A stretch of 64,000 bases of DNA from Luteithermobacter gelatinilyticus (lineage in GTDB: Bacteria > Pseudomonadota > Alphaproteobacteria > Sphingomonadales > Emcibacteraceae), in the NCBI RefSeq assembly GCF_005849285.1, contig NZ_CP040517.1:316501-380500 (forward strand). The letters run 5' to 3'. This document shows, in pieces, positions 1 through 64,000 of the stretch. The translations under genes and the position numbers were made by a program. Numbering within the stretch: the first letter of the stretch is position 1; each line of letters begins with the position of its first letter. The notes beneath the pieces were generated by a model. That model did no database searches, had not been told where the DNA came from, and was given only the letters and a program-made list of their open reading frames with translations.

Positions 1-471
1 GGTCTGTCCATTCACTATCATAACCGTCACCGGGTCAGCAGTGAGGTGGAGGAAGAACTGGAAGCGACCTATTGGGAAAGCCTGGACCAGATGCTGGCGC
101 GCATGGATATTATTTCCGTGAACTGTCCGCATACGCCGGCCACCTATCATTTGCTGTCGGCCCGGCGTTTGAAACTGATGCAGAAACACGCCTTTATCAT
201 CAACACCTCTCGTGGCGAGGTGATCGACGAGAATGCCCTGATTCGCATGCTGGAAGCCGGGCAGCTTGCCGGGGCGGGGCTGGATGTGTTTGAAAATGAA
301 CCGGCAGTCAACCCCAAACTTCTGTCTCTGCCGGGGGTAGTGGCATTGCCGCATATGGGCTCGGCTACCCTGGAAGGCCGGATTGACATGGGCGAAAAGG
401 TACTGATCAATATCAAAACCTTTGCCGACGGGCATAATCCGCCGGACCGGGTATTGGAAGATTGGAGCTGA
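1..471 (+). CDS. D-2-hydroxyacid dehydrogenase, C-terminal part (partial)
   Basis: The reading frame is open from base 1, so the gene begins upstream of the window. The visible part is the end of an NAD(P)-dependent D-isomer-specific 2-hydroxyacid dehydrogenase, which reduces a 2-oxoacid such as glyoxylate or hydroxypyruvate to the D-hydroxyacid in the cytosol. Signature pieces seen: NCPHTPATYHLL, INTSRGEVIDENAL (end of the nucleotide-binding fold), GAGLDVFENEP with the catalytic Glu region, and LPHMGSAT with the catalytic His. The order and spacing match glyoxylate/hydroxypyruvate reductases (GyaR/GhrB type). The exact substrate cannot be read from this fragment, so no symbol is given. Confidence 0.9.
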   Translation, partial: GLSIHYHNRHRVSSEVEEELEATYWESLDQMLARMDIISVNCPHTPATYHLLSARRLKLMQKHAFIINTSRGEVIDENALIRMLEAGQLAGAGLDVFENEPAVNPKLLSLPGVVALPHMGSATLEGRIDMGEKVLINIKTFADGHNPPDRVLEDWS

Positions 472-579
472 GTTTAAAGATTACCAGCCGGTGCTATGAC
501 GGGGCTCTGACACCCACATTGTGCCTCCCGTATTGTCATAATGGATTGCCGCGCCCGTTCGGGCTTGTGATGATAAAAC

Positions 580-1038
580 TCACTCCGGTTCGGGAAAGAC
601 CAGGGGCGAAAGGTTCGGTTCCACCCAACCCCGCCGGGCAGCGACGGAAAAAAGCCGCTGTTCTGAGAAATATCGCAACAGGAAATCCTTCTGGCCATAA
701 GGGCCGCTGACCAGTTTATGGCATCCGGACACGAATCCGGTGTCCATAGGCAACCGTTTGATAAAATGCGTGATGGCCTTCAGGTAAGCCTGGGTAATGG
801 TTTCATGATACCCTTCGCTGTCGGAATTAACGACGCCGGTAACGTCATTATAGCGGCGAATGATCCCTGGTAGGGAGTGCTTCAGGTCATCATAAGACTG
901 ATGGTGCAAAAGACAATATGTTGCCGCCAGATGTGCGGCATGGGTCCAATCTGTTTTGGGCAGACTGCAGTCCAGGAGCCTGTCGGTCAGGGCATAGATT
1001 TCTTCCCGGGTTTTATAGAGATCACTTTTCGTCATCAT
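580..1038 (-). CDS. Conserved hypothetical protein, 152 aa
   Basis: I do not recognise a named family. The protein is mostly helical by composition, soluble, with no signal peptide or membrane segment. It has a histidine-rich WTHAAHLAATYCLLHH stretch near residue 31 and a GYHETIT motif near residue 76, which could be metal-binding or catalytic; this is inference. The first two codons are both ATG (1038 and 1035). An AAGGA-like ribosome site fits the second slightly better. It lies tail to tail with the hydroxyacid dehydrogenase and does not join the minus-strand cysteine group, being separated from moeB's end by a 280-bp gap with a tandem repeat. Confidence 0.7.
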   Translation of the reverse strand: MMTKSDLYKTREEIYALTDRLLDCSLPKTDWTHAAHLAATYCLLHHQSYDDLKHSLPGIIRRYNDVTGVVNSDSEGYHETITQAYLKAITHFIKRLPMDTGFVSGCHKLVSGPYGQKDFLLRYFSEQRLFSVAARRGWVEPNLSPLVFPEPE

Positions 1039-1169
1039 ATTTCCTTTATCGCACAGAAAACATCAGACCGGCCCCACCAAACCTCTGGCTGGTTCAATTC
1101 CGCGAAAATTCTGATGTCGGAAGGGATTCAGTACGGGTTCAGCAAGGTCGGGATATCACAGACATTGCT

Positions 1170-1205
1170 GAGATTGGGCATGAGATTGGGCATGAGATTG
1201 GGCAG
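1170..1205. repeat. 12-bp tandem repeat, 3 copies
   Basis: Three consecutive copies of GAGATTGGGCAT, the last ending in G. They lie in the gap between the hypothetical gene (start 1038) and the 3' end of the MoeB-like gene. It belongs to a class of short tandem duplications seen across the window. Confidence 0.9.
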
Positions 1206-1320
1206 CAGAAAGCACCCGATCCCATGTCGGGCAAGGAAAGGTATTGCAAAAATGGTATGTCACTATATCCAATTCTTTCCACTGTTCAGAAATCGAACTA
1301 TAGCAGGGGCTTGGGAAAAA

Positions 1321-2085
1321 TCAACGTTCTTGCGACCTGGACCCGCAGCAGGGGCAATGCGGGTCCTTGGGCAGTTTCAGGGTACGGGTGCGGGCGTCCA
1401 GTGCGTCGTAAATCAGCAGCCGACCCGCCAGACTCTGCCCCAGGCCTAGGACTTCCTTAATGACCTCCACCGCCATCAGGCTGCCCATGACTCCGGCAAT
1501 GGCGCCCAGAATGCCGGCCTCGGCGCAATTGCCTACATCTCCAGGGTCCTGAGGCACAAAACAGCGATAGCAGGGCAGGTCCGCCTCATAGCCGCGAAAG
1601 GTGGCAAGCTGGCCGTCGAACTGGCTGAGGGCGGCGGACACCAGAGGTTTTTTCAGCTTCAGACAGGTTTCGTTCACCAGGAACCGGGTGACAAAATTGT
1701 CGCAGCCATCGGCCACCAGGTCATAGCCGCCAATCAGCGCGGCGGCATTTTCCGCGGTTAACCGTTCCATATGCGGAATGACCCTGATATCGGGATTGAG
1801 CCGACCGATCCGTTCTTTGGTGCTGTCGGTTTTGGCCGTACCCAGCCGGTCGGTGTCGTGCAGGATCTGACGTTGCAGATTGCTCAGACTCACCACATCA
1901 TCATCCACCACGCCGATGGTGCCAACCCCGGCAGCGGCCAGATACAGGATCAGCGGACTGCCGAGCCCGCCGGCGCCGACTACAAGCACTTTTGTATCAA
2001 GCAGTTTCTGCTGGCCCGCGCCGCCTACCTCCTTAAGGATGATATGCCGGGCATAACGTTCCAACTGGTCATCGGTGAAACTCAT
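1321..2085 (-). CDS. moeB: MoeB/ThiF-family E1-like adenylyltransferase
   Basis: A 254-aa enzyme that adenylates the C-terminal glycine of a ThiS/MoaD-type sulfur carrier using ATP. Seen: glycine-rich ATP loop GAGGLGS (37-43), Arg in the NLQRQ stretch (about 72), the DGCDN Asp (about 130), the NCAEAGILG stretch, and two Cys pairs (172/175 and 244/247) of the structural zinc site. There is no C-terminal rhodanese domain, so it is MoeB-like rather than MoeZ-like. Its ATG overlaps the stop of the ThiS-like gene (ATGA at 2082-2085), so translation is probably coupled and that protein is the likely partner. Whether it serves molybdopterin, thiamine or cysteine synthesis cannot be settled from sequence. 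Confidence 0.9.
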   Translation of the reverse strand: MSFTDDQLERYARHIILKEVGGAGQQKLLDTKVLVVGAGGLGSPLILYLAAAGVGTIGVVDDDVVSLSNLQRQILHDTDRLGTAKTDSTKERIGRLNPDIRVIPHMERLTAENAAALIGGYDLVADGCDNFVTRFLVNETCLKLKKPLVSAALSQFDGQLATFRGYEADLPCYRCFVPQDPGDVGNCAEAGILGAIAGVMGSLMAVEVIKEVLGLGQSLAGRLLIYDALDARTRTLKLPKDPHCPCCGSRSQER

Positions 2086-2381
2086 TGCGGGTCAGGCTCT
2101 CCCTTGTCTCCGCCATTGAGGTCAGGCGGGTTATCCTCTTCCATGATCTCAATGGCGGTGTCTATTTCTGTCTCCGGGGGGGTGATGACATAAATCGCCC
2201 CCTCCCGCAGCACCAGATCATCGGGAGATGCCACTTCTTGACCATTACAGAAGACGGCGAATTCCTCAAGTCCCACCGCCCGCGCCTCCGCGAGAAGGCG
2301 GGGCACCGTAATATCGCTGAGCGGTAATGTGCATTCCGTGCCATTGACACGCAGAATGGCGGTGGGAACGGCTGAGGTCAT
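2082..2381 (-). CDS. ThiS/MoaD-like beta-grasp protein with extended tail
   Basis: A 99-aa protein whose first 66 residues look like a ubiquitin-like sulfur carrier: an N-terminal strand ILRVNG, the CNGQEV turn and GAIYVITPP as the last strand. ThiS and MoaD normally end in an exposed Gly-Gly that is thiocarboxylated. Here the only GG (90-91) is followed by eight more residues and preceded by an acidic linker. The carrier would need trimming to be active, or it is a non-canonical member. It lies 59 bp after cysK and overlaps moeB, so a sulfur-transfer role is likely. The family call rests on fold-like pattern and neighbours. Confidence 0.7.
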   Translation of the reverse strand: MTSAVPTAILRVNGTECTLPLSDITVPRLLAEARAVGLEEFAVFCNGQEVASPDDLVLREGAIYVITPPETEIDTAIEIMEEDNPPDLNGGDKGEPDPQ

Positions 2382-2440
2382 GACATTTTTCCTTCTGCTG
2401 CGGTTTTTTCCGAAGGCCGCCCTTATAATTCATTGCCCCC

Positions 2441-3400
2441 TTACAGGCCATCAAAAAGCGCTGTGGTGAGGTACCGTTCGGCAAAGGACGGAATGATCAC
2501 CACCATGGTTTTTCCGGCCATCTCCTCCCGTTCCGCCACTTCGAGGGCGGCGGCGACAGCGGCGCCAGAGGAAATGCCCACCGGGATGCCTTCCAGACGG
2601 GCCACCTGGCGGGCCACTTCAAAGGCCGTCTCATTGCCGATGGTCAGCACCTCGTCAATATATTCCGTGGCCAGGATGGGCGGTACAAATCCTGCGCCGA
2701 TCCCCTGAATCTTGTGTGGTCCGGGCTGGCCCCCGGACAGAATTGGGCTGTCTTCCGGTTCCACGGCAATCAGTTTCAGATCCGGCTTGCGCGGTTTCAG
2801 GGTGCGGGCAATGCCGGTCAGCGTGCCGCCGGTGCCGACGCCGCTGATCACCACATCGACCTTGCCGCCGGTGTCATTCCAGATTTCCTCGGCGGTGGTG
2901 ATGTCATGGATGGCCGGGTTGGCCGGGTTGGCGAACTGCTGCGGCATGACGGCGTTGTCATCGGCGGCCACCAGCTCCTCGGCGCGGGCAATGGCTCCTT
3001 TCATGCCTTTCTCCGCCGGAGTCAATTCCAGCCTTGCGCCCAACAGCGCCAGCATCTTGCGCCGTTCAATGGACATGCTTTCCGGCATGACAAGTGTCAG
3101 GTCATAACCCTTGGCCGCGCAGACAAACGCCAGCGCAATGCCCGTATTGCCGGATGTGGGTTCGATGATCTTGGTGTTTTCGTTGATTTTGCCCTGTTTT
3201 TCCAGATCGGCGATCATGGAAACGCCGATGCGGTCCTTGACCGAGCCGATGGGATTAAAAAATTCCAGTTTCAGCAGAATATCCGCCTTGCTGTTTTTGT
3301 TCATGCGTGTCATACGCACCAGCGGTGTATCCCCGATGGTTTCCAGGATGTTTTCATAAATCCGGCCCCGGCCTTTGGTGCCTGTTTCCGTTACTGTCAT
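2441..3400 (-). CDS. cysK: Cysteine synthase (O-acetylserine sulfhydrylase)
   Basis: PLP-dependent enzyme that replaces the acetyl group of O-acetylserine with sulfide (or a thiocarboxylated carrier) to make cysteine. The 319 aa include the PLP lysine in GSVKDR (Lys55), the substrate loop PTSGNTG (81-87), the phosphate-binding GVGTGGT (187-193) and GISSGAA near the C-terminus. Length and motifs are standard. It follows the Rrf2 regulator on the same strand after about 125 bp and precedes the ThiS-like and MoeB-like genes. CysK versus CysM is not decided with certainty; the motifs favour CysK. Confidence 0.92.
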
Positions 3401-3525
3401 GTTTAGTCTCCCGCGATTGCTCCGGATGTTGCTCCGGGTGAGATCTATCTTGGCACAAAATTGTATCGGTTATAAGAGGGTGTGGTAGATTATTCCGCTT
3501 CCGTCATGAACTATTCCATCATGGA

Positions 3526-3981
3526 TTATATCGTAAACACGAACCCCTTGTCGGCATCAGATTCAACACCTTCGAGGCTTGCCTGTTCACAAAGATCCTG
3601 CAGGGTGATGCTGTCCAGTTTGCCCATGATCTCTGCATTCAGTTCGTCCAGCAGGGGATTGATCACTTTCCGGCCCATTTCGGATTTGGAAACAAATTCT
3701 GATTTGCTGCTTTTGGCATCCAGTTCGTTGATCACCCGGACGATTTCACCCACGCTGATGCGGCGCCGTTCCCGGGCCAGGAAATAACCGCCCTTCGGCC
3801 CGCGCACCCCTTTGAGAATATTGGCGCGCACCAGTTGCTGCATGACCTGTTCCAGATATCGCTGGGGAATGCCCTGGCGTTGGGTGATGTCACGGCTTTG
3901 GACCGGGTTAACCCGGCCATTATACGCAATGTCTACCACCGCTTCGAGCGCATAAATCATTTTTTTTGTCAGGCGAAACAT
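3526..3981 (-). CDS. Rrf2-family transcriptional regulator, CymR-like
   Basis: A 151-aa winged-helix repressor of the Rrf2 family: N-terminal MFRLTKKMIYALEAVVDIA, recognition-helix region PQRYLEQVMQQL and wing GVRGPKGGYFLAR. IscR and NsrR ligate an Fe-S cluster through three cysteines after residue 90. This protein has one cysteine only (Cys131), so it is unlikely to be an Fe-S sensor. That, and the cysK gene directly downstream, recall CymR of Firmicutes, which acts with CysK as a cysteine-status sensor; this parallel is inference. The next gene upstream on the strand is dut. Confidence 0.88.
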   Translation of the reverse strand: MFRLTKKMIYALEAVVDIAYNGRVNPVQSRDITQRQGIPQRYLEQVMQQLVRANILKGVRGPKGGYFLARERRRISVGEIVRVINELDAKSSKSEFVSKSEMGRKVINPLLDELNAEIMGKLDSITLQDLCEQASLEGVESDADKGFVFTI

Positions 3982-4011
3982 GGTCTCTTTTCCCTCCCGT
4001 TTGCTGTCAGC

Positions 4012-4467
4012 TTAGCTGGCGATCCCGGTGGATCCGAAGCCACCCGCGCCACGGGCCGTACCCTCCAGGCTGTCACGCAGTTCCCAGGTAATCTGGGTCA
4101 CGGGCGCAATCACCATCTGGGCGATGCGCATGCCGCGCGTAATGACAAAGTCTTCCTGTCCCAGATTAACCAGAATCACTTTCACTTCACCCCGATAGTC
4201 CGCGTCAATGGTGCCCGGGCTGTTCAGCACGGTTACTCCATGTTTCCAGGCCAGACCGGACCTGGGCCGGACCTGGGCCTCAAAATTACCGGGCAGGGCC
4301 ATGGCAAAGCCGGTGGGGACCAGATGCCGATCACCGGGCCGCAGAATCAGGGGGGCTTCTTCGGGCAGGGCGGCCATCAGGTCCATGCCGGCACTGTGGG
4401 ATGTTTCATATTCCGGAAGTTTGAGGCCCTCGCCATGGGGCAGTCTCTGGAAAGCTACGGTTACCAT
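4012..4467 (-). CDS. dut: dUTP diphosphatase
   Basis: Homotrimeric dUTPase that hydrolyses dUTP to dUMP and pyrophosphate, keeping uracil out of DNA and supplying dTMP synthesis. All five family motifs are visible in the 151 aa: AGMDLMA, RPRSGLA, the uracil-binding hairpin [20 protein letters not shown] and the C-terminal arm [10 protein letters not shown]. Length is standard. It starts 8 bp after the coaBC stop, so the two are almost certainly co-transcribed, as in many alphaproteobacteria. Confidence 0.96.
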
Positions 4468-4475
4468 AGGCTGTT

Positions 4476-5750
4476 TTAGTCCTTGTTCTGATTTTGCATG
4501 AAATAATGATCAATTTTTTCCGCCAGCTGTCGGGCGATATCGGTTTTGCTGGTTTCAGGCCAGGAAAATTCTTCTTCCGGCGTAATCAGGAGAACCCGGT
4601 TGTGGTCCGCGCCCATCACACTTTGCCCATCGGTGAAGGAGACATCATTGGCTACGATCCAGTCACAGCCCTTGCGAAGCCTTTTGGCGCGGGCGTGTTC
4701 GGCAATTTTTTCGGTTTCGGCGGCAAAGCCGATCACCAGCGCCGGGCGATCCTTGGGGCGCGCGCATAGCGTTTTTAGAATATCCGGGTTTTCCGTCAGC
4801 CGCAGTACCGGCGCGGCGCCATCCTGTTTTTTGATCTTATTGCCGGCGCAATCTTCCGGCCGCCAGTCGGCCACCGCCGCGACACAAATGGCCGCATCCG
4901 CCGGCAGGGCCGCTTCACAGGCCGCCAGCATGTCACGCGCCGTTTCCACATCCACCCGCCGCACCCCGGCCGGACATGGCAGGTCAGTGGGTCCCGAGAC
5001 GAGGGTGACTTTGGCACCCCGCTCCACCAGCGCCGCCGCCAAGGCATAGCCCTGTTTGCCGGACGAACGATTGGCGATATAACGTACCGGATCAAGGGGC
5101 TCCCGGGTGGGCCCGGCGGTAATCAGCACATGTTTGCCGCGCAGCGCGCTGTGTGGAAAACGGTCAAGGAAAAAACCCTCAATGGCGGCAATCAGGTCCG
5201 GCACTTCGGCGAGCCGTCCTGCGCCCACCTCTCCACAGGCCAAATCTCCCGCCCCGGGGTCGATGATCCGCACACCGTCCCGAATCAGGGTGTCGAGATT
5301 GCGTCTTGTGGCCGGGTGCTGCCACATCATGGTGTTCATGCTGGGCGCAATCATGACCGGTTTGTCTGTGGCCAGAAGCGCCGTGGTGGCCAGATCGTCG
5401 GCCTGACCTGTGGCCATCTTGGCCATCAGATCGGCAGTCGCCGGCGCCACCAGCACCAGATCGGCCTCGCGGGACAGGCGGATATGACCCATTTCCGCCT
5501 CGTCGGTCAGTGAAAAGAGGTCCTCATAGACCTTTTCTCCCGACAGACTGCTGAGCGACAGCGGGGTGACAAACTGACGGCCGCCTTTGGTGAGGATACA
5601 ACGCACCTGCATGTGCCGTTCTTTCAGCCGCCGGATAAGATCCAGACATTTATAGGCGGCAATGCCTCCGCCTACGATCAGCAACAGTCGCTTGCCGTGC
5701 AAAATATCGTGTTGCGGGACAGGCTGGGTTTCGGACGAAATATCGGCCAT
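4476..5750 (-). CDS. coaBC: Bifunctional phosphopantothenoylcysteine decarboxylase / synthase
   Basis: Makes 4'-phosphopantetheine for coenzyme A: the C-terminal CoaB domain couples phosphopantothenate to cysteine with CTP, and the N-terminal CoaC flavodomain decarboxylates the product. In the 424 aa one sees the flavin fold start VGGGIAAYK, the CoaC motif PSMNTMMW, the active-site Cys in ACGEVGAG, then the CoaB start [16 protein letters not shown] with NRSSGKQG and the KIKK lysine region. It consumes cysteine, which fits the neighbouring cysteine genes. It follows ubiB after 175 bp and abuts dut. Confidence 0.95.
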
Positions 5751-5925
5751 CGGAAAATCCCCGGGATGACGGTTGAGAACAAAAAATATATGAGCGTTAT
5801 AATGTACAGTGACTGTAATGTAGGTCTTGTTTTGTGGAAAATCAACATTTTACCCCAAAAAGGGATGTTAAATGTTTCATATTAAAGACCCGGCGTAAAT
5901 TGTGATGTGATGGATTTACTGCCCT

Positions 5926-7473
5926 TTAATTCAGAAACAGCATATAAAACAGCATGGCGGCGAGCAGGCCGCCGAAAACCCCGCCGGTCAGGCCGGGCAG
6001 CAGGAGGCGTAGCCAGCCGTTTTTCCTGTTTTCCGGGGTATATTGGCGCAGGCCGCGGGTGTTTTCGGCAATCCGGTCGATATCTTCGATCAGTTTGGGC
6101 AGATGCTGGAGCGTCTCGCGGGTGGTTTCGGCAAAATCCATCAACCGGGCCCTAAGGCCGACATTTTCTTTCATCCAGGATTCGATAATGGGCCGCGACG
6201 TGTTCCACATATTGATGTCGGGATAAAGGTTCAGCGCCACGCCTTCCACGGTGACCATGGTTTTTTGCAGCAGCAACAGTTGCGGCTGGGTTTGCATGTT
6301 GAAGGTTTCGGTGGTCTCGAACAGTTGTGTCAGCAGGCGGCCGATGGAGATTTCATGCACCGGCTTGCCCACCACCGGATCGCCGATGGCCCTGAGCGCC
6401 TGTTTGAACTTGACCAGGGACTGGTCCGGCGGGACATAACCGATTTCGAAATGTGCCCGGGCGACCTTGTCATAGTCGCGGATAATAAACCCGTGCAGGA
6501 TTTCGGCCAGGGCCCGGCGGGTCTTGCGGTCGATACGGCCCATAATACCGAAATCAATGGCGGTAATCACATCGCCTTCGCAGGCGAACAGGTTGCCTTG
6601 ATGCAGGTCGGCATGAAACACCCCGTCGTTCAGCGCCTGGCTGAGAAACGCCTGAACCAGGGTTTCGGCCAACTTGCGCCGGTCATACCCGCCTTCGGCC
6701 AGGCGCTTTGTGTCGGAAAACGGCACCCCTTCCACCCAGGAGGTGGTCAGCACCCGACGGGCGGTGCGGACCCAGTCCACATCCGGTACTCGATAGGCGG
6801 GGTTATGGGCCATGTTTTCTTTGAGTTCTGAGGCGGCCGCGGCTTCATAGCGAAAATCCATTTCCACGGCGATGGTTTCCTCAATGGTTTCGATCACCTT
6901 GGCCGGTCGCAACCGGCGGGTCTTTTTGAAAAAGAATTCCATCTTGCGGGCCAGCCACTTGAAACTGTCCAGATCCCGGGCAAAGGCTTTTTCAATATCG
7001 GGCCTGAGAACCTTCACCGCCACGAGACGGCCGTCGGTGGTGACCGCCCGATGGACCTGCGCCATAGAGGCAGCGGCCACGGCGTCAAGATCGAAGTCCC
7101 GGTAAAAATCGCTCAACGGCCCGCCCAGTTCCTCTTCGATAATGCGGACCGCTTCTTCCCCGGGAAAGGGAGGAACCCGGTCTTGCAGACGCATCAGATC
7201 GGTTGCCACCTCAATGCCCACCAGATCGGGCCGGGTGGCCAGCGCCTGGCCGAATTTGATGAAACTGGGGCCCAGGCTTTGCAGGGCAAGGCCCAGATTG
7301 GTTTCCGGCGTGTCATGCTGTCCCGGAAATTTCACCCGGCGAATGGTCTTGAGCTGTTGCAGGGCCCGGGAGCGGCCGCCGAAAATGGCCAAAAGATCGG
7401 TCAGGGCATCATGCTGCAAAAGGGTGTAACCAACCTTGAGCAGGCGGCCCATATGGCGGATTGCCCCGAACAT
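5926..7473 (-). CDS. ubiB: UbiB-family atypical kinase/ATPase for ubiquinone biosynthesis
   Basis: Membrane-associated protein-kinase-like ATPase (ABC1/ADCK family) needed for aerobic ubiquinone biosynthesis. Seen: the KxGQ motif in SFIKFGQALATRPDL, the Ala-rich loop AAASMAQVHRA replacing the kinase glycine loop, VAVKVLRP, the catalytic FHADLHQGNLF and metal-binding AIDFGIMGR, and a hydrophobic C-terminal helix. The open frame extends to 7644 inside ubiE. I chose the ATG at 7473, giving 515 aa, because it sits 2 bp after the ubiE stop and begins where UbiB homologues begin (MFGAIRHMGR). Probably one operon with ubiE. Confidence 0.93.
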   Translation of the reverse strand: MFGAIRHMGRLLKVGYTLLQHDALTDLLAIFGGRSRALQQLKTIRRVKFPGQHDTPETNLGLALQSLGPSFIKFGQALATRPDLVGIEVATDLMRLQDRVPPFPGEEAVRIIEEELGGPLSDFYRDFDLDAVAAASMAQVHRAVTTDGRLVAVKVLRPDIEKAFARDLDSFKWLARKMEFFFKKTRRLRPAKVIETIEETIAVEMDFRYEAAAASELKENMAHNPAYRVPDVDWVRTARRVLTTSWVEGVPFSDTKRLAEGGYDRRKLAETLVQAFLSQALNDGVFHADLHQGNLFACEGDVITAIDFGIMGRIDRKTRRALAEILHGFIIRDYDKVARAHFEIGYVPPDQSLVKFKQALRAIGDPVVGKPVHEISIGRLLTQLFETTETFNMQTQPQLLLLQKTMVTVEGVALNLYPDINMWNTSRPIIESWMKENVGLRARLMDFAETTRETLQHLPKLIEDIDRIAENTRGLRQYTPENRKNGWLRLLLPGLTGGVFGGLLAAMLFYMLFLN

Positions 7474-7475
7474 GC

Positions 7476-8303
7476 CTACAATCGCCACCCTGAATGCAGC
7501 GCCACCACGCCGCCGGTCATGTTGCGATAGCTGACCCGGTGGAACCCGGCGTCCTCGATCATGTCCCGGAACCTTTCCTGGGAAGGGAAACGGCGGATGC
7601 TTTCCACCAGATACTGATAAGAATCCCGGTCGCCCGCTACCCATTGCCCAAAGCGGGGAATCATCTGAAAACTGTAAAAGTCATAGATTTTTTCCAGCAG
7701 TGGCAAATCCACATGGCTGAATTCCAGGCACAGGAAACGTCCGCCCGGCCGTAATACACGCCGGGCCTCTCGGAGGGCCTTGTCAATGTGGGTGACATTA
7801 CGGATGCCAAAGGCAATGGTATAGGCATCGACGGTATTGTCCGGCAGCGGCAGGGCCTCGGCATCGCCACAGACCCAGTGAATATTGTCCATAAATCCCC
7901 GGTCAAGGCCCCGGTCGCGTCCGACGCTCAACATGTTTTCATTGATGTCGCAGACAATGACGGAGGACGACCTGATCGTCGCTTCTGTCTCTTCCGCGAC
8001 CTTCTTCTGTACGGGGAGGCGGTCGGTGGCGTTCAGGAACCGGAACGCAATGTCGCCGGTGCCCCCGGCCACATCCAGAAGTTTCATGCCTGGCTGCGGA
8101 CGCAATACCCGGATCATCTCGTCTTTCCACAGCCGGTGCAAACCGCCGCTCATCACATCATTCATCAGGTCATATTTGCGGGCCACAGTGTCAAAAACAT
8201 TGCGCACCAGCCCCTGTTTTGCGGCGGCGTTGACGGTACGGAAACCAAAATGGGTAGTTTCCGTCTGGCTTTTTTCAGCGGCTTTTGTATTCTCATGCGA
8301 CAT
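7476..8303 (-). CDS. ubiE: Ubiquinone/menaquinone C-methyltransferase
   Basis: SAM-dependent methyltransferase that methylates the ring carbon of the demethoxy-quinol intermediate in ubiquinone synthesis. Seen: [14 protein letters not shown], the SAM-binding [15 protein letters not shown] and [16 protein letters not shown], all UbiE signatures. Two starts are possible: ATG at 8315 (MFRIMSHEN) and ATG at 8303 (MSHEN). Neither has a clear ribosome site and I prefer the shorter. It is divergent from mutM across about 100 bp and forms the head of the ubiE-ubiB transcription unit. Confidence 0.95.
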
Positions 8304-8408
8304 GATGCGGAACATAACGCACCGGGCGGGCCTGATCCAGCCTAATATGTATCTACCGCTTAAAAATTTGTCCCTGTCAGCCGCTTTGTGTGAGGAGTAT
8401 GGGCAGCC

Positions 8409-9251
8409 ATGCCTGAATTACCAGAGGTGGAGACCGTACGCCGGGGCCTGATCCCGGTTCTGGAAGGATGCCGGATCGCCAGAGTCGTTAAGCGGCGCGA
8501 CGATCTGCGGGGTCACTTGCCGGAAAATTTCGTGGGGCGTCTGGAAGGCCGCCGGGTGGACCATATCCATCGGCGTGCCAAATATCTTTTGTTTCGTCTG
8601 GATAATAGTGAGGTGCTGATTCTTCATCTGGGCATGTCCGGGCGGCTGACCCTGGTAGCGGCGGCGGAACGCACGGCAGGGCTGGGCCAGGGAAAACATG
8701 ATCATGTCCTGTTTGAGACGAGCCGGGGCGATCTGGTGATTTTCACCGACCCACGCCGTTTCGGCCTGATGGATCTATGCCGGGAAGAGGACCTTGCGGC
8801 CCACAGACTGTTTCGCCATTTGGGGCCGGAACCGCTGGGCAATGACTTCAACGGGGCTTATCTCAGTGCCCGACTCAGGGGACGCAAGACATCCATCAAG
8901 AGCGCCCTTCTGGATCAGCGCATTGTGGCGGGGCTGGGCAATATCTATGTGTGTGAAGCATTGTATGATGCGGGGATTTCGCCCCGGCGCCGGGCGGCGT
9001 CGGTGGCCGGTCGGCGCGCCGAACGACTGGTGCCGGCCATTCGCGAGGTGCTTCATCGGGCTATTGCGGCGGGGGGATCCAGCCTGAAAGATTATGCGCG
9101 AGTCGATGGCGAACTTGGGTATTTCCAGCATGATTTCGGGGTCTATGGCCGGACGGGCGAACCCTGCCGCAAAACCGCCTGTTCCGGGCGAATCAGCCGT
9201 TTTGTGCAGGCCGGACGCTCCACATTCTATTGTCCCGCCTGCCAGGGTTAG
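8409..9251 (+). CDS. mutM: Formamidopyrimidine-DNA glycosylase
   Basis: Base-excision repair enzyme that removes 8-oxoguanine and formamidopyrimidines and nicks the abasic site. The 280 aa begin with [12 protein letters not shown], giving the catalytic Pro and Glu after Met removal; the RAKYLLF lysine, DPRRFG, and a C-terminal zinc finger with [11 protein letters not shown] follow. The first zinc pair has four residues between the Cys (CRKTAC), which is usual in alphaproteobacteria. It is divergent from ubiE, an arrangement common in this class. Confidence 0.96.
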
Positions 9252-9283
9252 GTATCCTGCCAGAGCAGGAAAGGATGGCAGTA

Positions 9284-9790
9284 ATGATGAAGCGGCATAA
9301 AAAACCGGAGAGGGCACGACAAGGGAGCATGGCTGTTGTTCTGGGGCTGCTTGTAGCGCTGTTTGGGATGAGAGCGCTGGCGGGTCCGCAGGATCAAACA
9401 CCCGCGATGCCCGAGATGCCCGCGATGAATGAAGAGCTGCTGACTGATCTGGACGTCCCGCTTTATGAGGGGCTGCGGGAAGAACCGGAAGAACGTGTGG
9501 TATTCGACAGCGCCGAAGGCCGGATCATCCAGGCCCGGGCCCGGGGAGGAGTCCCGGCCCGGAAAATTTATGATTTTTACAAGGTTGTGTTGCCATCTCT
9601 GGGATGGCGAATTTCCGCTTCCGGGGAAGATGGCGGGCCGGCAGATCCCCTGTGTGAGGCCGGGGTGAGGTATTGTCTGAAGGCGGAGCGGGACCGGGAA
9701 AATCTGGTCATTGGGATTATGCCGGAAGCCGCGTCTGAAACAATGGGGAGGACTGTGAGCCGGGTGAGTTTTGTGCTTACTCCAAAATAA
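9284..9790 (+). CDS. Periplasmic protein of unknown function
   Basis: About 168 aa from the chosen ATG at 9284. An AGGAAAGG site ends 10 bp upstream of it; ATGs at 9275 and 9287 are also possible. The N-terminus is basic (MMKRHKKPERARQ), followed by a hydrophobic core ending in ALA-GP, a convincing signal peptide. The mature part has VVFDSAEGRIIQARA and KIYDFYKVVLPSLGW, a pattern I have seen in uncharacterised alphaproteobacterial periplasmic proteins placed after mutM. Two cysteines (in PLCEAG and RYCLKA) could pair in the oxidising periplasm. No function is known to me. Confidence 0.8.
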   Translation: MMKRHKKPERARQGSMAVVLGLLVALFGMRALAGPQDQTPAMPEMPAMNEELLTDLDVPLYEGLREEPEERVVFDSAEGRIIQARARGGVPARKIYDFYKVVLPSLGWRISASGEDGGPADPLCEAGVRYCLKAERDRENLVIGIMPEAASETMGRTVSRVSFVLTPK

Positions 9791-9959
9791 CATCACGCAA
9801 AGACAAAAACCGGATTCGGGCCGGCACATACCTGGTGGGGAAAATCTTCCTGTCTTGCTTTCAGGATATCAAGCAGATATATCCCCGGAAGGCGTATCAG
9901 GACAGGAAGGCCAAAGGTGACAGGCTGAAGAATGACCTGAGCCAAAGGAATGGCCTGAA

Positions 9960-9981
9960 ATATGATCCGGATATGATCCGG
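9960..9981. repeat. 11-bp tandem duplication, 2 copies
   Basis: ATATGATCCGG occurs twice in a row just upstream of the enoyl-CoA hydratase ribosome site. A looser duplication (GAATGACCTGA / GAATGGCCTGA) lies immediately before it. Confidence 0.85.
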
Positions 9982-10007
9982 ACAACATAATTAAGGAGAA
10001 AAGAGTT

Positions 10008-10784
10008 ATGTCCTATGAAATGATACTGGTAGATCGCAAGGAACCGGTCGGTCTGATTACCCTGAACCGCCCGGATGCCCTGAATGCTTTGAACCGCCAG
10101 CTCATGGACGAGCTAACCGATGCGCTCAGGAAGTTCGAGGCCGATGATGAGATTCGGGCCATGGTGATTACCGGCAGTCAGAAAGCCTTTGCTGCGGGCG
10201 CCGATATTAAGGAAATGCAGTCCAAGGGATATATGGACGTCTTTCGCGAAGACTTCATTACCGCCAATTGGGAAGAAGTCACCCGGTGCCGTAAACCGGT
10301 CATTGCGGCGGTGGCCGGTTATGCATTGGGCGGCGGCTGCGAGCTGGCCATGATGTGTGATTTCATTCTCGCAGCGGATAATGCCAAATTCGGGCAGCCG
10401 GAAATTAAGCTCGGGGTGATTCCCGGCGCCGGCGGAACCCAACGCCTGACCCGCTTTGTCGGTAAATCCAAGGCCATGGAAATGGTGCTGACGGGGCGGA
10501 TGATGGATGCGGAGGAAGCCGAACGCGCCGGTCTGGTCAGCCGGGTTGTTCCTGCTGATGATCTGCTGGATGAGGCGCTCAAGACGGCGACCAAGATCGC
10601 CGAATTGTCCCTGCCGGCGGTGATGATTGCCAAGGAATGTGTGAATCGGGCGTATGAGACCACTCTGGCTGAAGGCGTAAAGTTTGAGCGTCGGATCTTC
10701 CATTCCCTGTTTGCGACGGAAGATCAGAAAGAAGGTATGGCGGCGTTTGCCGAAAAACGCACTCCGGAATTCAAACACAAATAA
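10008..10784 (+). CDS. Enoyl-CoA hydratase
   Basis: Crotonase-family enzyme that adds water to trans-2-enoyl-CoA in fatty-acid beta-oxidation or short-chain acyl-CoA metabolism. The 258 aa contain GADIKEMQ (first oxyanion region), [13 protein letters not shown] with the first catalytic Glu, and [18 protein letters not shown] with the second, both matching mitochondrial-type short-chain enoyl-CoA hydratase. A good ribosome site (AAGGAGA) lies upstream of the ATG. It stands alone between the periplasmic protein and rpsT, so the substrate length cannot be inferred from neighbours. Confidence 0.93.
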
Positions 10785-10835
10785 ATGCAAACACAACTCA
10801 TCGGTCCCAATAACCGATCATGATCCCCTGGCCGG

Positions 10836-10855
10836 CAGCGGGGATACCCCCGCTG
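10836..10855 (+). terminator. GC-rich hairpin after enoyl-CoA hydratase
   Basis: CAGCGGGG pairs with CCCCGCTG around a 4-base loop, 50 bp after the stop. Only a loose T-rich stretch follows, so it may be a weak terminator or an mRNA 3' stabiliser. Confidence 0.45.
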
Positions 10856-10923
10856 TCCGCCTTTCCCGGTTGTTTTTCCCTCACAATTCGCCCTAAAAAA
10901 GCCGGACTGAGACGAAAAGGCTG

Positions 10924-10952
10924 TTGACCAATAGGGCAGGCATGGTTATAAG
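10924..10952 (+). promoter_or_regulatory. Sigma-70-type promoter of rpsT
   Basis: TTGACC (10924-10929) and TATAAG (10947-10952) are separated by exactly 17 bases, about 130 bp upstream of the rpsT start. The match to the -35/-10 consensus is strong for an alphaproteobacterium. Confidence 0.65.
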
Positions 10953-11080
10953 CCACCACTTGAAATGAATTCAAAAGAATTTGGGGTCTTGCGATTCTTT
11001 TATCGTTCCGGACCGGCGATCGGTCGGAGAACCGGACAGAATACAGCGAGACAGCCCCTGTTAAAGATAAGGTTACCCTG

Positions 11081-11350
11081 ATGGCTAATACGTTACAGGC
11101 GAAAAAACGTGTCCGCCGCAATGCGCGGAGACAGGAAATCAACAAAGCACGGCGCAGCCGGATCCGTACTTTTGTGAAAAAGGTGGAACTGGCCATTGAA
11201 GCCGGTAATGCCGAAGAGGCCCGCAATGCCCTTCGTGCAGCTCAGCCGGAACTGATGCGCGGTGTGACAAAGGGCGTTCTGCATAAGAAGACGGCGTCGC
11301 GCAAAGTGTCCCGTTTGGCAAAACGCGTCAAGGCGCTGGCGGCGTCATAA
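11081..11350 (+). CDS. rpsT: 30S ribosomal protein S20
   Basis: Primary 16S-binding protein of the small ribosomal subunit. The 89-aa product is strongly basic and helical with the S20 signature ([39 protein letters not shown]). It has its own promoter candidate upstream and a clear intrinsic terminator downstream, so it is probably transcribed alone. Its position just before dnaA is common in alphaproteobacteria. Confidence 0.98.
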
Positions 11351-11401
11351 AGTCGCCCGAGTCGCAGGCGAAAACGCTTGTTTTGAGAAAGATCTGAGTC
11401 G

Positions 11402-11433
11402 AAAAGCCAGTCCCTGCCCGGGCTGGCTTTTTC
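11402..11433 (+). terminator. Intrinsic terminator of rpsT
   Basis: AAAGCCAG pairs with CTGGCTTT around a GC-rich loop, followed by a T run. It lies about 50 bp after the rpsT stop. Confidence 0.85.
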
Positions 11434-11505
11434 CATGTCTTTGTAATGGCCGGTTCGGGAGAGCATTACGGCATGACGCCTGTTTCATATCGGGACGTTC
11501 CGAAA

Positions 11506-11534
11506 GGCCGTTTACTACATGTAGTAGGTCGGCC
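11506..11534. other. Palindromic hairpin
   Basis: ACTACATGTAGT (11514-11525) is a perfect 12-bp palindrome, flanked by GGCCG on the left and CGGCC on the right, so the arms extend with a small mismatch. No T run follows. It could be an operator or part of an origin; nothing in the sequence decides. Confidence 0.5.
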
Positions 11535-11690
11535 ACCTGTCAAGCCATATCAATGTATTTTTTTTGATCTTCGGCTTGTCGAATCAGTTGACCGGAGCAG
11601 GCCCGGAAAGGTAGGCTAAATGCCTCCTCATGAAGGGGAGACTGTACAGATTACGGCACGATGTTCAGGCCCGTTGAACTCATGCGTCCG

Positions 11691-11727
11691 GAAATTTCTG
11701 GTGAAATTTTCTGGTGAAATTTCTGGT
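11691..11727. repeat. 12/13-bp tandem repeat, 3 copies
   Basis: Three units of GAAATTTCTGGT; the middle one carries an extra T. It lies in the non-coding gap upstream of the rhodanese-dnaA unit. Confidence 0.9.
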
Positions 11728-12014
11728 CCGGCCGTGTTGTGCAGGGTTGTCCTGAGATCAGGGATTTTCTCAATACTTGACCGTTTGCCGTGATGAAAAT
11801 CGTGGCCTGCGGCGTGTTGAATTTTGGGGGAGAGGGTTGAATTTTTCGGGCACAGGTCGCCCGGCAAAATCTGCTCAGAACCGGCGGCGGTTTCGAAGCG
11901 CAGGGCAGAAAGAGGGCGCGGGACGACAGGGACAGGCAAGGCGTGTTAAGGGCAAGCGCTTTCGGTGACACATAAGCAGAGATATTGGCAGAAACAGAGA
12001 TACAGGGTTTGTAA

Positions 12015-12434
12015 ATGGCAGGTTTTGCAGGGGATGTGACGGTAGAAGAGGCCTGGCAGGCGTTGCGGGAAAATCCGGAATCTGTTCTGGTGGATGTGCG
12101 TACGGAAGCGGAGTGGGCTTTTGTGGGCATATGTGATTTGCGTCCGCTGAACAAACAACCGCTTTTTATCAGTTGGCAGGTTTATCCCGACATGCAGGTG
12201 AACAATAATTTTATCCCCATGTTGGAGGCGCAACTGAATTCCCGGTCCGCCCCCGTATATTTTATCTGCCGATCAGGGGCGCGCTCCCGCGCGGCGGCGC
12301 AGGCTGCGGCGGCAGCCGGTTATGAAGCCTGCTACAATGTGGCCGGTGGTTTTGAAGGAGAGAAAGACAATCATCATCACAGGGGTGTGGTGAATGGCTG
12401 GAAAGCCGCCGGGTTGCCCTGGATACAGCAATAA
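12015..12434 (+). CDS. Rhodanese-like domain protein
   Basis: A single-domain, 139-aa cytosolic rhodanese-like protein, probably a persulfide sulfurtransferase. The active-site loop CRSGARSR contains the catalytic Cys and the CxxxxR geometry. Earlier motifs VLVDVRTEAEWAF and later NVAGGFEG and NGWKAAGLPW are typical of the family. It ends 9 bp before dnaA and has no terminator between, so it probably shares a transcript with dnaA. Its sulfur acceptor is unknown. Confidence 0.9.
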   Translation: MAGFAGDVTVEEAWQALRENPESVLVDVRTEAEWAFVGICDLRPLNKQPLFISWQVYPDMQVNNNFIPMLEAQLNSRSAPVYFICRSGARSRAAAQAAAAAGYEACYNVAGGFEGEKDNHHHRGVVNGWKAAGLPWIQQ

Positions 12435-12443
12435 GAGGAAGAA

Positions 12444-13922
12444 ATGAAGCAAGAGGGGGCTTTGGCAAGCGCAGATTTTGAGGGTGTGGGGAGTATTATG
12501 GAAGCGCAGTGGTCAAGGGTTCTTGACAGACTAAAAGCTGAATTTGACGAGGGGGTCTATAACAGCTGGTTTAAGCCGCTGGCCCTCGTCAATGTGGAAG
12601 AAGGCTGCGCCGTCATGGCGGCTCCAACCAATTTCATGCGCAATTGGCTGGAATCCAACTATGCCGACCGAATCCGGCGTGCCTGGAAGCAGGAAAACCC
12701 AGAGGTTACCGACATCAGCATTATTGTCCTGTCGGCCTTTAAGGCGTCGGAAGCGGCATCCACAGATACCAGTGGCCTGCTGGACAATGATGAACGTGAG
12801 GAGCGCGAGACCGGCGGGCCGGCAACACCGGCTGCGCGTCCGAGTGTTCCGACGCGTGCTTCCCGTGCCGCTGTGGTGCAGGAACCGGGCAACGATTATG
12901 GCGCCCCGCTAGACCGGCGGTTCACCTTTGACAGTTTTGTGGTCGGAAAATCCAATGAACTGGCCTATGCTGCGGCCCGCAGGGTAGCGGAAAATACGGC
13001 GGTGAATTTCAATCCCTTGTTTTTGCATGGTGGGGTGGGGCTCGGCAAAACCCACCTGATGCACGCCATCGCCTGGACCCATAAGGAAATGTTCCCGGAT
13101 CGGCGGGTGGTGTATCTGTCGGCCGAACAGTTTATGTACCAGTTCATCAGTTCCATCCGCTTCAAGGACACCATGGCATTCAAACAGAAGTTCCGTTCGG
13201 TGGACCTTCTGATGATTGATGATCTGCAATTTATTGCCAACAAGGATTCCACCCAGGAGGAATTTTTCCATACCTTTAATGCGCTCATCGACCATCACCG
13301 CCAGGTGGTGATTTCCGCGGATCGCTCGCCCACGGATCTGGAGGGCATCGAGGAGCGCATTCGGTCCCGTCTGGGCTGGGGACTGGTGGCGGATATTCAT
13401 CCCACTGATTATGAGCTGCGCCTCGGCATTTTGCAGCAAAAGGCCAATTCGGTGCCGGAGGTGGAAATCCAGACGGAAGTGCTGGAATTTCTCGCCAAAC
13501 GGATCACCTCCAATGTGCGGGAGCTGGAAGGGGCGCTCAACCGTATGGTAGCCCATGCCACCCTGATCGGCCGGCCGATCACCCTGGAAATGACCCAGGA
13601 AGTGCTGCAGGATCTGCTCAGGGCCAATGACCGACGGGTCACCATTGACGAAATTCAACGCCGGGTGGCGGATTATTTCAACATCCGCCTGTCCGACCTG
13701 CTGTCTTCGCGTCGGGCGCGGCAGGTGGCGCGGCCGCGACAGATCGCCATGTATCTGTCGAAACAGATGACCTCCAAATCGCTGCCGGAAATCGGTCGGC
13801 AGTTTGGCGGTCGGGACCATACCACGGTCATGCATGCGGTCAAACGGATCGAGGAACTGCGCCGCACCGACAGCGTTCTGGAAGAAGATCTTTTGCATTT
13901 GGAACGGATTTTCAGCACCTGA
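12444..13922 (+). CDS. dnaA: Chromosomal replication initiator DnaA
   Basis: AAA+ protein that binds DnaA boxes at the origin and melts DNA to start replication. Within 492 aa: domain I ([20 protein letters not shown]), a variable linker rich in Ala/Pro/Arg, the AAA+ Walker [11 protein letters not shown] and Walker [10 protein letters not shown], and the domain IV DNA-binding signature [16 protein letters not shown] kept the ATG at 12444, which has an AGAGGAAG site; an in-frame ATG at 12498 (MEAQWSRV) would also give a normal N-terminus. It is followed by an intrinsic terminator, so dnaN is transcribed separately. Confidence 0.98.
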
Positions 13923-13931
13923 CGCTTCTTT

Positions 13932-13960
13932 CCCCGGGGCCTATCCGGGGCTTTTTCTTC
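13932..13960 (+). terminator. Intrinsic terminator of dnaA
   Basis: CCCCGG pairs with CCGGGG around GGCCTAT, followed by CTTTTTCTTCT. It begins about 10 bp after the dnaA stop. Confidence 0.85.
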
Positions 13961-14000
13961 TAAAGTGAATTGATGACCGTGTCATCTGTCATGTTTTCCC

Positions 14001-14113
14001 CTTCCGTCGCTCCCACGTAGGCGGGAGCTCAGAGTCCGCCAAAATACTCTCCTCAAAACCGGGCGGGACGTTTTATTGATGAGCTGGATTGCCGCCTTCG
14101 CGGCAATGACGAA
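14001..14113. repeat. Pair of inverted REP-like palindromes
   Basis: GCTCCC...GGGAGC at 14009-14028 and the perfect ATTGCCGC/GCGGCAAT hairpin at 14088-14107 sit in opposite orientation. Their flanks correspond (CTTCCGTC on one, GACGAAGG on the other). This is the layout of bacterial REP pairs, in which a short palindrome is bordered by a GTC-type tag. Confidence 0.55.
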
Positions 14114-14275
14114 GGAGAGGCGGCAAGGACACAGGAAAGGGCGGCAAAGGGGGATTGCGACTCGGCAAAGGCCCTTGGCAAAAATGCCTCTGAGCGGGGT
14201 AAAAATGCCTTTGACCGGGCAGTTCTGTGTGCTAGTCTCTGACCATTAACAGGTGGTCCGGGAGGCCGCTTTTGC

Positions 14276-14305
14276 AGAGGAAATTCCTTGAGGAAATTCC
14301 CTGAG
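14276..14305. repeat. Short tandem duplication, 2 copies
   Basis: GAGGAAATTCCTT and GAGGAAATTCCCT are adjacent copies differing at one base, each with a palindromic GGAAATTCC core, in the dnaA-dnaN gap. Confidence 0.75.
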
Positions 14306-14452
14306 TCGGAAGGGGGCGGCTGAGGTCTTTCCTGTCGGGAATGTCCCCTAGGCCGGCAGGAGGAAAGTCCGTCTGAAAAGTGAGAGTTGTCCACCCTACA
14401 CTGAGTCGACAGCAATTAGATTTAGTCATAATAAGAGAAGCGCGATAAAAAA

Positions 14453-15574
14453 ATGAAGCTGAATATTGAACGCGGTGCATTACTGAAGTCTCTGGGTCAC
14501 ATTCAAAGCGTTGTGGAGCGCAGGAATACCATCCCGATCCTGTCCAACGTCCTTTTGGAAGGGGAGCAGGGCCATCTGAAACTGGCGGCTACCGATCTGG
14601 ACATCGCTATTTCGGAAACAGTGGGCGGAGAGACCCTGGACCCTGGCGGCATTACCGCACCGGCGCACACCTTGTATGACATTGTACGTAAATTGCCCGA
14701 AGGCAGCCAGGTGGAGCTCAGCTACAGCCCCGACAGTCAGCGGCTCAGTATCAGCGCCGGCCGATCGAAATTCACCCTGTCCTGCCTGCCCCGGGAAGAT
14801 TTTCCGGTGATGCACGAAGGTGAGCTGCCGCACAGTTTCCAGGTGGCCAGCATTGACCTGAAACGGTTGATTGACAAAACGCGCTTTGCCGTTTCCACCG
14901 AAGAAACCCGGTATTACCTGAATGGTATTTATATGCATGTCGCTACCGATGACGATGGGGCGCCTGTTCTGCGTGGCGTGGCCACGGACGGACACCGCCT
15001 GGCCCGCTTTGATGTGACGCAACCGGAAGGGGCCGAAGGCATGCCCGGCGTCATTGTGCCGCGCAAGGCGGTGGGCGAATTGCGCAAATTGGTCGATGAA
15101 TATGAAGGCGATGTGGAAGTGGCTTTGTCGGAAACCAAAATCCGATTTGCTTTTGCCGATATTGTGTTGACCTCCAAACTGATCGACGGCACCTTCCCGG
15201 ATTACAGCCGGGTGATTCCCGAAGGCAACGACCGGGTCATGGAAATTGACGGCAAGCAGTTTGCCGAAGCGGTGGACCGGGTGTCTACCATTTCCACCGA
15301 TAAGACCCGGGCCGTGAAACTGAGCCTCGGCCCGGGCCGGTTGCAACTGTCCGTGAACAGCCCTGAACATGGCACAGCGACCGAAGAGCTAAGCTGCACC
15401 TATGAATCGGAAGAAATGGAAATCGGTTTTAATTCCCGTTATCTGTTGGATATTCTGACACAGATCGAGGGAGATGTGGCCCAGATTCTGCTGGCGGAAT
15501 CAACGGCGCCTACTGTGCTGAAGGACCTGAGCGACGAAGGGGCGCTCTATGTGTTGATGCCCATGCGGGTCTGA
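14453..15574 (+). CDS. dnaN: DNA polymerase III beta subunit (sliding clamp)
   Basis: Ring-shaped processivity clamp that tethers DNA polymerases to the template. The 373 aa begin with MKLNIERGALLKSLGHIQ and contain RRNTIPILSNVLLE, LKLAATDLDI, GVATDGHRLA and the C-terminal LSDEGALYVLMPMRV, all diagnostic. Length is normal. It lies between dnaA and recF in the usual order, with gaps of 530 and 301 bp, so it may have its own promoter just upstream. Confidence 0.98.
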   Translation: MKLNIERGALLKSLGHIQSVVERRNTIPILSNVLLEGEQGHLKLAATDLDIAISETVGGETLDPGGITAPAHTLYDIVRKLPEGSQVELSYSPDSQRLSISAGRSKFTLSCLPREDFPVMHEGELPHSFQVASIDLKRLIDKTRFAVSTEETRYYLNGIYMHVATDDDGAPVLRGVATDGHRLARFDVTQPEGAEGMPGVIVPRKAVGELRKLVDEYEGDVEVALSETKIRFAFADIVLTSKLIDGTFPDYSRVIPEGNDRVMEIDGKQFAEAVDRVSTISTDKTRAVKLSLGPGRLQLSVNSPEHGTATEELSCTYESEEMEIGFNSRYLLDILTQIEGDVAQILLAESTAPTVLKDLSDEGALYVLMPMRV

Positions 15575-15875
15575 TCGGTTGGATCGGCCAGTGTCCGGGG
15601 CGGCCTGGTTCCGGACCGTCGGCCGGCTCTGAGACAGGAATGCAGAATTGTGAAATGGTGATCAACTCCGTCAGCTTCCCAAAAACCTACACAAAAATTG
15701 ATGACGAAGTCCGGGGAGAAACTTGTGGAGAATCTGGACCGTTTTCTGGGCCTGAAGCTGGACAGGGATTTGGGACTTGCGGCATCGTGGTCAGGAATAT
15801 GGTGAATCTGAATGCGCTGAAAAACAGAGTGATCCCAAGATGTTGTGAGCGACAGCGGAATTTGGAAGGCTGGGC
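15575..15875. other. Non-coding gap between dnaN and recF
   Basis: About 300 bp with no convincing gene. TGTGGAGAA at 15724-15732 is the complement of TTCTCCACA, one mismatch from a DnaA box, but it stands alone. Nothing else is recognisable. Confidence 0.5.
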
Positions 15876-19618
<3,743 letters not shown>

Positions 19619-19661
19619 GCGTCTTTGTCGGGCATTTGCCCTTCCCAGCCTGCAAAAGAAA

Positions 19662-19685
19662 CGGCCGGATCCTGTGATCCGGCCG
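19662..19685 (+). terminator. Strong hairpin after gyrB
   Basis: CGGCCGGATC pairs perfectly with GATCCGGCCG around CTGT, 43 bp after the gyrB stop. The T run is poor, so it may act in both directions between convergent genes or only as a 3' stabiliser. Confidence 0.65.
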
Positions 19686-19705
19686 TGATCTTAAGAACAT
19701 ATGTT

Positions 19706-19733
19706 CAGAGTGAATTGTGCGTAGGTTGGCCCA
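19706..19733 (+). repeat. Solo end of the TAGAGTGAATTG element
   Basis: CAGAGTGAATTGTGCGTAGG and the following TTGGC match the left half of the palindromic element (27916-27953). The right half is missing. It lies between the convergent gyrB and RND operon. Confidence 0.8.
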
Positions 19734-19762
19734 CCGTGTTGCCTGTTCACCAAGGCAAAGGG

Positions 19763-22700
19763 TTATTCGCCCACAATCACAGAGGGTTCTTTTTCACCCA
19801 GCAGGAAGTTCAGTTTCTCCCGGGCGCGGGAGAGCAGCAGATACAATATGGGCACCAGGAACAGGGTGGCGATGGAGGCGATCAACACGCCGAAGGCCAG
19901 GGCCACCACCGTCGGCACCAGGAACTGGGCCTGGAAACTTTTTTCCATCATCATCGGCACCAATCCCACAAAGGTGGTCAATGAGGTGAGGAAAATTGGC
20001 CGGAAACGTTCTTCTGCGGCCACTTCGATGGCTTTGAGGGCCTCATATCCCTGGTCCCGCAGTTTATGGATATAGTCCAACAACACTAGGTTGTCATTGA
20101 CCACCACCCCGGCTGCGGCCACGATGCCCATGATGGAAAACATGCTGAGATCCATTCCCAGGAGCAGATGACCGATAATCGCTCCCATATATCCGAAGGG
20201 AATGGCGGTGAAAATCAGGAACGGTTGCACATAAGAGCGGAACGCGACCGCCATTAGGAAATAAATGGCCAGCAGGGCAATACCGAATCCAAAGGCCAGC
20301 GCGGCCACAAATTCGGCCTGTTCTTTCTGGTCGCCTTCGAGGCTGAATTCCACATCGGGATATTTGGTTTTCCACATCGGGAAATATTTTTCCTGAATGT
20401 CCTGCAAGATTTCCTGGGCATTGGCCTGTTCTGTGTCCACATTGGCGCGCACTTCGAGGGTACGCATGCGGTCGGTGCGTTCAATGGCCGTATAAGCCTG
20501 CTGATAGCGAACCTCGGCAGCCGCATTGAACGGCACTTCATCGCCGCCTGGTGTGCGCACCCGCATATCATGAAGGGTGTCAAAGGATTTCCGGTCTTCC
20601 TCGGGCAGGCGCACCATCACTTTGACATCGTCCTGCCCCCGGGGAATGCGCTGGACCTCTTCGCCGTAAAAGGCCTGACGAACCTGGCGGGCAAGATCAA
20701 CCAGCGACAGGCCAAGGTTTTCCGCACTGGGTTTGAGGGACAGAACCGCCTCCATCCGTGCGGTGTCGCCGGAATCGGTGATGTTGTAAAGGCCGCTATA
20801 GGTGGCGTAAACCTCCTTGAGTTCTGCGGCGGCGGCTTCGATCTGTTCCGGATTTTTGGATTTGAGAAGAAGCTCCAGGCGCTTACCTCCGCCGCCATCC
20901 ACGGAAAAGTCAAAATTGATGTCTCTGGCGTCAGGCACATCCGGGGTAAGCTCCCGCCAGCGATCGGCAATTTCCTTCACATTGACCGTCCTGTTCTCCG
21001 CGGGTTCCAGGATCAGAAAGGCGCGGGCCTGTCCGCGGCTGCTGGTCCAGCTGAGGATGTTCCGGAAGATTTTCTCATCCGGATATTTTTCACTCAGTTC
21101 CTTTTCCATGGCTTTTGCGGACTGCTCCAGAACGGTGGTTGCGTCAGAAATGGTCTGATAAGGCGAGCCGGCGGGAAAGACGATACTGGCCTGGATAAAA
21201 TCGGCCGGCACGTCGGGCATGAAGGTGTTTTTTACCCAACCGGACATGTTGATCGACAGAATGACGTTGCTGCCGGCAATGATGATACACAGGGACAGGA
21301 CAGCATGTTTGAGCACTTTGTCCAGAAACGGCCGGTACAGGGTATAAATCAGGTAATTGAGGAACCTGTTGGCCAGAGTTTGGCAAACCTGAAACATGGC
21401 TGTCAGACGCGTGAGCGCCGGGGGCGGGAGTAAGAGGCCGCCCAGGCGGCTTGCCAGCCCGCGCCGTTGCTCGCCGCCATGACGCAAATGGGTGGGCAGG
21501 ATAAACAGGGATTCCAGCAGCGAGAAAATCAGACACAAAACCACGACGACCGGAATCACATAGGTGATTTTTCCGGAGTCTCCCGGCAGGAACGCCAGGG
21601 GGGCAAAGGCGATCATGGTGGTCAGTGCTGAAAAGATAACCGGCTTGGCCACTTTTGTGGCCCCCAGAACTGCCCCCGGGCCACCGATCAGGCCATGCTG
21701 ATTTTCCCGGTGCACGCTTTCGCCGATGATGATGGCATCATCCACCACGATGCCAAGGATCAGCAGAAAACCGAACAAGGACAGCATGCTGAGGCTGACG
21801 CCCGCATAGGGCAGCATCATCAGGCAGCCGAAAAAGGAAATGGCAATCCCCACCGTAACCCAGAACGCCAGCGCGGGTGTGAGGAAAATCATCAGGCCCA
21901 CAAAGACCAGCACCAGACCGCTGATGCCATTTTTCAGCAACATGCTTAACCGGCTTTCAAACAGGTCAGAAGTATCGAACCAGTTGTCAATCTCCACACC
22001 TTCGGGCAGGTTGGGACGGATTTCCTCCTCAATCATTTTGTTGACGGCGCGGCTGATTTCCACCACATCGGCCACACCTTCGGTTTTGACAAATATCAGG
22101 GCGCCGGGTTTGCCGTTGAATTTGACGGAAAACTGGTCATCGGTAAAGCCATCCACGATGTGGGCCACGTCGCTGAGCAGGATTCGGGTGCCGTCCGGAT
22201 TACGGATCAGGACAATGTTTTCAAAATCCTCCTTCACATAGGCCTGACCGCGGGTCATGATCTGAATCTGGCCTGCTTCGTTATCCACTTTGCCGGCCGG
22301 CAGGTTGACCGACGAGCGGGCAATGGCGTCCGCCACCTCATCAAAGGTCAGGCCGTATTTCTGAAGCTGAAACTCCGATACCTCGATGGAAATTTCATAA
22401 TCCCGGACAGCTTCCAGTTGGGTCTTGGCGGCGCCCGGAATCTGGGCGATCTTGTCCCGAATGTCGCGACTGATTTCTTTCAGGTCTCGTTCGGGAATGT
22501 TGCCGTAGACCACCAGGTCGATGACATCGCTCTGGGCATAGACCCGCTCCACAATGGGCCGTTCGCTGAGACGGGGAAAGGTATTGATGGCATCCACCCG
22601 CGCCTTGACCTCGTTCAGCAACTTGTCCGGGTCATAACCATCCTGGACTTCCACGGAAACCCGGCCCAGCCCTTCGGTGGCGCGGGAATAGATTTTTTTG

Positions 22701-22933
22701 ATTCCCTGCAGGTCGAAAATGGCTTCCTCGACCCGCACCAGAACCCGTTCCTCCACTTCCCTGGGGCCGGCCCCCAGATAGCTGACGTAAATGTTGATGG
22801 TGTTGGTGGCAAAGGTGGGAAAGGCGATTTTGCCCACATTGATATACCCAATCACGCCACCGGCCAGAATAATCAGCATGATCAGATTGGTGGCGACCGG
22901 GTTGTTCACAAACCATTTGACGATGTTGCTCAT
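19763..22933 (-). CDS. RND efflux pump inner-membrane permease (HAE1/AcrB type)
   Basis: Proton-driven trimeric transporter that extrudes substrates across both membranes. The 1056 aa begin with WFVNNPVATNLIMLIILAGG, as in RND permeases, and have two sets of six membrane helices separated by large periplasmic loops. The proton-relay Asp pair is present in LGIVVDDAIIIGE (transmembrane helix 4); the helix-10 counterpart is GVVVNDNLVLLDYI. Its ATG overlaps the stop of the adaptor gene (ATGA). Substrate cannot be deduced. The last gene of the three-gene operon. Confidence 0.95.
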   Translation of the reverse strand: MSNIVKWFVNNPVATNLIMLIILAGGVIGYINVGKIAFPTFATNTINIYVSYLGAGPREVEERVLVRVEEAIFDLQGIKKIYSRATEGLGRVSVEVQDGYDPDKLLNEVKARVDAINTFPRLSERPIVERVYAQSDVIDLVVYGNIPERDLKEISRDIRDKIAQIPGAAKTQLEAVRDYEISIEVSEFQLQKYGLTFDEVADAIARSSVNLPAGKVDNEAGQIQIMTRGQAYVKEDFENIVLIRNPDGTRILLSDVAHIVDGFTDDQFSVKFNGKPGALIFVKTEGVADVVEISRAVNKMIEEEIRPNLPEGVEIDNWFDTSDLFESRLSMLLKNGISGLVLVFVGLMIFLTPALAFWVTVGIAISFFGCLMMLPYAGVSLSMLSLFGFLLILGIVVDDAIIIGESVHRENQHGLIGGPGAVLGATKVAKPVIFSALTTMIAFAPLAFLPGDSGKITYVIPVVVVLCLIFSLLESLFILPTHLRHGGEQRRGLASRLGGLLLPPPALTRLTAMFQVCQTLANRFLNYLIYTLYRPFLDKVLKHAVLSLCIIIAGSNVILSINMSGWVKNTFMPDVPADFIQASIVFPAGSPYQTISDATTVLEQSAKAMEKELSEKYPDEKIFRNILSWTSSRGQARAFLILEPAENRTVNVKEIADRWRELTPDVPDARDINFDFSVDGGGGKRLELLLKSKNPEQIEAAAAELKEVYATYSGLYNITDSGDTARMEAVLSLKPSAENLGLSLVDLARQVRQAFYGEEVQRIPRGQDDVKVMVRLPEEDRKSFDTLHDMRVRTPGGDEVPFNAAAEVRYQQAYTAIERTDRMRTLEVRANVDTEQANAQEILQDIQEKYFPMWKTKYPDVEFSLEGDQKEQAEFVAALAFGFGIALLAIYFLMAVAFRSYVQPFLIFTAIPFGYMGAIIGHLLLGMDLSMFSIMGIVAAAGVVVNDNLVLLDYIHKLRDQGYEALKAIEVAAEERFRPIFLTSLTTFVGLVPMMMEKSFQAQFLVPTVVALAFGVLIASIATLFLVPILYLLLSRAREKLNFLLGEKEPSVIVGE

Positions 22934-24120
22934 GATTTGTCCTCCCCGTCCGTCCGGGCGCTTAATGTGCTTCCCTTGTCAACCGGCACGGCTTCCACAA
23001 GCGTGCCGTCTACCGCAATGCCAAGCTGCGAGATACAGACCTGCTCTCCTTCATCCAGACCGCCATCAATGACCACATACTGACGGTTGGCGTCCAGAAC
23101 CCTGACCTGGCGGGTTCTGAGCTTATTCTCCTGATCCACCACCAGCACGCTATTGCCCTGACGCAGGGCCTCACGAGGCAGGCGGATGGCATTGCCATAG
23201 GAGCGGCCCTCGATCCGGGCGGCGACGAACTGGCCGATGGTGATCGGTGTGCCTGTGTCCACGGCGCGCAGCTCCTCGCCACTGAGTTCCGCGACCACAT
23301 AGAGAATGCGGGTTTTGGTGTCAATTACCCCTTCGGTGCGCACAATCCGGCCTTTCCAGCGGCTTTCCCGGTCCGCTTGGCTGCCGATCAGGGTGACCGA
23401 CAAAGGTGCCCCCTCTTGCAGCCGCGACAAATCAAGCTTGCCCAGATCCCGGTTGGACAGCGGCAGGCGCACTTCAAGAATATCTGTGGAATAATACACG
23501 CCGAGACGGCTGCCGGGCGAGATGAACTGCCCCAGATCGACGAGTTTCTGTGTCAGAAGTCCGTTGAACGGAGCCCGGATGACAGTCCGTTCCAGATCAA
23601 GACGCGCTTTGTCCAGATCGGCCCGGGCCGCCTTGAGTTTGGCTTCAGCATCGGCCAACTGAGGTTTGCGCAGAACCAGGTCTGTCGGTTCTCCCTTGCC
23701 CAGCATTTCCCATTCCTGACGGGCCAGTTCCGCTTCCTGCTGTTCACGGATCAGGTGTTGTTCGGCTTCGGCCACCCGCGCTTCGGCGGCGTAAACCGCT
23801 GCCTGATAATCCCGCGGGTCGATTTTCAGAATCACTTCACCTTTGGTGAAACGTCCACCGGCCACAAATTTTTCGGAAACAAAGTCGATTTTCCCGGCCA
23901 CCTCCGGCACCAGGTCAATCATGTGGCGGGGCTGGACCGTGCCCTGGCTGTCCACCGTGAGATCCACGGCGCCACGCCGGGCGGTAATCACCCGTACCTT
24001 GCGCGGTTCAATGACCACTTCTTTTTTTTCAGGCTCCGGTTTGGCGGCATAAATACCGGCACTTATGGCAACGCCGGTCCCCAGCACCAGCACCGGCATG
24101 ATATAACGCAGAATCCCCAT
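22930..24120 (-). CDS. RND efflux periplasmic adaptor (membrane fusion protein)
   Basis: A 396-aa HlyD/AcrA-type adaptor bridging the inner-membrane pump and the outer-membrane channel. It has an N-terminal membrane anchor (YIMPVLVLGTGVAISAGIYA) without a lipobox, a lipoyl-like start (VPEVAGKIDFVSEKFVAGG), a long coiled-coil hairpin (about residues 105-175, rich in Ala/Glu/Arg), and the second lipoyl half RAPFNGLLTQKLVDLGQFIS. It is sandwiched between the OMF and permease genes with a 3-bp gap and a 4-bp overlap, so translation is coupled. Confidence 0.94.
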   Translation of the reverse strand: MGILRYIMPVLVLGTGVAISAGIYAAKPEPEKKEVVIEPRKVRVITARRGAVDLTVDSQGTVQPRHMIDLVPEVAGKIDFVSEKFVAGGRFTKGEVILKIDPRDYQAAVYAAEARVAEAEQHLIREQQEAELARQEWEMLGKGEPTDLVLRKPQLADAEAKLKAARADLDKARLDLERTVIRAPFNGLLTQKLVDLGQFISPGSRLGVYYSTDILEVRLPLSNRDLGKLDLSRLQEGAPLSVTLIGSQADRESRWKGRIVRTEGVIDTKTRILYVVAELSGEELRAVDTGTPITIGQFVAARIEGRSYGNAIRLPREALRQGNSVLVVDQENKLRTRQVRVLDANRQYVVIDGGLDEGEQVCISQLGIAVDGTLVEAVPVDKGSTLSARTDGEDKS

Positions 24121-24123
24121 CAG

Positions 24124-25608
24124 TTATTCCTCTTCTTTGTTCTGATACGCTGTTTTCTGAAGGGCGGTCTCCCGGGGGGATCCCTCCTCCGCGACATTTT
24201 GGGCCTGATGATCTTCCGAAATAATAAAGTCTCCTCCCAAGGCGAGATGGAGCCTTATTCTGTTATTTATTTTTTGACGTTTGACAAGCAGGAGCTGGCT
24301 TTGCTGGGCCAGGCTCTGGCGTTGTGAATCAAGCAAGGTGGTGATCCGGATCAGTCCCCGGCTGTATTGATCCAATGCCACCTGTTCAGCGGCAATAGCA
24401 TTTTCGGCCGCGCGGGCCGTATGGCGCACCTGTTCCGCCAGCGCCCGATCTGCAGACAGGGCATCTTCCACTTCCCGGAATGCCTGCAGCAGGGTTGCGG
24501 CGAATTGTTCCTTCTGGGCTTCGAACCGGGCTTCTTGGGCCTTGGCACCGTAATGCAGGCGCCCGCCCTGGAACAGGGGCTGGGTAATATTACCGACCAG
24601 ATTCCAGAACACATCATCAAATTTCAGCAGATCGCTGAAATTGTCCGAGGTGTTGCTGCCGCTGGCCGTGAGGGAAAAGGAGGGCAACAAAGCCTTGTTC
24701 GCCTGTTGGGCTCGATAGCCCGCGGCATACAGGCGATGCTTGGCGGCTTGCAGATCTGGTCGTCGCTCCAGAAGATCCGCTGGCAGTCCTGCCGGCACCT
24801 CAGGCAGGTCTTCCGGAATCTGGCCGACGGCCCGGATGGCGGCGGCGGGATACGCCCCGGCAAGCAATTCCAGCGTCCGGCGGGCCTGGGCAAGCTGATC
24901 ACGGCGTTCACTCAGGCTGGCGCGGGCCGCTTCTAGATTGCTCAACGCCAGACGCAGATCCAGTCCGGTGTTCAGCCCCCGTTCATACCGATGGCGCACA
25001 ATCCGTTCGGATCTTTCAAAGCTTTCAACGGTCCGCTGGGCCAGTTCATATTGCTGCTCGGCTTCCAGTGCCGCAAACCAGCTTTGTGCCACTTGGGCGG
25101 CAAGTGACAGCCGCGCCCCTTCCAGATCGTATCGGGCCACGGCATAATCCGAGGCGGCGGCCGCTTTTTGGGCCGTCAATCGGCCCCAGACGTCGAGTTC
25201 CCAACTGGCGTCAAGGCCCACGTCCAAGGCATTCCGGGTTACGGAAGGGGAAGACGTATGCTGGCGCGTGGCGGCGAAGGAGGCTCTCAGCTGCGGCAGA
25301 AGATCCGCCCGGGCCACGCCTAGATCGAATTCTGCCGCCTCCATTTGGCGGGCGGCGCGGCGATAGTCCGGGTTGTTTTCCAGAACCCTGCTGACAAACC
25401 GGGACAATTCGGGCATGGCCAGACGATCCAGCCATCCCTCTTGGACAAAGCCATATTCGGATGAGGGGGATTCCTGGGCGGCCCATTTTTCCGGAAGGTC
25501 AGTAGTGGCGCTGGGTACTGGAAGCTCGGCATCAGTTATCGGCACGCTGCTACAGGCTGCCACCGCAATTGCCGAGACAGACAATAGCCAAATATTTATT
25601 TTGGTCAT
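24124..25608 (-). CDS. RND efflux outer-membrane channel lipoprotein (NodT/OprM type)
   Basis: A 494-aa TolC-like outer-membrane factor. The N-terminus has a signal peptide ending in a lipobox (AIAVAACSS, Cys about 19), so it is lipid-anchored like OprM. Repeated helical hairpin motifs are visible: NNPDYRRAARQMEAAEFDLG, LDASWELDVWGRL, ERRPDLQAAKHRLYAAG and LQAFREVEDALS. It is the first gene of the operon (channel-adaptor-permease), with the promoter presumably in 25609-25840. The C-terminal acidic tail (YQNKEEE) is ordinary. Confidence 0.94.
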   Translation of the reverse strand: MTKINIWLLSVSAIAVAACSSVPITDAELPVPSATTDLPEKWAAQESPSSEYGFVQEGWLDRLAMPELSRFVSRVLENNPDYRRAARQMEAAEFDLGVARADLLPQLRASFAATRQHTSSPSVTRNALDVGLDASWELDVWGRLTAQKAAAASDYAVARYDLEGARLSLAAQVAQSWFAALEAEQQYELAQRTVESFERSERIVRHRYERGLNTGLDLRLALSNLEAARASLSERRDQLAQARRTLELLAGAYPAAAIRAVGQIPEDLPEVPAGLPADLLERRPDLQAAKHRLYAAGYRAQQANKALLPSFSLTASGSNTSDNFSDLLKFDDVFWNLVGNITQPLFQGGRLHYGAKAQEARFEAQKEQFAATLLQAFREVEDALSADRALAEQVRHTARAAENAIAAEQVALDQYSRGLIRITTLLDSQRQSLAQQSQLLLVKRQKINNRIRLHLALGGDFIISEDHQAQNVAEEGSPRETALQKTAYQNKEEE

Positions 25609-25842
25609 TCACATATATCCCTGAGCCCGTTATTTTATTGTTATATCCTAGTTCCGTAGGAACGGGCCCCGATTAACAGTTAATGATAACTGATATCTTC
25701 CACGTCCAATCTATCAGAAAACATATCCCGAAGCGACTGGCTCTGGCACCGTCCATCCCATTTTTTTGTGCTTTTATCGCAAACGGTCCGGATATGCACC
25801 CGAAAACGGCTGTGGGGCGGCGGGGTTAGAATGACTTGTGAC

Positions 25843-25880
25843 TAGAGTGAATTGTGATAAGACCGGTTCAAATTACTCTA
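25843..25880. repeat. 38-bp palindromic element, copy 1
   Basis: TAGAGTGAATTG at the left and CAAATTACTCTA at the right form imperfect inverted ends; the loop is TGATAAGACCGGTT. CTAG borders both sides. The right-hand CTA (25878-25880) is the TAG stop codon of the minus-strand phosphatase-like gene. Confidence 0.85.
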
Positions 25881-26744
25881 GTCGACGGTGATCTGGTCCT
25901 GGATCTCGCCGTCATCTGAAAAACATACGGCCGTCAGACCGCCGCCCCGGCCGCAGCCGCTGTCTATGGTGGCGATATAAGGGTGATCGAGCACCAGACC
26001 CTTGTTGCGATGATCATAACCACGAATGACTTTTTTGAAGCCGGAATAGGGGGTGGTGATGTCCTCGAACCGGCCGTTGTCCCACCAGAACTGGTCCCGC
26101 TGCATGTCAATGGGGCGGCTGGGGTCCACCGAGGCATGCACAAATAGCAGGGAACCGGTTTCGGTAAAAGCCGCGCGGCGCAGATGTTTGAGCAGATCGC
26201 CATGGCCCGGATGGGTGTGGATTTGTCGGCGCAGGCCATTGGTCCAGCGGGTGATGGACAAAGTGCCTTCCCGGGAAATGGCGCGGGCAACATGAGGTTT
26301 GGTGCCGTAAGCCTCAATCACGCCGCCCATGCCATGATCCAGAAGCCAGTCCATGATTTCCGCCGGATTGGGCGCAAATTGCAGTTGCAGAAGCTTGCTG
26401 AACATTTCTTCCCTGGCCCCGCGCAGATAAACAAAATCCTGCGGCATATACACCGACGGCATGGACATGATCGCCCGGCGGGTTTTCAGCATTTCATCCA
26501 ATGTCTCGATTGTGCCCGGCCCTTCGCCCAGATAATTGCCAAGATAAATCAGTTTGTCCCGCCGGTACAGGCGGGGTATCAGCTGTTTGTGCAGCTCTCC
26601 CAGCCGCCGCGCTTCCCCGTGAATGGCGCCAATAGCCCATAGGCGCTTGGGATGGGACAAGCAGCCATAGCGGTCCGGGTCCATGTGCCGCAGATCTGCC
26701 GTTTTGGACTCTGATTCTGCCGTCTCCAGATCTCTTGCTGTCAT
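25878..26744 (-). CDS. PPP-type metallophosphatase-like protein with degraded active site
   Basis: A 288-aa protein that keeps the layout of the PPP/ApaH phosphatase family but has lost most metal ligands. The usual GDxHG reads GAIHG (39-43), GDxxDRG reads GNYLGEG (69-75), and GNHE reads GAREE (109-113). Later positions survive: FVHAS (201-205), DHR (about 244) and IDSGCGRGGGLTAV (260-273). Family knowledge predicts no or altered hydrolase activity, so it may be a scaffold or sensor. It is not disrupted (no frameshift), which argues that it is maintained. The stop codon lies inside the palindromic element. The start at 26744 gives a short charged leader; ATG at codon 21 is possible. Confidence 0.75.
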   Translation of the reverse strand: MTARDLETAESESKTADLRHMDPDRYGCLSHPKRLWAIGAIHGEARRLGELHKQLIPRLYRRDKLIYLGNYLGEGPGTIETLDEMLKTRRAIMSMPSVYMPQDFVYLRGAREEMFSKLLQLQFAPNPAEIMDWLLDHGMGGVIEAYGTKPHVARAISREGTLSITRWTNGLRRQIHTHPGHGDLLKHLRRAAFTETGSLLFVHASVDPSRPIDMQRDQFWWDNGRFEDITTPYSGFKKVIRGYDHRNKGLVLDHPYIATIDSGCGRGGGLTAVCFSDDGEIQDQITVD

Positions 26745-26923
26745 GAAAAATTGCCCTTTGCCGATCAGATATTCCCGATAATGTATGGGGTTCTGTGGTC
26801 CCTTTTATTCCCTTTTATTTTGTATATTCTGTTCAGTGTCTTGTGTTGTCCTGCGTTCGGGGCCGAACCCTGTCCACCCGCCCCGCCCCCGATACGTTAT
26901 TGACTTCGGCTGTCCAATCAACC

Positions 26924-26958
26924 AAAAAAAAGAGCCTGAATTATGACAGGCTCTTTAT
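26924..26958 (-). terminator. Intrinsic terminator of carD
   Basis: On the minus strand AAAGAGCCTG pairs with CAGGCTCTTT around an 8-base loop, followed by eight T (plus-strand A run at 26924-26931). It lies just after the CarD gene. Confidence 0.9.
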
Positions 26959-26980
26959 TCCGATCAGCGTTTATCGAAAA

Positions 26981-27484
26981 TCAGGCGACTTTCAGGAAAC
27001 TTTCCAGTTTTTCCAGCGCTTCTTTTTCGGCAATTTCCTCGACAGCGGCCACTTCCCGGGCCAGGCGGCTGATGGCGGATTCGTAAATTTGCCGTTCACT
27101 GTAGGACTGTTCTGTCTGGTCTCCTGAACGGTGCAGGTCCCGCACCACTTCGGCGAGGGAAATCAGATTGCCTGAATTGATCTTGGCTTCATATTCCTGG
27201 GCGCGGCGGCTCCACATGGTGCGTTTGACCCGAGCTTTGCCTTTGAGGGTGACATAGGCCTGGTCCATGGTGTCTTTGCTGGACAGGGCCCGCATGCCGG
27301 CCGCCACGGCTTTGTTGGTCGGAACCCGCAAGGTCATTTTTTCACTTTCGAAGCGGATCACGTAAAGCTCCAGCTTGATCCCGGAAATTTCCTGTTCTTC
27401 GATGTCAATAATGACGCCGACACCATGTTTGGGATAAACGATGTGATCGTTAATCGCAAATTTTAGTTTGTTCGACTTTACCAT
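26981..27484 (-). CDS. carD: CarD-family RNA polymerase-binding regulator
   Basis: A 167-aa CarD/CdnL-type protein that binds the RNA polymerase beta subunit and stabilises open complexes at housekeeping and rRNA promoters. Seen: the N-terminal Tudor-like RNAP-interaction domain (FAINDHIVYPKHGVGVI, YVIRFESEKMTLRVP) and the helical C-terminal domain (VKRTMWSRRAQEYEAKINSG, LAEVVRDLHR). The frame is open to 27571, but homologues start at MVKSNKLKF (27484), which has a GGAGA upstream; I chose that. Single gene with its own terminator. Confidence 0.93.
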   Translation of the reverse strand: MVKSNKLKFAINDHIVYPKHGVGVIIDIEEQEISGIKLELYVIRFESEKMTLRVPTNKAVAAGMRALSSKDTMDQAYVTLKGKARVKRTMWSRRAQEYEAKINSGNLISLAEVVRDLHRSGDQTEQSYSERQIYESAISRLAREVAAVEEIAEKEALEKLESFLKVA

Positions 27485-27764
27485 TTTGAGACTTGATCTC
27501 CGACTATACCTGTTGACACGGTTTTTCGCCTTATCAGGCAGTACAAAATATGTCACAGAACCATCATCCAACTGTCAAAAAAATGGCCGACTGTGACAAA
27601 AATCCTTCAAAAACACTGAGAATCGTTAAAAAAGCCCCTCCGGACCATCATGCCCTGTTGGTCCGAGAAAAGCCCTTCTCAGGAAAAAAGAAAAGCAGAA
27701 CAAGCAGATAGTTTCAGGCATGTCCTGTTTTTCTTACAATGTATACAATATAGCATATTTTTAA

Positions 27765-27807
27765 TAAAAAAACACCCCCTAGAAGCGCGTCGCTTCGAGG
27801 GGGTGTT
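27765..27807 (-). terminator. Intrinsic terminator downstream of the ferredoxin gene
   Basis: AACACCCCCT and AGGGGGTGTT pair with an inner AAGCG/CGCTT stem. A run of A before it becomes the T run on the minus strand, as expected for the ferredoxin transcript. It lies about 230 bp past that gene. Confidence 0.85.
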
Positions 27808-27822
27808 ATTCCGTTCTGTCCT

Positions 27823-27858
27823 CAGCCGGAAATTCTTAGCCAGAAATCCTTAGCCAGA
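27823..27858. repeat. 14-bp tandem repeat, 2-3 copies
   Basis: Adjacent units containing AGCCAGAAATCCTT, preceded by a diverged copy (AGCCGGAAATTCTT). Non-coding, between the terminator and the palindromic element. Confidence 0.85.
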
Positions 27859-27915
27859 AATGTCGCCCTATGGGGGCAGATATGCTGTCGTTATGCGGAA
27901 TCCTCTGCGGCTCTT

Positions 27916-27953
27916 TAGAGTGAATTGTGCATCGGTTGGCTCAATTCACTCTA
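27916..27953. repeat. 38-bp palindromic element, copy 2
   Basis: TAGAGTGAATTG and CAATTCACTCTA are perfect 12-bp inverted ends around TGCATCGGTTGGCT. Borders read TTAG on the left and CTAG on the right. It lies in the 3' region of the ferredoxin gene. Confidence 0.9.
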
Positions 27954-28039
27954 GTGTATGGCATCGAGGCTTCATCATAACAGCTCATGGAGTGACGATC
28001 ACAGACCTGCCGGGTCACCGTGGGAGCCTTATGGCAGGC

Positions 28040-28378
28040 TCAGGAGCCGCTGCCCGGTTTGTCACTGAAATATTTCTCAAATTTGTTGCTTTCGTTCTGG
28101 GCCTCGTCGGCGCCTTCCATAGGGTCTTTCTTTTCGGTGATATTGGGCCATTCCGCCGAATATTTTTCGCCAAGTTCGATCCATTTTTCCAGGCCGTCTT
28201 CTGTATCGGGCAAGATGGCCTCGGCCGGGCATTCGGGTTCGCACACACCGCAGTCAATGCATTCATCGGGGTTGATGACAAGCATGTTTTCGCCTTCATA
28301 AAAGCAATCAACCGGACAGACTTCTACGCAGTCCGTATATTTGCAGTTGATGCATGCCTCGGTGACGACATAGGTCAT
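28040..28378 (-). CDS. fdxA: 7Fe ferredoxin (FdxA family)
   Basis: A 112-aa electron carrier expected to hold one 3Fe-4S and one 4Fe-4S cluster. The cysteines [18 protein letters not shown] and [13 protein letters not shown] have the FdxA pattern, and the C-terminal extension ([16 protein letters not shown]) is typical of this group, which begins [14 protein letters not shown]. Cytosolic; partner unknown. It has no operon partner; the gene downstream is on the far side of a terminator and the upstream neighbour is 190 bp away. Confidence 0.95.
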
Positions 28379-28567
28379 AGAGCTCTCCTATCCTATCCAA
28401 CCGGCGGTTTGGCCCGCTCAGAGCCTGCCGCTCCTTAACTACACTACGATACCCTGCACAGGCATATACCATGTTTCAGCGGCATCACAAGTGCAAAAAC
28501 AAATTCTTCCCCCTTGTTTTCCCTGTTTTTTCTCATCCCGGCGTTATTTCACGGACCATCATATGGA

Positions 28568-29020
28568 TCAGCCGCGCCGGTTGAGGACTTTGCGGCGCAG
28601 CTCGCCATTGACTCTGTCCGGGACATAAAGCAGTCCCGCAATCCGCCGCATCAGGTTGCTTTCAAAGGCGTCTTCCCGGCCGTCCGCATACACCACTTCC
28701 CACAACAGTTCCATAATGTTTTCCCGGCCCTGCTGGTCAAAATGATCCTTGATGGTACGGGTGAAAGACAGAATCTGATGGCTGTTCTCCACATGAGCCT
28801 CCGCTTCGGCGAGCAGTTGATCCGCCTGGTCTTCCGGCAGGTGAAGTCGTTCCACCAACAAGGTGCGGATTCGGCGGCGTTCGTTGTCCGAGAAATTGCC
28901 GTCCTGTAGCGCCACTTCGACCATGAGCGCGGCGGCTGCCAGTTTCTTTTCCTGCTCGGGATCGACGGGTTCTGTGGTCTGGCCGGAAAAAATCCGGCTG
29001 AGTTTTTCCAGTAATGACAC
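28568..29020 (-). CDS. TerB-family (tellurite resistance-like) protein
   Basis: A 150-aa helical protein resembling the TerB-like domain family. Two related halves are visible: AALMVEVALQDGNFSDNERRRI and LLWEVVYADGREDAFESNLMRRI. The acidic DGNFSDNE and DGREDAFE turns are the family's metal-binding-type loops. The true role in this branch is unknown, and the tellurite name is inherited from the family. The N-terminal LLEKLSRIFSG may contact membrane. No other ter genes are nearby, so a resistance role is unlikely. Confidence 0.85.
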   Translation of the reverse strand: MSLLEKLSRIFSGQTTEPVDPEQEKKLAAAALMVEVALQDGNFSDNERRRIRTLLVERLHLPEDQADQLLAEAEAHVENSHQILSFTRTIKDHFDQQGRENIMELLWEVVYADGREDAFESNLMRRIAGLLYVPDRVNGELRRKVLNRRG

Positions 29021-29417
29021 GCCAGTTTCCTTCTGTTTACAGCGAGAGTGAATTGTGATGAGAGTGACTCTTAGGCCTAAGTTTAAAACAAATTCCGGTA
29101 GAATATACAGATCCTTTTTAAGGTTTTTTCAGCGCACCAGCAGGGGATGCCGGAAATGATCTGGAGCTCCGCAGCGGATGATGTTTTTATGACTTTCCTG
29201 TGAAAAAAGTGGTTCAATACCACCGGAAATAACAAGTTTTGTTGCCAAATGCTTCAAAAAAGCATAAAAAGTAAGACTGAAAATACAGTGAAGGTAATGC
29301 CGCATTCGTTTCGAAGGTCTGCTTAACTTCCTGATTTTTCCTGTTCTTCCATGACCCTTGAAAGGGAATCATGGAATTTTTTAGAAGTTACTAGATGAAG
29401 ACATGAAGGACGAATTG
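29021..29417. other. Divergent gap with long leader of the cold-shock gene
   Basis: About 400 bp. It contains the degraded element and AT-rich sequence with several T runs, then the ribosome site of the cold-shock gene. Long structured 5' leaders are a known feature of csp genes, where they respond to temperature; the length here fits that, but no specific structure is established by eye. Confidence 0.45.
29043..29075. repeat. Degraded copy of the palindromic element
   Basis: GAGAGTGAATTGTGATGAG followed by AGTGACTCTTA keeps the left end and a broken right end. It lies between the divergent TerB-like and cold-shock genes. Confidence 0.65.
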
Positions 29418-29624
29418 ATGGCAAACGGTACTGTCAAATGGTTTAACCCCACCAAAGGTTATGGTTTTATTCAGCCCGACGAAGGAGGCAACGATGTGTT
29501 CGTGCATATTACGGCCGTCCACAAGGCAGGCATGGACTCTCTGGATGAAGGCCAGAAAGTAAATTACGACCTGGAAGAAGGGCGTAATGGTCGTATGGCC
29601 GCCACTAACCTTGTTGCGGGCTGA
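29418..29624 (+). CDS. Cold-shock domain protein
   Basis: A 68-aa single cold-shock domain that binds single-stranded RNA/DNA and acts as an RNA chaperone. RNP1 (GYGFIQP) and RNP2 (VFVHI) are intact, as is the start MANGTVKWFN. The frame is open to an ATG at 29403, but AAGGAC sits at good distance from the ATG at 29418 and homologues start there. It is monocistronic, with a leader of several hundred bases and an intrinsic terminator after the stop. Confidence 0.95.
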   Translation: MANGTVKWFNPTKGYGFIQPDEGGNDVFVHITAVHKAGMDSLDEGQKVNYDLEEGRNGRMAATNLVAG

Positions 29625-29666
29625 CCTCTAACTTGCCAGAGTAAAAACAGCGAGTAAGAACAGCAG

Positions 29667-29697
29667 ATGCGGGATCCTCCGGGGTCCCGCATTTTTG
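29667..29697 (+). terminator. Intrinsic terminator of the cold-shock gene
   Basis: ATGCGGGA pairs with TCCCGCAT, followed by TTTTTG. It lies 40 bp after the stop. Confidence 0.9.
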
Positions 29698-29754
29698 TTG
29701 GGGGCGTTTTGTGAGAATGAATTGTCAGGAACGGAAACAATCGGGAGAAAACTC

Positions 29755-30534
29755 ATGAATCTGGGACTGAAGGGAAAAAAGGCTATTGTCTGTGCTTCCA
29801 GCAAGGGATTGGGACGGGCGGTGGCCGAGGCGCTGGCGGCGGAAGGCGTGGACCTTGTTCTGAACGCGCGCCGTTCGGCCCCTCTGGAAGAGACGGCAAG
29901 GGAATTACACAAGGCTTATGGCGTGCGGGTTACGCCTGTGGCGGATGATATCACCACCGAGGCAGGGCGGGATAAGGTGTTTGCGGTCTGTCCTGATCCC
30001 GATATTTTGATCAATAATGCGGGCGGACCGCCGCCGGGCGATTTCCGCGGCTGGACGGAAAAGGACTGGCAGGCGGCGCTCACGGCCAACATGCTCACCC
30101 CCATCGACATGATTCGCCGGACCTTTGATGGCATGGTTGAGCGCCGGTTCGGCCGGATCATCAACATCACCAGTTCGGCGGTCAAATCGCCGATCAAGGC
30201 GCTGGGCCTGTCCAATGGCGCGCGAGCGGGCCTCACAGGCTTTGTCGCCGGCATTGCCCGGGACGGGGTGGCCCATAATGTGACCCTGAACAATGTGTTA
30301 CCCGGCCTGTTTGCCACCGATCGTATGACGACGCTGATTGAAACGATTTCCGCCCGGGAGAATAGTTCCGAACGCGAGGTGATTGCTGGTCTGACCCACA
30401 GCTTTCCAGCCGGGCGGCTGGGCAAGCCGGAGGAATTTGGGGCGCTGTGCGCCTTCTTTTGCAGCACCTTGGCGGCCTATATTACTGGTCAGAATATTCT
30501 GATTGACGGCGGCGATTATCCGGGCACTTTCTGA
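29755..30534 (+). CDS. SDR-family protein, BKR-like with atypical active site
   Basis: A 259-aa Rossmann-fold protein of the short-chain dehydrogenase family, closest in pattern to 3-oxoacyl-ACP reductase-like SDRs. The nucleotide loop reads ASSKGLGRA instead of TGxxxGIG, NNAG is present (INNAGG), and the catalytic Ser is present in ITSSAVKSP. The YxxxK pair is replaced: the segment reads LSNGARAGLTGF, so the Tyr is Ser and the Lys is Arg. A subgroup without a full catalytic tetrad is known (BKR_like_SDR_like). The open frame starts further up, but MNLGLKGKKA with GGGAG upstream is the natural start. Function uncertain. Confidence 0.88.
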   Translation: MNLGLKGKKAIVCASSKGLGRAVAEALAAEGVDLVLNARRSAPLEETARELHKAYGVRVTPVADDITTEAGRDKVFAVCPDPDILINNAGGPPPGDFRGWTEKDWQAALTANMLTPIDMIRRTFDGMVERRFGRIINITSSAVKSPIKALGLSNGARAGLTGFVAGIARDGVAHNVTLNNVLPGLFATDRMTTLIETISARENSSEREVIAGLTHSFPAGRLGKPEEFGALCAFFCSTLAAYITGQNILIDGGDYPGTF

Positions 30535-30544
30535 GCGGACAAGA

Positions 30545-30573
30545 CAAAAAACCCGGGGTCGTGAAACCCCGGG
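30545..30573 (-). terminator. Intrinsic terminator of the TonB receptor gene
   Basis: CCCGGGGT pairs with ACCCCGGG around CGTGAA. The A run on its left gives a T run on the minus strand. It lies between the convergent SDR and TonB receptor genes and may serve both. Confidence 0.8.
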
Positions 30574-30603
30574 CCAAGGGAGCAGTTTTTCAGGATGAAA
30601 CCA

Positions 30604-33009
30604 TCAGAACCGGTAATCCACGGTCAGGGTGAAGGTCCGCGGATTGCCGTAAAAGGCGGTTAGCGTGCCTTCCGTTCCCAGCGTCGGGGTGATGGTGCCG
30701 TCATCCCCGATGGCAACGAAATTATACCCGGCCACGATATATTTCTTGTCGGTGATGTTCTTGGCATGCAGCCCGACGGACAGTTTGTCATCTTCCGCAT
30801 TCCAGACGATGCTGGCGTCCCACAGCGCAAAGCCAGGCTGATCCAGGAACGGGTTGGGGGTTTCAAACTGGCTGGCGTCGCTGCGATAGGCCAGGGACGT
30901 GATCAGCGACAGCGCGCCGTCATAGGAGCCCAGCGCCATCGGCCGGGTATAATGCAGCGAACCGCTGGCCGTCCATTCCGGGGTGTTCTGGAATACCCGC
31001 TCATCTGCCACGTCTTGCCCGAAGGCGTCGATAAATTCGTTAAACTTGGCGTCGAGATATCCTACCGCCCAGGTCATGTTCAGCGTATCGCCCTGACCGG
31101 TCATATCGGCTGCCAGAAGGGCGCGGCCTTCGACTTCGATACCGTTAACGTCTGCGTCGCCGGCATTGGACGTAACCCCGATAAAGGTGCCGTCAGGTGC
31201 GCCAACGGAGCCCGGGATCTGAATGTCGGTATAGCTGGACAGGAAACCGGCAACGCTGATGTCCATGCGATTGTCGAACAGCGAGGCTTTCCAGCCCAGT
31301 TCGAATGTCTTCACGGTCTCGGGCTCGAACGACATGAAGGCGAAAATATCCGCGTCATCAATGTCGCCGTCGCCATCCAGGTCAGGAGCCGCCGTTGTCT
31401 GACCGCGCGGGTCGAACCCGCCGCCTTTGAACCCTTCGCTATAGCTGAAATAGATATTATGGTCATCGTTGGGTTTCCAGCTCACTGATGCGCGCGGCGT
31501 GAATTTGGTGAATTTTTCGCTGCCGTCAAAGTCAGACGTGGTGGCGATCAGGATCGGGTTGCCGCCGAATCGTTCGGATGCGCCGCCGATAAAGGTGCGC
31601 CGAAGTACGCGTGAGGAGCGTTTGTCGCTGGTATAGCGTCCGCCGACGGAGACGCTGACCTGTTCGGTGAGGTCATAGGTGAAGTCGCCGAAGACGGACC
31701 AGGTTTTGGTGTCCACGTCGCCAAACGTATTGGCGTTGAGCCCCGGCAGGCCAAGAATGTCGCCGGTTGTCCCCAGAATCACGTCAAAATCGTTGAGCGC
31801 ATTAGCCTCAAGATAATAAAAACCGGCCACGCCGCTCAGCTTCTCGCCTTCATACAGGATCTGGAACTCTTCCGAAAACTGATCATTCTCGTACACCACC
31901 GGCACATCGACATCGGCAACCGGCAGGCTGTCGAAATCAATGGGGCTGTAGGATTCATCCTTGCGGTAGGCCACGATGTTTTTCAGCATCAGGGTATCCG
32001 TGAGCTGCCATTCAAACAGGCCGGAAAAACCATAGGCTTCGACGCTCTGGACCGGATTGTTGAGGCCGGCGCGGGTGTCAAAGACATCGTCAAGTACCGG
32101 ATCGCCTGAGGTGCTCGGGATCAGGCGGTGTCCCTGCCGCGGATCAGAATCATCTTTCACATAGTCGGCGGCAAGCCGGATGAAGATATTCTCAGAAGGC
32201 AGCAGTTCCACGGAACCACGTCCTGCCAAGACCTGTTTGTGATAATTGTCAATGCCTTCGAGGTTCAGGTTTTCCCCAAAACCGTCGCGGTTGAGGGTGG
32301 CAAACGAGGCGCCAACCCGAACCATGTCTGAAATCGGCACGCTGCCGGAAACAACCAGGTCAAGTTGTTTATAGCTCCCGACCGACCCCCGGACATTGAG
32401 TTCCGGTTCTTCGCCCAAACGCTTGGTGACATATTTCACGGCGCCGCCGATGGTGTTGCGGCCATACAGGGTGCCCTGGGGCCCGCGCAACACCTCGATG
32501 CGCTCCACATCGTAAATGTCCAGCACCGCGCCCTGGGGCCGGTTGAGGTAGACATCGTCGATATAAAGGCCAACCCCGGCTTCAAACCCCGCAACCGGGT
32601 CCTGCTGACCGATACCGCGAATAAACGCTGTCAACGTCGTGTTGGTGCCGCGGGAGACTTCAAGGGTCAGGTTCGGGGTGAATTTTGCCACTTCGACAAT
32701 GTCCTGAACGCCCTGGTTTTCCAGCATCTGGGCGCCAAAGGCGGAAACGGCGACCGGCACATCCTGCAACGATTCCGACCGGCGCCGCGCAGTGACGACA
32801 ATTTCATCAAGTGCCATACCGCTTTCGACATTTTCTTCTGCCGCCCAGGCCGGCGCGGCAATACTCATCGCGCCGGCCAGGACGCCCCCCAGAATCCCCG
32901 TGCCCAAAACGCTATGCAAGGAAACTGTGGGCAAGGAAACTGTGGGCAAGGAAACTGTGGGTAAGGAAACTGTGGAAAGAATTCTGTTTTTGTGTGGTGT
33001 CTTATGCAT
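30604..33009 (-). CDS. TonB-dependent outer-membrane receptor
   Basis: An outer-membrane beta-barrel importer powered by TonB-ExbBD, 801 aa from the chosen ATG (33009, preceded by GGGAGG). After a signal peptide ending near WAAEEN come the TonB box region (ALDEIVVTARRR), the plug (VPVAVSAFGAQMLENQG, RIEVLRGPQGTLYGRNTIGG) and a barrel ending in the aromatic-terminal signature TLTVDYRF. The leader contains a fivefold amino-acid repeat (TVSLP) created by a 15-bp tandem repeat. It is divergent from the permease and hydrolase genes, so it may import 3-hydroxybutyrate oligomers or a related substrate; that is inference, since receptors of this type are not predictable from sequence alone. Confidence 0.92.
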   Translation of the reverse strand: MHKTPHKNRILSTVSLPTVSLPTVSLPTVSLHSVLGTGILGGVLAGAMSIAAPAWAAEENVESGMALDEIVVTARRRSESLQDVPVAVSAFGAQMLENQGVQDIVEVAKFTPNLTLEVSRGTNTTLTAFIRGIGQQDPVAGFEAGVGLYIDDVYLNRPQGAVLDIYDVERIEVLRGPQGTLYGRNTIGGAVKYVTKRLGEEPELNVRGSVGSYKQLDLVVSGSVPISDMVRVGASFATLNRDGFGENLNLEGIDNYHKQVLAGRGSVELLPSENIFIRLAADYVKDDSDPRQGHRLIPSTSGDPVLDDVFDTRAGLNNPVQSVEAYGFSGLFEWQLTDTLMLKNIVAYRKDESYSPIDFDSLPVADVDVPVVYENDQFSEEFQILYEGEKLSGVAGFYYLEANALNDFDVILGTTGDILGLPGLNANTFGDVDTKTWSVFGDFTYDLTEQVSVSVGGRYTSDKRSSRVLRRTFIGGASERFGGNPILIATTSDFDGSEKFTKFTPRASVSWKPNDDHNIYFSYSEGFKGGGFDPRGQTTAAPDLDGDGDIDDADIFAFMSFEPETVKTFELGWKASLFDNRMDISVAGFLSSYTDIQIPGSVGAPDGTFIGVTSNAGDADVNGIEVEGRALLAADMTGQGDTLNMTWAVGYLDAKFNEFIDAFGQDVADERVFQNTPEWTASGSLHYTRPMALGSYDGALSLITSLAYRSDASQFETPNPFLDQPGFALWDASIVWNAEDDKLSVGLHAKNITDKKYIVAGYNFVAIGDDGTITPTLGTEGTLTAFYGNPRTFTLTVDYRF
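32918..32977. repeat. 15-bp tandem repeat, 4 copies, within coding sequence
   Basis: Four consecutive units of AAGGAAACTGTGGGC (the last two with one or two changes). On the coding strand each adds TVSLP, so the receptor's leader reads TVSLP three times plus TVSLH. The frame is preserved. Confidence 0.95.
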
Positions 33010-33164
33010 CAGATCAACCTCCCGGATGGTTAAAGTTTTTTGCCCTGCACGATATTTCGGGTGCGATACTGGACGTGATCTTGCGTCCACGCGGCTTCCC
33101 AAGAGTGCAGGGGGTTCAACAATATTGCTGCCACCCTATCACAGGCCGCTGCTGATGACCCTAT

Positions 33165-33174
33165 AGACCTAGGT
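33165..33174. promoter_or_regulatory. Palindrome in the divergent promoter region
   Basis: GACCTAGGTC is a perfect 10-bp palindrome flanked by CTATA on the left and CATATA on the right, between the divergent TonB receptor and permease genes. It could be an operator controlling both. No regulator is assigned. Confidence 0.4.
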
Positions 33175-33284
33175 CCATATACCCCCCCGGCTTTGCTTTG
33201 TCCTAAGATAAACCTCTGTAAATTCAAAAAATTACTATAAATCAGATAGATAGATGGGGGCGTGATCAGGGAGATGGTAATTCG

Positions 33285-34607
33285 ATGTTAAGCCTTATCG
33301 GACTTATTGGCGGACTGGCGCTGCTCATAATTCTGACCATTCGCGGGGTCAGCATCATGATCGCGGCGCCATTTTGCGCGTTGATTGTGGCGCTGACGGG
33401 CGATCTGTCGCTGATGCCGCAACTGGTGGACCGGGCGACGGATCCGCAGGCGGTCGATTATGTCACCCGCTACATGACGGGGTTCACCCGGTTTATTTTT
33501 TCCTGGTTTTTCATGTTTCTGCTGGGGGCTCTGTTCGGCAAGGTCATGGAGGATAGCGGCGCCGCCTACAGCTTTTCCGACTGGCTCATCGGCAAGCTGG
33601 GGCGCAACAATGCCCTGCTGGCGGTGGTGGCCGCCTGTGCCGTGTTGACCTATGGCGGGGTGAGTGTGTTTGTGGTGGCCTTTTCCGTCTACCCAATTGC
33701 GCTCAGCCTGTTTAAGGAAGCCGATCTGCCGCGCCGGTTTATCCCGGCCACCATGGCCTTTGGGTCCGTGACGTTTACCATGACCTCGGCCGGGTCGCCG
33801 GAAATTCAGAACTGGATTCCCATCAAGTTTCTGGGCACCACCCATTTTGCCGGCTGGCAGGTCAGTCTGGTGGTAGCGTTGGTGATGATGGTGATGGGGT
33901 ATATGTGGCTGAAATTCATGGTGCGCCGGGCCGTGGCCAATGGAGAACGCTTTGAGATCCGTGTGGATGACGTGTTCGAACGCTCTGCCAGTAGCCTGCC
34001 GCATCCGGTGCTCAGCCTATTGCCGTTGCTGGCGGTATTGGGGGTATCATTTTTCTTTCATGACACCCTGAAGGAATCCGCGTTGATCGTTGCCCTGCTG
34101 AGCGGGGTTCTGATGGGGATATTTCTGAATCTGAAACGGTTTGAGAATTTGCAGAAAACCTGCGCTATTGGGGCGACAGGCGCGGTGATTGCCATTGCCA
34201 ACACGGCGGCGGTGGTGGGGTTTGGCACCGTAGCGCAGGCGACGCCGGCTTTTGCCGAGGCGGTGGCTTTCATGACCAGCCTGCCAGGCAATGAACTGGT
34301 GGGCGCGGCCGTGGCGGTGACGGTGATTGCCGGGCTTACCGGTTCGGCCTCCGGCGGGCAGTCCATTGCTCTGCCGCTCCTGGCCCCCCATTATCTGGAG
34401 GCCGGGGTCAATCCCGATGCCTTGCACCGGGTGGTGGCCATTGCCTCCGGTGCGCTCGATAGCCTGCCCCATAATGGCTATGTGGTGACCACCATTCAGG
34501 CCATCTGCAAGGAAACTCATAAAAATGCCTATGCGCCACTCGGGGCGCTGACGGTGATCGTGCCAACCCTTGGGCTGATCCTGGCGATTGCCCTGTTTGT
34601 GATATAA
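33285..34607 (+). CDS. GntP-family permease
   Basis: A 440-aa inner-membrane proton symporter of the gluconate/3-hydroxybutyrate permease family. It has about 12 hydrophobic helices, with GGVSVFVVAFSVYPIALSLF and SAGSPEIQNWIPIKFLGT in the first half and ASGGQSIALPLLAPHYL with GALDSLPHNGYVVT in the second; these Gly/Ser-rich loops are family marks. It sits 10 bp before the 3-hydroxybutyrate oligomer hydrolase, so 3-hydroxybutyrate is the most likely substrate by context, not from sequence alone. Confidence 0.88.
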   Translation: MLSLIGLIGGLALLIILTIRGVSIMIAAPFCALIVALTGDLSLMPQLVDRATDPQAVDYVTRYMTGFTRFIFSWFFMFLLGALFGKVMEDSGAAYSFSDWLIGKLGRNNALLAVVAACAVLTYGGVSVFVVAFSVYPIALSLFKEADLPRRFIPATMAFGSVTFTMTSAGSPEIQNWIPIKFLGTTHFAGWQVSLVVALVMMVMGYMWLKFMVRRAVANGERFEIRVDDVFERSASSLPHPVLSLLPLLAVLGVSFFFHDTLKESALIVALLSGVLMGIFLNLKRFENLQKTCAIGATGAVIAIANTAAVVGFGTVAQATPAFAEAVAFMTSLPGNELVGAAVAVTVIAGLTGSASGGQSIALPLLAPHYLEAGVNPDALHRVVAIASGALDSLPHNGYVVTTIQAICKETHKNAYAPLGALTVIVPTLGLILAIALFVI

Positions 34608-34617
34608 GAGATCGAAA

Positions 34618-36693
34618 ATGAAACAATTTCATAAAAAAACGATTCTGCCTTTGGTGGCCCTGACGGGCGTGTTGTTCAGTAGCGCTGTTGCCGGAGGAAC
34701 ACAGAAACTCGCCACAAACCTCCCGGGGGAACAGGGAATCCGGCCCGAGTATCTGTTAGGGCAGGAAGTCATTACCTATTATGACGGTACCGACAATGAC
34801 CTGCTTACGGCGGGACTGGGCACCAAGGGATTGAACGGCCCGGAACCGGCGCCGCAGGATCCCCTGAATCCCACCGACGAGGAATTGCGGCGGCTGACCA
34901 TTTATACCAATTTCCGGGCGCTGGTGGATGTGACGGAAGCCGGTGGATATGGCCGGCTGTATGGCCCCAAGGGAGAGGGTAAAGTGGCGGGCCATGAATA
35001 TCTGGTCATGGGAGAGGTGGACGGTCTCAACCATCCTGTGACGTTCATGGTTCAGGTGCCGGATCATTTTGATCCCGAAGACCCCTGTCTCATCACCGCG
35101 CCGTCGTCCGGCGGGCGCACGGTATATGGCGCGGTGGGCACGGTGGGAAGCTGGGCCCTGCCCAAGGGATGCGCCGTAGCCTATACGGACAAAGCCACCG
35201 GCATTGGGGTGCAGTATCTGCGCGACCACCAAGGGCATGACATGAGGGGACGGCTGATCTCTTTGGACGAGAACAAAGAACTGCCTTTCCGCCTGGCCAT
35301 GAATGAAAGTCTGAAAGCCTTCATCAAGGACCACCCACAGCACGTGGCTCTGAAACATGCCCATTCCCGGGACAATTCCCAGAAAGACTGGGGCCGGATC
35401 GTGCTCAACTCCATCGACGTGGCGTTTTATATCCTAAACAAACATCATCGTGCCCAGGAAGATGCGCCGCGCTATACCCGCGATACTGTGCTGGTGATTG
35501 CGTCCAGCATTTCCAATGGCGGCTATAGTTCCCTCAAAGCGCTTGAAGCGGACCGGGAAGGTCTGATCGACGGACTGGTGGTTTCCGAACCCAATGTGAT
35601 GCCGGATATGGCCACAGCGCCGTCCGTTGTTATTGAGTCTGCGGGAGAGGTGTTGGAATCGCCGGGCCAGTCGTTTCTGGATTATGCCAGCCGGATGAAT
35701 GTGCTGTTACCTTGCGCATTTGTTTTGGAACCGATGACAAATCCGCTGAAGGCGCTGATTCCTACCGGGCAGGAAGCGCTGGAAAACCGCTGCCGGACTC
35801 TGGCGGCACACGATATTGTGACGGGTGAAACCGTTGAGGACATGGCCCGGGATGCCCGGGAGCAGTTGCGGGCCTATGGCATTCTGGACGAGACCCGACT
35901 GTTGGACGGGTTTTCGGTGTTTGCGGAAATCTGGCCTTCCGTGGTCACGGACTACACCCTTGCCTATGGCCGGTACGGGGTGGAAGACAATCTGTGTGGC
36001 ATCGGCATCGCGCCGGCGGACCAGCAAGGCGTTGTCACCTCGTATTCCGATATCCAGAAACACACCAATTTTGCCAAAAGTTCCGGCATGATTCCCAATA
36101 ATGGCCTGTATTGGGTGAAAAAGGCCGGGGATGGCTGGAAGCGCAGCCTGTATGTGCCGAACCCGGAAAACGGCCTTCTGGACCTGGATGGGGCGGGGGC
36201 ACTGTGTCTGGACGAGCTGGTCCGGGATAATCCGGCGGTGGCCCGGGGCAAGCAGGAAGTGAAAAACAGTGGCGATCTGGGCGGGCGGCCGGCGATCATT
36301 ATTCATGGCCGCATGGACAACCTGATTCATGTGAATCATGCCTCACGCCCCTATTACGCACTCAATAAGCTGCGCGAAGGGGAAAAATCCGCTCTCAGAT
36401 ATTATGAGGTTCGCCACGGCCAGCATTTCGACAGCCTGCCCATGTTCCCGGTCTATGCGCCGCATCTGGTGCCGCTGCATTATTATTTGGAACAGGGGCT
36501 GGAGTTGATGTGGGATCATCTGAAATCCGGTCGCGCCCTGCCGCCCAGCCAGGTCATCCCCAGTGTGCCACGCGGCATCAATGAGAAGGGCACCATCCCG
36601 CCACTGGACCAGCGCAATGTCCCGCCCATTCTGGAAAAGCCCGGAAAAAATGCTATTACATTTGACGGCGGGCGCCTCATGATCCCAGAATAG
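34618..36693 (+). CDS. D-(-)-3-hydroxybutyrate oligomer hydrolase
   Basis: A 691-aa secreted or periplasmic esterase that cleaves oligomers of 3-hydroxybutyrate, products of polyhydroxybutyrate breakdown, to the monomer. It has a signal peptide (basic MKQFHKK, hydrophobic core, AGG cleavage region). Recognisable family segments are TAPSSGGRTVYGAVGTVGSW, the nucleophile region VIASSISNGGYSSL with Ser in SISNGG, and the C-terminal GQHFDSLPMF with the likely catalytic His. The length is in the usual range for the family (about 690 aa). It is co-transcribed with the GntP permease (10-bp gap). Confidence 0.88.
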   Translation: MKQFHKKTILPLVALTGVLFSSAVAGGTQKLATNLPGEQGIRPEYLLGQEVITYYDGTDNDLLTAGLGTKGLNGPEPAPQDPLNPTDEELRRLTIYTNFRALVDVTEAGGYGRLYGPKGEGKVAGHEYLVMGEVDGLNHPVTFMVQVPDHFDPEDPCLITAPSSGGRTVYGAVGTVGSWALPKGCAVAYTDKATGIGVQYLRDHQGHDMRGRLISLDENKELPFRLAMNESLKAFIKDHPQHVALKHAHSRDNSQKDWGRIVLNSIDVAFYILNKHHRAQEDAPRYTRDTVLVIASSISNGGYSSLKALEADREGLIDGLVVSEPNVMPDMATAPSVVIESAGEVLESPGQSFLDYASRMNVLLPCAFVLEPMTNPLKALIPTGQEALENRCRTLAAHDIVTGETVEDMARDAREQLRAYGILDETRLLDGFSVFAEIWPSVVTDYTLAYGRYGVEDNLCGIGIAPADQQGVVTSYSDIQKHTNFAKSSGMIPNNGLYWVKKAGDGWKRSLYVPNPENGLLDLDGAGALCLDELVRDNPAVARGKQEVKNSGDLGGRPAIIIHGRMDNLIHVNHASRPYYALNKLREGEKSALRYYEVRHGQHFDSLPMFPVYAPHLVPLHYYLEQGLELMWDHLKSGRALPPSQVIPSVPRGINEKGTIPPLDQRNVPPILEKPGKNAITFDGGRLMIPE

Positions 36694-37043
36694 GCCCGGG
36701 AAGAAAAGCTGATACAGCGCACGGTCTTTACCATGAGGGCGTGCGCAATGCCATTCCCACTTTGTGGATCGCCATGGCTCCTTTGGGGCTTCGCGGTGAC
36801 GGAAACTGACAAGATGTTTTGTCACAAGGTGTTTTGTCCCAAGGTGTTTTGTCATTGCGCGCGAGGGTCGCGAGCGCGACAATGCATGAAGTTCGTGCTC
36901 CGCCCTTTACGGATCCACCGCCCCCGCTGATGTGGGGTTGCGCAGATGGATCTGGGCGGCGGTTGGTAATGGAGGAACAGACGGGATGAGAAACAACCAT
37001 CCATGACGGAAGGTTTGGTAAAAAACTTTCCAGAGGGAACAAC
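36694..37043. other. Non-coding gap before the hybrid kinase
   Basis: About 350 bp without a gene. It contains a stretch resembling degenerate REP sequence (36750-36805, CCATGGCTCC...GACGGAAAC), a 15-bp tandem repeat (36811-36855) and an imperfect GC-rich hairpin with CATTGCGCGCGAG and GCGAGCGCGACAATG arms (36853-36885). The kinase promoter is presumably in the last 140 bp. Confidence 0.55.
36811..36855. repeat. 15-bp tandem repeat, 3 copies
   Basis: AAGATGTTTTGTCAC, AAGGTGTTTTGTCCC and AAGGTGTTTTGTCAT are adjacent. They sit in non-coding DNA between the hydrolase and hybrid-kinase genes. Confidence 0.9.
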
Positions 37044-40000
37044 ATGCTGAACAACTGGTCCATCATTCTCATCTCGCTGGGGTATATGGGGCTGCTGTTT
37101 TTTATTGCCTGGCTTGGTGACCGCCGTCCCGAACGTCTCAACCGGTCCCGCTGGCGACCGATCATTTACGGTCTGGGATTTGCCGTGCATACCACCACAT
37201 GGGGCATGTACGGTACGATCGGCCAGACAGTGCAGACCGGCTGGATCACCGGCCCCACCTATATTGGCGGCATTATTGTCATGCTGCTGATGGGCGGCTT
37301 TCTTGCCAAGATGCTAGCGGTGGGGCACCGCCAGCATATCACCTCCATCGCCGATTTTATTTCGGCCCGATATGGAAAATCCCAATCTCTGGCGGTTTTT
37401 GTCACCGTGGTGGCGATTATTGGGGTCACGCCCTATATTGCCTTGCAGCTTAAGGCGCTGGCGGTCAGTTTCAACGTTCTGGCCGGGGCTGGCGAAGGGG
37501 CGGGCTGGCCGTCCACCTCGCAGCCTTTCGGGCGGGATACGGCCCTGTTTGTGGCGGTGGTCATGGCCCTGTTTTCCATCCTGTTCGGCACCCGGCGAAT
37601 CGTTTCTTCCGAACGGCATGAAGGCATGATGCTGGCCATCGCCTTTGAGACTCTGGTCAAACTCACGGCGTTCCTGGCGGTGGGCCTTTTTGTCACTTTC
37701 GGGCTGTATGACGGTTTTCTCCATATTTCTGAGACCGCCGCACTGGAGGGGATTTACGCACATCTGGCGGCGGAAGAAACCCGGCAATACAGTTTTCTCA
37801 CCTCCATTTTTCTGGGGGGATTGGCGATTTTCTGTCTGCCTCGGTCGTTTCATGTGATGGTGGTGGAAAATAACGAAGCCGGAGACCTGAAGCAGGCCCG
37901 CTGGGTTTTTGCCGCTTTTCTGTTGCTCATGGGGATTTTTATCTGGCCCATTGCAAGCGCCGGTCTGTTGCTGCTGCCGGAAGGCGCCAATCCGGAAATG
38001 TTTATTCTGGAACTGCCGCTCATGGCCGAGAAGCCCTGGCTTGCCCTGTTTGTTTATATCGGGGGGCTTTCCGCAGCGACCAGCATGGTGATCGTCTCTT
38101 CCGTGGCGCTCAGCATTATGATCTGCAATGATGTGGTGATGCCGTTTCTGTTGCGGCTGCCGTATTTCACACGGGACAAATCCCGTGATTTTGCGGGGCT
38201 GGTGCGTCTGGTCCGGCGGCTGGCCATTGTCGGCATCCTGGCGCTGGCCTATATTTATTATCGCCTGCTGGCGGATTATACGGAACTGGCGTCTTTTGGC
38301 CTCCTGTCCATGGCGCTGCTTAGCCAGTTTGCCCCCTCGCTGATTGGTGGTCTTTACTGGAAGGCGGGGCATCGGCGGGGGGTGATGGCGGGTCTGGTGA
38401 TGGGATTCGGGGTCTGTCTTTACACCCTTCTGCTGCCCGAACTGGCCCGTTCGGGCCTGATTGATTCGGCATTTCTCCAGAACGGCCCCTTTGGCCTGCG
38501 CTGGTTGCGGCCCGAAGCCCTGATGGGTATTGAGGCCATGGACCGGATTGGCAACGGCCTGTTCTGGAGTCTGCTGGTCAATACTGGGGGATATGTTTTT
38601 GTGTCGCTGCGCTCACGGCCCAATCTGGTGGAGCATATTCAGGCGGCAAGCTTTACCGATCATGACCAGGATCCGGTCCGCGATGATCTTCCCCCGTTCC
38701 GCAGCGCCGCCACCAATGCCGATTTGCAGACCCTGGCCGAACGTTTTATTGGCGAAGAGGCGGCGCAGGAAGCGTTTCGCAAATTCGCCCGGGATAAGGA
38801 TGTGCAGCTTGGCCCCGCCGATAAAGCCTCCTCTACCACCATTCATTTTACTGAACGGCTGTTGGCCGGTGCCATCGGCTCGGCGTCGGCTCGGGTGGTG
38901 CTCCGTATGGCGTTGGAAGGGCGCGACATGGGTGTGGAGGATTTTGTCAGCATCGTGGACGAAGCCTCCAGCGTGTTTAAATACAATCGCGACCTGTTGC
39001 AATCCTCCATGGATAATGTCAGTCCGGGCATCAGCGTGGTGGATCACAATCTGCGTCTGGTGGCCTGGAACAAAAGTTATGAAGCCATGTTCGGCTATCC
39101 GGAGGGGTTTTTATATGAAGGCCGCCATGTCGCCGATCTCCTGCGCTACAACGCCGAACAGGGGCAGTTTGGTGATAGCGATCCGCAAGAAGAAATCCGT
39201 AAACGCCTTGCCTATATGGAACAGGGGTCGGCCTATACCTATCAGCGCTGGCGCAGGGATGGCACGGTCATTGAAATGCGTGGCAAACCTATGCCGGGCG
39301 GCGGGTTTGTCACCAGTTATACGGATATTACCGAATTCAAAAAGGCGGAGCAGGCGCTCAAGGAAGCCAATGAAACCCTCGAGCAGCGGGTGCGCGAGCG
39401 CACCCGGGCCTTAACCGAAGCCAATAAAAATCTCATTCTTGCCAAACAGGAGGCAGACCGGGCCAATAAAAGCAAAACCCGGTTTCTGGCGGCGGTGAGC
39501 CATGATGTGTTGCAGCCGCTCAACGCTGCGAAACTGTTCGCCACGGCCCTGGCTCAGCAGAATTATGACGCGAAGACCCATGATCTTATTGATCATCTTC
39601 ACAGCGCCCTGAATTCGGTGGAGGATATTCTGCGCGAGGTGCTGGATATTTCCAAACTGGAATCGGGGGCCATCCGGCCAGAGGTCACGACGGTGTCCCT
39701 GCGTGAGCTGTTTGACAATCTGAGCCGGGAATTCCTGCCCCTGTTTCGGGAAAAGGGTCTTGAGCTGCGCACCGTTGGCACCGATGTTGCCGTGCGCAGC
39801 GACCGGCAGTTTTTGCGCCGCATTTTGCAGAATTTCCTGTCCAACGCCCTGAATTATACGCGGGCGGGCAAGGTGCTATTGGGATGTCGCCGGGCGGGCC
39901 CCGGCCATCTTCGTCTTGAAGTCTGGGATATGGGGCCGGGTATTCCCGAAAGTCACAGAGAGGCTATTTTCGGGGAGTTTCAGCGGCTTGATCTCCATGA

Positions 40001-40559
40001 CAATGGCGGCCCGAAGGGGGCCAAAGGGCTGGGGCTGGGCCTGGCGATTGTCCGGCATATGAGCCGGATTCTTGATCATCCGGTAACGCTCAGATCCTGG
40101 CCGGGTCAGGGCAGCGTGTTTGCCGTGACGGTACCCCTGGACCATAAAGCCGCCGATCCTGTCCGTCGCGAAGACCGTGCCGTGCCGCCGGCGAGGTTGT
40201 TTGCTGGGGCGGAAGTGATCTGTCTGGACAATGATCCCGCCATTCTCAGGGGCATGGAAGCGTTGCTGGAGGAGTGGGGATTGAAAGTGATTTGCTGCCG
40301 CACGGAGGAGGAGTTTATGGACCGCCTTAACGGCCATCGCCCGGGAGTGATTCTTGCGGATTATCATCTGGACGGCGCCCGCAACGGGCTGGATATTCTG
40401 GCGGATCTGAAAGGCCGTCTGGATGTGCCCTGTATCGTGATTTCCGCGGACCAGATGGATCACGTGAAAAAAGAAGCGCGTCGTCAAGGCTATTACTATC
40501 TCAGCAAGCCGCTCAAGGCGGCCTCGCTCCGGGCGTTGCTGAATAAACTTCTGAGCTAG
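37044..40559 (+). CDS. Hybrid sensor histidine kinase with SSS transporter-like N-terminus (CrbS/MxtR type)
   Basis: An 1171-aa membrane kinase. About residues 1-500 resemble a sodium:solute symporter (SLC5) with some 12-13 helices (HTTTWGMYGTIGQTVQTGWI, FADSISARYGKS-type loop, ATSMVIVSSVALSIMICND). A linker with ERLLAGAIGSASARVVL follows, then PAS (MDNVSPGISVVDHNLRLVAW, about 650-760), a coiled coil, HisKA with the phosphorylated His in AAVSHDVLQPLNAAK, HATPase_c (NFLSNALNYT, DMGPGIPE, GLGLGLAIV), and a C-terminal receiver with Asp in LADYHLDG. This order matches CrbS/MxtR kinases of the acetate switch, a family inference. The stop TAG is the start of a palindromic element. Confidence 0.92.
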   Translation: MLNNWSIILISLGYMGLLFFIAWLGDRRPERLNRSRWRPIIYGLGFAVHTTTWGMYGTIGQTVQTGWITGPTYIGGIIVMLLMGGFLAKMLAVGHRQHITSIADFISARYGKSQSLAVFVTVVAIIGVTPYIALQLKALAVSFNVLAGAGEGAGWPSTSQPFGRDTALFVAVVMALFSILFGTRRIVSSERHEGMMLAIAFETLVKLTAFLAVGLFVTFGLYDGFLHISETAALEGIYAHLAAEETRQYSFLTSIFLGGLAIFCLPRSFHVMVVENNEAGDLKQARWVFAAFLLLMGIFIWPIASAGLLLLPEGANPEMFILELPLMAEKPWLALFVYIGGLSAATSMVIVSSVALSIMICNDVVMPFLLRLPYFTRDKSRDFAGLVRLVRRLAIVGILALAYIYYRLLADYTELASFGLLSMALLSQFAPSLIGGLYWKAGHRRGVMAGLVMGFGVCLYTLLLPELARSGLIDSAFLQNGPFGLRWLRPEALMGIEAMDRIGNGLFWSLLVNTGGYVFVSLRSRPNLVEHIQAASFTDHDQDPVRDDLPPFRSAATNADLQTLAERFIGEEAAQEAFRKFARDKDVQLGPADKASSTTIHFTERLLAGAIGSASARVVLRMALEGRDMGVEDFVSIVDEASSVFKYNRDLLQSSMDNVSPGISVVDHNLRLVAWNKSYEAMFGYPEGFLYEGRHVADLLRYNAEQGQFGDSDPQEEIRKRLAYMEQGSAYTYQRWRRDGTVIEMRGKPMPGGGFVTSYTDITEFKKAEQALKEANETLEQRVRERTRALTEANKNLILAKQEADRANKSKTRFLAAVSHDVLQPLNAAKLFATALAQQNYDAKTHDLIDHLHSALNSVEDILREVLDISKLESGAIRPEVTTVSLRELFDNLSREFLPLFREKGLELRTVGTDVAVRSDRQFLRRILQNFLSNALNYTRAGKVLLGCRRAGPGHLRLEVWDMGPGIPESHREAIFGEFQRLDLHDNGGPKGAKGLGLGLAIVRHMSRILDHPVTLRSWPGQGSVFAVTVPLDHKAADPVRREDRAVPPARLFAGAEVICLDNDPAILRGMEALLEEWGLKVICCRTEEEFMDRLNGHRPGVILADYHLDGARNGLDILADLKGRLDVPCIVISADQMDHVKKEARRQGYYYLSKPLKAASLRALLNKLLS

Positions 40560-40594
40560 AGTGAATTGCGAATAGGTTGGTTCAATTCACTCTA
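40557..40594. repeat. 38-bp palindromic element, copy 3
   Basis: TAGAGTGAATTG and CAATTCACTCTA are perfect 12-bp inverted ends around CGAATAGGTTGGTT. CTAG borders both sides. Its first TAG (40557-40559) is the stop codon of the hybrid kinase. Confidence 0.92.
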
Positions 40595-40650
40595 GGCCCG
40601 GTCGGTTTGCTTTCGTTTGATGACCCGGTTTGCAAGCTTTGCTGTCATGG

Positions 40651-40690
40651 CGAGTCAGCGCGAGTCAGCGCGAGTCAGCGCGAGTCAGCG
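40651..40690. repeat. 10-bp tandem repeat, 4 copies, over a stop codon
   Basis: CGAGTCAGCG occurs four times exactly. On the minus strand the TGA at 40675-40677, inside the array, ends the response regulator, giving the C-terminus FDADSR. A change in copy number could move the stop. Confidence 0.95.
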
Positions 40691-41340
40691 TCAAAGCCGA
40701 GTTCGTCCAGGTCCAGCCGTTTCATCGCAGCCACGATCTGGGTGCGCCGGAAAACGCCGAATTTTTTCAGAATGGCGGTCATGTGGGCTTTGACAGTGGA
40801 AATGGACAGCCCCATTTCATAAGCAATCTGTTTGTTGAGCAGCCCTTGGGCCATATAACACAGGACCCGGTATTGCTGCGGGGTGAGGCCGCCCAGGATT
40901 TCCGCAAGTTGTTTTTGATCCAGATCCGGTTCATGGTGCTGCTCCCGCGCCTGTTGCGGGATCCAGACCTGTCCCTTGTCAATCGTTTTCAGGGCGTCGG
41001 CCATCTCAGGCAGACTTAAGGATTTGGGAATGAACCCCGACGCGCCATAGCCGATACACTGATGAACGGTCTTGCTGCTTTCATTGCCGGAAACGATCAC
41101 AATGGGCAGGTCCGGATGATGTTCGCGCATAAAAATCAGCCCGGAATAGCCATAAGTTCCCGGCATGCTCAGGTCCAGAAGCAGCAGGTCGAGAGCCGTT
41201 CCCCGGTCCAGTTCGGCCTGTAGGCCCTCAAAATTTCCGGCTTCTTTGATTTCGGTGTCGCCAAAGGCCTGGGGGATGGCCTGGCGCAATGCAATCCGGA
41301 ACAGGGGGTGGTCGTCAGCTATAAGTATGGTTTTTGTCAT
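40675..41340 (-). CDS. LuxR-family response regulator (CrbR/ErdR type)
   Basis: A 221-aa two-component regulator: N-terminal receiver (ILIADDHPLFRIALRQ with the acidic pair, phosphoacceptor Asp56 in LLLLDLSMPG, Lys in FIPKS) and a C-terminal LuxR-type helix-turn-helix (GLTPQQYRVLCYMAQGLLNK, SISTVKAHMTAILKKF). The open frame starts at 41397, but MTKTILIADDH at 41340 is the natural start. It converges on the SSS-type hybrid kinase. CrbS-type kinases with LuxR-type partners form the acetate switch in other proteobacteria, so they may be partners here. Its stop lies in the tandem array. Confidence 0.9.
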   Translation of the reverse strand: MTKTILIADDHPLFRIALRQAIPQAFGDTEIKEAGNFEGLQAELDRGTALDLLLLDLSMPGTYGYSGLIFMREHHPDLPIVIVSGNESSKTVHQCIGYGASGFIPKSLSLPEMADALKTIDKGQVWIPQQAREQHHEPDLDQKQLAEILGGLTPQQYRVLCYMAQGLLNKQIAYEMGLSISTVKAHMTAILKKFGVFRRTQIVAAMKRLDLDELGFDADSR

Positions 41341-41513
41341 GAGCCCGACAGATGAATTGTTTCTCCCGCGGGGTATGCTAACGGTTTTGCCGATCAAGGT
41401 ACAGGAAATATCTTGGCGGAACAGGGCAAAAGAGACAACAAAAAAGCCACATGCGAGTCAGATAATTTTGAAACCCGACATCGTTCAGCGGATCAAGGCG
41501 CGTCATCTCCGCC

Positions 41514-42386
41514 TTACAGGTCCGGCGCGTTCGTCGCCTTTTGCCGTTTGGCTTCCTCGGCTTTTCTTCGAAGGTCAGCCTGATACGCCATGGCGGCTTT
41601 TCTATGGAAGTATTCCTGCCCCGGATTGACGAGCTTGGCTTCCATATTATTGACGATCCCGCCATTGAAGGTCAGCGAATAAATTAGTGCGGTTGCGCAT
41701 TTCTCGGGCGGATGCCCCATGTCGTCAGGATAGCTGCTCGCTTGTCTCTTCGCTGGCAAATTCGATTTCAGCGGCGCGCAGTCCGCGGCACCAGAAGGGT
41801 AGAGCCATTTCAGCAGCAAAATTGCACCGGCCTTGTCTTCTTCCGTAGGTGGACCGTATTTGTCGATCAGGAACTGGCGGTATACTTCCAACGAGGTTTG
41901 TCGATCACTAAGGGAACTGTAATGCTCCTTACGATAGATGGACTCTACCAGGTTGTCGGCCGGCGGTTTTGCGAAACTGATCTGAATTTCGTGGGTGTTT
42001 CCCGGGCCAATGGCGCGCAGGCCAGTAACGAATGCGCCCGGCGTATCTGCTTTGATCGGTGGCCACCCTGATGAATGGTCGGGGTCGAATGATGACCAGG
42101 TGCGGGGTAGGAGTCGAACGTTGTCCGGCTTGTTTTCATTCAACGCCGCTTCGGCCTCATCCGGTGTCATGCCTAGGCGCACGCCGAGAATATCGGCTTC
42201 GACAGCGGCGACGTCAGCCTCCAGCGCGGCCGGCGCGCCTGTTGATGCGACGGACGTGTTCTCTGAATTGCCGGAGCTTTCGGCAGCGTCCTTACTCCCG
42301 TCTCCACAGGACATCAACAATACTGACAAGGCCGCAATCGAAAAGGCCGCAATCGAAAATGTGGATTTAACAGATAAGTGTTTCAT
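41514..42386 (-). CDS. Predicted lipoprotein of unknown function
   Basis: A 290-aa protein from the ATG at 42386, with an excellent ribosome site (GGAGGG, 6 bp away). The signal peptide ends in a lipobox (VLLMSCGDG, Cys27), so it is lipid-anchored. The body has GVRLGMTPDEAEAALNE, a short motif seen in periplasmic and outer-membrane proteins of unrelated families, and a charged C-terminal tail (YQADLRRKAEEAKRQK). The hydrophobic core repeats FSIAA, encoded by a 15-bp tandem duplication. I cannot assign a function. Confidence 0.78.
   Translation of the reverse strand: MKHLSVKSTFSIAAFSIAALSVLLMSCGDGSKDAAESSGNSENTSVASTGAPAALEADVAAVEADILGVRLGMTPDEAEAALNENKPDNVRLLPRTWSSFDPDHSSGWPPIKADTPGAFVTGLRAIGPGNTHEIQISFAKPPADNLVESIYRKEHYSSLSDRQTSLEVYRQFLIDKYGPPTEEDKAGAILLLKWLYPSGAADCAPLKSNLPAKRQASSYPDDMGHPPEKCATALIYSLTFNGGIVNNMEAKLVNPGQEYFHRKAAMAYQADLRRKAEEAKRQKATNAPDL
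42328..42357. repeat. 15-bp tandem duplication inside a signal peptide
   Basis: Two exact copies of AAGGCCGCAATCGAA. On the coding strand they add FSIAA twice to the hydrophobic core of the lipoprotein leader, keeping the reading frame. Confidence 0.92.
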
Positions 42387-42435
42387 TCTTGTCCCTCCAT
42401 TTTGGTTGAAGAAATACAAACCCGCTCCACATTTG

Positions 42436-42447
42436 CAATTTACTCTA
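42436..42447. repeat. Possible degraded end of the palindromic element
   Basis: CAATTTACTCTA matches the element's right end (CAATTCACTCTA) at 11 of 12 positions, upstream of the lipoprotein gene. No left half is seen. Confidence 0.4.
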
Positions 42448-42563
42448 ATGCGGCCGCAATGAACTAAAATCCATAAATAACTACTTTAGCATATTGTGGT
42501 CTAACGGTGCAAACGTCAGGTTGCCGGCTTCGCGGATGGCAGTGGCGCAAGAGGTGCAGATAA

Positions 42564-42586
42564 CAAAAAAGCCGCTCGATGGCGGC
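42564..42586 (-). terminator. Intrinsic terminator downstream of tRNA-Gly
   Basis: On the minus strand GCCGC and GCGGC pair around a short loop, followed by six T (A run at 42565-42570). It is placed to end the tRNA-Gly transcript, about 130 bp past the tRNA. Confidence 0.75.
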
Positions 42587-42653
42587 CGGGAGTTTCGCTT
42601 TTCCAAACTCTGATACTCGTCTTGTCCCCGTATAATTGCTCTGGTGTCACATT

Positions 42654-42710
42654 CCAGTAACTCTTAATACTGGCCAGTAACTCTTAATAACTGGAGCTCG
42701 GAACTCTTAT
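42654..42710. repeat. About 20-bp tandem repeat beside tRNA-Gly
   Basis: CCAGTAACTCTTAATACTGG is followed by CCAGTAACTCTTAATAACTGG, then a partial GAACTCTTATACTGG. The last copies also duplicate CTGGAGC, the end of the tRNA, so the array abuts the tRNA 3' end. Confidence 0.88.
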
Positions 42711-42712
42711 AC

Positions 42713-42787
42713 TGGAGCGGGCGAAGGGATTCGAACCCTCGACCCCAACCTTGGCAAGGTTGTGCTCTACCCCTGAGCTACGCCCGC
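42713..42787 (-). tRNA. tRNA-Gly(GCC)
   Basis: The minus strand gives a full cloverleaf of 75 nt with the CCA encoded: acceptor GCGGGCG/CGCCCGC with T discriminator, D arm GCTC...GAGC, anticodon loop TTGCCAA reading GCC between AACC/GGTT arms, and T arm GAGGGTTCGAATCCCTT. It has a downstream terminator. Confidence 0.95.
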
Positions 42788-42946
42788 ATTCCGTATAGGG
42801 ACCGCCGTATGAACGGCTTGTGGGCGGATAATACGCAGAACTTTATGAATTGCAAGCCCCAATTTAAAATTAATTTTATTTGCGTGGTTTATGGCCGGGA
42901 CGATATACAAAGGGCCGTTTTTTGCTGGCAAATGAAGGGATGATTC

Positions 42947-43510
42947 ATGGCGACTCTTGACCCGAAGGTGATGCTGACCACCTCTGGGGAGGTGGAACAG
43001 AGAGAACAGAAACTGTTCGGTTTACTGGAACGTTTGGGAATCGAAACCGTCACTCACCGCCATCCGCCACTTCATACGGTGGAGGAAAGCCGCAGGTTGC
43101 GTGGTGATATTGAAGGGGGACACTGCAAGAGCCTGTTCCTTAAGGATAAAAAGGGCCAGCTGCTGTTGGTGGTCCTTATGGAGGACAGGCGGCTGGATAT
43201 GAAAAAGCTGACCGCGTACGGGCTGTTGCCGACGGGGCGGCTGAGTTTTGCGCCACCGGAGCTGATGGAAGAAATTCTCGGGGTCACGCCGGGGTCGGTG
43301 ACCCCGTTCAGCCTGATCAATGTGCCGTCGGAAATTCTGCAACAGGGCCGGCTGACGGTGGTGCTGGATCAGGCGATGATGGCCCATGAGAAACTGAACT
43401 ATCATCCGCTGCATAATCAGGCCACAACAACCATCCGTACGGCGGATCTGGATAAATTTATTCGCCATTTCGGTCTTAGCCCGGTTATCATAGACTTTGA
43501 CAATCTGTAA
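42947..43510 (+). CDS. Prolyl-tRNA editing protein (YbaK/ProX family)
   Basis: A 187-aa trans-editing deacylase that hydrolyses mischarged aminoacyl-tRNAs (Ala-tRNAPro or similar) outside the synthetase. It shares the INS-domain fold; visible segments are VTHRHPPLHTVEESRRL, KSLFLKDKKGQLLLVVL with the conserved lysine, and a GSVTPFSLIN stretch. Length and motifs match the PrdX/ProX-type. It stands between tRNA-Gly and the YbbN gene. Whether it edits Pro, Ala or Cys mischarging cannot be read from sequence. Confidence 0.9.
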   Translation: MATLDPKVMLTTSGEVEQREQKLFGLLERLGIETVTHRHPPLHTVEESRRLRGDIEGGHCKSLFLKDKKGQLLLVVLMEDRRLDMKKLTAYGLLPTGRLSFAPPELMEEILGVTPGSVTPFSLINVPSEILQQGRLTVVLDQAMMAHEKLNYHPLHNQATTTIRTADLDKFIRHFGLSPVIIDFDNL

Positions 43511-43570
43511 AACGCGCCTACATAAGAACAATGTGGAAAAAGACCCGCGCATGAACATGAAGGAACAGCA

Positions 43571-44482
43571 ATGCAGGATATGAATTTTGCCGGCGCCACT
43601 CCGTCAGACACAGGCGATCTGATCAAGGATTCGACGATTTCCGGCTTCATGAAGGATGTGATTGAAACCTCCCAGCAGGTGCCGGTGCTTGTGGATTTCT
43701 GGGCTCCCTGGTGTGAGCCCTGCAAGGCGTTGACGCCGACGCTGGAACAAGTGGTGAAAGAAGCCAAAGGAGCGGTGCGGCTAGTGAAGATCAATATTGA
43801 TGAGAATCAGCAGCTTGCCGCACAAATGCAGATCCGCTCGGTGCCCACGGTGGTGATGTTTTCCGGGGGACGGCCGGTGGATGCCTTTGCCGGCGCCCTG
43901 AATGCGGATCAGATTCGCCAGTTTATTGCCCGTTTTGTTGGCGAGGTAGGGCCGTCGCCCGAAGAACAGCTTTTGGAGCAGGCCGCGATGTTGAAGGAGC
44001 AAGGGGACCTTGAAAATGCGGGCGCATTATATTCCCAGCTTCTGCAGTCAGATCCCGAACATGCCGGCGCGATTGCCGGCCTCGCCAAGGTGCTGATTCA
44101 GATGGGAGATCTGGAAAATGCCCGGAATGTGCTGAGTTCCGCCCCGGCCGAACAGGAAAACAATGCGGAGATTCTGTCCGCCCGCCGGGAACTGGAAATG
44201 GCGGAACAGGCGGCTGAGCTAGGGGATGTGACGGAACTGGAAGCCAAACTGTTTGAAAATCCGGAAAACCATCAGGCGCGGTTTGATCTGGCGCTGGCTT
44301 TATGGGCGCAACAGCGGCGTGAAGAGGCCGGGGAGCAACTCCTGGAAATTATCCGTCGGGACCGTAGCTGGAACGAAGATGGCGCCCGTCAGCAGCTGGT
44401 GAAATTTTTTGAAATTGCGGGACCTGCGGATCCGTTTACCGTCAAGATGCGCCAGAAACTCTCAAGCCTGCTGTTTGCCTGA
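43571..44482 (+). CDS. Thioredoxin-like co-chaperone YbbN/CnoX
   Basis: A 303-aa protein with an N-terminal thioredoxin fold (VLVDFWAPWCEPCKALTP, with Cys48 and Cys51) and C-terminal TPR-like helices (LENAGALYSQLLQSDPEHA, LENARNVLSS, EARFDLALALW-type repeats). CnoX/YbbN holds unfolded or oxidised proteins for transfer to GroEL/DnaK. The cytosolic form is expected, as no signal peptide is present. Its TGA stop lies at the start of a 12-bp tandem array. It is the first of a cluster (ybbN, LON-domain protein, Trm112-like), a common alphaproteobacterial arrangement. Confidence 0.93.
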   Translation: MQDMNFAGATPSDTGDLIKDSTISGFMKDVIETSQQVPVLVDFWAPWCEPCKALTPTLEQVVKEAKGAVRLVKINIDENQQLAAQMQIRSVPTVVMFSGGRPVDAFAGALNADQIRQFIARFVGEVGPSPEEQLLEQAAMLKEQGDLENAGALYSQLLQSDPEHAGAIAGLAKVLIQMGDLENARNVLSSAPAEQENNAEILSARRELEMAEQAAELGDVTELEAKLFENPENHQARFDLALALWAQQRREEAGEQLLEIIRRDRSWNEDGARQQLVKFFEIAGPADPFTVKMRQKLSSLLFA

Positions 44483-44515
44483 GATATTTGGTGAGATATT
44501 TGGTGAGATATTTGG
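44480..44515. repeat. 12-bp tandem repeat, 3 copies, over a stop codon
   Basis: TGAGATATTTGG occurs three times exactly. The first TGA (44480-44482) is the stop of the YbbN gene; the period of 12 keeps the frame, so each unit offers a TGA in the same frame. Confidence 0.95.
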
Positions 44516-44608
44516 CGCCGTTTCCGCCGGTCGGGGGCGCGCCCCGAGGAACCGCCCGCGCCCTTTGCCACCGGCAGGGATCTCAGGCGAAAGATTAAGG
44601 ATCATAGA

Positions 44609-45301
44609 ATGTTCGGTCTGGAAGAATTGCCAAAGGAAATCCCGGTGTTTCCGCTTGCGGGAGTTCTTCTACTGCCCAAAGGTCATTTGCCGCTTAATAT
44701 TTTTGAACCCCGCTATTTGGAAATGGTGCGATATGCCCGCGAGGGCATGGGCGTGATCGGCATGATTCAGCCGCTCTCAGTTGACCAGGATGCCCGCCGG
44801 CAACCGCTTCCCGCTGATGTGCGCGGGGCAGGGGTAGACAATCCACCCCTGTATAAGGTGGGCTGTCTGGGTATGATTTCCGATTATGAAGAAACCCGCG
44901 ACGGGCGGATTCTGATCATGTTGACGGGGCTGAGCCGCTATGACATTGTCGAAGAACTGCCCCGGCGCCATATGTTCCGGGAAATGCGGGTGGATTACCG
45001 GCGGTTCTGCCATGACTGCACCGCTCCTTACCGCTCGGGCGACCTGGATCGCAAGCGGTTGGTGGAAAACATAGAAAAATATTTGTCGCTGCGGGGGATT
45101 TGCGCGCGCTGGGAAAATTTTGAGCGGGTCGGGGATGAAGAACTGATCAACGCGCTGGCGATGGTGTGTCCGTTTGATGCTCCGGAAAAACAGGCTCTGC
45201 TTGAGGCTCCTACGCTTAAGGATCGGCTGGACCTGATGATCCGCCTGATGGAATTTAATCTCAACAGCACGACCGGTGATGGCGACCCGTATCTGCATTG
45301 A
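44609..45301 (+). CDS. LON substrate-binding (N-domain) protein
   Basis: A 230-aa protein made of only the N-terminal substrate-binding domain of Lon, without the AAA+ or protease parts. It begins [19 protein letters not shown], then [13 protein letters not shown], and includes [11 protein letters not shown]. Such stand-alone proteins are widespread in alphaproteobacteria next to ybbN; function is not established, perhaps chaperone-like binding. The next gene's ATG region overlaps its stop, so translation could be coupled. Confidence 0.92.
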
Positions 45302-45339
45302 TGAAAGCCTTGAGCCCGGTCGTAGGGAAGGACGAAAAC

Positions 45340-45591
45340 ATGACGGAAAACCAGAACAGTTCACAGGACAAGACGCAGGGACGGGATTATGGCAAGGTGG
45401 ACCCGAAGCTGTTGGAGGTTCTGGCCTGTCCGCTGACCAAGGAATCCCTGGTATATGACCGGGAGAAGGGGGAATTGATCAGCCGCAAGGCGCGTCTGGC
45501 TTTTCCTATCCGGGACGGTATTCCCATTATGTTGATGGAAGAAGCGCGCGAGCTGACGGATGAGGAAGTGAAGGCGCTGTCCAGACGATAA
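45340..45591 (+). CDS. Trm112-like small protein (UPF0434)
   Basis: An 83-aa protein of the Trm112/YcaR family, beginning with a variable acidic leader and then [37 protein letters not shown] and ARELT. YcaR-type proteins have zinc-binding cysteines; this version keeps only one Cys (ACP), which is normal for the alphaproteobacterial branch. GGAAGGA sits 7 bp before the ATG at 45340, so I prefer it to the earlier TTG/ATG codons at 45298-45301. Family members bind methyltransferases in eukaryotes; the bacterial role is unclear. Confidence 0.88.
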
Positions 45592-45594
45592 CAA

Positions 45595-46803
45595 TTACAG
45601 TTTTTCCCCCCGCAGCAGTCGCGGCAGGTGGCCCACCGTGCCGCGGGCGTGGCGCATGAAGAATTTTTTCAGCGGCGGTATTTCATTGACCAGTCCCAAC
45701 CCCACCTGCCGCGCCAGGCGCAGCGGCGCGATATCGTTGGAAAACAGGCGGGTCAGCCCATCGGTGATTACGGCGAGGGCGGCATTGTCAGTACGGCGCC
45801 AGCGGGCGTAACGCTCCAGAGTCAGGGGGGCTCCTGCATCTCCCCCCAGGCGTACCGTATCAATGATGACCTCCAGCAGCGCGGCAATATCCCTAAGCCC
45901 CAGATTAAACCCCTGTCCGGCGATGGGGTGAATGCCGTGGGCCGCATCCCCGACAAGACAGAATCGTTGCGCCGTATACTTGTCGGCAAGTTGCAGGCTT
46001 AAGGGATAACACCAGCGTTTGCCAAGCGAATGAACTTCGCCCAAGAAGGTGCCGAATTTTTTCCTGAGTTCCGCATCAAAGGCGGCCTGGGACAGGCCCA
46101 TAATGGTTTCGGCCAGGTCGTCGGGTTCGGTCCAGACGATGGAGGAACGGTTGTGACGCAGGGGCAGGATGGCAAAGGGCCCACCGGGGAAAAAGCGTTC
46201 ATGGGCGATGCCCCGATGGTCCTTTTCATGTTCGACCGTGGTGACAATGCCTTTTTGCCGGTAGTGCCAGGTGCGCACCCGGATGTTGTTGATTTCCCTG
46301 AGCGGAGAAGTGCGACCTTCCGCGGCCACGACAAGCGGGCTTTTCAGGGTTATGCCGCCTTCAAGGTCCACTTCCGCATGGCCCAGCGTGGTGCGCATCG
46401 CCGTGATTTTTTCGGGCATGTGCAGGGTAATGTTTTTGCTTTCGCGTACGGCTTCAAACAGACCCTGGCGGATGTGCCGCACCTCTACCATGAAGCCCAG
46501 CGGATCTTCCCCAAGGTCCTCATGGTCAAAATGCAGAAACAGCGGCGAATAGCCGTCGGTCACCCGGATTTCATTGATTGGCTGGGCGTCAAATCCGATT
46601 CGCTCCCACAATCCTAAGGTTTTCAGCATCAGATAAGGGGCGTAAGCGATGGCATAGGCCCGGCCGTCGAAATCTTCGTTCATGGTTGCGGTCAGGTCGA
46701 TCTGGTCAAGCAGGGTGACGTGAAGTCCTTCCTGAGCCAGTCCCAGGGCCAAGGTCATGCCCGCAACGCCGCTGCCGGAAATTAGAATGTCTGTTTTCGT
46801 CAT
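45595..46803 (-). CDS. FAD-dependent ubiquinone-biosynthesis hydroxylase (UbiH/UbiF/UbiL family)
   Basis: A 402-aa flavoprotein monooxygenase that hydroxylates the ring of ubiquinone precursors. Seen: the FAD loop [17 protein letters not shown], the Ubi-OHase signature region [21 protein letters not shown], the conserved [23 protein letters not shown] (second FAD motif) and [12 protein letters not shown]. Which ring position it acts on cannot be read from sequence. It converges on the Trm112-like gene (3-bp gap) and is divergent from glnK. It complements ubiE/ubiB elsewhere in the window. Confidence 0.92.
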
Positions 46804-47024
46804 TTTTCCTGTCCTCTGCCCTCTGCTGACGGCTGGATCTTATGGTTTCTATTCTATAGGACGAGGGGCAGGTTGGGCAAAGCACATATTTTGATTAAAA
46901 AATAGTCATATTAAGATTATGCATAAAATATAGCCTATTTTGATGCCCCCCTATCCTGATGTTCAAATGGCATTATAGGAAATTTATCCAATAAAAACAA
47001 GAAATTGCATGGATTTTTCGAGTT

Positions 47025-47040
47025 TGGCACGAGTCTTGAA
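47025..47040 (+). promoter_or_regulatory. Sigma-54 (RpoN)-type promoter of glnK-amtB
   Basis: TGGCAC at 47025-47030 and TTGAA at 47036-47040 with a 5-base gap resemble the -24/-12 consensus TGGCAC-N5-TTGCA, with one change in the -12 box. It lies about 40 bp upstream of the glnK start. Nitrogen-limited (NtrC-RpoN) control of this operon is well known in proteobacteria. Confidence 0.65.
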
Positions 47041-47078
47041 GTTTTTCGCCTGCGACGGACAGACAGGAGGAAAAGTCC

Positions 47079-47417
47079 ATGAAATTCATTATTGCGATCA
47101 TCAAGCCGTTCAAGCTGGAGGATGTGCGCGAGGCGCTCACCGGCATTGGCGTCGAGGGCATGACAGCCCATGAGGTCAAGGGATATGGCCGCCAGCAGGG
47201 CCATTCGGAAATCTATCGGGGGGCGGAATATGACGTGGTGTTTGTGCCCAAGGTGCGCCTTGAACTGGCGGTGAAGGAAGGCCTGGCCGAACAGGTCATG
47301 GAAACGGTCCGCCAGGCAGCCTATGGCGGACGCATTGGCGACGGCAAGATTTTCATGCTTGATCTGGAGCAGGCGATGCGGATCAGGACAGGTGAAATGG
47401 GCGAGGATGCTCTGTAG
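47079..47417 (+). CDS. glnK: Nitrogen regulatory PII protein GlnK
   Basis: Trimeric signal-transduction protein that senses 2-oxoglutarate and ATP/ADP, and binds AmtB to block ammonium uptake when nitrogen is plentiful. The 112 aa include the T-loop with the uridylylation tyrosine (Tyr51 in EIYRGAEYDV), the B-loop region YGGRIGDGKIF, and the C-terminal RIRTGEMGEDAL. A ribosome site (AGGAGG) precedes the ATG. amtB follows after 11 bp. The upstream sigma-54-type promoter fits control by nitrogen status. Confidence 0.95.
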   Translation: MKFIIAIIKPFKLEDVREALTGIGVEGMTAHEVKGYGRQQGHSEIYRGAEYDVVFVPKVRLELAVKEGLAEQVMETVRQAAYGGRIGDGKIFMLDLEQAMRIRTGEMGEDAL

Positions 47418-47428
47418 GAGAAAGAAAA

Positions 47429-48754
47429 ATGAAGACGTTAAAACGTAGTATAGGTGTAGCTCTTGTCATGACATTGATGGCCGGGGGGACTTCGGCTCAG
47501 GCCGCAGTCAGCGAGGAAGTGGCTTATGTGTTCAATACGCTGCTGTTTCTGATCGGCGGTTTTCTGGTGATGTGGATGGCGGCCGGGTTCTGTATGCTGG
47601 AGGCCGGTCTGGTGCGTTCCAAAAATGTGGCCACCATGTGCATTAAGAATATCGGCCTGTTTTCCCTGGCGGGCATCATGTATTACCTTCTGGGCTATAA
47701 TCTGATGTATGCGGGTGTGGCCGAGGGCACCGGGTTTATCGGCACCTTCGCCCTCTGGGGGCCGGGGGAGACAGTGGCCCAGGACGTTATCGACACCGCC
47801 GCGGGGTATGCATCGGCGTCTGATTGGTTTTTCCAGATGGTGTTTGTGGCTACGGCTGCCTCGATTGTCTCCGGCACTCTGGCCGAACGCATCAAGCTGT
47901 TTCCCTTTTTCGTTTTTGTGATGCTGCTGACCGGGCTGATCTATCCCATCCAGGGGTCCTGGGAATGGGGCGCGGGCTGGCTCGACGGTCTGGGCTTTAG
48001 CGATTTCGCCGGGTCCACGCTGGTGCATTCCACCGGGGGCTGGGCGGCGCTGACCGGGGCGATTGTGCTGGGGGCGCGCCGGGGAAAATATGGTCCTGGC
48101 GGGCGGGTCAATGCCATTCCGGGGTCATCCCTGCCGCTGGCGACTTTGGGCACGTTCATTCTGTGGCTGGGCTGGTTCGGCTTCAACGGGGCCTCGCAAC
48201 TGGCGCTGGGCTCCGCCATGGATGCCGTGGCCATCGCGCAAATCTTTGCCAATACCAATATGGCCGCTGCCGGCGGCGTGGTGGCCGCCATTGCGGCGAC
48301 CAAGATATTGTATAAGAAAGTGGACCTGACGATGGCGCTTAATGGCGCGCTGGCAGGTCTGGTGTCCATTACGGCCGAGCCCCTTGCCCCGAGTGTGGGC
48401 GCTGCCATTCTGATCGGGGGCGCGGGCGGTGTGCTGGTGGTGCTGGCTGTTCCCCTGCTGGACCGGCTGAAAATTGACGATGTGGTGGGAGCCATTCCGG
48501 TGCATCTGATCTGCGGGATCTGGGGCACGCTGGCGGTGCCGTTGAGTAATGCCGAGGTGAAGTTCCTGCCGCAGTTGATCGGTGTGGTGGCGATCGGGGC
48601 TTTTGTGTCAGCGTGCAGTTTGGTGATCTGGATGGCGCTGAAAGCCACGGTGGGCCTTCGCATGCATGAGGAAGACGAAGACAAGGGCGGTGACCTTGCG
48701 GAGCTGGGCATGGAAGCCTATCCTGAATTCGGTCATGGATCCCAGAAACTCTAA
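47429..48754 (+). CDS. amtB: Ammonium transporter AmtB
   Basis: Trimeric ammonium channel of the Amt/Rh family, 441 aa, with a signal sequence (VALVMTLMAGGTSAQA) and about 11 membrane helices. The pore histidines are in TLVHSTGGWAAL and VHLICGIWGTLA, and GSWEWGAGWL matches the conserved loop. Its C-terminal tail (KATVGLRMHEEDEDKGGD, YPEFG) is the GlnK-interacting region. It is transcribed with glnK. A weak hairpin follows the stop (GGCCTG/CAGGCC near 48770-48795). Confidence 0.96.
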   Translation: MKTLKRSIGVALVMTLMAGGTSAQAAVSEEVAYVFNTLLFLIGGFLVMWMAAGFCMLEAGLVRSKNVATMCIKNIGLFSLAGIMYYLLGYNLMYAGVAEGTGFIGTFALWGPGETVAQDVIDTAAGYASASDWFFQMVFVATAASIVSGTLAERIKLFPFFVFVMLLTGLIYPIQGSWEWGAGWLDGLGFSDFAGSTLVHSTGGWAALTGAIVLGARRGKYGPGGRVNAIPGSSLPLATLGTFILWLGWFGFNGASQLALGSAMDAVAIAQIFANTNMAAAGGVVAAIAATKILYKKVDLTMALNGALAGLVSITAEPLAPSVGAAILIGGAGGVLVVLAVPLLDRLKIDDVVGAIPVHLICGIWGTLAVPLSNAEVKFLPQLIGVVAIGAFVSACSLVIWMALKATVGLRMHEEDEDKGGDLAELGMEAYPEFGHGSQKL

Positions 48755-48898
48755 CAAAAACGGCGGCCTGTCTTCCTTGCCGAGGGGCAGGCCGTCGGGT
48801 TTGGTGTGAATTTGATCTTGTCTCGGAGGGATGGCAAAAGTAAAGTGGCGCAAATGTTAACCTTGCGCCGCTTACGGCGTTTTTTCAAGGATTCGCCC

Positions 48899-50107
48899 GT
48901 GCTGAACACCCGGTTTGACGATCTGCCAGAGTATCCGTTTCCCCGCCTGCGGGCGCTGCTCGGGGGACTTGCAGCGAAAGACCCGGAAGGGTTGAACATG
49001 TCCGTGGGCGAACCCCAGCATGCCGTGCCGGAATTTGTCGCCGAAATATTGCATCGGGAGCGGGCGTCATATAACCGCTACCCGCCGGTGGCCGGGACAC
49101 CGGAGTGGCAGGCCGCCATGTGTGGCTGGTTTTGCCGGCGGTATAACATGGCGGACGATATTCTTGGCCCGGATCATGTGCTGCCATTGCCGGGCAGCCG
49201 TGAAGGACTGTTTTCTATTGGTCAGGTGGTGCTACCGCGTCAGAAGCACGGCCACCGCCCGGCGGTCCTCATGCCAAACCCGTTTTACCAGCCTTATGCC
49301 GCTGCCGCGCTCAGCGCCGGGGCCGAACCGGTTTATGTCACCGGCACTCGGGCGCAAAATTTTCTGCCGGAATATGAGAAACTGCCGAAGGCCCTGCTCC
49401 GGCGGGTGGGGCTGGCGTTTTTGTGCAGTCCTGCCAATCCGCAAGGCAGTGTGGCGGACCTGGCTTATCTGAAACGCCAGATTTTGCTGGCTCGCCGATA
49501 TGATTATGTGCTGGTAGGGGATGAATGTTATTCGGAAATTTACGATCAGGTGCCGCCGCCGGGCATTCTGGAAGCCTGTCTGGCGCTTGTGAAGGATGGG
49601 AAGGCGGAGGCGGCGGATCCTTTCCGGAACGTACTTTGTTTCAATTCCCTGTCCAAACGGTCTAATCTGGCCGGGCTGCGTTCTGCCGTTGTGGCGGGGG
49701 ATCCGCAAATCATCCGGGCTTTTGCGCGGCTGCGCAGTTATGGCGGCACGCCGTTGCCGTTGCCGGTGTTGGCGGCGTCTGCTGCCGCCTGGGCCGATGA
49801 GGGGCATGTGCAAAAAAACCGTGACCTGTACCGGCAGAAATTTGACCTGGCGGAAAAATACCTGGCCGGGCGATTTGATTTTGCCCGGCCGCAAGGCGGG
49901 TTCTGCCTGTGGCTGAATGTGGGGGATGGTGAGGCCGCCACCCGGCGGTTATGGAGCGAGGCGGGGATCAAGGTGTTGCCCGGTGCGTATCTGGCGCGGG
50001 AGGGAGAAGACGGGACAAATCCGGCCCTGTCTTATATTCGCCTCGTTCTTGTGCATGATAACGATCGCCTGGAAGCGGCGCTTGAGAAGATTGCCGCAAT
50101 TCTATAA
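48899..50107 (+). CDS. PLP-dependent aminotransferase (class I/II, DapC-like)
   Basis: A 402-aa aminotransferase resembling alphaproteobacterial N-succinyldiaminopimelate aminotransferase (DapC), which acts in lysine and peptidoglycan precursor synthesis. Seen: LNMSVGEPQHAVPEFV, YPPVAGTPEW, LPGSREGLFSIG, the aspartate in VGDECYSEIYD, and the PLP lysine in NSLSKRSNLAGLRS. The frame is open to 48806, but a GTG at 48899 (VLNTRFDDLPEYPFPRL) has AAGGA at good spacing and matches the family start (MNPRLDxLPxYPFxRL). The specific substrate is a family inference. It is followed at some distance by ftsK. Confidence 0.85.
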   Translation: MLNTRFDDLPEYPFPRLRALLGGLAAKDPEGLNMSVGEPQHAVPEFVAEILHRERASYNRYPPVAGTPEWQAAMCGWFCRRYNMADDILGPDHVLPLPGSREGLFSIGQVVLPRQKHGHRPAVLMPNPFYQPYAAAALSAGAEPVYVTGTRAQNFLPEYEKLPKALLRRVGLAFLCSPANPQGSVADLAYLKRQILLARRYDYVLVGDECYSEIYDQVPPPGILEACLALVKDGKAEAADPFRNVLCFNSLSKRSNLAGLRSAVVAGDPQIIRAFARLRSYGGTPLPLPVLAASAAAWADEGHVQKNRDLYRQKFDLAEKYLAGRFDFARPQGGFCLWLNVGDGEAATRRLWSEAGIKVLPGAYLAREGEDGTNPALSYIRLVLVHDNDRLEAALEKIAAIL

Positions 50108-50234
50108 TAAATAGTTTTGCAAGAGATACGGGAATTTTTAAGGATTGCAGAGAAAGAATTTACTCTTTTGAAGTATGCTCCGGGGATATGTGTTGCGGAT
50201 AGGCCCGGAAAAACGGACGAAATAGGACGAAGAT

Positions 50235-52661
50235 TTGGCAAGCAGAAGGAAAAACATCAAAAAATCGGCACGAAAGTCCCTGTTGCCGGAAGCGGTGAGC
50301 GAATTCCTGAAAAAAAGCCTGATCCGCCTGTGGGGCAGTCTGCTGGTGTTGTTTGGTCTGGCGGCTTACGCGGCATTTATCAGTTATGATATTCATGATC
50401 CGAGCTGGAATAACGAAGTAAGCGGACCGGCAGGCAACTGGCTGGGACGGCCGGGATCTCATGCTGCCGACCTGTTGATCCAGACGCTGGGCCTTGGAGC
50501 GGTAATTCTGATTTTGCCGGTTCTGACCTGGGGATGGCGGGTGATCAGCCTCAAGGGATTGCCGTATATCTTCCGTCACCTTCTGGTGCTGCCGGTGGCG
50601 GTGCTTCTGGCTTCCCTGGCCCTTGCGCTGCTGCCTACCTTCAGCAGCTGGCCGCTGAAGACGGGACTGGGGGGCATATTGGGCGACATTCTGCGGGATT
50701 ATCTCATGTCGCTGGTGGCGTTGAGCGGTTTTGATGTTTATCCCGTCATCTATGCCCTGGTCGTCCTGTTTTTCATGGGGTTCAGCCTGCTTTTTGTGTT
50801 GGGGCTCGACAGGGAAGAATGGCAGGAGATGGGACGTTTTCTGGTCCGGTCCGTGTTGTGGTTGCTGCGTTATATGGGGCGGGGAATACGCGGTCTGATC
50901 GCGCTGATCCGCCGGCCGTCAGTCGCCTCGTCTGCCCCGGCGGAAAGTGGCGGTAGAAAGGCCAAAACCCGTAAGGAACCGGCTTTGAACAAGGGGGAAG
51001 AGCCCACCCCCCAGAAATCCATTCCGGTGGTGGATGTGCCCAGTGCTACCCCCGCCCCCAGCAAGCGTGAGCAGGCGGAACGGCAACCCATGCTGGATAT
51101 TCTGCAGTCCGGTGAATTTGTTCTGCCGGCACTCAGCCTTTTGAACAAACCCAAACCGCTGGACAAACAGGACCGGCTGACCAAAGAGGCCCTGGAACAG
51201 AATGCCCGGATGCTGGAATCCGTGCTGGATGACTTCGGTATTCAGGGCGAGATTACTAAAGTGCGCCCCGGCCCAGTGGTGACGCTTTATGAACTGGAGC
51301 CGGCGCCGGGCACCAAATCGTCGCGGGTGATTAATCTGGCGGATGACATTGCCCGCAGCATGAGCGCCGTTTCCGCCCGGGTGGCGGTGATTCCGGGCAA
51401 AAATGCCATCGGCATCGAGCTGCCCAACAGCAAACGGGAAATCGTGGCCCTTCGGGAATTGTTATCCAGCCCCGCCTATGAGGACAGCCGGGCCAAACTG
51501 CCGCTGACCTTGGGTAAGGATATCGGCGGGGCACCGGTGATAGCGGATCTTGCAAGCATGCCGCATCTTCTGGTGGCCGGTACCACGGGGTCGGGCAAAT
51601 CTGTGGCCATCAATGTGATGATTTTGTCGCTGCTGTACAAACTGACGCCAGAGCAGTGCCGCCTGATCATGGTGGATCCGAAAATGCTGGAATTGTCGGT
51701 TTATGACAATATCCCGCATCTGCTCACGCCGGTGGTGACGGATCCGAAAAAGGCGGTCGTGGCGCTTAAATGGGCGGTCCAGGAAATGGACAAGCGTTAC
51801 CAGAATATGGCGAAACTGCAGGTGCGCAATATCGGCGCCTATAATCAGCGCCTGGAACAGGCCCGCAAGAAAGGGGAAAAAATTGTCCGCAAGGTGCAGA
51901 CCGGTTTTGACCCGGAAACCGGGCAACCGGTTTACGAGGAAGAGGAATTGGATCTTACGCCGTTGCCCATGATTGTGGTGATTGTGGATGAAATGGCGGA
52001 TCTGATGCTGGTGGCGGGCAAGGATATCGAAGTGCTGATCCAGCGCCTGGCCCAGAAGGCCCGGGCGTCGGGCATTCATCTGATCATGGCGACCCAGCGC
52101 CCGTCAGTGGATGTGATTACCGGCACCATCAAGGCCAATTTTCCGACCCGCATCAGCTTTCAGGTGACCTCCAAGATCGACAGCCGCACCATTCTTGGTG
52201 AACAGGGGGCCGAACAGCTGTTGGGGATGGGGGATATGCTGTATATGGCCGGGGGCGGGCGTATTACCCGCGTGCACGGTCCCTTTGTCAGTGACGAGGA
52301 AGTGGAGCAGGTCTGTGAAGAGCTGAAAAAACAGGGGTGGCCCGATTATCTGGAAGATATTACCGAAGAACCGGATGACGGGTATGACAACACCTTCCTG
52401 CAGCATGCCCTGGGTGATGGTAATGGCGGCAAGGCCGGGGGCAGCGGTGATGACCTGTATGACCAGGCGGTGGCCATTGTGGCCCGGGACCGCAAGGCGT
52501 CCACCAGCTATATCCAGCGCCAGTTACAGATCGGCTATAATCGCGCGGCCAATCTGATCGACCGGATGGAGCGCGAAGGCGTGGTTTCCCCCGCCAACCA
52601 TGTGGGCAAACGCGAGGTGCTGATCCAGGATCACAGCGGCCGGGATGAGGCGCCGTTCTGA
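50235..52661 (+). CDS. ftsK: DNA translocase FtsK
   Basis: Septum-located hexameric ATPase that pumps chromosomal DNA and aligns dif sites during division. The 808 aa have about four N-terminal membrane helices (residues 30-200), a Pro/Lys/Ala-rich linker, the motor with Walker A GTTGSGKSVAINVM and Walker B IVDEMADLMLVAGK, and the gamma winged-helix DNA-reading domain (RKASTSYIQRQLQIGYNRAA). The start is TTG at 50235, preceded by an AGGA; no ATG nearby fits. It is shorter than E. coli FtsK because the linker is short, as usual in this class. lolA follows 112 bp downstream. Confidence 0.95.
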   Translation: MASRRKNIKKSARKSLLPEAVSEFLKKSLIRLWGSLLVLFGLAAYAAFISYDIHDPSWNNEVSGPAGNWLGRPGSHAADLLIQTLGLGAVILILPVLTWGWRVISLKGLPYIFRHLLVLPVAVLLASLALALLPTFSSWPLKTGLGGILGDILRDYLMSLVALSGFDVYPVIYALVVLFFMGFSLLFVLGLDREEWQEMGRFLVRSVLWLLRYMGRGIRGLIALIRRPSVASSAPAESGGRKAKTRKEPALNKGEEPTPQKSIPVVDVPSATPAPSKREQAERQPMLDILQSGEFVLPALSLLNKPKPLDKQDRLTKEALEQNARMLESVLDDFGIQGEITKVRPGPVVTLYELEPAPGTKSSRVINLADDIARSMSAVSARVAVIPGKNAIGIELPNSKREIVALRELLSSPAYEDSRAKLPLTLGKDIGGAPVIADLASMPHLLVAGTTGSGKSVAINVMILSLLYKLTPEQCRLIMVDPKMLELSVYDNIPHLLTPVVTDPKKAVVALKWAVQEMDKRYQNMAKLQVRNIGAYNQRLEQARKKGEKIVRKVQTGFDPETGQPVYEEEELDLTPLPMIVVIVDEMADLMLVAGKDIEVLIQRLAQKARASGIHLIMATQRPSVDVITGTIKANFPTRISFQVTSKIDSRTILGEQGAEQLLGMGDMLYMAGGGRITRVHGPFVSDEEVEQVCEELKKQGWPDYLEDITEEPDDGYDNTFLQHALGDGNGGKAGGSGDDLYDQAVAIVARDRKASTSYIQRQLQIGYNRAANLIDRMEREGVVSPANHVGKREVLIQDHSGRDEAPF

Positions 52662-52773
52662 CGGATGGGGCAGATAGCTTGTTGCCAACCTCGTTCCCGA
52701 TGGATGTTCATGACAGGTTCAGTGTCGTCATGCCAGGCTGGGAAGGCGAAACAAGAGACAGGATGAAAACGTA

Positions 52774-53544
52774 ATGAACAGAACAACAGACCGGTCAGGA
52801 CGCAGCAGGCACCCTGGAATTACTGTTTCAGGGCGCAATATTCTCCGCTCAGGTCTGGCGGTGAGATGTTTTGTGCTGCTGGGGGTTCTTGTTCTGGCCG
52901 CCCCAGTGCAGGCTGTCGAGCGCGCCGCCCAAACGAAAACGCCCCAGGCCGTAGTGATGCCAGCGCCGCGTTTGGTCAGTGGGCAAGAACGGCAAAAGAT
53001 CATCGCCCGTCTTGAAGAGCGACTAAATGACATTCAGAGCCTGAAAGCCCGATTCTTGCAGCGGGGGCCGGATGGTAAGGTGGTTGAGGGCGATATTTAT
53101 CTGGAACGGCCGGGGAAACTTCGGTTTGATTACGGGGACAGCCAGCCGTTTCTGATCGTTAGCAATGGCGATATGCTGAGTTTTGTTGATTATGAAGTGG
53201 ATCAGGTGACCCGTTGGCCTATTGGCAAGACTCCGCTGGGCCTTCTGGTGGAAAAGGAGATCAGCCTGACGGAGCGGGTGGAAATTCCGGAAATTATGCG
53301 CTTTGCCGGCTTGCTCAAGGTGCCGGTGATTGACCCGGCGCGGGAGGATCAGGGGTTTATCACGCTGATTTTTGAAGAAAGCACTTTGGAGCTCAGGGCC
53401 TGGGAAGTGACCGATGCGCAGGGGTATCTGACCCGCGTCTCCCTGGTCAATCCCGAATATAATGTGGCCATTGATGATGACCGTTTCACCTATCGTGATC
53501 CTCGTCCGCTGCGCAAGCGACCGTTGCAGGGCCCCCGCCGGTAG
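52774..53544 (+). CDS. lolA: Outer-membrane lipoprotein carrier protein LolA
   Basis: Periplasmic chaperone that receives lipoproteins from LolCDE and carries them to the outer membrane. The 256 aa have a hydrophobic export signal (LAVRCFVLLGVLVLAAPVQA) after a long charged leader, then the LolA core: LNDIQSLKARFLQRG, GDIYLERPGKLRFDY, LIVSNGDMLSFVDYEVDQV and FEESTLELRAWEV. Gene order ftsK-lolA-xthA is usual in alphaproteobacteria. An alternative internal start would shorten the leader. The C-terminal RKRPLQGPRR is basic. Confidence 0.93.
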   Translation: MNRTTDRSGRSRHPGITVSGRNILRSGLAVRCFVLLGVLVLAAPVQAVERAAQTKTPQAVVMPAPRLVSGQERQKIIARLEERLNDIQSLKARFLQRGPDGKVVEGDIYLERPGKLRFDYGDSQPFLIVSNGDMLSFVDYEVDQVTRWPIGKTPLGLLVEKEISLTERVEIPEIMRFAGLLKVPVIDPAREDQGFITLIFEESTLELRAWEVTDAQGYLTRVSLVNPEYNVAIDDDRFTYRDPRPLRKRPLQGPRR

Positions 53545-53739
53545 TGGGCCGTTAGCGGGAATGTCACGGCGGGCGGACCGCCACTCGTTAATAGAACTTA
53601 TCCGGTCTATGGAACTTATTATAAACCGCTATTTCGTGCATCGGCATGTCATTGTGAGTTCAGCAAACAATAAATTGTACATGCCGCCTATTGAAAAACA
53701 GGAATTATTAATTATCTCTAATATGTAAGCCGCGTGGAC

Positions 53740-53866
53740 ACTATGATCTACCCTTCCTCAGGTCATTTTGTCCGCGGTTTACCTGCAAGAGGTTTCCCCT
53801 CCCCCTCCCTCTTGCAACGCATAGCGTAAAACTGCCCGGCCAGACCTCCTGGCCGGGATTTTTATT
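53740..53866 (+). ncRNA. Candidate small RNA with C-rich loop and intrinsic terminator
   Basis: The transcript would contain TGCAAGAG pairing with CTCTTGCA (53788-53816) around a loop rich in C and T (CCCCTCCCCCTCC), then the terminator hairpin at 53835-53866. Alphaproteobacterial trans-acting small RNAs often carry CCUCC anti-Shine-Dalgarno loops. No promoter is convincing (a TTGAAA occurs at 53691), so the whole could be the lolA 3' end. Confidence 0.35.
53835..53866 (+). terminator. Strong intrinsic terminator
   Basis: CCCGGCCAG pairs with CTGGCCGGG, the loop being ACCTC-like, and is followed by ATTTTTATTT. It lies 290 bp after lolA and 60 bp before the next gene. Confidence 0.9.
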
Positions 53867-53922
53867 TCCCACACTTGTATAAAACCGTCAGGGGCGTTAG
53901 ACCTAATCCGGGTTAAGAGAGT

Positions 53923-54510
53923 ATGACAAGGACAGCATTCATGGATGATATCAATCCGGAAGATTATCCAACCCTGGTTCAGGTGGGCCGTTTTGCCCGG
54001 CTGATTGCCGGCATAAGCTGGTTTCGCAATATTGGTGAGCCGCTCAGCAATGACGTTCGGGAGCTGGCCCGGGCCTATGGGGATGCGTTGGGATTTCCGG
54101 GGGCGGATGTGGCCCAGATTTACGATTGGGATGAAGCCGCCGCCACGCTGGAGACTCATGACCTGAACAGTCCCGCTTGGGAGGCGGAGGAACAACTGCT
54201 CAGCGCTCTGCATCACCAGGCGCTTGATATTCTGGATCCGCAGATGCTGGAGGTGGCGCTCACTCATGTGAACAGCCAGGCGTCCGACGCCATTACTGAA
54301 CGGGTGATGAGCGCGGCGGATCTTTGGGGAATCGAAGACGAAGAATTACTGCGCGCCAGTATCGGCACCGCTATTCACGCCTGTTATCAGGCAGCGCTGG
54401 TGGTCGCGGCCGGAGAAAGCGAGGATCATCCCTTTGCCTTGAAATTCCGGCTTTTTGAAAAGGGTTGGTGGCCGCTTGGCATTGTTGGGAATACGTTGAA
54501 CATTTTCTGA
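53923..54510 (+). CDS. Conserved hypothetical protein, 195 aa
   Basis: A soluble, mostly helical, acidic 195-aa protein. Recognisable pieces are WFRNIGEPLSNDVRELARAYG, YDWDEAAATLETHDLNSPAW, and a C-terminus KFRLFEKGWWPLGIVGNTLNIF that looks conserved in alphaproteobacteria. No known domain is apparent. ATGs at codons 1 and 7 are both possible. The last codons are inside a 13-bp tandem duplication that also carries the TGA stop. It precedes xthA with a 46-bp gap, so the two may share a transcript. Confidence 0.75.
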   Translation: MTRTAFMDDINPEDYPTLVQVGRFARLIAGISWFRNIGEPLSNDVRELARAYGDALGFPGADVAQIYDWDEAAATLETHDLNSPAWEAEEQLLSALHHQALDILDPQMLEVALTHVNSQASDAITERVMSAADLWGIEDEELLRASIGTAIHACYQAALVVAAGESEDHPFALKFRLFEKGWWPLGIVGNTLNIF

Positions 54511-54527
54511 GAATATTTTCTGAGATT
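54502..54527. repeat. 13-bp tandem duplication over a stop codon
   Basis: ATTTTCTGAGAAT and ATTTTCTGAGATT are adjacent. The TGA at 54508-54510, in the first copy, ends the hypothetical gene. Confidence 0.88.
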
Positions 54528-54556
54528 GCTCAGTTAAGCCTTGGGAAGGAAATTTT

Positions 54557-55354
54557 ATGCCTGCTCTCAGACTTGCGACCTGGAACATTAATTCCATTCG
54601 TATCAGATTGCCGCTTGTGGATCAATTTATCGCTCATGCCCAACCGGACATCCTGTGTCTTCAGGAAACCAAGGTGCGCGATGAACAGTTCCCGGTCAGC
54701 TTCTTTACCGAACGGGGATATCATCATTATGCCCTGGCGGGGCAGAAAGGATATCACGGGGTGGCGACATTTTCGCGCCTGCCTCTTGACAACCAGACCC
54801 GAATTGATTGGTGCGGCAGGGGGGACGCCCGACATGTGGAAGTCCGGCTGCTTGATGGTGTGATGCTGCATAATTTTTATGTGCCGGCTGGCGGCGATGA
54901 ACCGGACCCGGCTGTGAATGACAAATTCGCCCACAAGCTCGACTTCCTGGATGAAATGACGAGCTGGTCAAAGGAGCTGCCGCGCAAGGGGCGGCACATT
55001 CTGGTGGGCGATCTGAACGTTGCCCCCTTGGAGACAGATGTCTGGTCTCACAAGCAGCTTCTGAAAGTGGTTAGTCATACGCCGGTGGAGGTGGAAAAGA
55101 TAAAACGGCTTCAGGACAGCCACGGCTGGGTTGATGCCATGCGGCATTTTGTGCCGGAAGAGCAAAGGCTGTATACGTGGTGGTCCTATCGCGCCCGGGA
55201 TTGGAAAGTCTCAAACCGGGGCCGACGGCTGGACCATGTCTGGGTCAGCCCGGTGCTCAGAGAAGGTCTGGCGGCCATGCAAGTAGTGGAAGAGGCACGC
55301 GGCTGGGAAAAACCTTCCGATCATGCACCGGTGCTTGTGGATATTTCACTCTAA
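54557..55354 (+). CDS. xthA: Exodeoxyribonuclease III
   Basis: AP endonuclease and 3'-5' exonuclease for base-excision repair, 265 aa. Diagnostic motifs are present: ATWNINSIRIR, CLQETKV (metal-binding Glu), YVPAGG, VGDLNVAPLE (catalytic Asp and Asn), YTWWSYR and SDHAPVLVDI (catalytic His). The length is normal. It pairs functionally with MutM, which makes AP sites and lies elsewhere in the window. Confidence 0.95.
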   Translation: MPALRLATWNINSIRIRLPLVDQFIAHAQPDILCLQETKVRDEQFPVSFFTERGYHHYALAGQKGYHGVATFSRLPLDNQTRIDWCGRGDARHVEVRLLDGVMLHNFYVPAGGDEPDPAVNDKFAHKLDFLDEMTSWSKELPRKGRHILVGDLNVAPLETDVWSHKQLLKVVSHTPVEVEKIKRLQDSHGWVDAMRHFVPEEQRLYTWWSYRARDWKVSNRGRRLDHVWVSPVLREGLAAMQVVEEARGWEKPSDHAPVLVDISL

Positions 55355-55445
55355 ATATAGTTTTTTTAGTATTTCCTGGGCATAATGATATTAGAAGAAT
55401 AAAATATACATAATCTATCTTTTGAAAAATATCCGATGGGGTAGA

Positions 55446-55961
55446 ATGACGCGGCTGACAGAACTGAAATATGCGATGGTCGAGGACGTTCCGCTTGAAC
55501 GGCTACGGGAGGATCACCCCGTCCGGTATTTTGCCGAATACTGGCAGGAGCGGCGGGGGACTGAAAAAGCTCCCAGACGCGCACTTTTTTCCCCGGCTCA
55601 TATGCCTCAACTTCTGCCTTTTCTGGTGGTACTTGAATATGTGGAACGGGGACAGGGCCCTGATTTTTTGGCCCGGCTGGAAGGGGAGTATGTTGTCAGT
55701 ATCTCCCGAATGAACTCTATGGGGCGTTATCTGAGCGATTTTATGAGTCCGGCACAGTTTGATCAGCGTTGCGCCGAGTTTTTGCGTTTGAAAAATAGGC
55801 CGTCCCCCATCATTCAGAAAGTTTCCTTTCATAACGAATTTGAAGACCGGTTAGCGGGATATCGTGGTGTTTTCCCGTTTCTGGTGGAGGATGGCCAGGT
55901 GGGGCAATTGTTTATCGTGGTGGCGGCCGAGGATATTGAGGTGAGACCTTTTGCAGGCTAG
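55446..55961 (+). CDS. PAS_5-family protein of unknown function
   Basis: A 171-aa protein resembling the alphaproteobacterial PAS_5 family (PF07310), a small stand-alone PAS-like sensory domain. The pattern HPVRYFAEYWQERR, FSPAHMPQLLPFLVVLEYV and LARLEGEYV at about residues 24-90 is typical. The frame is open to a TTG at 55422, but the ATG at 55446 fits better. Its stop codon TAG (55959-55961) is the first three bases of the 283-bp mobile element. No output domain is present, so it may interact with another regulator. Confidence 0.8.
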   Translation: MTRLTELKYAMVEDVPLERLREDHPVRYFAEYWQERRGTEKAPRRALFSPAHMPQLLPFLVVLEYVERGQGPDFLARLEGEYVVSISRMNSMGRYLSDFMSPAQFDQRCAEFLRLKNRPSPIIQKVSFHNEFEDRLAGYRGVFPFLVEDGQVGQLFIVVAAEDIEVRPFAG

Positions 55962-56241
55962 AGTGAATGGTGAAGAGGTTGGCTCAATTCTGTTGGCGGA
56001 TTGTGGCCCGCCTCACGCGGAAGACGGCGCCGGGCGATGCGGGGCATCGGGCCAGGCGTCTGACCCAGGAGTCTGACAAAGTGAGCGGCCCCAAGCCGCC
56101 ACCCCGAAGGGCCGGGCCGATCTGGTCCAGTTCCGGCGGGGTTTGGCTTGGCCGTACCGTCAGTATGGCCTGCGCCAAACCCCTGGCTCCTGAACCAGAC
56201 CTGACCGGCAGAATGGGTCAACCTCTTCACAATTCACTCTA
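55959..56241. mobile_element. 283-bp MITE-like element with inverted terminal repeats
   Basis: The left end TAGAGTGAATGGTGAAGAGG and the complement of the right end (TAGAGTGAATTGTGAAGAGG) match over about 35-40 bp (then TTGGCTCAATTCTG versus TTGACCCATTCTG). CTAG borders both sides, which fits a TA or CTAG target-site duplication. The inside is GC-rich and shows no transposase; open frames on both strands span it but look compositional. It is probably non-autonomous and moved by an absent transposase. Confidence 0.8.
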
Positions 56242-56375
56242 GGCCTTATCCGGGGGAGTATATTCCGCCTTATTCCCCATAATCCCGTTCCGAAACTGTC
56301 CCATATGTTCTGAAAAATGTCCCGGATGGTGCGCCAGGGTGCCGGATGTTGTGGCGGGCTGGAAAATGGGGAAAA

Positions 56376-56450
<75 letters not shown>

Positions 56451-56630
56451 ACGGGTCACATCTGTATTCTTCAAGGTAGGCCGCTGCGTTATAGGAAAAA
56501 AGCAGGAGCCTGTCCAGTCCCGAAAATAAAAAAAAATCATTTTTTCGGAGCTTTCAGGAGTGTCCCCGCAACAGCGTTCTTCGCAGTGGCAAACGGGCCT
56601 GATTCTTCCCCCTGTTCTTCCTCATGCCTG

Positions 56631-56662
56631 CAATTGAGTCAACCTATTCACAATTCACTCTA
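56631..56662 (-). repeat. Truncated palindromic element
   Basis: Read on the minus strand it begins TAGAGTGAATTGTGAATAGG, continues TTGACTCAATTG, then stops without the last seven bases of the right arm. It lies between tRNA-Phe and yacG. Confidence 0.85.
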
Positions 56663-56684
56663 TGGGGCCGGCCGTTAGGCTCTG

Positions 56685-56885
56685 TCAGGTTTCTTCATCA
56701 GCGGGTGACGGGTTGTCCGGTGCTTCTTCGGTGGGGATGGCATATGCCCCCTTGAGCCATCGGCCCAGATCCACATCGGCGCAGCGCGCCGAACAGAACG
56801 GGCGATATTTTTCCACCACCGGATTGTCACAGACGGGACAGCGGGCCTTGCTTTTTGGGCCATGTTGGGGGACTTGAGCAGACAT
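56685..56885 (-). CDS. yacG: DNA gyrase inhibitor YacG
   Basis: A 66-aa zinc protein that in E. coli binds GyrB and inhibits gyrase. Two Cys pairs are visible: CPVCDNPVV and FCSARCADVDLGRWLKG, spacing as in the family. The start MSAQVPQHG at 56885 is preferred over the ATG at 56891. It overlaps the 3' end of rng (stop at 56888) by close spacing, so the genes are co-transcribed (maf-rng-yacG). Confidence 0.93.
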   Translation of the reverse strand: MSAQVPQHGPKSKARCPVCDNPVVEKYRPFCSARCADVDLGRWLKGAYAIPTEEAPDNPSPADEET

Positions 56886-56887
56886 GA

Positions 56888-58276
56888 TCATTCCTTCTCC
56901 AGCGTAAGCGGGCTGCCGCTTCGTCGGGTGAACTCCTGGAGGAGATGTTGGTGGCGACCGAGCCAGTCCAAGGCGGCGGCGGAGCCTTTGAGGTGGAGTT
57001 CGAGGCCAGGCCGGTGGCGGGCGTCCTGCTCCGCTCGCCTCAGCAGGGTGAGGGCCTCCGTTTCCGGCGAGGGCAACACCTGACGGGGAGCCGCCATTTG
57101 CGCCGTCAGCGGCCGATAGGTGGCCTTGCGGGTGAGCTCCATGAGCCCGAAGGCGGAAATGTTGCTGCGCTGGACCTGTTGCGGATCCTTGAGAATCAGG
57201 CTGTCCACAATCTTCAGAAGCGTGGTTACATCTCCCTTGCCGGACATGTTGATGAAATCCACCACCACAAGCCCGCCAATGCCGCGCAGCCGCAACTGGC
57301 GGAAAATTTCCCGCGCGGCCTGTTTGTTGACCTCAAGGATCTGGCGGTCCTTGTCCGTGCTGAAGGCCGCTTCGCCCATATTCACATCAATAACGGTCAG
57401 GGCTTCCGTTTCCTCGATCGTGATCCAGGCTCCGCCCGGCAGCGGTATTTTTTTGTCAAAAAGCTGTTCCAGCTCCTCTTCCACGCCATATTGGCTAAAC
57501 AGCGCTTCGTCGCCCTGGTGCAACCGCAGGCGCCCGGTCAGGTCCGGGGCAAATTCCGCTGTCCAGGCCTGGGCCTTTTTCAGTGCTGCGGGATGGTCAA
57601 AGACCACTTCCTCCAATGTGGGCGAGCCATAATCGCGGAGGATTTGTAATACCGGGTCGGGCCCTTGACTGAGCAGACAGGGGGCATGATGTTTTTCTGC
57701 TGTGACACGACGCCAGTGGTCAAGCAGATTCTGTACCGTCCGGGCGAGCTGTTTTTCGGGTATGTTTTCCGCCTCGGTGCGAAAGGTGATGCCCATGCCG
57801 CCCAGGTCGAGACTGTTGCCGAACGCCTTCAGAGCGGTTCGTCGTTCCGGATCCTTGATGCGGCTGGACACAAAGGCGCCGGCCCTTAGGGGGTGCAGCA
57901 CCACACTTGAGGCACGAACTTCGAGCCGGCCGGTGAGTTTAAGCAGTTTGTCCTCGCGCGCATCCTGGGTGACCTGGACCATGATTTCCTGCCCTTCCTG
58001 AAGCAGGGTCGTCAGGTCCTTCGGTTTCTTGCCTGGGATCTTGGGCAGCAGGTCCAGGGGCAAAAATCCCATAAGACCGCCCCCAACACGGGAATCGAGT
58101 TCCACAAAGGCCGCCTGCATTTCCCGGTTCAGGCGGCGGACTCGGCCCAGATAAATGCCGCCCACATAAGACGGCGCGCTGTCGCGGAACAGTCGGATCT
58201 CCACAGGCTGATCCTGTTCCAGAAGCGCAAAACGGGTTTCGCCGATGGCGCTATTGACCAGAATTCGACGGTTCAT
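56888..58276 (-). CDS. rng: Ribonuclease E/G family protein (RNase G-like)
   Basis: A 462-aa endoribonuclease for rRNA/mRNA processing. The S1 domain (YLGRVRRLNREMQAAFVEL, residues 40-125), the central DNase-I-like region and the catalytic aspartates in LTVIDVN and VVVDFINMSG are present. The usual zinc-link CPxC after the ELTR motif is missing: the sequence reads ELTRKATYRPLTAQ with no Cys. This short form is common in alphaproteobacteria. Its start overlaps the stop of maf (ATGA). It ends 2 bp before the yacG start, so yacG is translated from the same message. Confidence 0.9.
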   Translation of the reverse strand: MNRRILVNSAIGETRFALLEQDQPVEIRLFRDSAPSYVGGIYLGRVRRLNREMQAAFVELDSRVGGGLMGFLPLDLLPKIPGKKPKDLTTLLQEGQEIMVQVTQDAREDKLLKLTGRLEVRASSVVLHPLRAGAFVSSRIKDPERRTALKAFGNSLDLGGMGITFRTEAENIPEKQLARTVQNLLDHWRRVTAEKHHAPCLLSQGPDPVLQILRDYGSPTLEEVVFDHPAALKKAQAWTAEFAPDLTGRLRLHQGDEALFSQYGVEEELEQLFDKKIPLPGGAWITIEETEALTVIDVNMGEAAFSTDKDRQILEVNKQAAREIFRQLRLRGIGGLVVVDFINMSGKGDVTTLLKIVDSLILKDPQQVQRSNISAFGLMELTRKATYRPLTAQMAAPRQVLPSPETEALTLLRRAEQDARHRPGLELHLKGSAAALDWLGRHQHLLQEFTRRSGSPLTLEKE

Positions 58277-58944
58277 GCGGCTCCCTCCTTGCGGGATTGT
58301 GTCAAATTTGCCTTTTGTTCGTCAAAAACCGGATAACCGTTGCCTTCCAGAAGGTTAACGGTTTCAAACAGGGGCAGCCCCACCACGTTGCTGTACGATC
58401 CGTTTAAGGATTTGACAAACCGTGCGGCCAGGCCCTGAATGGCATAGGCTCCGGCCTTATCATGCCATTCCCCTGACTTCAGATACAATTCCAGCTCCTG
58501 CTCGCTGAGGCGTTTGAAGATCACCGCAGTTTCGACGATCCGGCAGCGTTCGCGCCCTTCCGGTGTGATCAGGCACAGGCCGGTATACACTCTGTGGCGT
58601 CTGCCGGACAGGAGAGACAGGAAACGGCGGGCTTCGTCTTCTGTGGAGGCTTTGCCCAGAATCCTTCGGCCGCAGGCGACCACTGTATCAGAGGCCAGGA
58701 TAAACGCTTTTTCCCCATTCAGGAGACCAGCGGCCGCGCGGGCTTTGGCCTGGGCAAGGCGTTCGGCCATATGTCGGGGCGATTCGCCTGGTTCAGGGCT
58801 TTCATCAATATCAGTAGGAATGATGCGGTCCGGTGTCAGAGCGACCTGTTGCAGAAGATCCCGACGACGCGGTGATGCCGAAGCCAAGATAAAAGGCACC
58901 GTATGCTGTTGTGTGCAGGTCATGAAAGAATGGTCGCCGGTCAT
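58273..58944 (-). CDS. Maf-family nucleoside triphosphate pyrophosphatase
   Basis: A 223-aa nucleotide pyrophosphatase that removes non-canonical or modified NTPs. Family motifs: ILASASPRRRDLL near the N-terminus, AKARAAA, ASDTVVACGRRILGK with catalytic Asp, and YAIQGLAARFVKSLNGSYSNVVGLPL. The start at 58944 may be one of two; an ATG at 58923 (MTCTQQHTVPF) lies closer to the conserved core. It lies between infA and rng in the conserved alphaproteobacterial order. Confidence 0.93.
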   Translation of the reverse strand: MTGDHSFMTCTQQHTVPFILASASPRRRDLLQQVALTPDRIIPTDIDESPEPGESPRHMAERLAQAKARAAAGLLNGEKAFILASDTVVACGRRILGKASTEDEARRFLSLLSGRRHRVYTGLCLITPEGRERCRIVETAVIFKRLSEQELELYLKSGEWHDKAGAYAIQGLAARFVKSLNGSYSNVVGLPLFETVNLLEGNGYPVFDEQKANLTQSRKEGAA

Positions 58945-58988
58945 CTCGAACCCAAAAAGTACGTCATGCCGGGATCGGGACCGTGGCG

Positions 58989-59207
58989 TTATTTAAAACG
59001 ATACGTGATGCGGCCTTTGGTCAGGTCATAGGGGGTCATTTCGACCAGGACCTCATCACCAGCCAGAACGCGAATCCGGTTCTTGCGCATTTTCCCGGCG
59101 GTGTGCGCCAGAACTTCATGATCGTTTTCGAGTTTTACCCGGAACATGGCATTGGGCAGCAGTTCCGTGACGGTTCCTCTTAACTCGAGCAGGTCTTCTT
59201 TCGCCAT
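58989..59207 (-). CDS. infA: Translation initiation factor IF-1
   Basis: A 72-aa OB-fold protein that occupies the ribosomal A site during initiation. The whole sequence is diagnostic ([45 protein letters not shown]). It lies upstream of maf on the same strand with a 44-bp gap. Upstream (59208-59370) is AT-rich and may hold its promoter. Confidence 0.97.
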
Positions 59208-59370
59208 CAGGGCTCCTAACGTTAGATTTTACAATGAGTCAGACATGCAGTCCTGTTCATGTCCGATTACATCGTACACAGTGCAAAAAATATTCATCAT
59301 GTGGAAAAAAGCAACTGTTTTATTGAGATTTGGGGACAAAACCCCTCAAAAAAGACGGTTTGGTGTTCGC

Positions 59371-59417
59371 TAGAGTGAATTGTGATGAGGTTGCCCCATT
59401 CTGTCGGTCAGGGCTGG
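59371..59417. repeat. Solo right end of the 283-bp element
   Basis: TAGAGTGAATTGTGATGAGG followed by TTGCCCCATTCTGTCGGTCAG matches the complement of the right end at 56195-56241 almost base for base. The rest of the element is absent. It lies between infA and the phosphatase gene. Confidence 0.85.
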
Positions 59418-59452
59418 TAAGGAATGGCGGCGGATAAAGACCGCAAAGGCGC

Positions 59453-59977
59453 TTATAATCCGGGTGAAGGGGCGGCTTCGAAACGGGTCAGAATTTTGTC
59501 TTTCAACCGATCCCGCAAGTCACGATAGGCGGTCAGAATGGTCTCCCGGCTGCCACTTACAAGAGAAGGGTCCAATGTCGGCCAGTATTCCACCTCACAG
59601 GCCATGGTCCGGGTCCAGTCCAGGGCTTTGTGGTGAGACTCGGGGCTTAGGGTGACAATCAGATCGAAACTGCTGTCTTCCAGATCCTCAAGGGTTTTGG
59701 GCGTATGCTCCTCGATGCTGAGGCCGATTTCCTCCATCACCGCCGCCGCAAAGGGATTTGCGGTTTCGCTTTCCGGCCGGATGCCGGCACTTTCCACGAA
59801 ATACCGATGGCCGAAATAATGCCGGGTCAGCGCCGCAGCCATGGGCGAGCGGATGGCGTTAAAATTACACATAAACAGGATGCTGCCGATTTCGTCCGGC
59901 CTGAGGGCGGGGGTGAGGGCGGGGTTGTCCTGCAGAAAGGGCATGTCCGGCGGAACCTGTTTGGGCGGCGTGACCAT
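59453..59977 (-). CDS. Low-molecular-weight protein-tyrosine-phosphatase-like protein
   Basis: A 174-aa LMW-PTP/arsenate-reductase fold protein. The CX5R phosphate loop is CNFNAIRSP (the Cys and Arg present) near residue 37, with ESAGIRPE following as in the family, and the general acid in the YWPTLDPS stretch. The N-terminal 25 residues are a variable, Pro-rich leader. The phosphatase versus arsenate-reductase role is undecided; an extra pair of Cys typical of thioredoxin-coupled ArsC is not present. It follows the UPF0262 gene with 7 bp between, and precedes infA. Confidence 0.88.
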   Translation of the reverse strand: MVTPPKQVPPDMPFLQDNPALTPALRPDEIGSILFMCNFNAIRSPMAAALTRHYFGHRYFVESAGIRPESETANPFAAAVMEEIGLSIEEHTPKTLEDLEDSSFDLIVTLSPESHHKALDWTRTMACEVEYWPTLDPSLVSGSRETILTAYRDLRDRLKDKILTRFEAAPSPGL

Positions 59978-59984
59978 TTTTGCG

Positions 59985-60491
59985 TTACCGGATTTGCAAC
60001 ACGCAGATCAGGGTAAACAGGCGTCGCGCGGTATCAAAATCCACTTCGACCTTGTCCGCCAGGCGTTCCATCAACAGTTCGGACCCCTGATTATGGATGC
60101 CCCGCCGGCCCATGTCGATGGCTTCAATTTGGCGGGGGCTGGCGCTTTTGATGGCGTTGTAGTAGCTGTCGCAGATCAGAAAATATTCCTTGATAATACG
60201 TTTAAAGGCGGTCAGCGGTACAGTGAAACTGTGCAGCGGTTTGTCCTCGGTATCGTTAATGTCCAGCGCCAGACGGTTGTCTTCCATGCGCAGCACCACA
60301 TGATATGGGCCTTCATAGCCGCCCACCAGGTCGGAACGGGGAATGAAAAGATTGTCTTCCAGCAGATCAAAAATGGCCACACGCCGTTCATGTTCAACAT
60401 CCGCATTACGCCGGATGATGGATTTTTCGTCCAGCGTAATATGGGCGATTCTGTGAGTGTCTACGGCCTGTTCACGATTTTGTTCGCTCAT
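59985..60491 (-). CDS. UPF0262 family protein
   Basis: A 168-aa conserved alphaproteobacterial protein of unknown function. Recognised pieces: RIAHITLDEKSIIRRNADVEHER, GPYHVVLRMEDNRLALDI, and KRIIKEYFLICDSYYNAIK. No signal or membrane segment. It sits 83 bp after hisD and is spaced to be co-transcribed with the LMW-PTP gene (7-bp gap), the typical order in this class. Confidence 0.93.
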   Translation of the reverse strand: MSEQNREQAVDTHRIAHITLDEKSIIRRNADVEHERRVAIFDLLEDNLFIPRSDLVGGYEGPYHVVLRMEDNRLALDINDTEDKPLHSFTVPLTAFKRIIKEYFLICDSYYNAIKSASPRQIEAIDMGRRGIHNQGSELLMERLADKVEVDFDTARRLFTLICVLQIR

Positions 60492-60574
60492 TTTTTATCC
60501 TGAAAGTCACTCACCTCTGAATTAATTGTGTGGATTTATCGATGGCCCTGAACGCGTTCGGGGCGGTGCGTCAT

Positions 60575-61882
60575 TCATTCCTCTTGCGTACCCTTCAGCC
60601 GGATGCCGATGGATCTTTCGTGAGCCTCAAGGCCTTCTTCCCGCGCCAGGGTCATGGCGGCCGGACCGATCCGGGCCAAGCTCCCGGCACTGCATTCTAT
60701 CATGGTATTTCTTTTCATGAAGTTAAGGGCGCTCAGACCGGACGCAAAACGCGCCGTCCGGTCGGTGGGCAGTACATGGTTGGGGCCTGCCACATAATCA
60801 CCAATGGCTTCCGGTGTGTACCGGCCCAGGAAAATAGAGCCTGCATGAGAGATCTTCTCTGCCATATCCCGTGCGCTGTCCACCGCCAGTTCAAGATGTT
60901 CCGGGGCCAGACGGTCAACAAGCGTCGGCGCCTCTTTCATCAGATCCCGGACCAGCAGGACAACCCCGTGATTGTCCCAACTTTTGCGGGCAATATTGGC
61001 GCGGGGCAGGGTGGCCAGATGGTCTTCCACCGCCATACAGGTGGCTTCTGCAAAGGCTTCGTCGTCGGTGATGAGAATGCTCTGGGCCACTTCATCATGT
61101 TCGGCCTGACTGAGCAGGTCCATGGCAATCCAGCGGGGATCGTTGCGGTTGTCGGCAACCACAAGGATTTCGGACGGGCCGGCAATCATGTCGATGCCCA
61201 CCTGACCGAACACTTCCCGTTTGGCGGCTGCCACATAGGCATTGCCGGGTCCGGTGATCACGTCCACTGGCGGAATGGTTTCGGTGCCAAAAGCCAGCGC
61301 CCCGATGGCCTGGGCGCCGCCGATCCGGTAGATTTCAGTAATCCCGGCCAGTTCCGCCGCCACCAGAACCAGCGGGTTGAGATAACCGTCAGGGGCCGGC
61401 ACCGCCATGACGAGCCTTTCAACTCCCGCGGCTCTGGCAGGGATGGCGTTCATCAACACGGAAGAAGGGTAGACCGCTTTCCCGCCCGGAACATAGATTC
61501 CGGCGGCTTGAACGGGCCGCCAGCGGGTGCCCAATGTGACTCCCGCCTCGTCCGTGTAGCTGTCATTCTTTGGCAAGTGACGTTTATGAAAGGTTTCGAT
61601 ACGTTGGGCGGCCAGTTTCAGAGCCTCATAGGTTTCCGCAGTTACCCCCTTCCGGGCGACCTTGATTTCCGCCGCGCTGATCCGCATGCTCTCCGGCGTC
61701 AGGCGGAGCCGGTCAAAGCGCGCTGTATAGTCGATCACGGCGGCATCACCGCGGCTGCGGACGTCCTTCAGAATAGTTCGTACGGTATCGGCAACATCTT
61801 CTTCCACAGACCGCCGGGCGCTGAGCAGCGCGGCGAAGTCCTGTTCGAAACCGACGCGGTATGTTTTAAGCTTTTTGACCAT
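60575..61882 (-). CDS. hisD: Histidinol dehydrogenase
   Basis: Zinc enzyme that makes histidine from histidinol in two NAD-dependent oxidations; the last step of the pathway. The 435 aa have [34 protein letters not shown], the catalytic region [11 protein letters not shown] with the SQAEHDE and a later GPNHVLPT (Glu/His catalysts). The length is normal. Its ATG overlaps the hisG stop by 17 bp, so they are translationally linked. Confidence 0.96.
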
Positions 61883-62534
61883 TGAGGCTCTCGCTGACTT
61901 TTTTCAGGATTTCGCTGATCTCGTCATTGCGGGTTTTGAAGGCCGTGCGGTTGACGATAAATCGGCTGGTAATGTCCATGATTTTTTCCACTTCCACCAG
62001 CCCGTTGGCCTTGAGAGTGGCGCCGGTGCTGACCAGGTCCACAATACGCCGGCACAGGCCGAGACTCGGGGCCAGTTCCATGGCGCCGTTAAGTTTAATG
62101 CATTCCGCCTGCACCCCGCGGCGGGCAAAATGTTTGCGGGTCAGGTTGGGATATTTGGTGGCGACGCGAATATGGCTCCAGCGGCTGGGATCGTCGGTTT
62201 TGCTGAGTGCGCTCAATTCCGCCACCGACAAGCGGCAATGGCCGATGTTCAGGTCCAGAGGGGCGTAGATTTCCGGATAGTCAAATTCCAGCAGCACGTC
62301 ATTGCCGGCCACCCCGATCTGGGCGGCGCCGAAGGCCACAAAGGTGGCCACATCAAAACTGCGAACCCGGATAATTTTCAGATGCGGATGATTGGTCGCA
62401 AAAGTCAGCTTTCTGGACTTGGGGTCGTCGAAATCGGGTTCGGGGATAATGCCCGCTCCATGGATAATGGGCATTACCTCTTTGAGAATACGGCCCTTGG
62501 GCAGGGCGAGGATCATCTGTTCCGGACTGGACAC
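61866..62534 (-). CDS. hisG: ATP phosphoribosyltransferase, short form
   Basis: First enzyme of histidine synthesis, which condenses ATP with PRPP. The 222 aa lack the C-terminal regulatory domain of the long form, so it is the short HisG type. Visible: [15 protein letters not shown], the nucleotide-binding [15 protein letters not shown] and a phosphate loop near [16 protein letters not shown]. Short-form HisG needs the regulatory partner HisZ, which is not in this window. It overlaps hisD by 17 bp and follows DUF2948 after 157 bp. Confidence 0.95.
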
Positions 62535-62691
62535 CGGTGTTTCTCCTGAAAAAACGCTTTTTTTTGTATTGTGTTCAGAGTCTGCCCACTATTACGCAAT
62601 TGCGGGACAATTTGCCAGAAAAGATTCCACCTTACCCCGAAGGAGCTCTTTTCTGCTCTTACAGGCATACAGGGCGGTCCGGTAGGCCGGC

Positions 62692-63168
62692 TCAGTCCCT
62701 GAGCTCTTCGAGAATTTTGTGTTTGGGGTGACATTTGGCCGGCCAAGGGTCGCCAATGTCCTGCATCCGAGCATTGATCAGTTCCGCTTCAAGACGGATC
62801 ACTTCATCGCCGGCAAAAATCAGGTCGATAAAACAGTTACCCTGATCGCCTGCTGTAGCCTCGATAGCCAAAAGCTCCAGGACATGGGATTTCAGTTTTT
62901 GCGGCATGTTCTGGGTCGAAACTCTCAGCACATCCTCAAAATGCAACGCCGTGCGGATGCGGGCGCAGGCCTCATCATCCTTGCGGATCGGCTGGCCGGT
63001 TTTCTCGCAGGTATTTTCCCAGATATAGCGATTCAGCATGATAACAAAACGCCGCGCCTGGGGCTGATAGGCGATATCCTCAATGACCGTGACAGCATCC
63101 TGCAGATAGGCAGAAAGGATCAACAGGTCTTCTTTGTCTTCGGCTTTGAGTTTGAGCGGTTTGAACAT
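62692..63168 (-). CDS. DUF2948 family protein
   Basis: A 158-aa conserved alphaproteobacterial protein of unknown function. The segments LKLKAEDKEDLLILSAYLQDA, RRFVIMLNRYIWE, and a DPWPAKCHPKH end are typical. The start ATG at 63168 has AGGGGA 6 bp upstream; an earlier ATG at 63186 is less likely. It is between murA and hisG, the usual order. No signal peptide. Confidence 0.9.
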   Translation of the reverse strand: MFKPLKLKAEDKEDLLILSAYLQDAVTVIEDIAYQPQARRFVIMLNRYIWENTCEKTGQPIRKDDEACARIRTALHFEDVLRVSTQNMPQKLKSHVLELLAIEATAGDQGNCFIDLIFAGDEVIRLEAELINARMQDIGDPWPAKCHPKHKILEELRD

Positions 63169-63201
63169 GGCGATCCCCTGTACCATCCATTTTGTTTGTT
63201 C

Positions 63202-63239
63202 TAGAGTGAATTGTGAATAGGTTGGCTCAATTCACTCTA
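63202..63239. repeat. 38-bp palindromic element, copy 4
   Basis: TAGAGTGAATTG and CAATTCACTCTA are perfect inverted ends around TGAATAGGTTGGCT. CTAG borders the left and CTAA the right. It lies between murA and DUF2948. Confidence 0.92.
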
Positions 63240-63327
63240 AGTATAGCTGACCTGCGTCGTTGCGTCAGCCTTTTGCCACAATTTTTCCGCTGCGGGTGCG
63301 GTGGTTTTACGATCTGTGTCGGTGCGT

Positions 63328-64000
63328 TCAGGCCGGTTCCGTTTCCCGGCGGATCTGTGCCCCGCAGGCGCCAAGCTTGAGTTCCAGTCCCTCATACCCC
63401 CGGTCAAGATGATAGATACGGTTAATGGTCGTTTCCCCCTCAGCGGCAAGGCCCGCCAACACCAGCGACATGGAGGCCCTAAGGTCGGTGGCCATCACCG
63501 GTGCGCCCAACAGCTTTTTCACGCCGCGTACTGTGGCGGTGCTGCCGTGAATGGTGATGTCGGCGCCCATCCGACTGAGTTCCGGCACGTGCATGAAACG
63601 GTTTTCAAAAATGGTTTCGGTGATGACCGAGGCTCCTTCGCACAGCGTCATCATCGCCATGATCTGGGCCTGCATGTCGGTGGGAAAACCGGGATAGGGC
63701 TGGGTCACCACATTGATGCCGTGAATGCGGCCGTGGGCCAGGCGGCAAACCACGCCATTGCCGGTTTCCCGAAAGCCGATCCCGGCATCTTTCAGCACAT
63801 CCAGGCTGCCGGTCATTACGATCCGGAGATTGTGGCCCACAAGTTCGATTTCTCCTCGGGTCATGGCGGCGGCCACGGCATAGCTGGCGGCTTCGATCCG
63901 GTCAGGCATTACCGCATGTTCTGCCCCATGCAGGCGCTCCACGCCTTCGACAATGATCATTTCTGTGCCAATGCCGGAAATCCGCGCCCCCATTTTATTG
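63328..64000 (-). CDS. murA: UDP-N-acetylglucosamine 1-carboxyvinyltransferase, C-terminal part (partial)
   Basis: The frame is open through the window's end, so the N-terminus lies beyond 64000. The visible 220-odd residues are the second half of MurA, which transfers enolpyruvate to UDP-GlcNAc in peptidoglycan synthesis. Recognised: [14 protein letters not shown]-like (seen as [14 protein letters not shown]) with the conserved Asp, [17 protein letters not shown], and the C-terminal [17 protein letters not shown]...[10 protein letters not shown]. The catalytic Cys loop is not in the window. Standard sequence. Confidence 0.95.

Follow-up and report, generated by a model that had tools for sequence, protein, structure and literature searches.

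In the 64,000-nt stretch of Luteithermobacter gelatinilyticus DNA analysed here (the window), we found a locus that is likely, with good confidence, to serve the use of 3-hydroxybutyrate (3HB), and in which the position of the TonB-dependent receptor (TBDR) appears from sequence comparison to have been refilled several times by recombination with promoter, permease, hydrolase and kinase retained. This exchangeable receptor at a fixed catabolic site is the most interesting feature of the locus and was absent from the first-pass annotation, which had described a divergent unit of receptor, permease and 3HB-oligomer hydrolase for the use of external oligomers. Use of 3HB or its oligomers is supported, as the unit is kept in 9 of 9 Emcibacter-family hydrolase loci long enough to show it and its parts recur in Lysobacterales/Wenzhouxiangella. 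The unit is also larger than first described, a hybrid histidine kinase and a LuxR-type response regulator being further members.

Gene content of the locus

The divergent unit is present and coding by profile. The TBDR gene (30604-33009, minus strand) encodes Pfam Plug (2.3e-19) and TonB_dep_Rec_b-barrel (1.6e-44) domains, both over cut-off, and a TonB-box-like DEIVVTA read by eye. A longer open frame begins at TTG 33102, but we set the start at ATG 33009 (801 aa) because GGGAGG stands before it. The leader holds four in-frame copies of a 15-nt tandem repeat (32916-32975), giving PTVSL repeats, which is not visible in the receptor leader of the close relative L019. Receptor and permease share a divergent control region (33010-33284) with a counterpart kept in 12 family regions, and the palindrome that had been reported there was found at 33162-33179 (TATAGACCTAGGTCCATA, one mismatched pair).

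The permease gene (33285-34607, plus strand) encodes 440 aa with about 11 hydrophobic segments and ends 10 nt before the hydrolase gene. Its original label, GntP-type, has to be weakened, since the protein is a member by no model used: NCBIfam gave no match, CitMHS and Na_H_antiporter matched weakly and under cut-off, and a 64% identical paralogue, which aligns over its full length with gntP (TIGR00791), scored 28 bits against a cut-off of 293. Judged by sequence, the permease is at best a remote GntP/CitMHS-like or ion-transporter-like protein, and we propose it as a putative carrier of 3HB or short oligomers. Its structure model is poor (pLDDT 56.5), and a search for sequence relatives in the PDB found none. 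Of the 296 genomes of the order, 44 have a permease match at E ≤ 0.001, and several of these have a second, non-locus copy. The second copy in the genome studied is the paralogue mentioned above (G000:C1:486435-487745; L139 8936-10255), also present in several relatives; it adjoins PrkA and YeaH-type genes, and was therefore rejected as part of the 3HB locus, to which it has no link.

The assignment of the 3HB-oligomer hydrolase (34618-36693, plus strand) was borne out. As in other PF10605 hydrolases, the profile matches over its full length (residues 39-691; 621.6 bits against a gathering score of 27; E 2.3e-186), and the nucleophile-elbow S299, D567 and H603 are invariant in 22 aligned members. 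In the predicted model (mean pLDDT 90.7), S299 follows a strand and opens a helix, and D567 and H603 come after later strands; Ser299-Asp567-His603 is our candidate catalytic triad. The solved folds nearest to the model are lipases, feruloyl esterase B and MHETase of Ideonella sakaiensis, a cutter of polyester breakdown products, but the TM-scores are only about 0.3 and the identity to MHETase is 11-12%, which points to the broad alpha/beta-hydrolase (esterase) class, with no closer membership claimed. Hydrolysis of 3HB oligomers, established for other members of the family, would be the function of the window enzyme too. PDB sequence matches of the hydrolase are at chance level only (best E 0.43), and those of the TBDR are siderophore, heme and B12 receptors, matched mainly in the N-terminal plug part; none of the PDB relatives sought for receptor, permease and hydrolase reveals a ligand.

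The hybrid histidine kinase gene (37044-40559, plus strand) follows the hydrolase gene, and the response regulator gene (40675-41397, minus strand) is convergent with it. Hydrolase and kinase are separated by a gap of 350 nt (36694-37043), within which lie a tandem repeat with a 15-nt unit (36809-36854) and, near 36851-36891, an inverted repeat; in L018 the gap measures only about 12 nt, and in L019 about 53 nt. Between the convergent kinase and regulator genes, four perfect copies of GCGAGTCAGC (40650-40690) run across the end of the regulator gene. Elsewhere in the window, dnaA, dnaN, a RecF-like gene and gyrB are consecutive (12444-19618), a typical origin-side cluster. The SDR at 29695-30534 scored 111 bits, short of the cut-off of 307, and was rejected as the 3HB dehydrogenase; the actual candidate, over cut-off, lies elsewhere in the genome (G000:C1:2397103).

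Conservation in the family and beyond

The hydrolase was found in 12 of the 296 sampled genomes of the order, and 11 of these are among the 32 sampled Emcibacter-family members. All nine family loci long enough to show the front (the window, L017-L021, L026, L028 and L029) have receptor and permease back to back and then the hydrolase; the kinase comes next, followed by the convergent regulator wherever the contig reaches that far. Three further family genomes (G069, G092 and G111) have receptor and permease at a contig end, and no hydrolase was found in them.

Scanning across bacterial and archaeal genomes identified 76 hydrolase loci, comprising 8 of the same family records, 26 from Lysobacterales/Wenzhouxiangella and 42 others. 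Among the 26 Lysobacterales/Wenzhouxiangella loci, 25 contain the regulator, 20 the kinase, 18 an SDR, 15 the receptor and 12 the permease, many of these loci being cut by contig or locus ends before the farther genes. In this group permease and receptor stand back to back, the kinase comes behind the receptor, and regulator, SDR and hydrolase follow in that order. After two overlong frames (L065 and L086) had been dropped, all 16 SDRs scanned of the 18 matched the 3HB dehydrogenase model TIGR01963 at E ≤ 1e-80, and two scanned singly were above its cut-off. Clear exceptions are the Lysobacter loci L070 and L071, which have kinase, regulator and hydrolase with no receptor or permease in the stretch and presumably aroA and pheA upstream, and L097, which consists of SDR and hydrolase alone. 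L082, with no receptor in the 2.1 kb upstream of the kinase, is a probable exception.

The 42 other loci come from Betaproteobacteria, Marinobacter, Desulfobacterota and others, many on short contigs. Forty of them lack a receptor above 300 bits (L041 has a weak match of 32 bits), so that the window, with its receptor, is unlike most PF10605 loci outside the two receptor-bearing groups; the permease, a full-length CrbS-like kinase and the regulator were found in none of the 42. The two loci with a receptor, L073 (same record as L024) and L106, show a third arrangement, with an AraC-type gene, receptor and hydrolase on one strand (L024 4932-10147; L106 6105-11584). They belong to two unrelated lineages, and their hydrolases are apparently without an export signal. 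The counts in the family and in Lysobacterales/Wenzhouxiangella, set against 2 of 42 elsewhere, indicate that receptor and hydrolase stay associated in a pair of distant groups, with differing gene orders, and that elsewhere they usually do not. Synteny of receptor, permease and hydrolase, proposed earlier as a check, holds in all nine family loci long enough to show it and is rearranged beside a 3HB dehydrogenase in Lysobacterales/Wenzhouxiangella. To our knowledge, the best-known PF10605 members (Ralstonia pickettii, Cupriavidus) have not been described with a receptor or a sensor pair.

Sensor pair and promoter palindrome

Pfam assigns PAS, HisKA, HATPase and receiver domains to the kinase, behind a transporter-like N-terminus of about 10 hydrophobic segments, and the protein scores 409.5 bits against the NahK/ErcS C-terminal model (cut-off 400). 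In its first 650 residues Pfam shows no SLC5 or other match at E 0.001, a difference from SLC5/STAC kinases by this search. The best model of the regulator is ErdR (E 3e-61), at 207 bits against a cut-off of 390. In sequence, the two proteins resemble the acetate system CrbS/CrbR (MxtR/ErdR). CrbS/CrbR is an SLC5/STAC pair for acetate and RpuS/RpuR one for pyruvate; according to PMC9100948, the CrbS and CrbR genes of Sinorhizobium fredii are adjacent, convergent and needed for acetate. The window pair is like these systems in its PAS-HisKA-HATPase-receiver kinase with a hydrophobic N-terminus and its LuxR-type regulator, and like S. fredii in its convergent genes; it is unlike CrbS/CrbR in its position in a 3HB locus, in the ErdR score below cut-off and in the flanks of the palindrome, which differ from those of ACTU sites.

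A search with the first 635 residues of the kinase found relatives at 51% identity or more in all 11 family genomes with the hydrolase and in no others (in G106 in two pieces, 54 and 46%), the next best elsewhere reaching 44%. In the genome studied, the window kinase is the sole full-length kinase of the CrbS-like kind, three other matches covering the kinase part only. A second transporter-like kinase type with a longer frame (about 1290-1330 aa) occurs in family members both with and without the 3HB locus (G008:C4:646520, G021:C1:2555978, G095:C45:7931 and G051:C16:55103).

Symmetry alone does not make the palindrome rare, as the 64-kb window has 10 such 18-mers; the evidence is its conservation. 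Of 12 family intergenic regions, 10 carry TAGACC[AT][TA]GGTC[CT]A unchanged, and L018 and L137 each depart from it by one core base. Eight distinct family loci include both hydrolase and intergenic region, and in every one of them no other site agrees with the pattern at 12 or more of its 14 positions. Loci without receptor, permease or kinase gave one chance match, in L068. In the genome studied, TANACCWWGGTCNA matches exactly once, at the receptor/permease promoter; with one mismatch there are 17 matches against 52 for the reversed control pattern, so that the loose pattern is not enriched.

CrbR requires an imperfect inverted repeat, the ACTU motif, according to PMC5715377. From the 20 sites of its Table 4, mostly non-significant by the q-values given there, we built an ACTU matrix. 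The GACC-NN-GGTC core of the palindrome is like that of some of those listed sites, and its core 10-mer is the best ACTU core match in the 64 kb (14.3 bits; listed sites 6.8-14.9), but the full 17-mer reaches 9.5 bits, below the 13.8-20.5 of the listed sites. At 10 bits the full matrix misses the palindrome and finds one other match in the window, against 6 to 13 in shuffled windows. The palindrome was accordingly rejected as a plain ACTU site, agreement being confined to the core, and this failure of the full matrix counts against our best explanation. We regard it as the likely operator of the unit's LuxR-type regulator. The permease/receptor gaps of Lysobacterales/Wenzhouxiangella carry a different though similar pattern, TGT[AC]C[CG]AANG, in 12 of 12 cases (2.9 kb) with 6 other matches in the 257 kb of these loci, a count that is partly circular because the pattern was read from those same gaps.

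The strongest competing explanation concerns this pair, which could be the ordinary acetate CrbS/CrbR of the genome, placed here by chance, with regulation uninformative on 3HB. Such a coincidence would fit both the layout in S. fredii and the single full-length kinase of this kind in the genome, and we hold it to be possible, though rather doubtful. The kinase orthologues come after the hydrolase in 11 of 11 family cases, the exact palindrome stands at this promoter only while the 400 nt upstream of acs contain no ACTU-matrix site of 5 bits or more, and in Lysobacterales the regulator adjoins SDR and hydrolase, all of which argue against such a coincidence.

The receptor and its position

Receptor kin at E ≤ 1e-100 occur in 186 of the 296 genomes of the order, against 12 for the hydrolase. 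At the level of the receptor family, the receptor is thus found without permease and hydrolase in most relatives, the outcome that the first-pass annotation had named as contrary to its reading; at the locus the opposite holds, the receptor being present wherever family hydrolase, permease and kinase co-occur. That annotation also regarded oligomer import as a novel use of a TonB receptor. TonB receptors for carbon sources, such as SusC and MalA, are already known, so only the substrate would be new.

The nearest kin of the window receptor outside the family sit at other loci, without the hydrolase. Two of them, L119 and L120 (about 68% identical), adjoin AMP-binding CoA ligases (L119 6581-8137; L120 10562-15163); the L120 region also has two alpha/beta hydrolases and an MFS carrier and is perhaps an ester-utilisation locus. 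The substrate of the receptor might then be iron, or a fatty or aromatic acid or ester, with the receptor merely co-regulated within a 3HB locus, as these neighbours, the four receptor lineages at the slot described below and the mostly receptor-free hydrolase loci of other lineages would allow. We consider this unlikely, given a slot filled in 9 of 9 family loci and 15 of 26 Lysobacterales/Wenzhouxiangella loci, and a receptor beside the hydrolase also in L024/L073 and L106. That the receptor imports 3HB oligomers is somewhat more likely than not. The far wider spread of receptor kin than of the hydrolase, the 40 of 42 other loci without a receptor, and L070, L071, L082 and L097 are points against oligomer import.

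The family locus receptors fall in four places in a tree of 47 receptors, built after removal of nine duplicates among the loci and of receptor fragments shorter than 550 aa. A single clade for all locus receptors was rejected, as well-supported branches force at least 4 changes; unsure placements are the long branch L066 and the long-branch join of L156_4406p with L106/L024. Receptors of the window type group with receptors from hydrolase-free genomes. Within one genus (g4), four receptor lineages occupy the slot, in the sets window, L019, L137 and L138; L017, L021, L028 and L029; L018 and L020; and L026 and L156. Pairwise identity in this genus spans 84-97% among permeases, 67-81% among hydrolases, 74-85% among kinases and 39-91% among receptors; for the receptors, the split of the one in L156 into two frames and some draft contigs may lower identities, L137 and L138 being unaffected.

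The receptors of L137 and L138 are 82-83% identical to that of the window, but their permeases, present as pieces of 126 and 178 aa, share 88-97% identity with those of their own genus. In L138, resemblance to the window type extends up to about 400 nt left of the palindrome; from there resemblance to the genus type takes over and continues through the promoter into the permease, so that the receptor body looks exchanged behind a kept leader and promoter. Since receptor kin are so widespread in the order, donors would be plentiful. Tentatively, and with less confidence than we give to oligomer import itself, we propose TonB-dependent uptake of PHB oligomers under an own SLC5-type sensor kinase, with the receptor as an exchangeable cassette behind the kept promoter and leader. 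Receptor swaps might perhaps serve escape from phages or bacteriocins that use the receptor, or tuning of oligomer length.

Predicted export of the hydrolase and proposed pathway

The hydrolase N-terminus in the window (MKQFHKKTILPLVALTGVLFSSAVAGG) is signal-like and cleavable-looking, without a lipobox, whereas 10 of 10 family relatives with an intact hydrolase N-terminus have a lipobox, as called by a simple hydrophobicity and lipobox rule rather than SignalP. With an export signal by this rule, the window enzyme does not look cytosolic, the location that would have spoken against the original reading. That the hydrolase is instead extracellular or at the cell surface, with only 3HB monomer entering (by diffusion and permease) and the receptor taking larger debris or being unrelated, is improbable, because the neighbours scanned include no dedicated secretion gene and a conserved receptor would have no role, even if the signal types described would suit it and Ralstonia pickettii T1 reportedly has an extracellular member of the family.

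We lean towards a self-contained scavenging locus for 3HB oligomers, with TonB-driven import, periplasmic hydrolysis and monomer uptake. Oligomers would arise from PHB decay outside the cell, probably released by other bacteria, and the TBDR would bind them and move them across the outer membrane with TonB energy. The exported hydrolase would cut them to 3HB in the periplasm, and the permease would carry 3HB, perhaps dimers too, into the cytoplasm, where the 3HB dehydrogenase encoded elsewhere in the genome would oxidise it and begin catabolism. The CrbS/CrbR-like pair may sense a related carboxylate and act on the palindrome to switch the divergent promoter. The genome has two PhaC synthases and no PF10503 secreted PHB esterase, so that other organisms or a different enzyme would have to supply the oligomers. 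That small oligomers could enter through porins counts against a need for import by the receptor.

Discussion

TonB-dependent carbohydrate utilisation loci (CUT loci, SusC-type) bring together a receptor, an exported hydrolase, a carrier in the inner membrane and a regulator. The window locus joins the same four elements, and is a variant of the TonB-linked catabolic locus, a known kind; it is unlike CUT and SusC-type loci in its substrate class, which would be a polyester oligomer. A Pfam scan of window neighbours showed no SusD-like lipoprotein gene.

In open-licence PubMed Central, no paper was found, judged by titles and abstract starts, on a TonB receptor for 3HB oligomers or on a CrbS/CrbR-type system for 3HB, which is weak evidence of novelty because subscription journals are mostly absent from that collection. 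PHB is widespread as a storage polymer and is sold as a bioplastic. The locus gives a named receptor, carrier, enzyme and sensor pair for the proposed use of 3HB oligomers. Moreover, the receptor slot is a natural experiment, in which several receptors have occupied the same position, with the same promoter and pathway, and should share a ligand if our reading is true.
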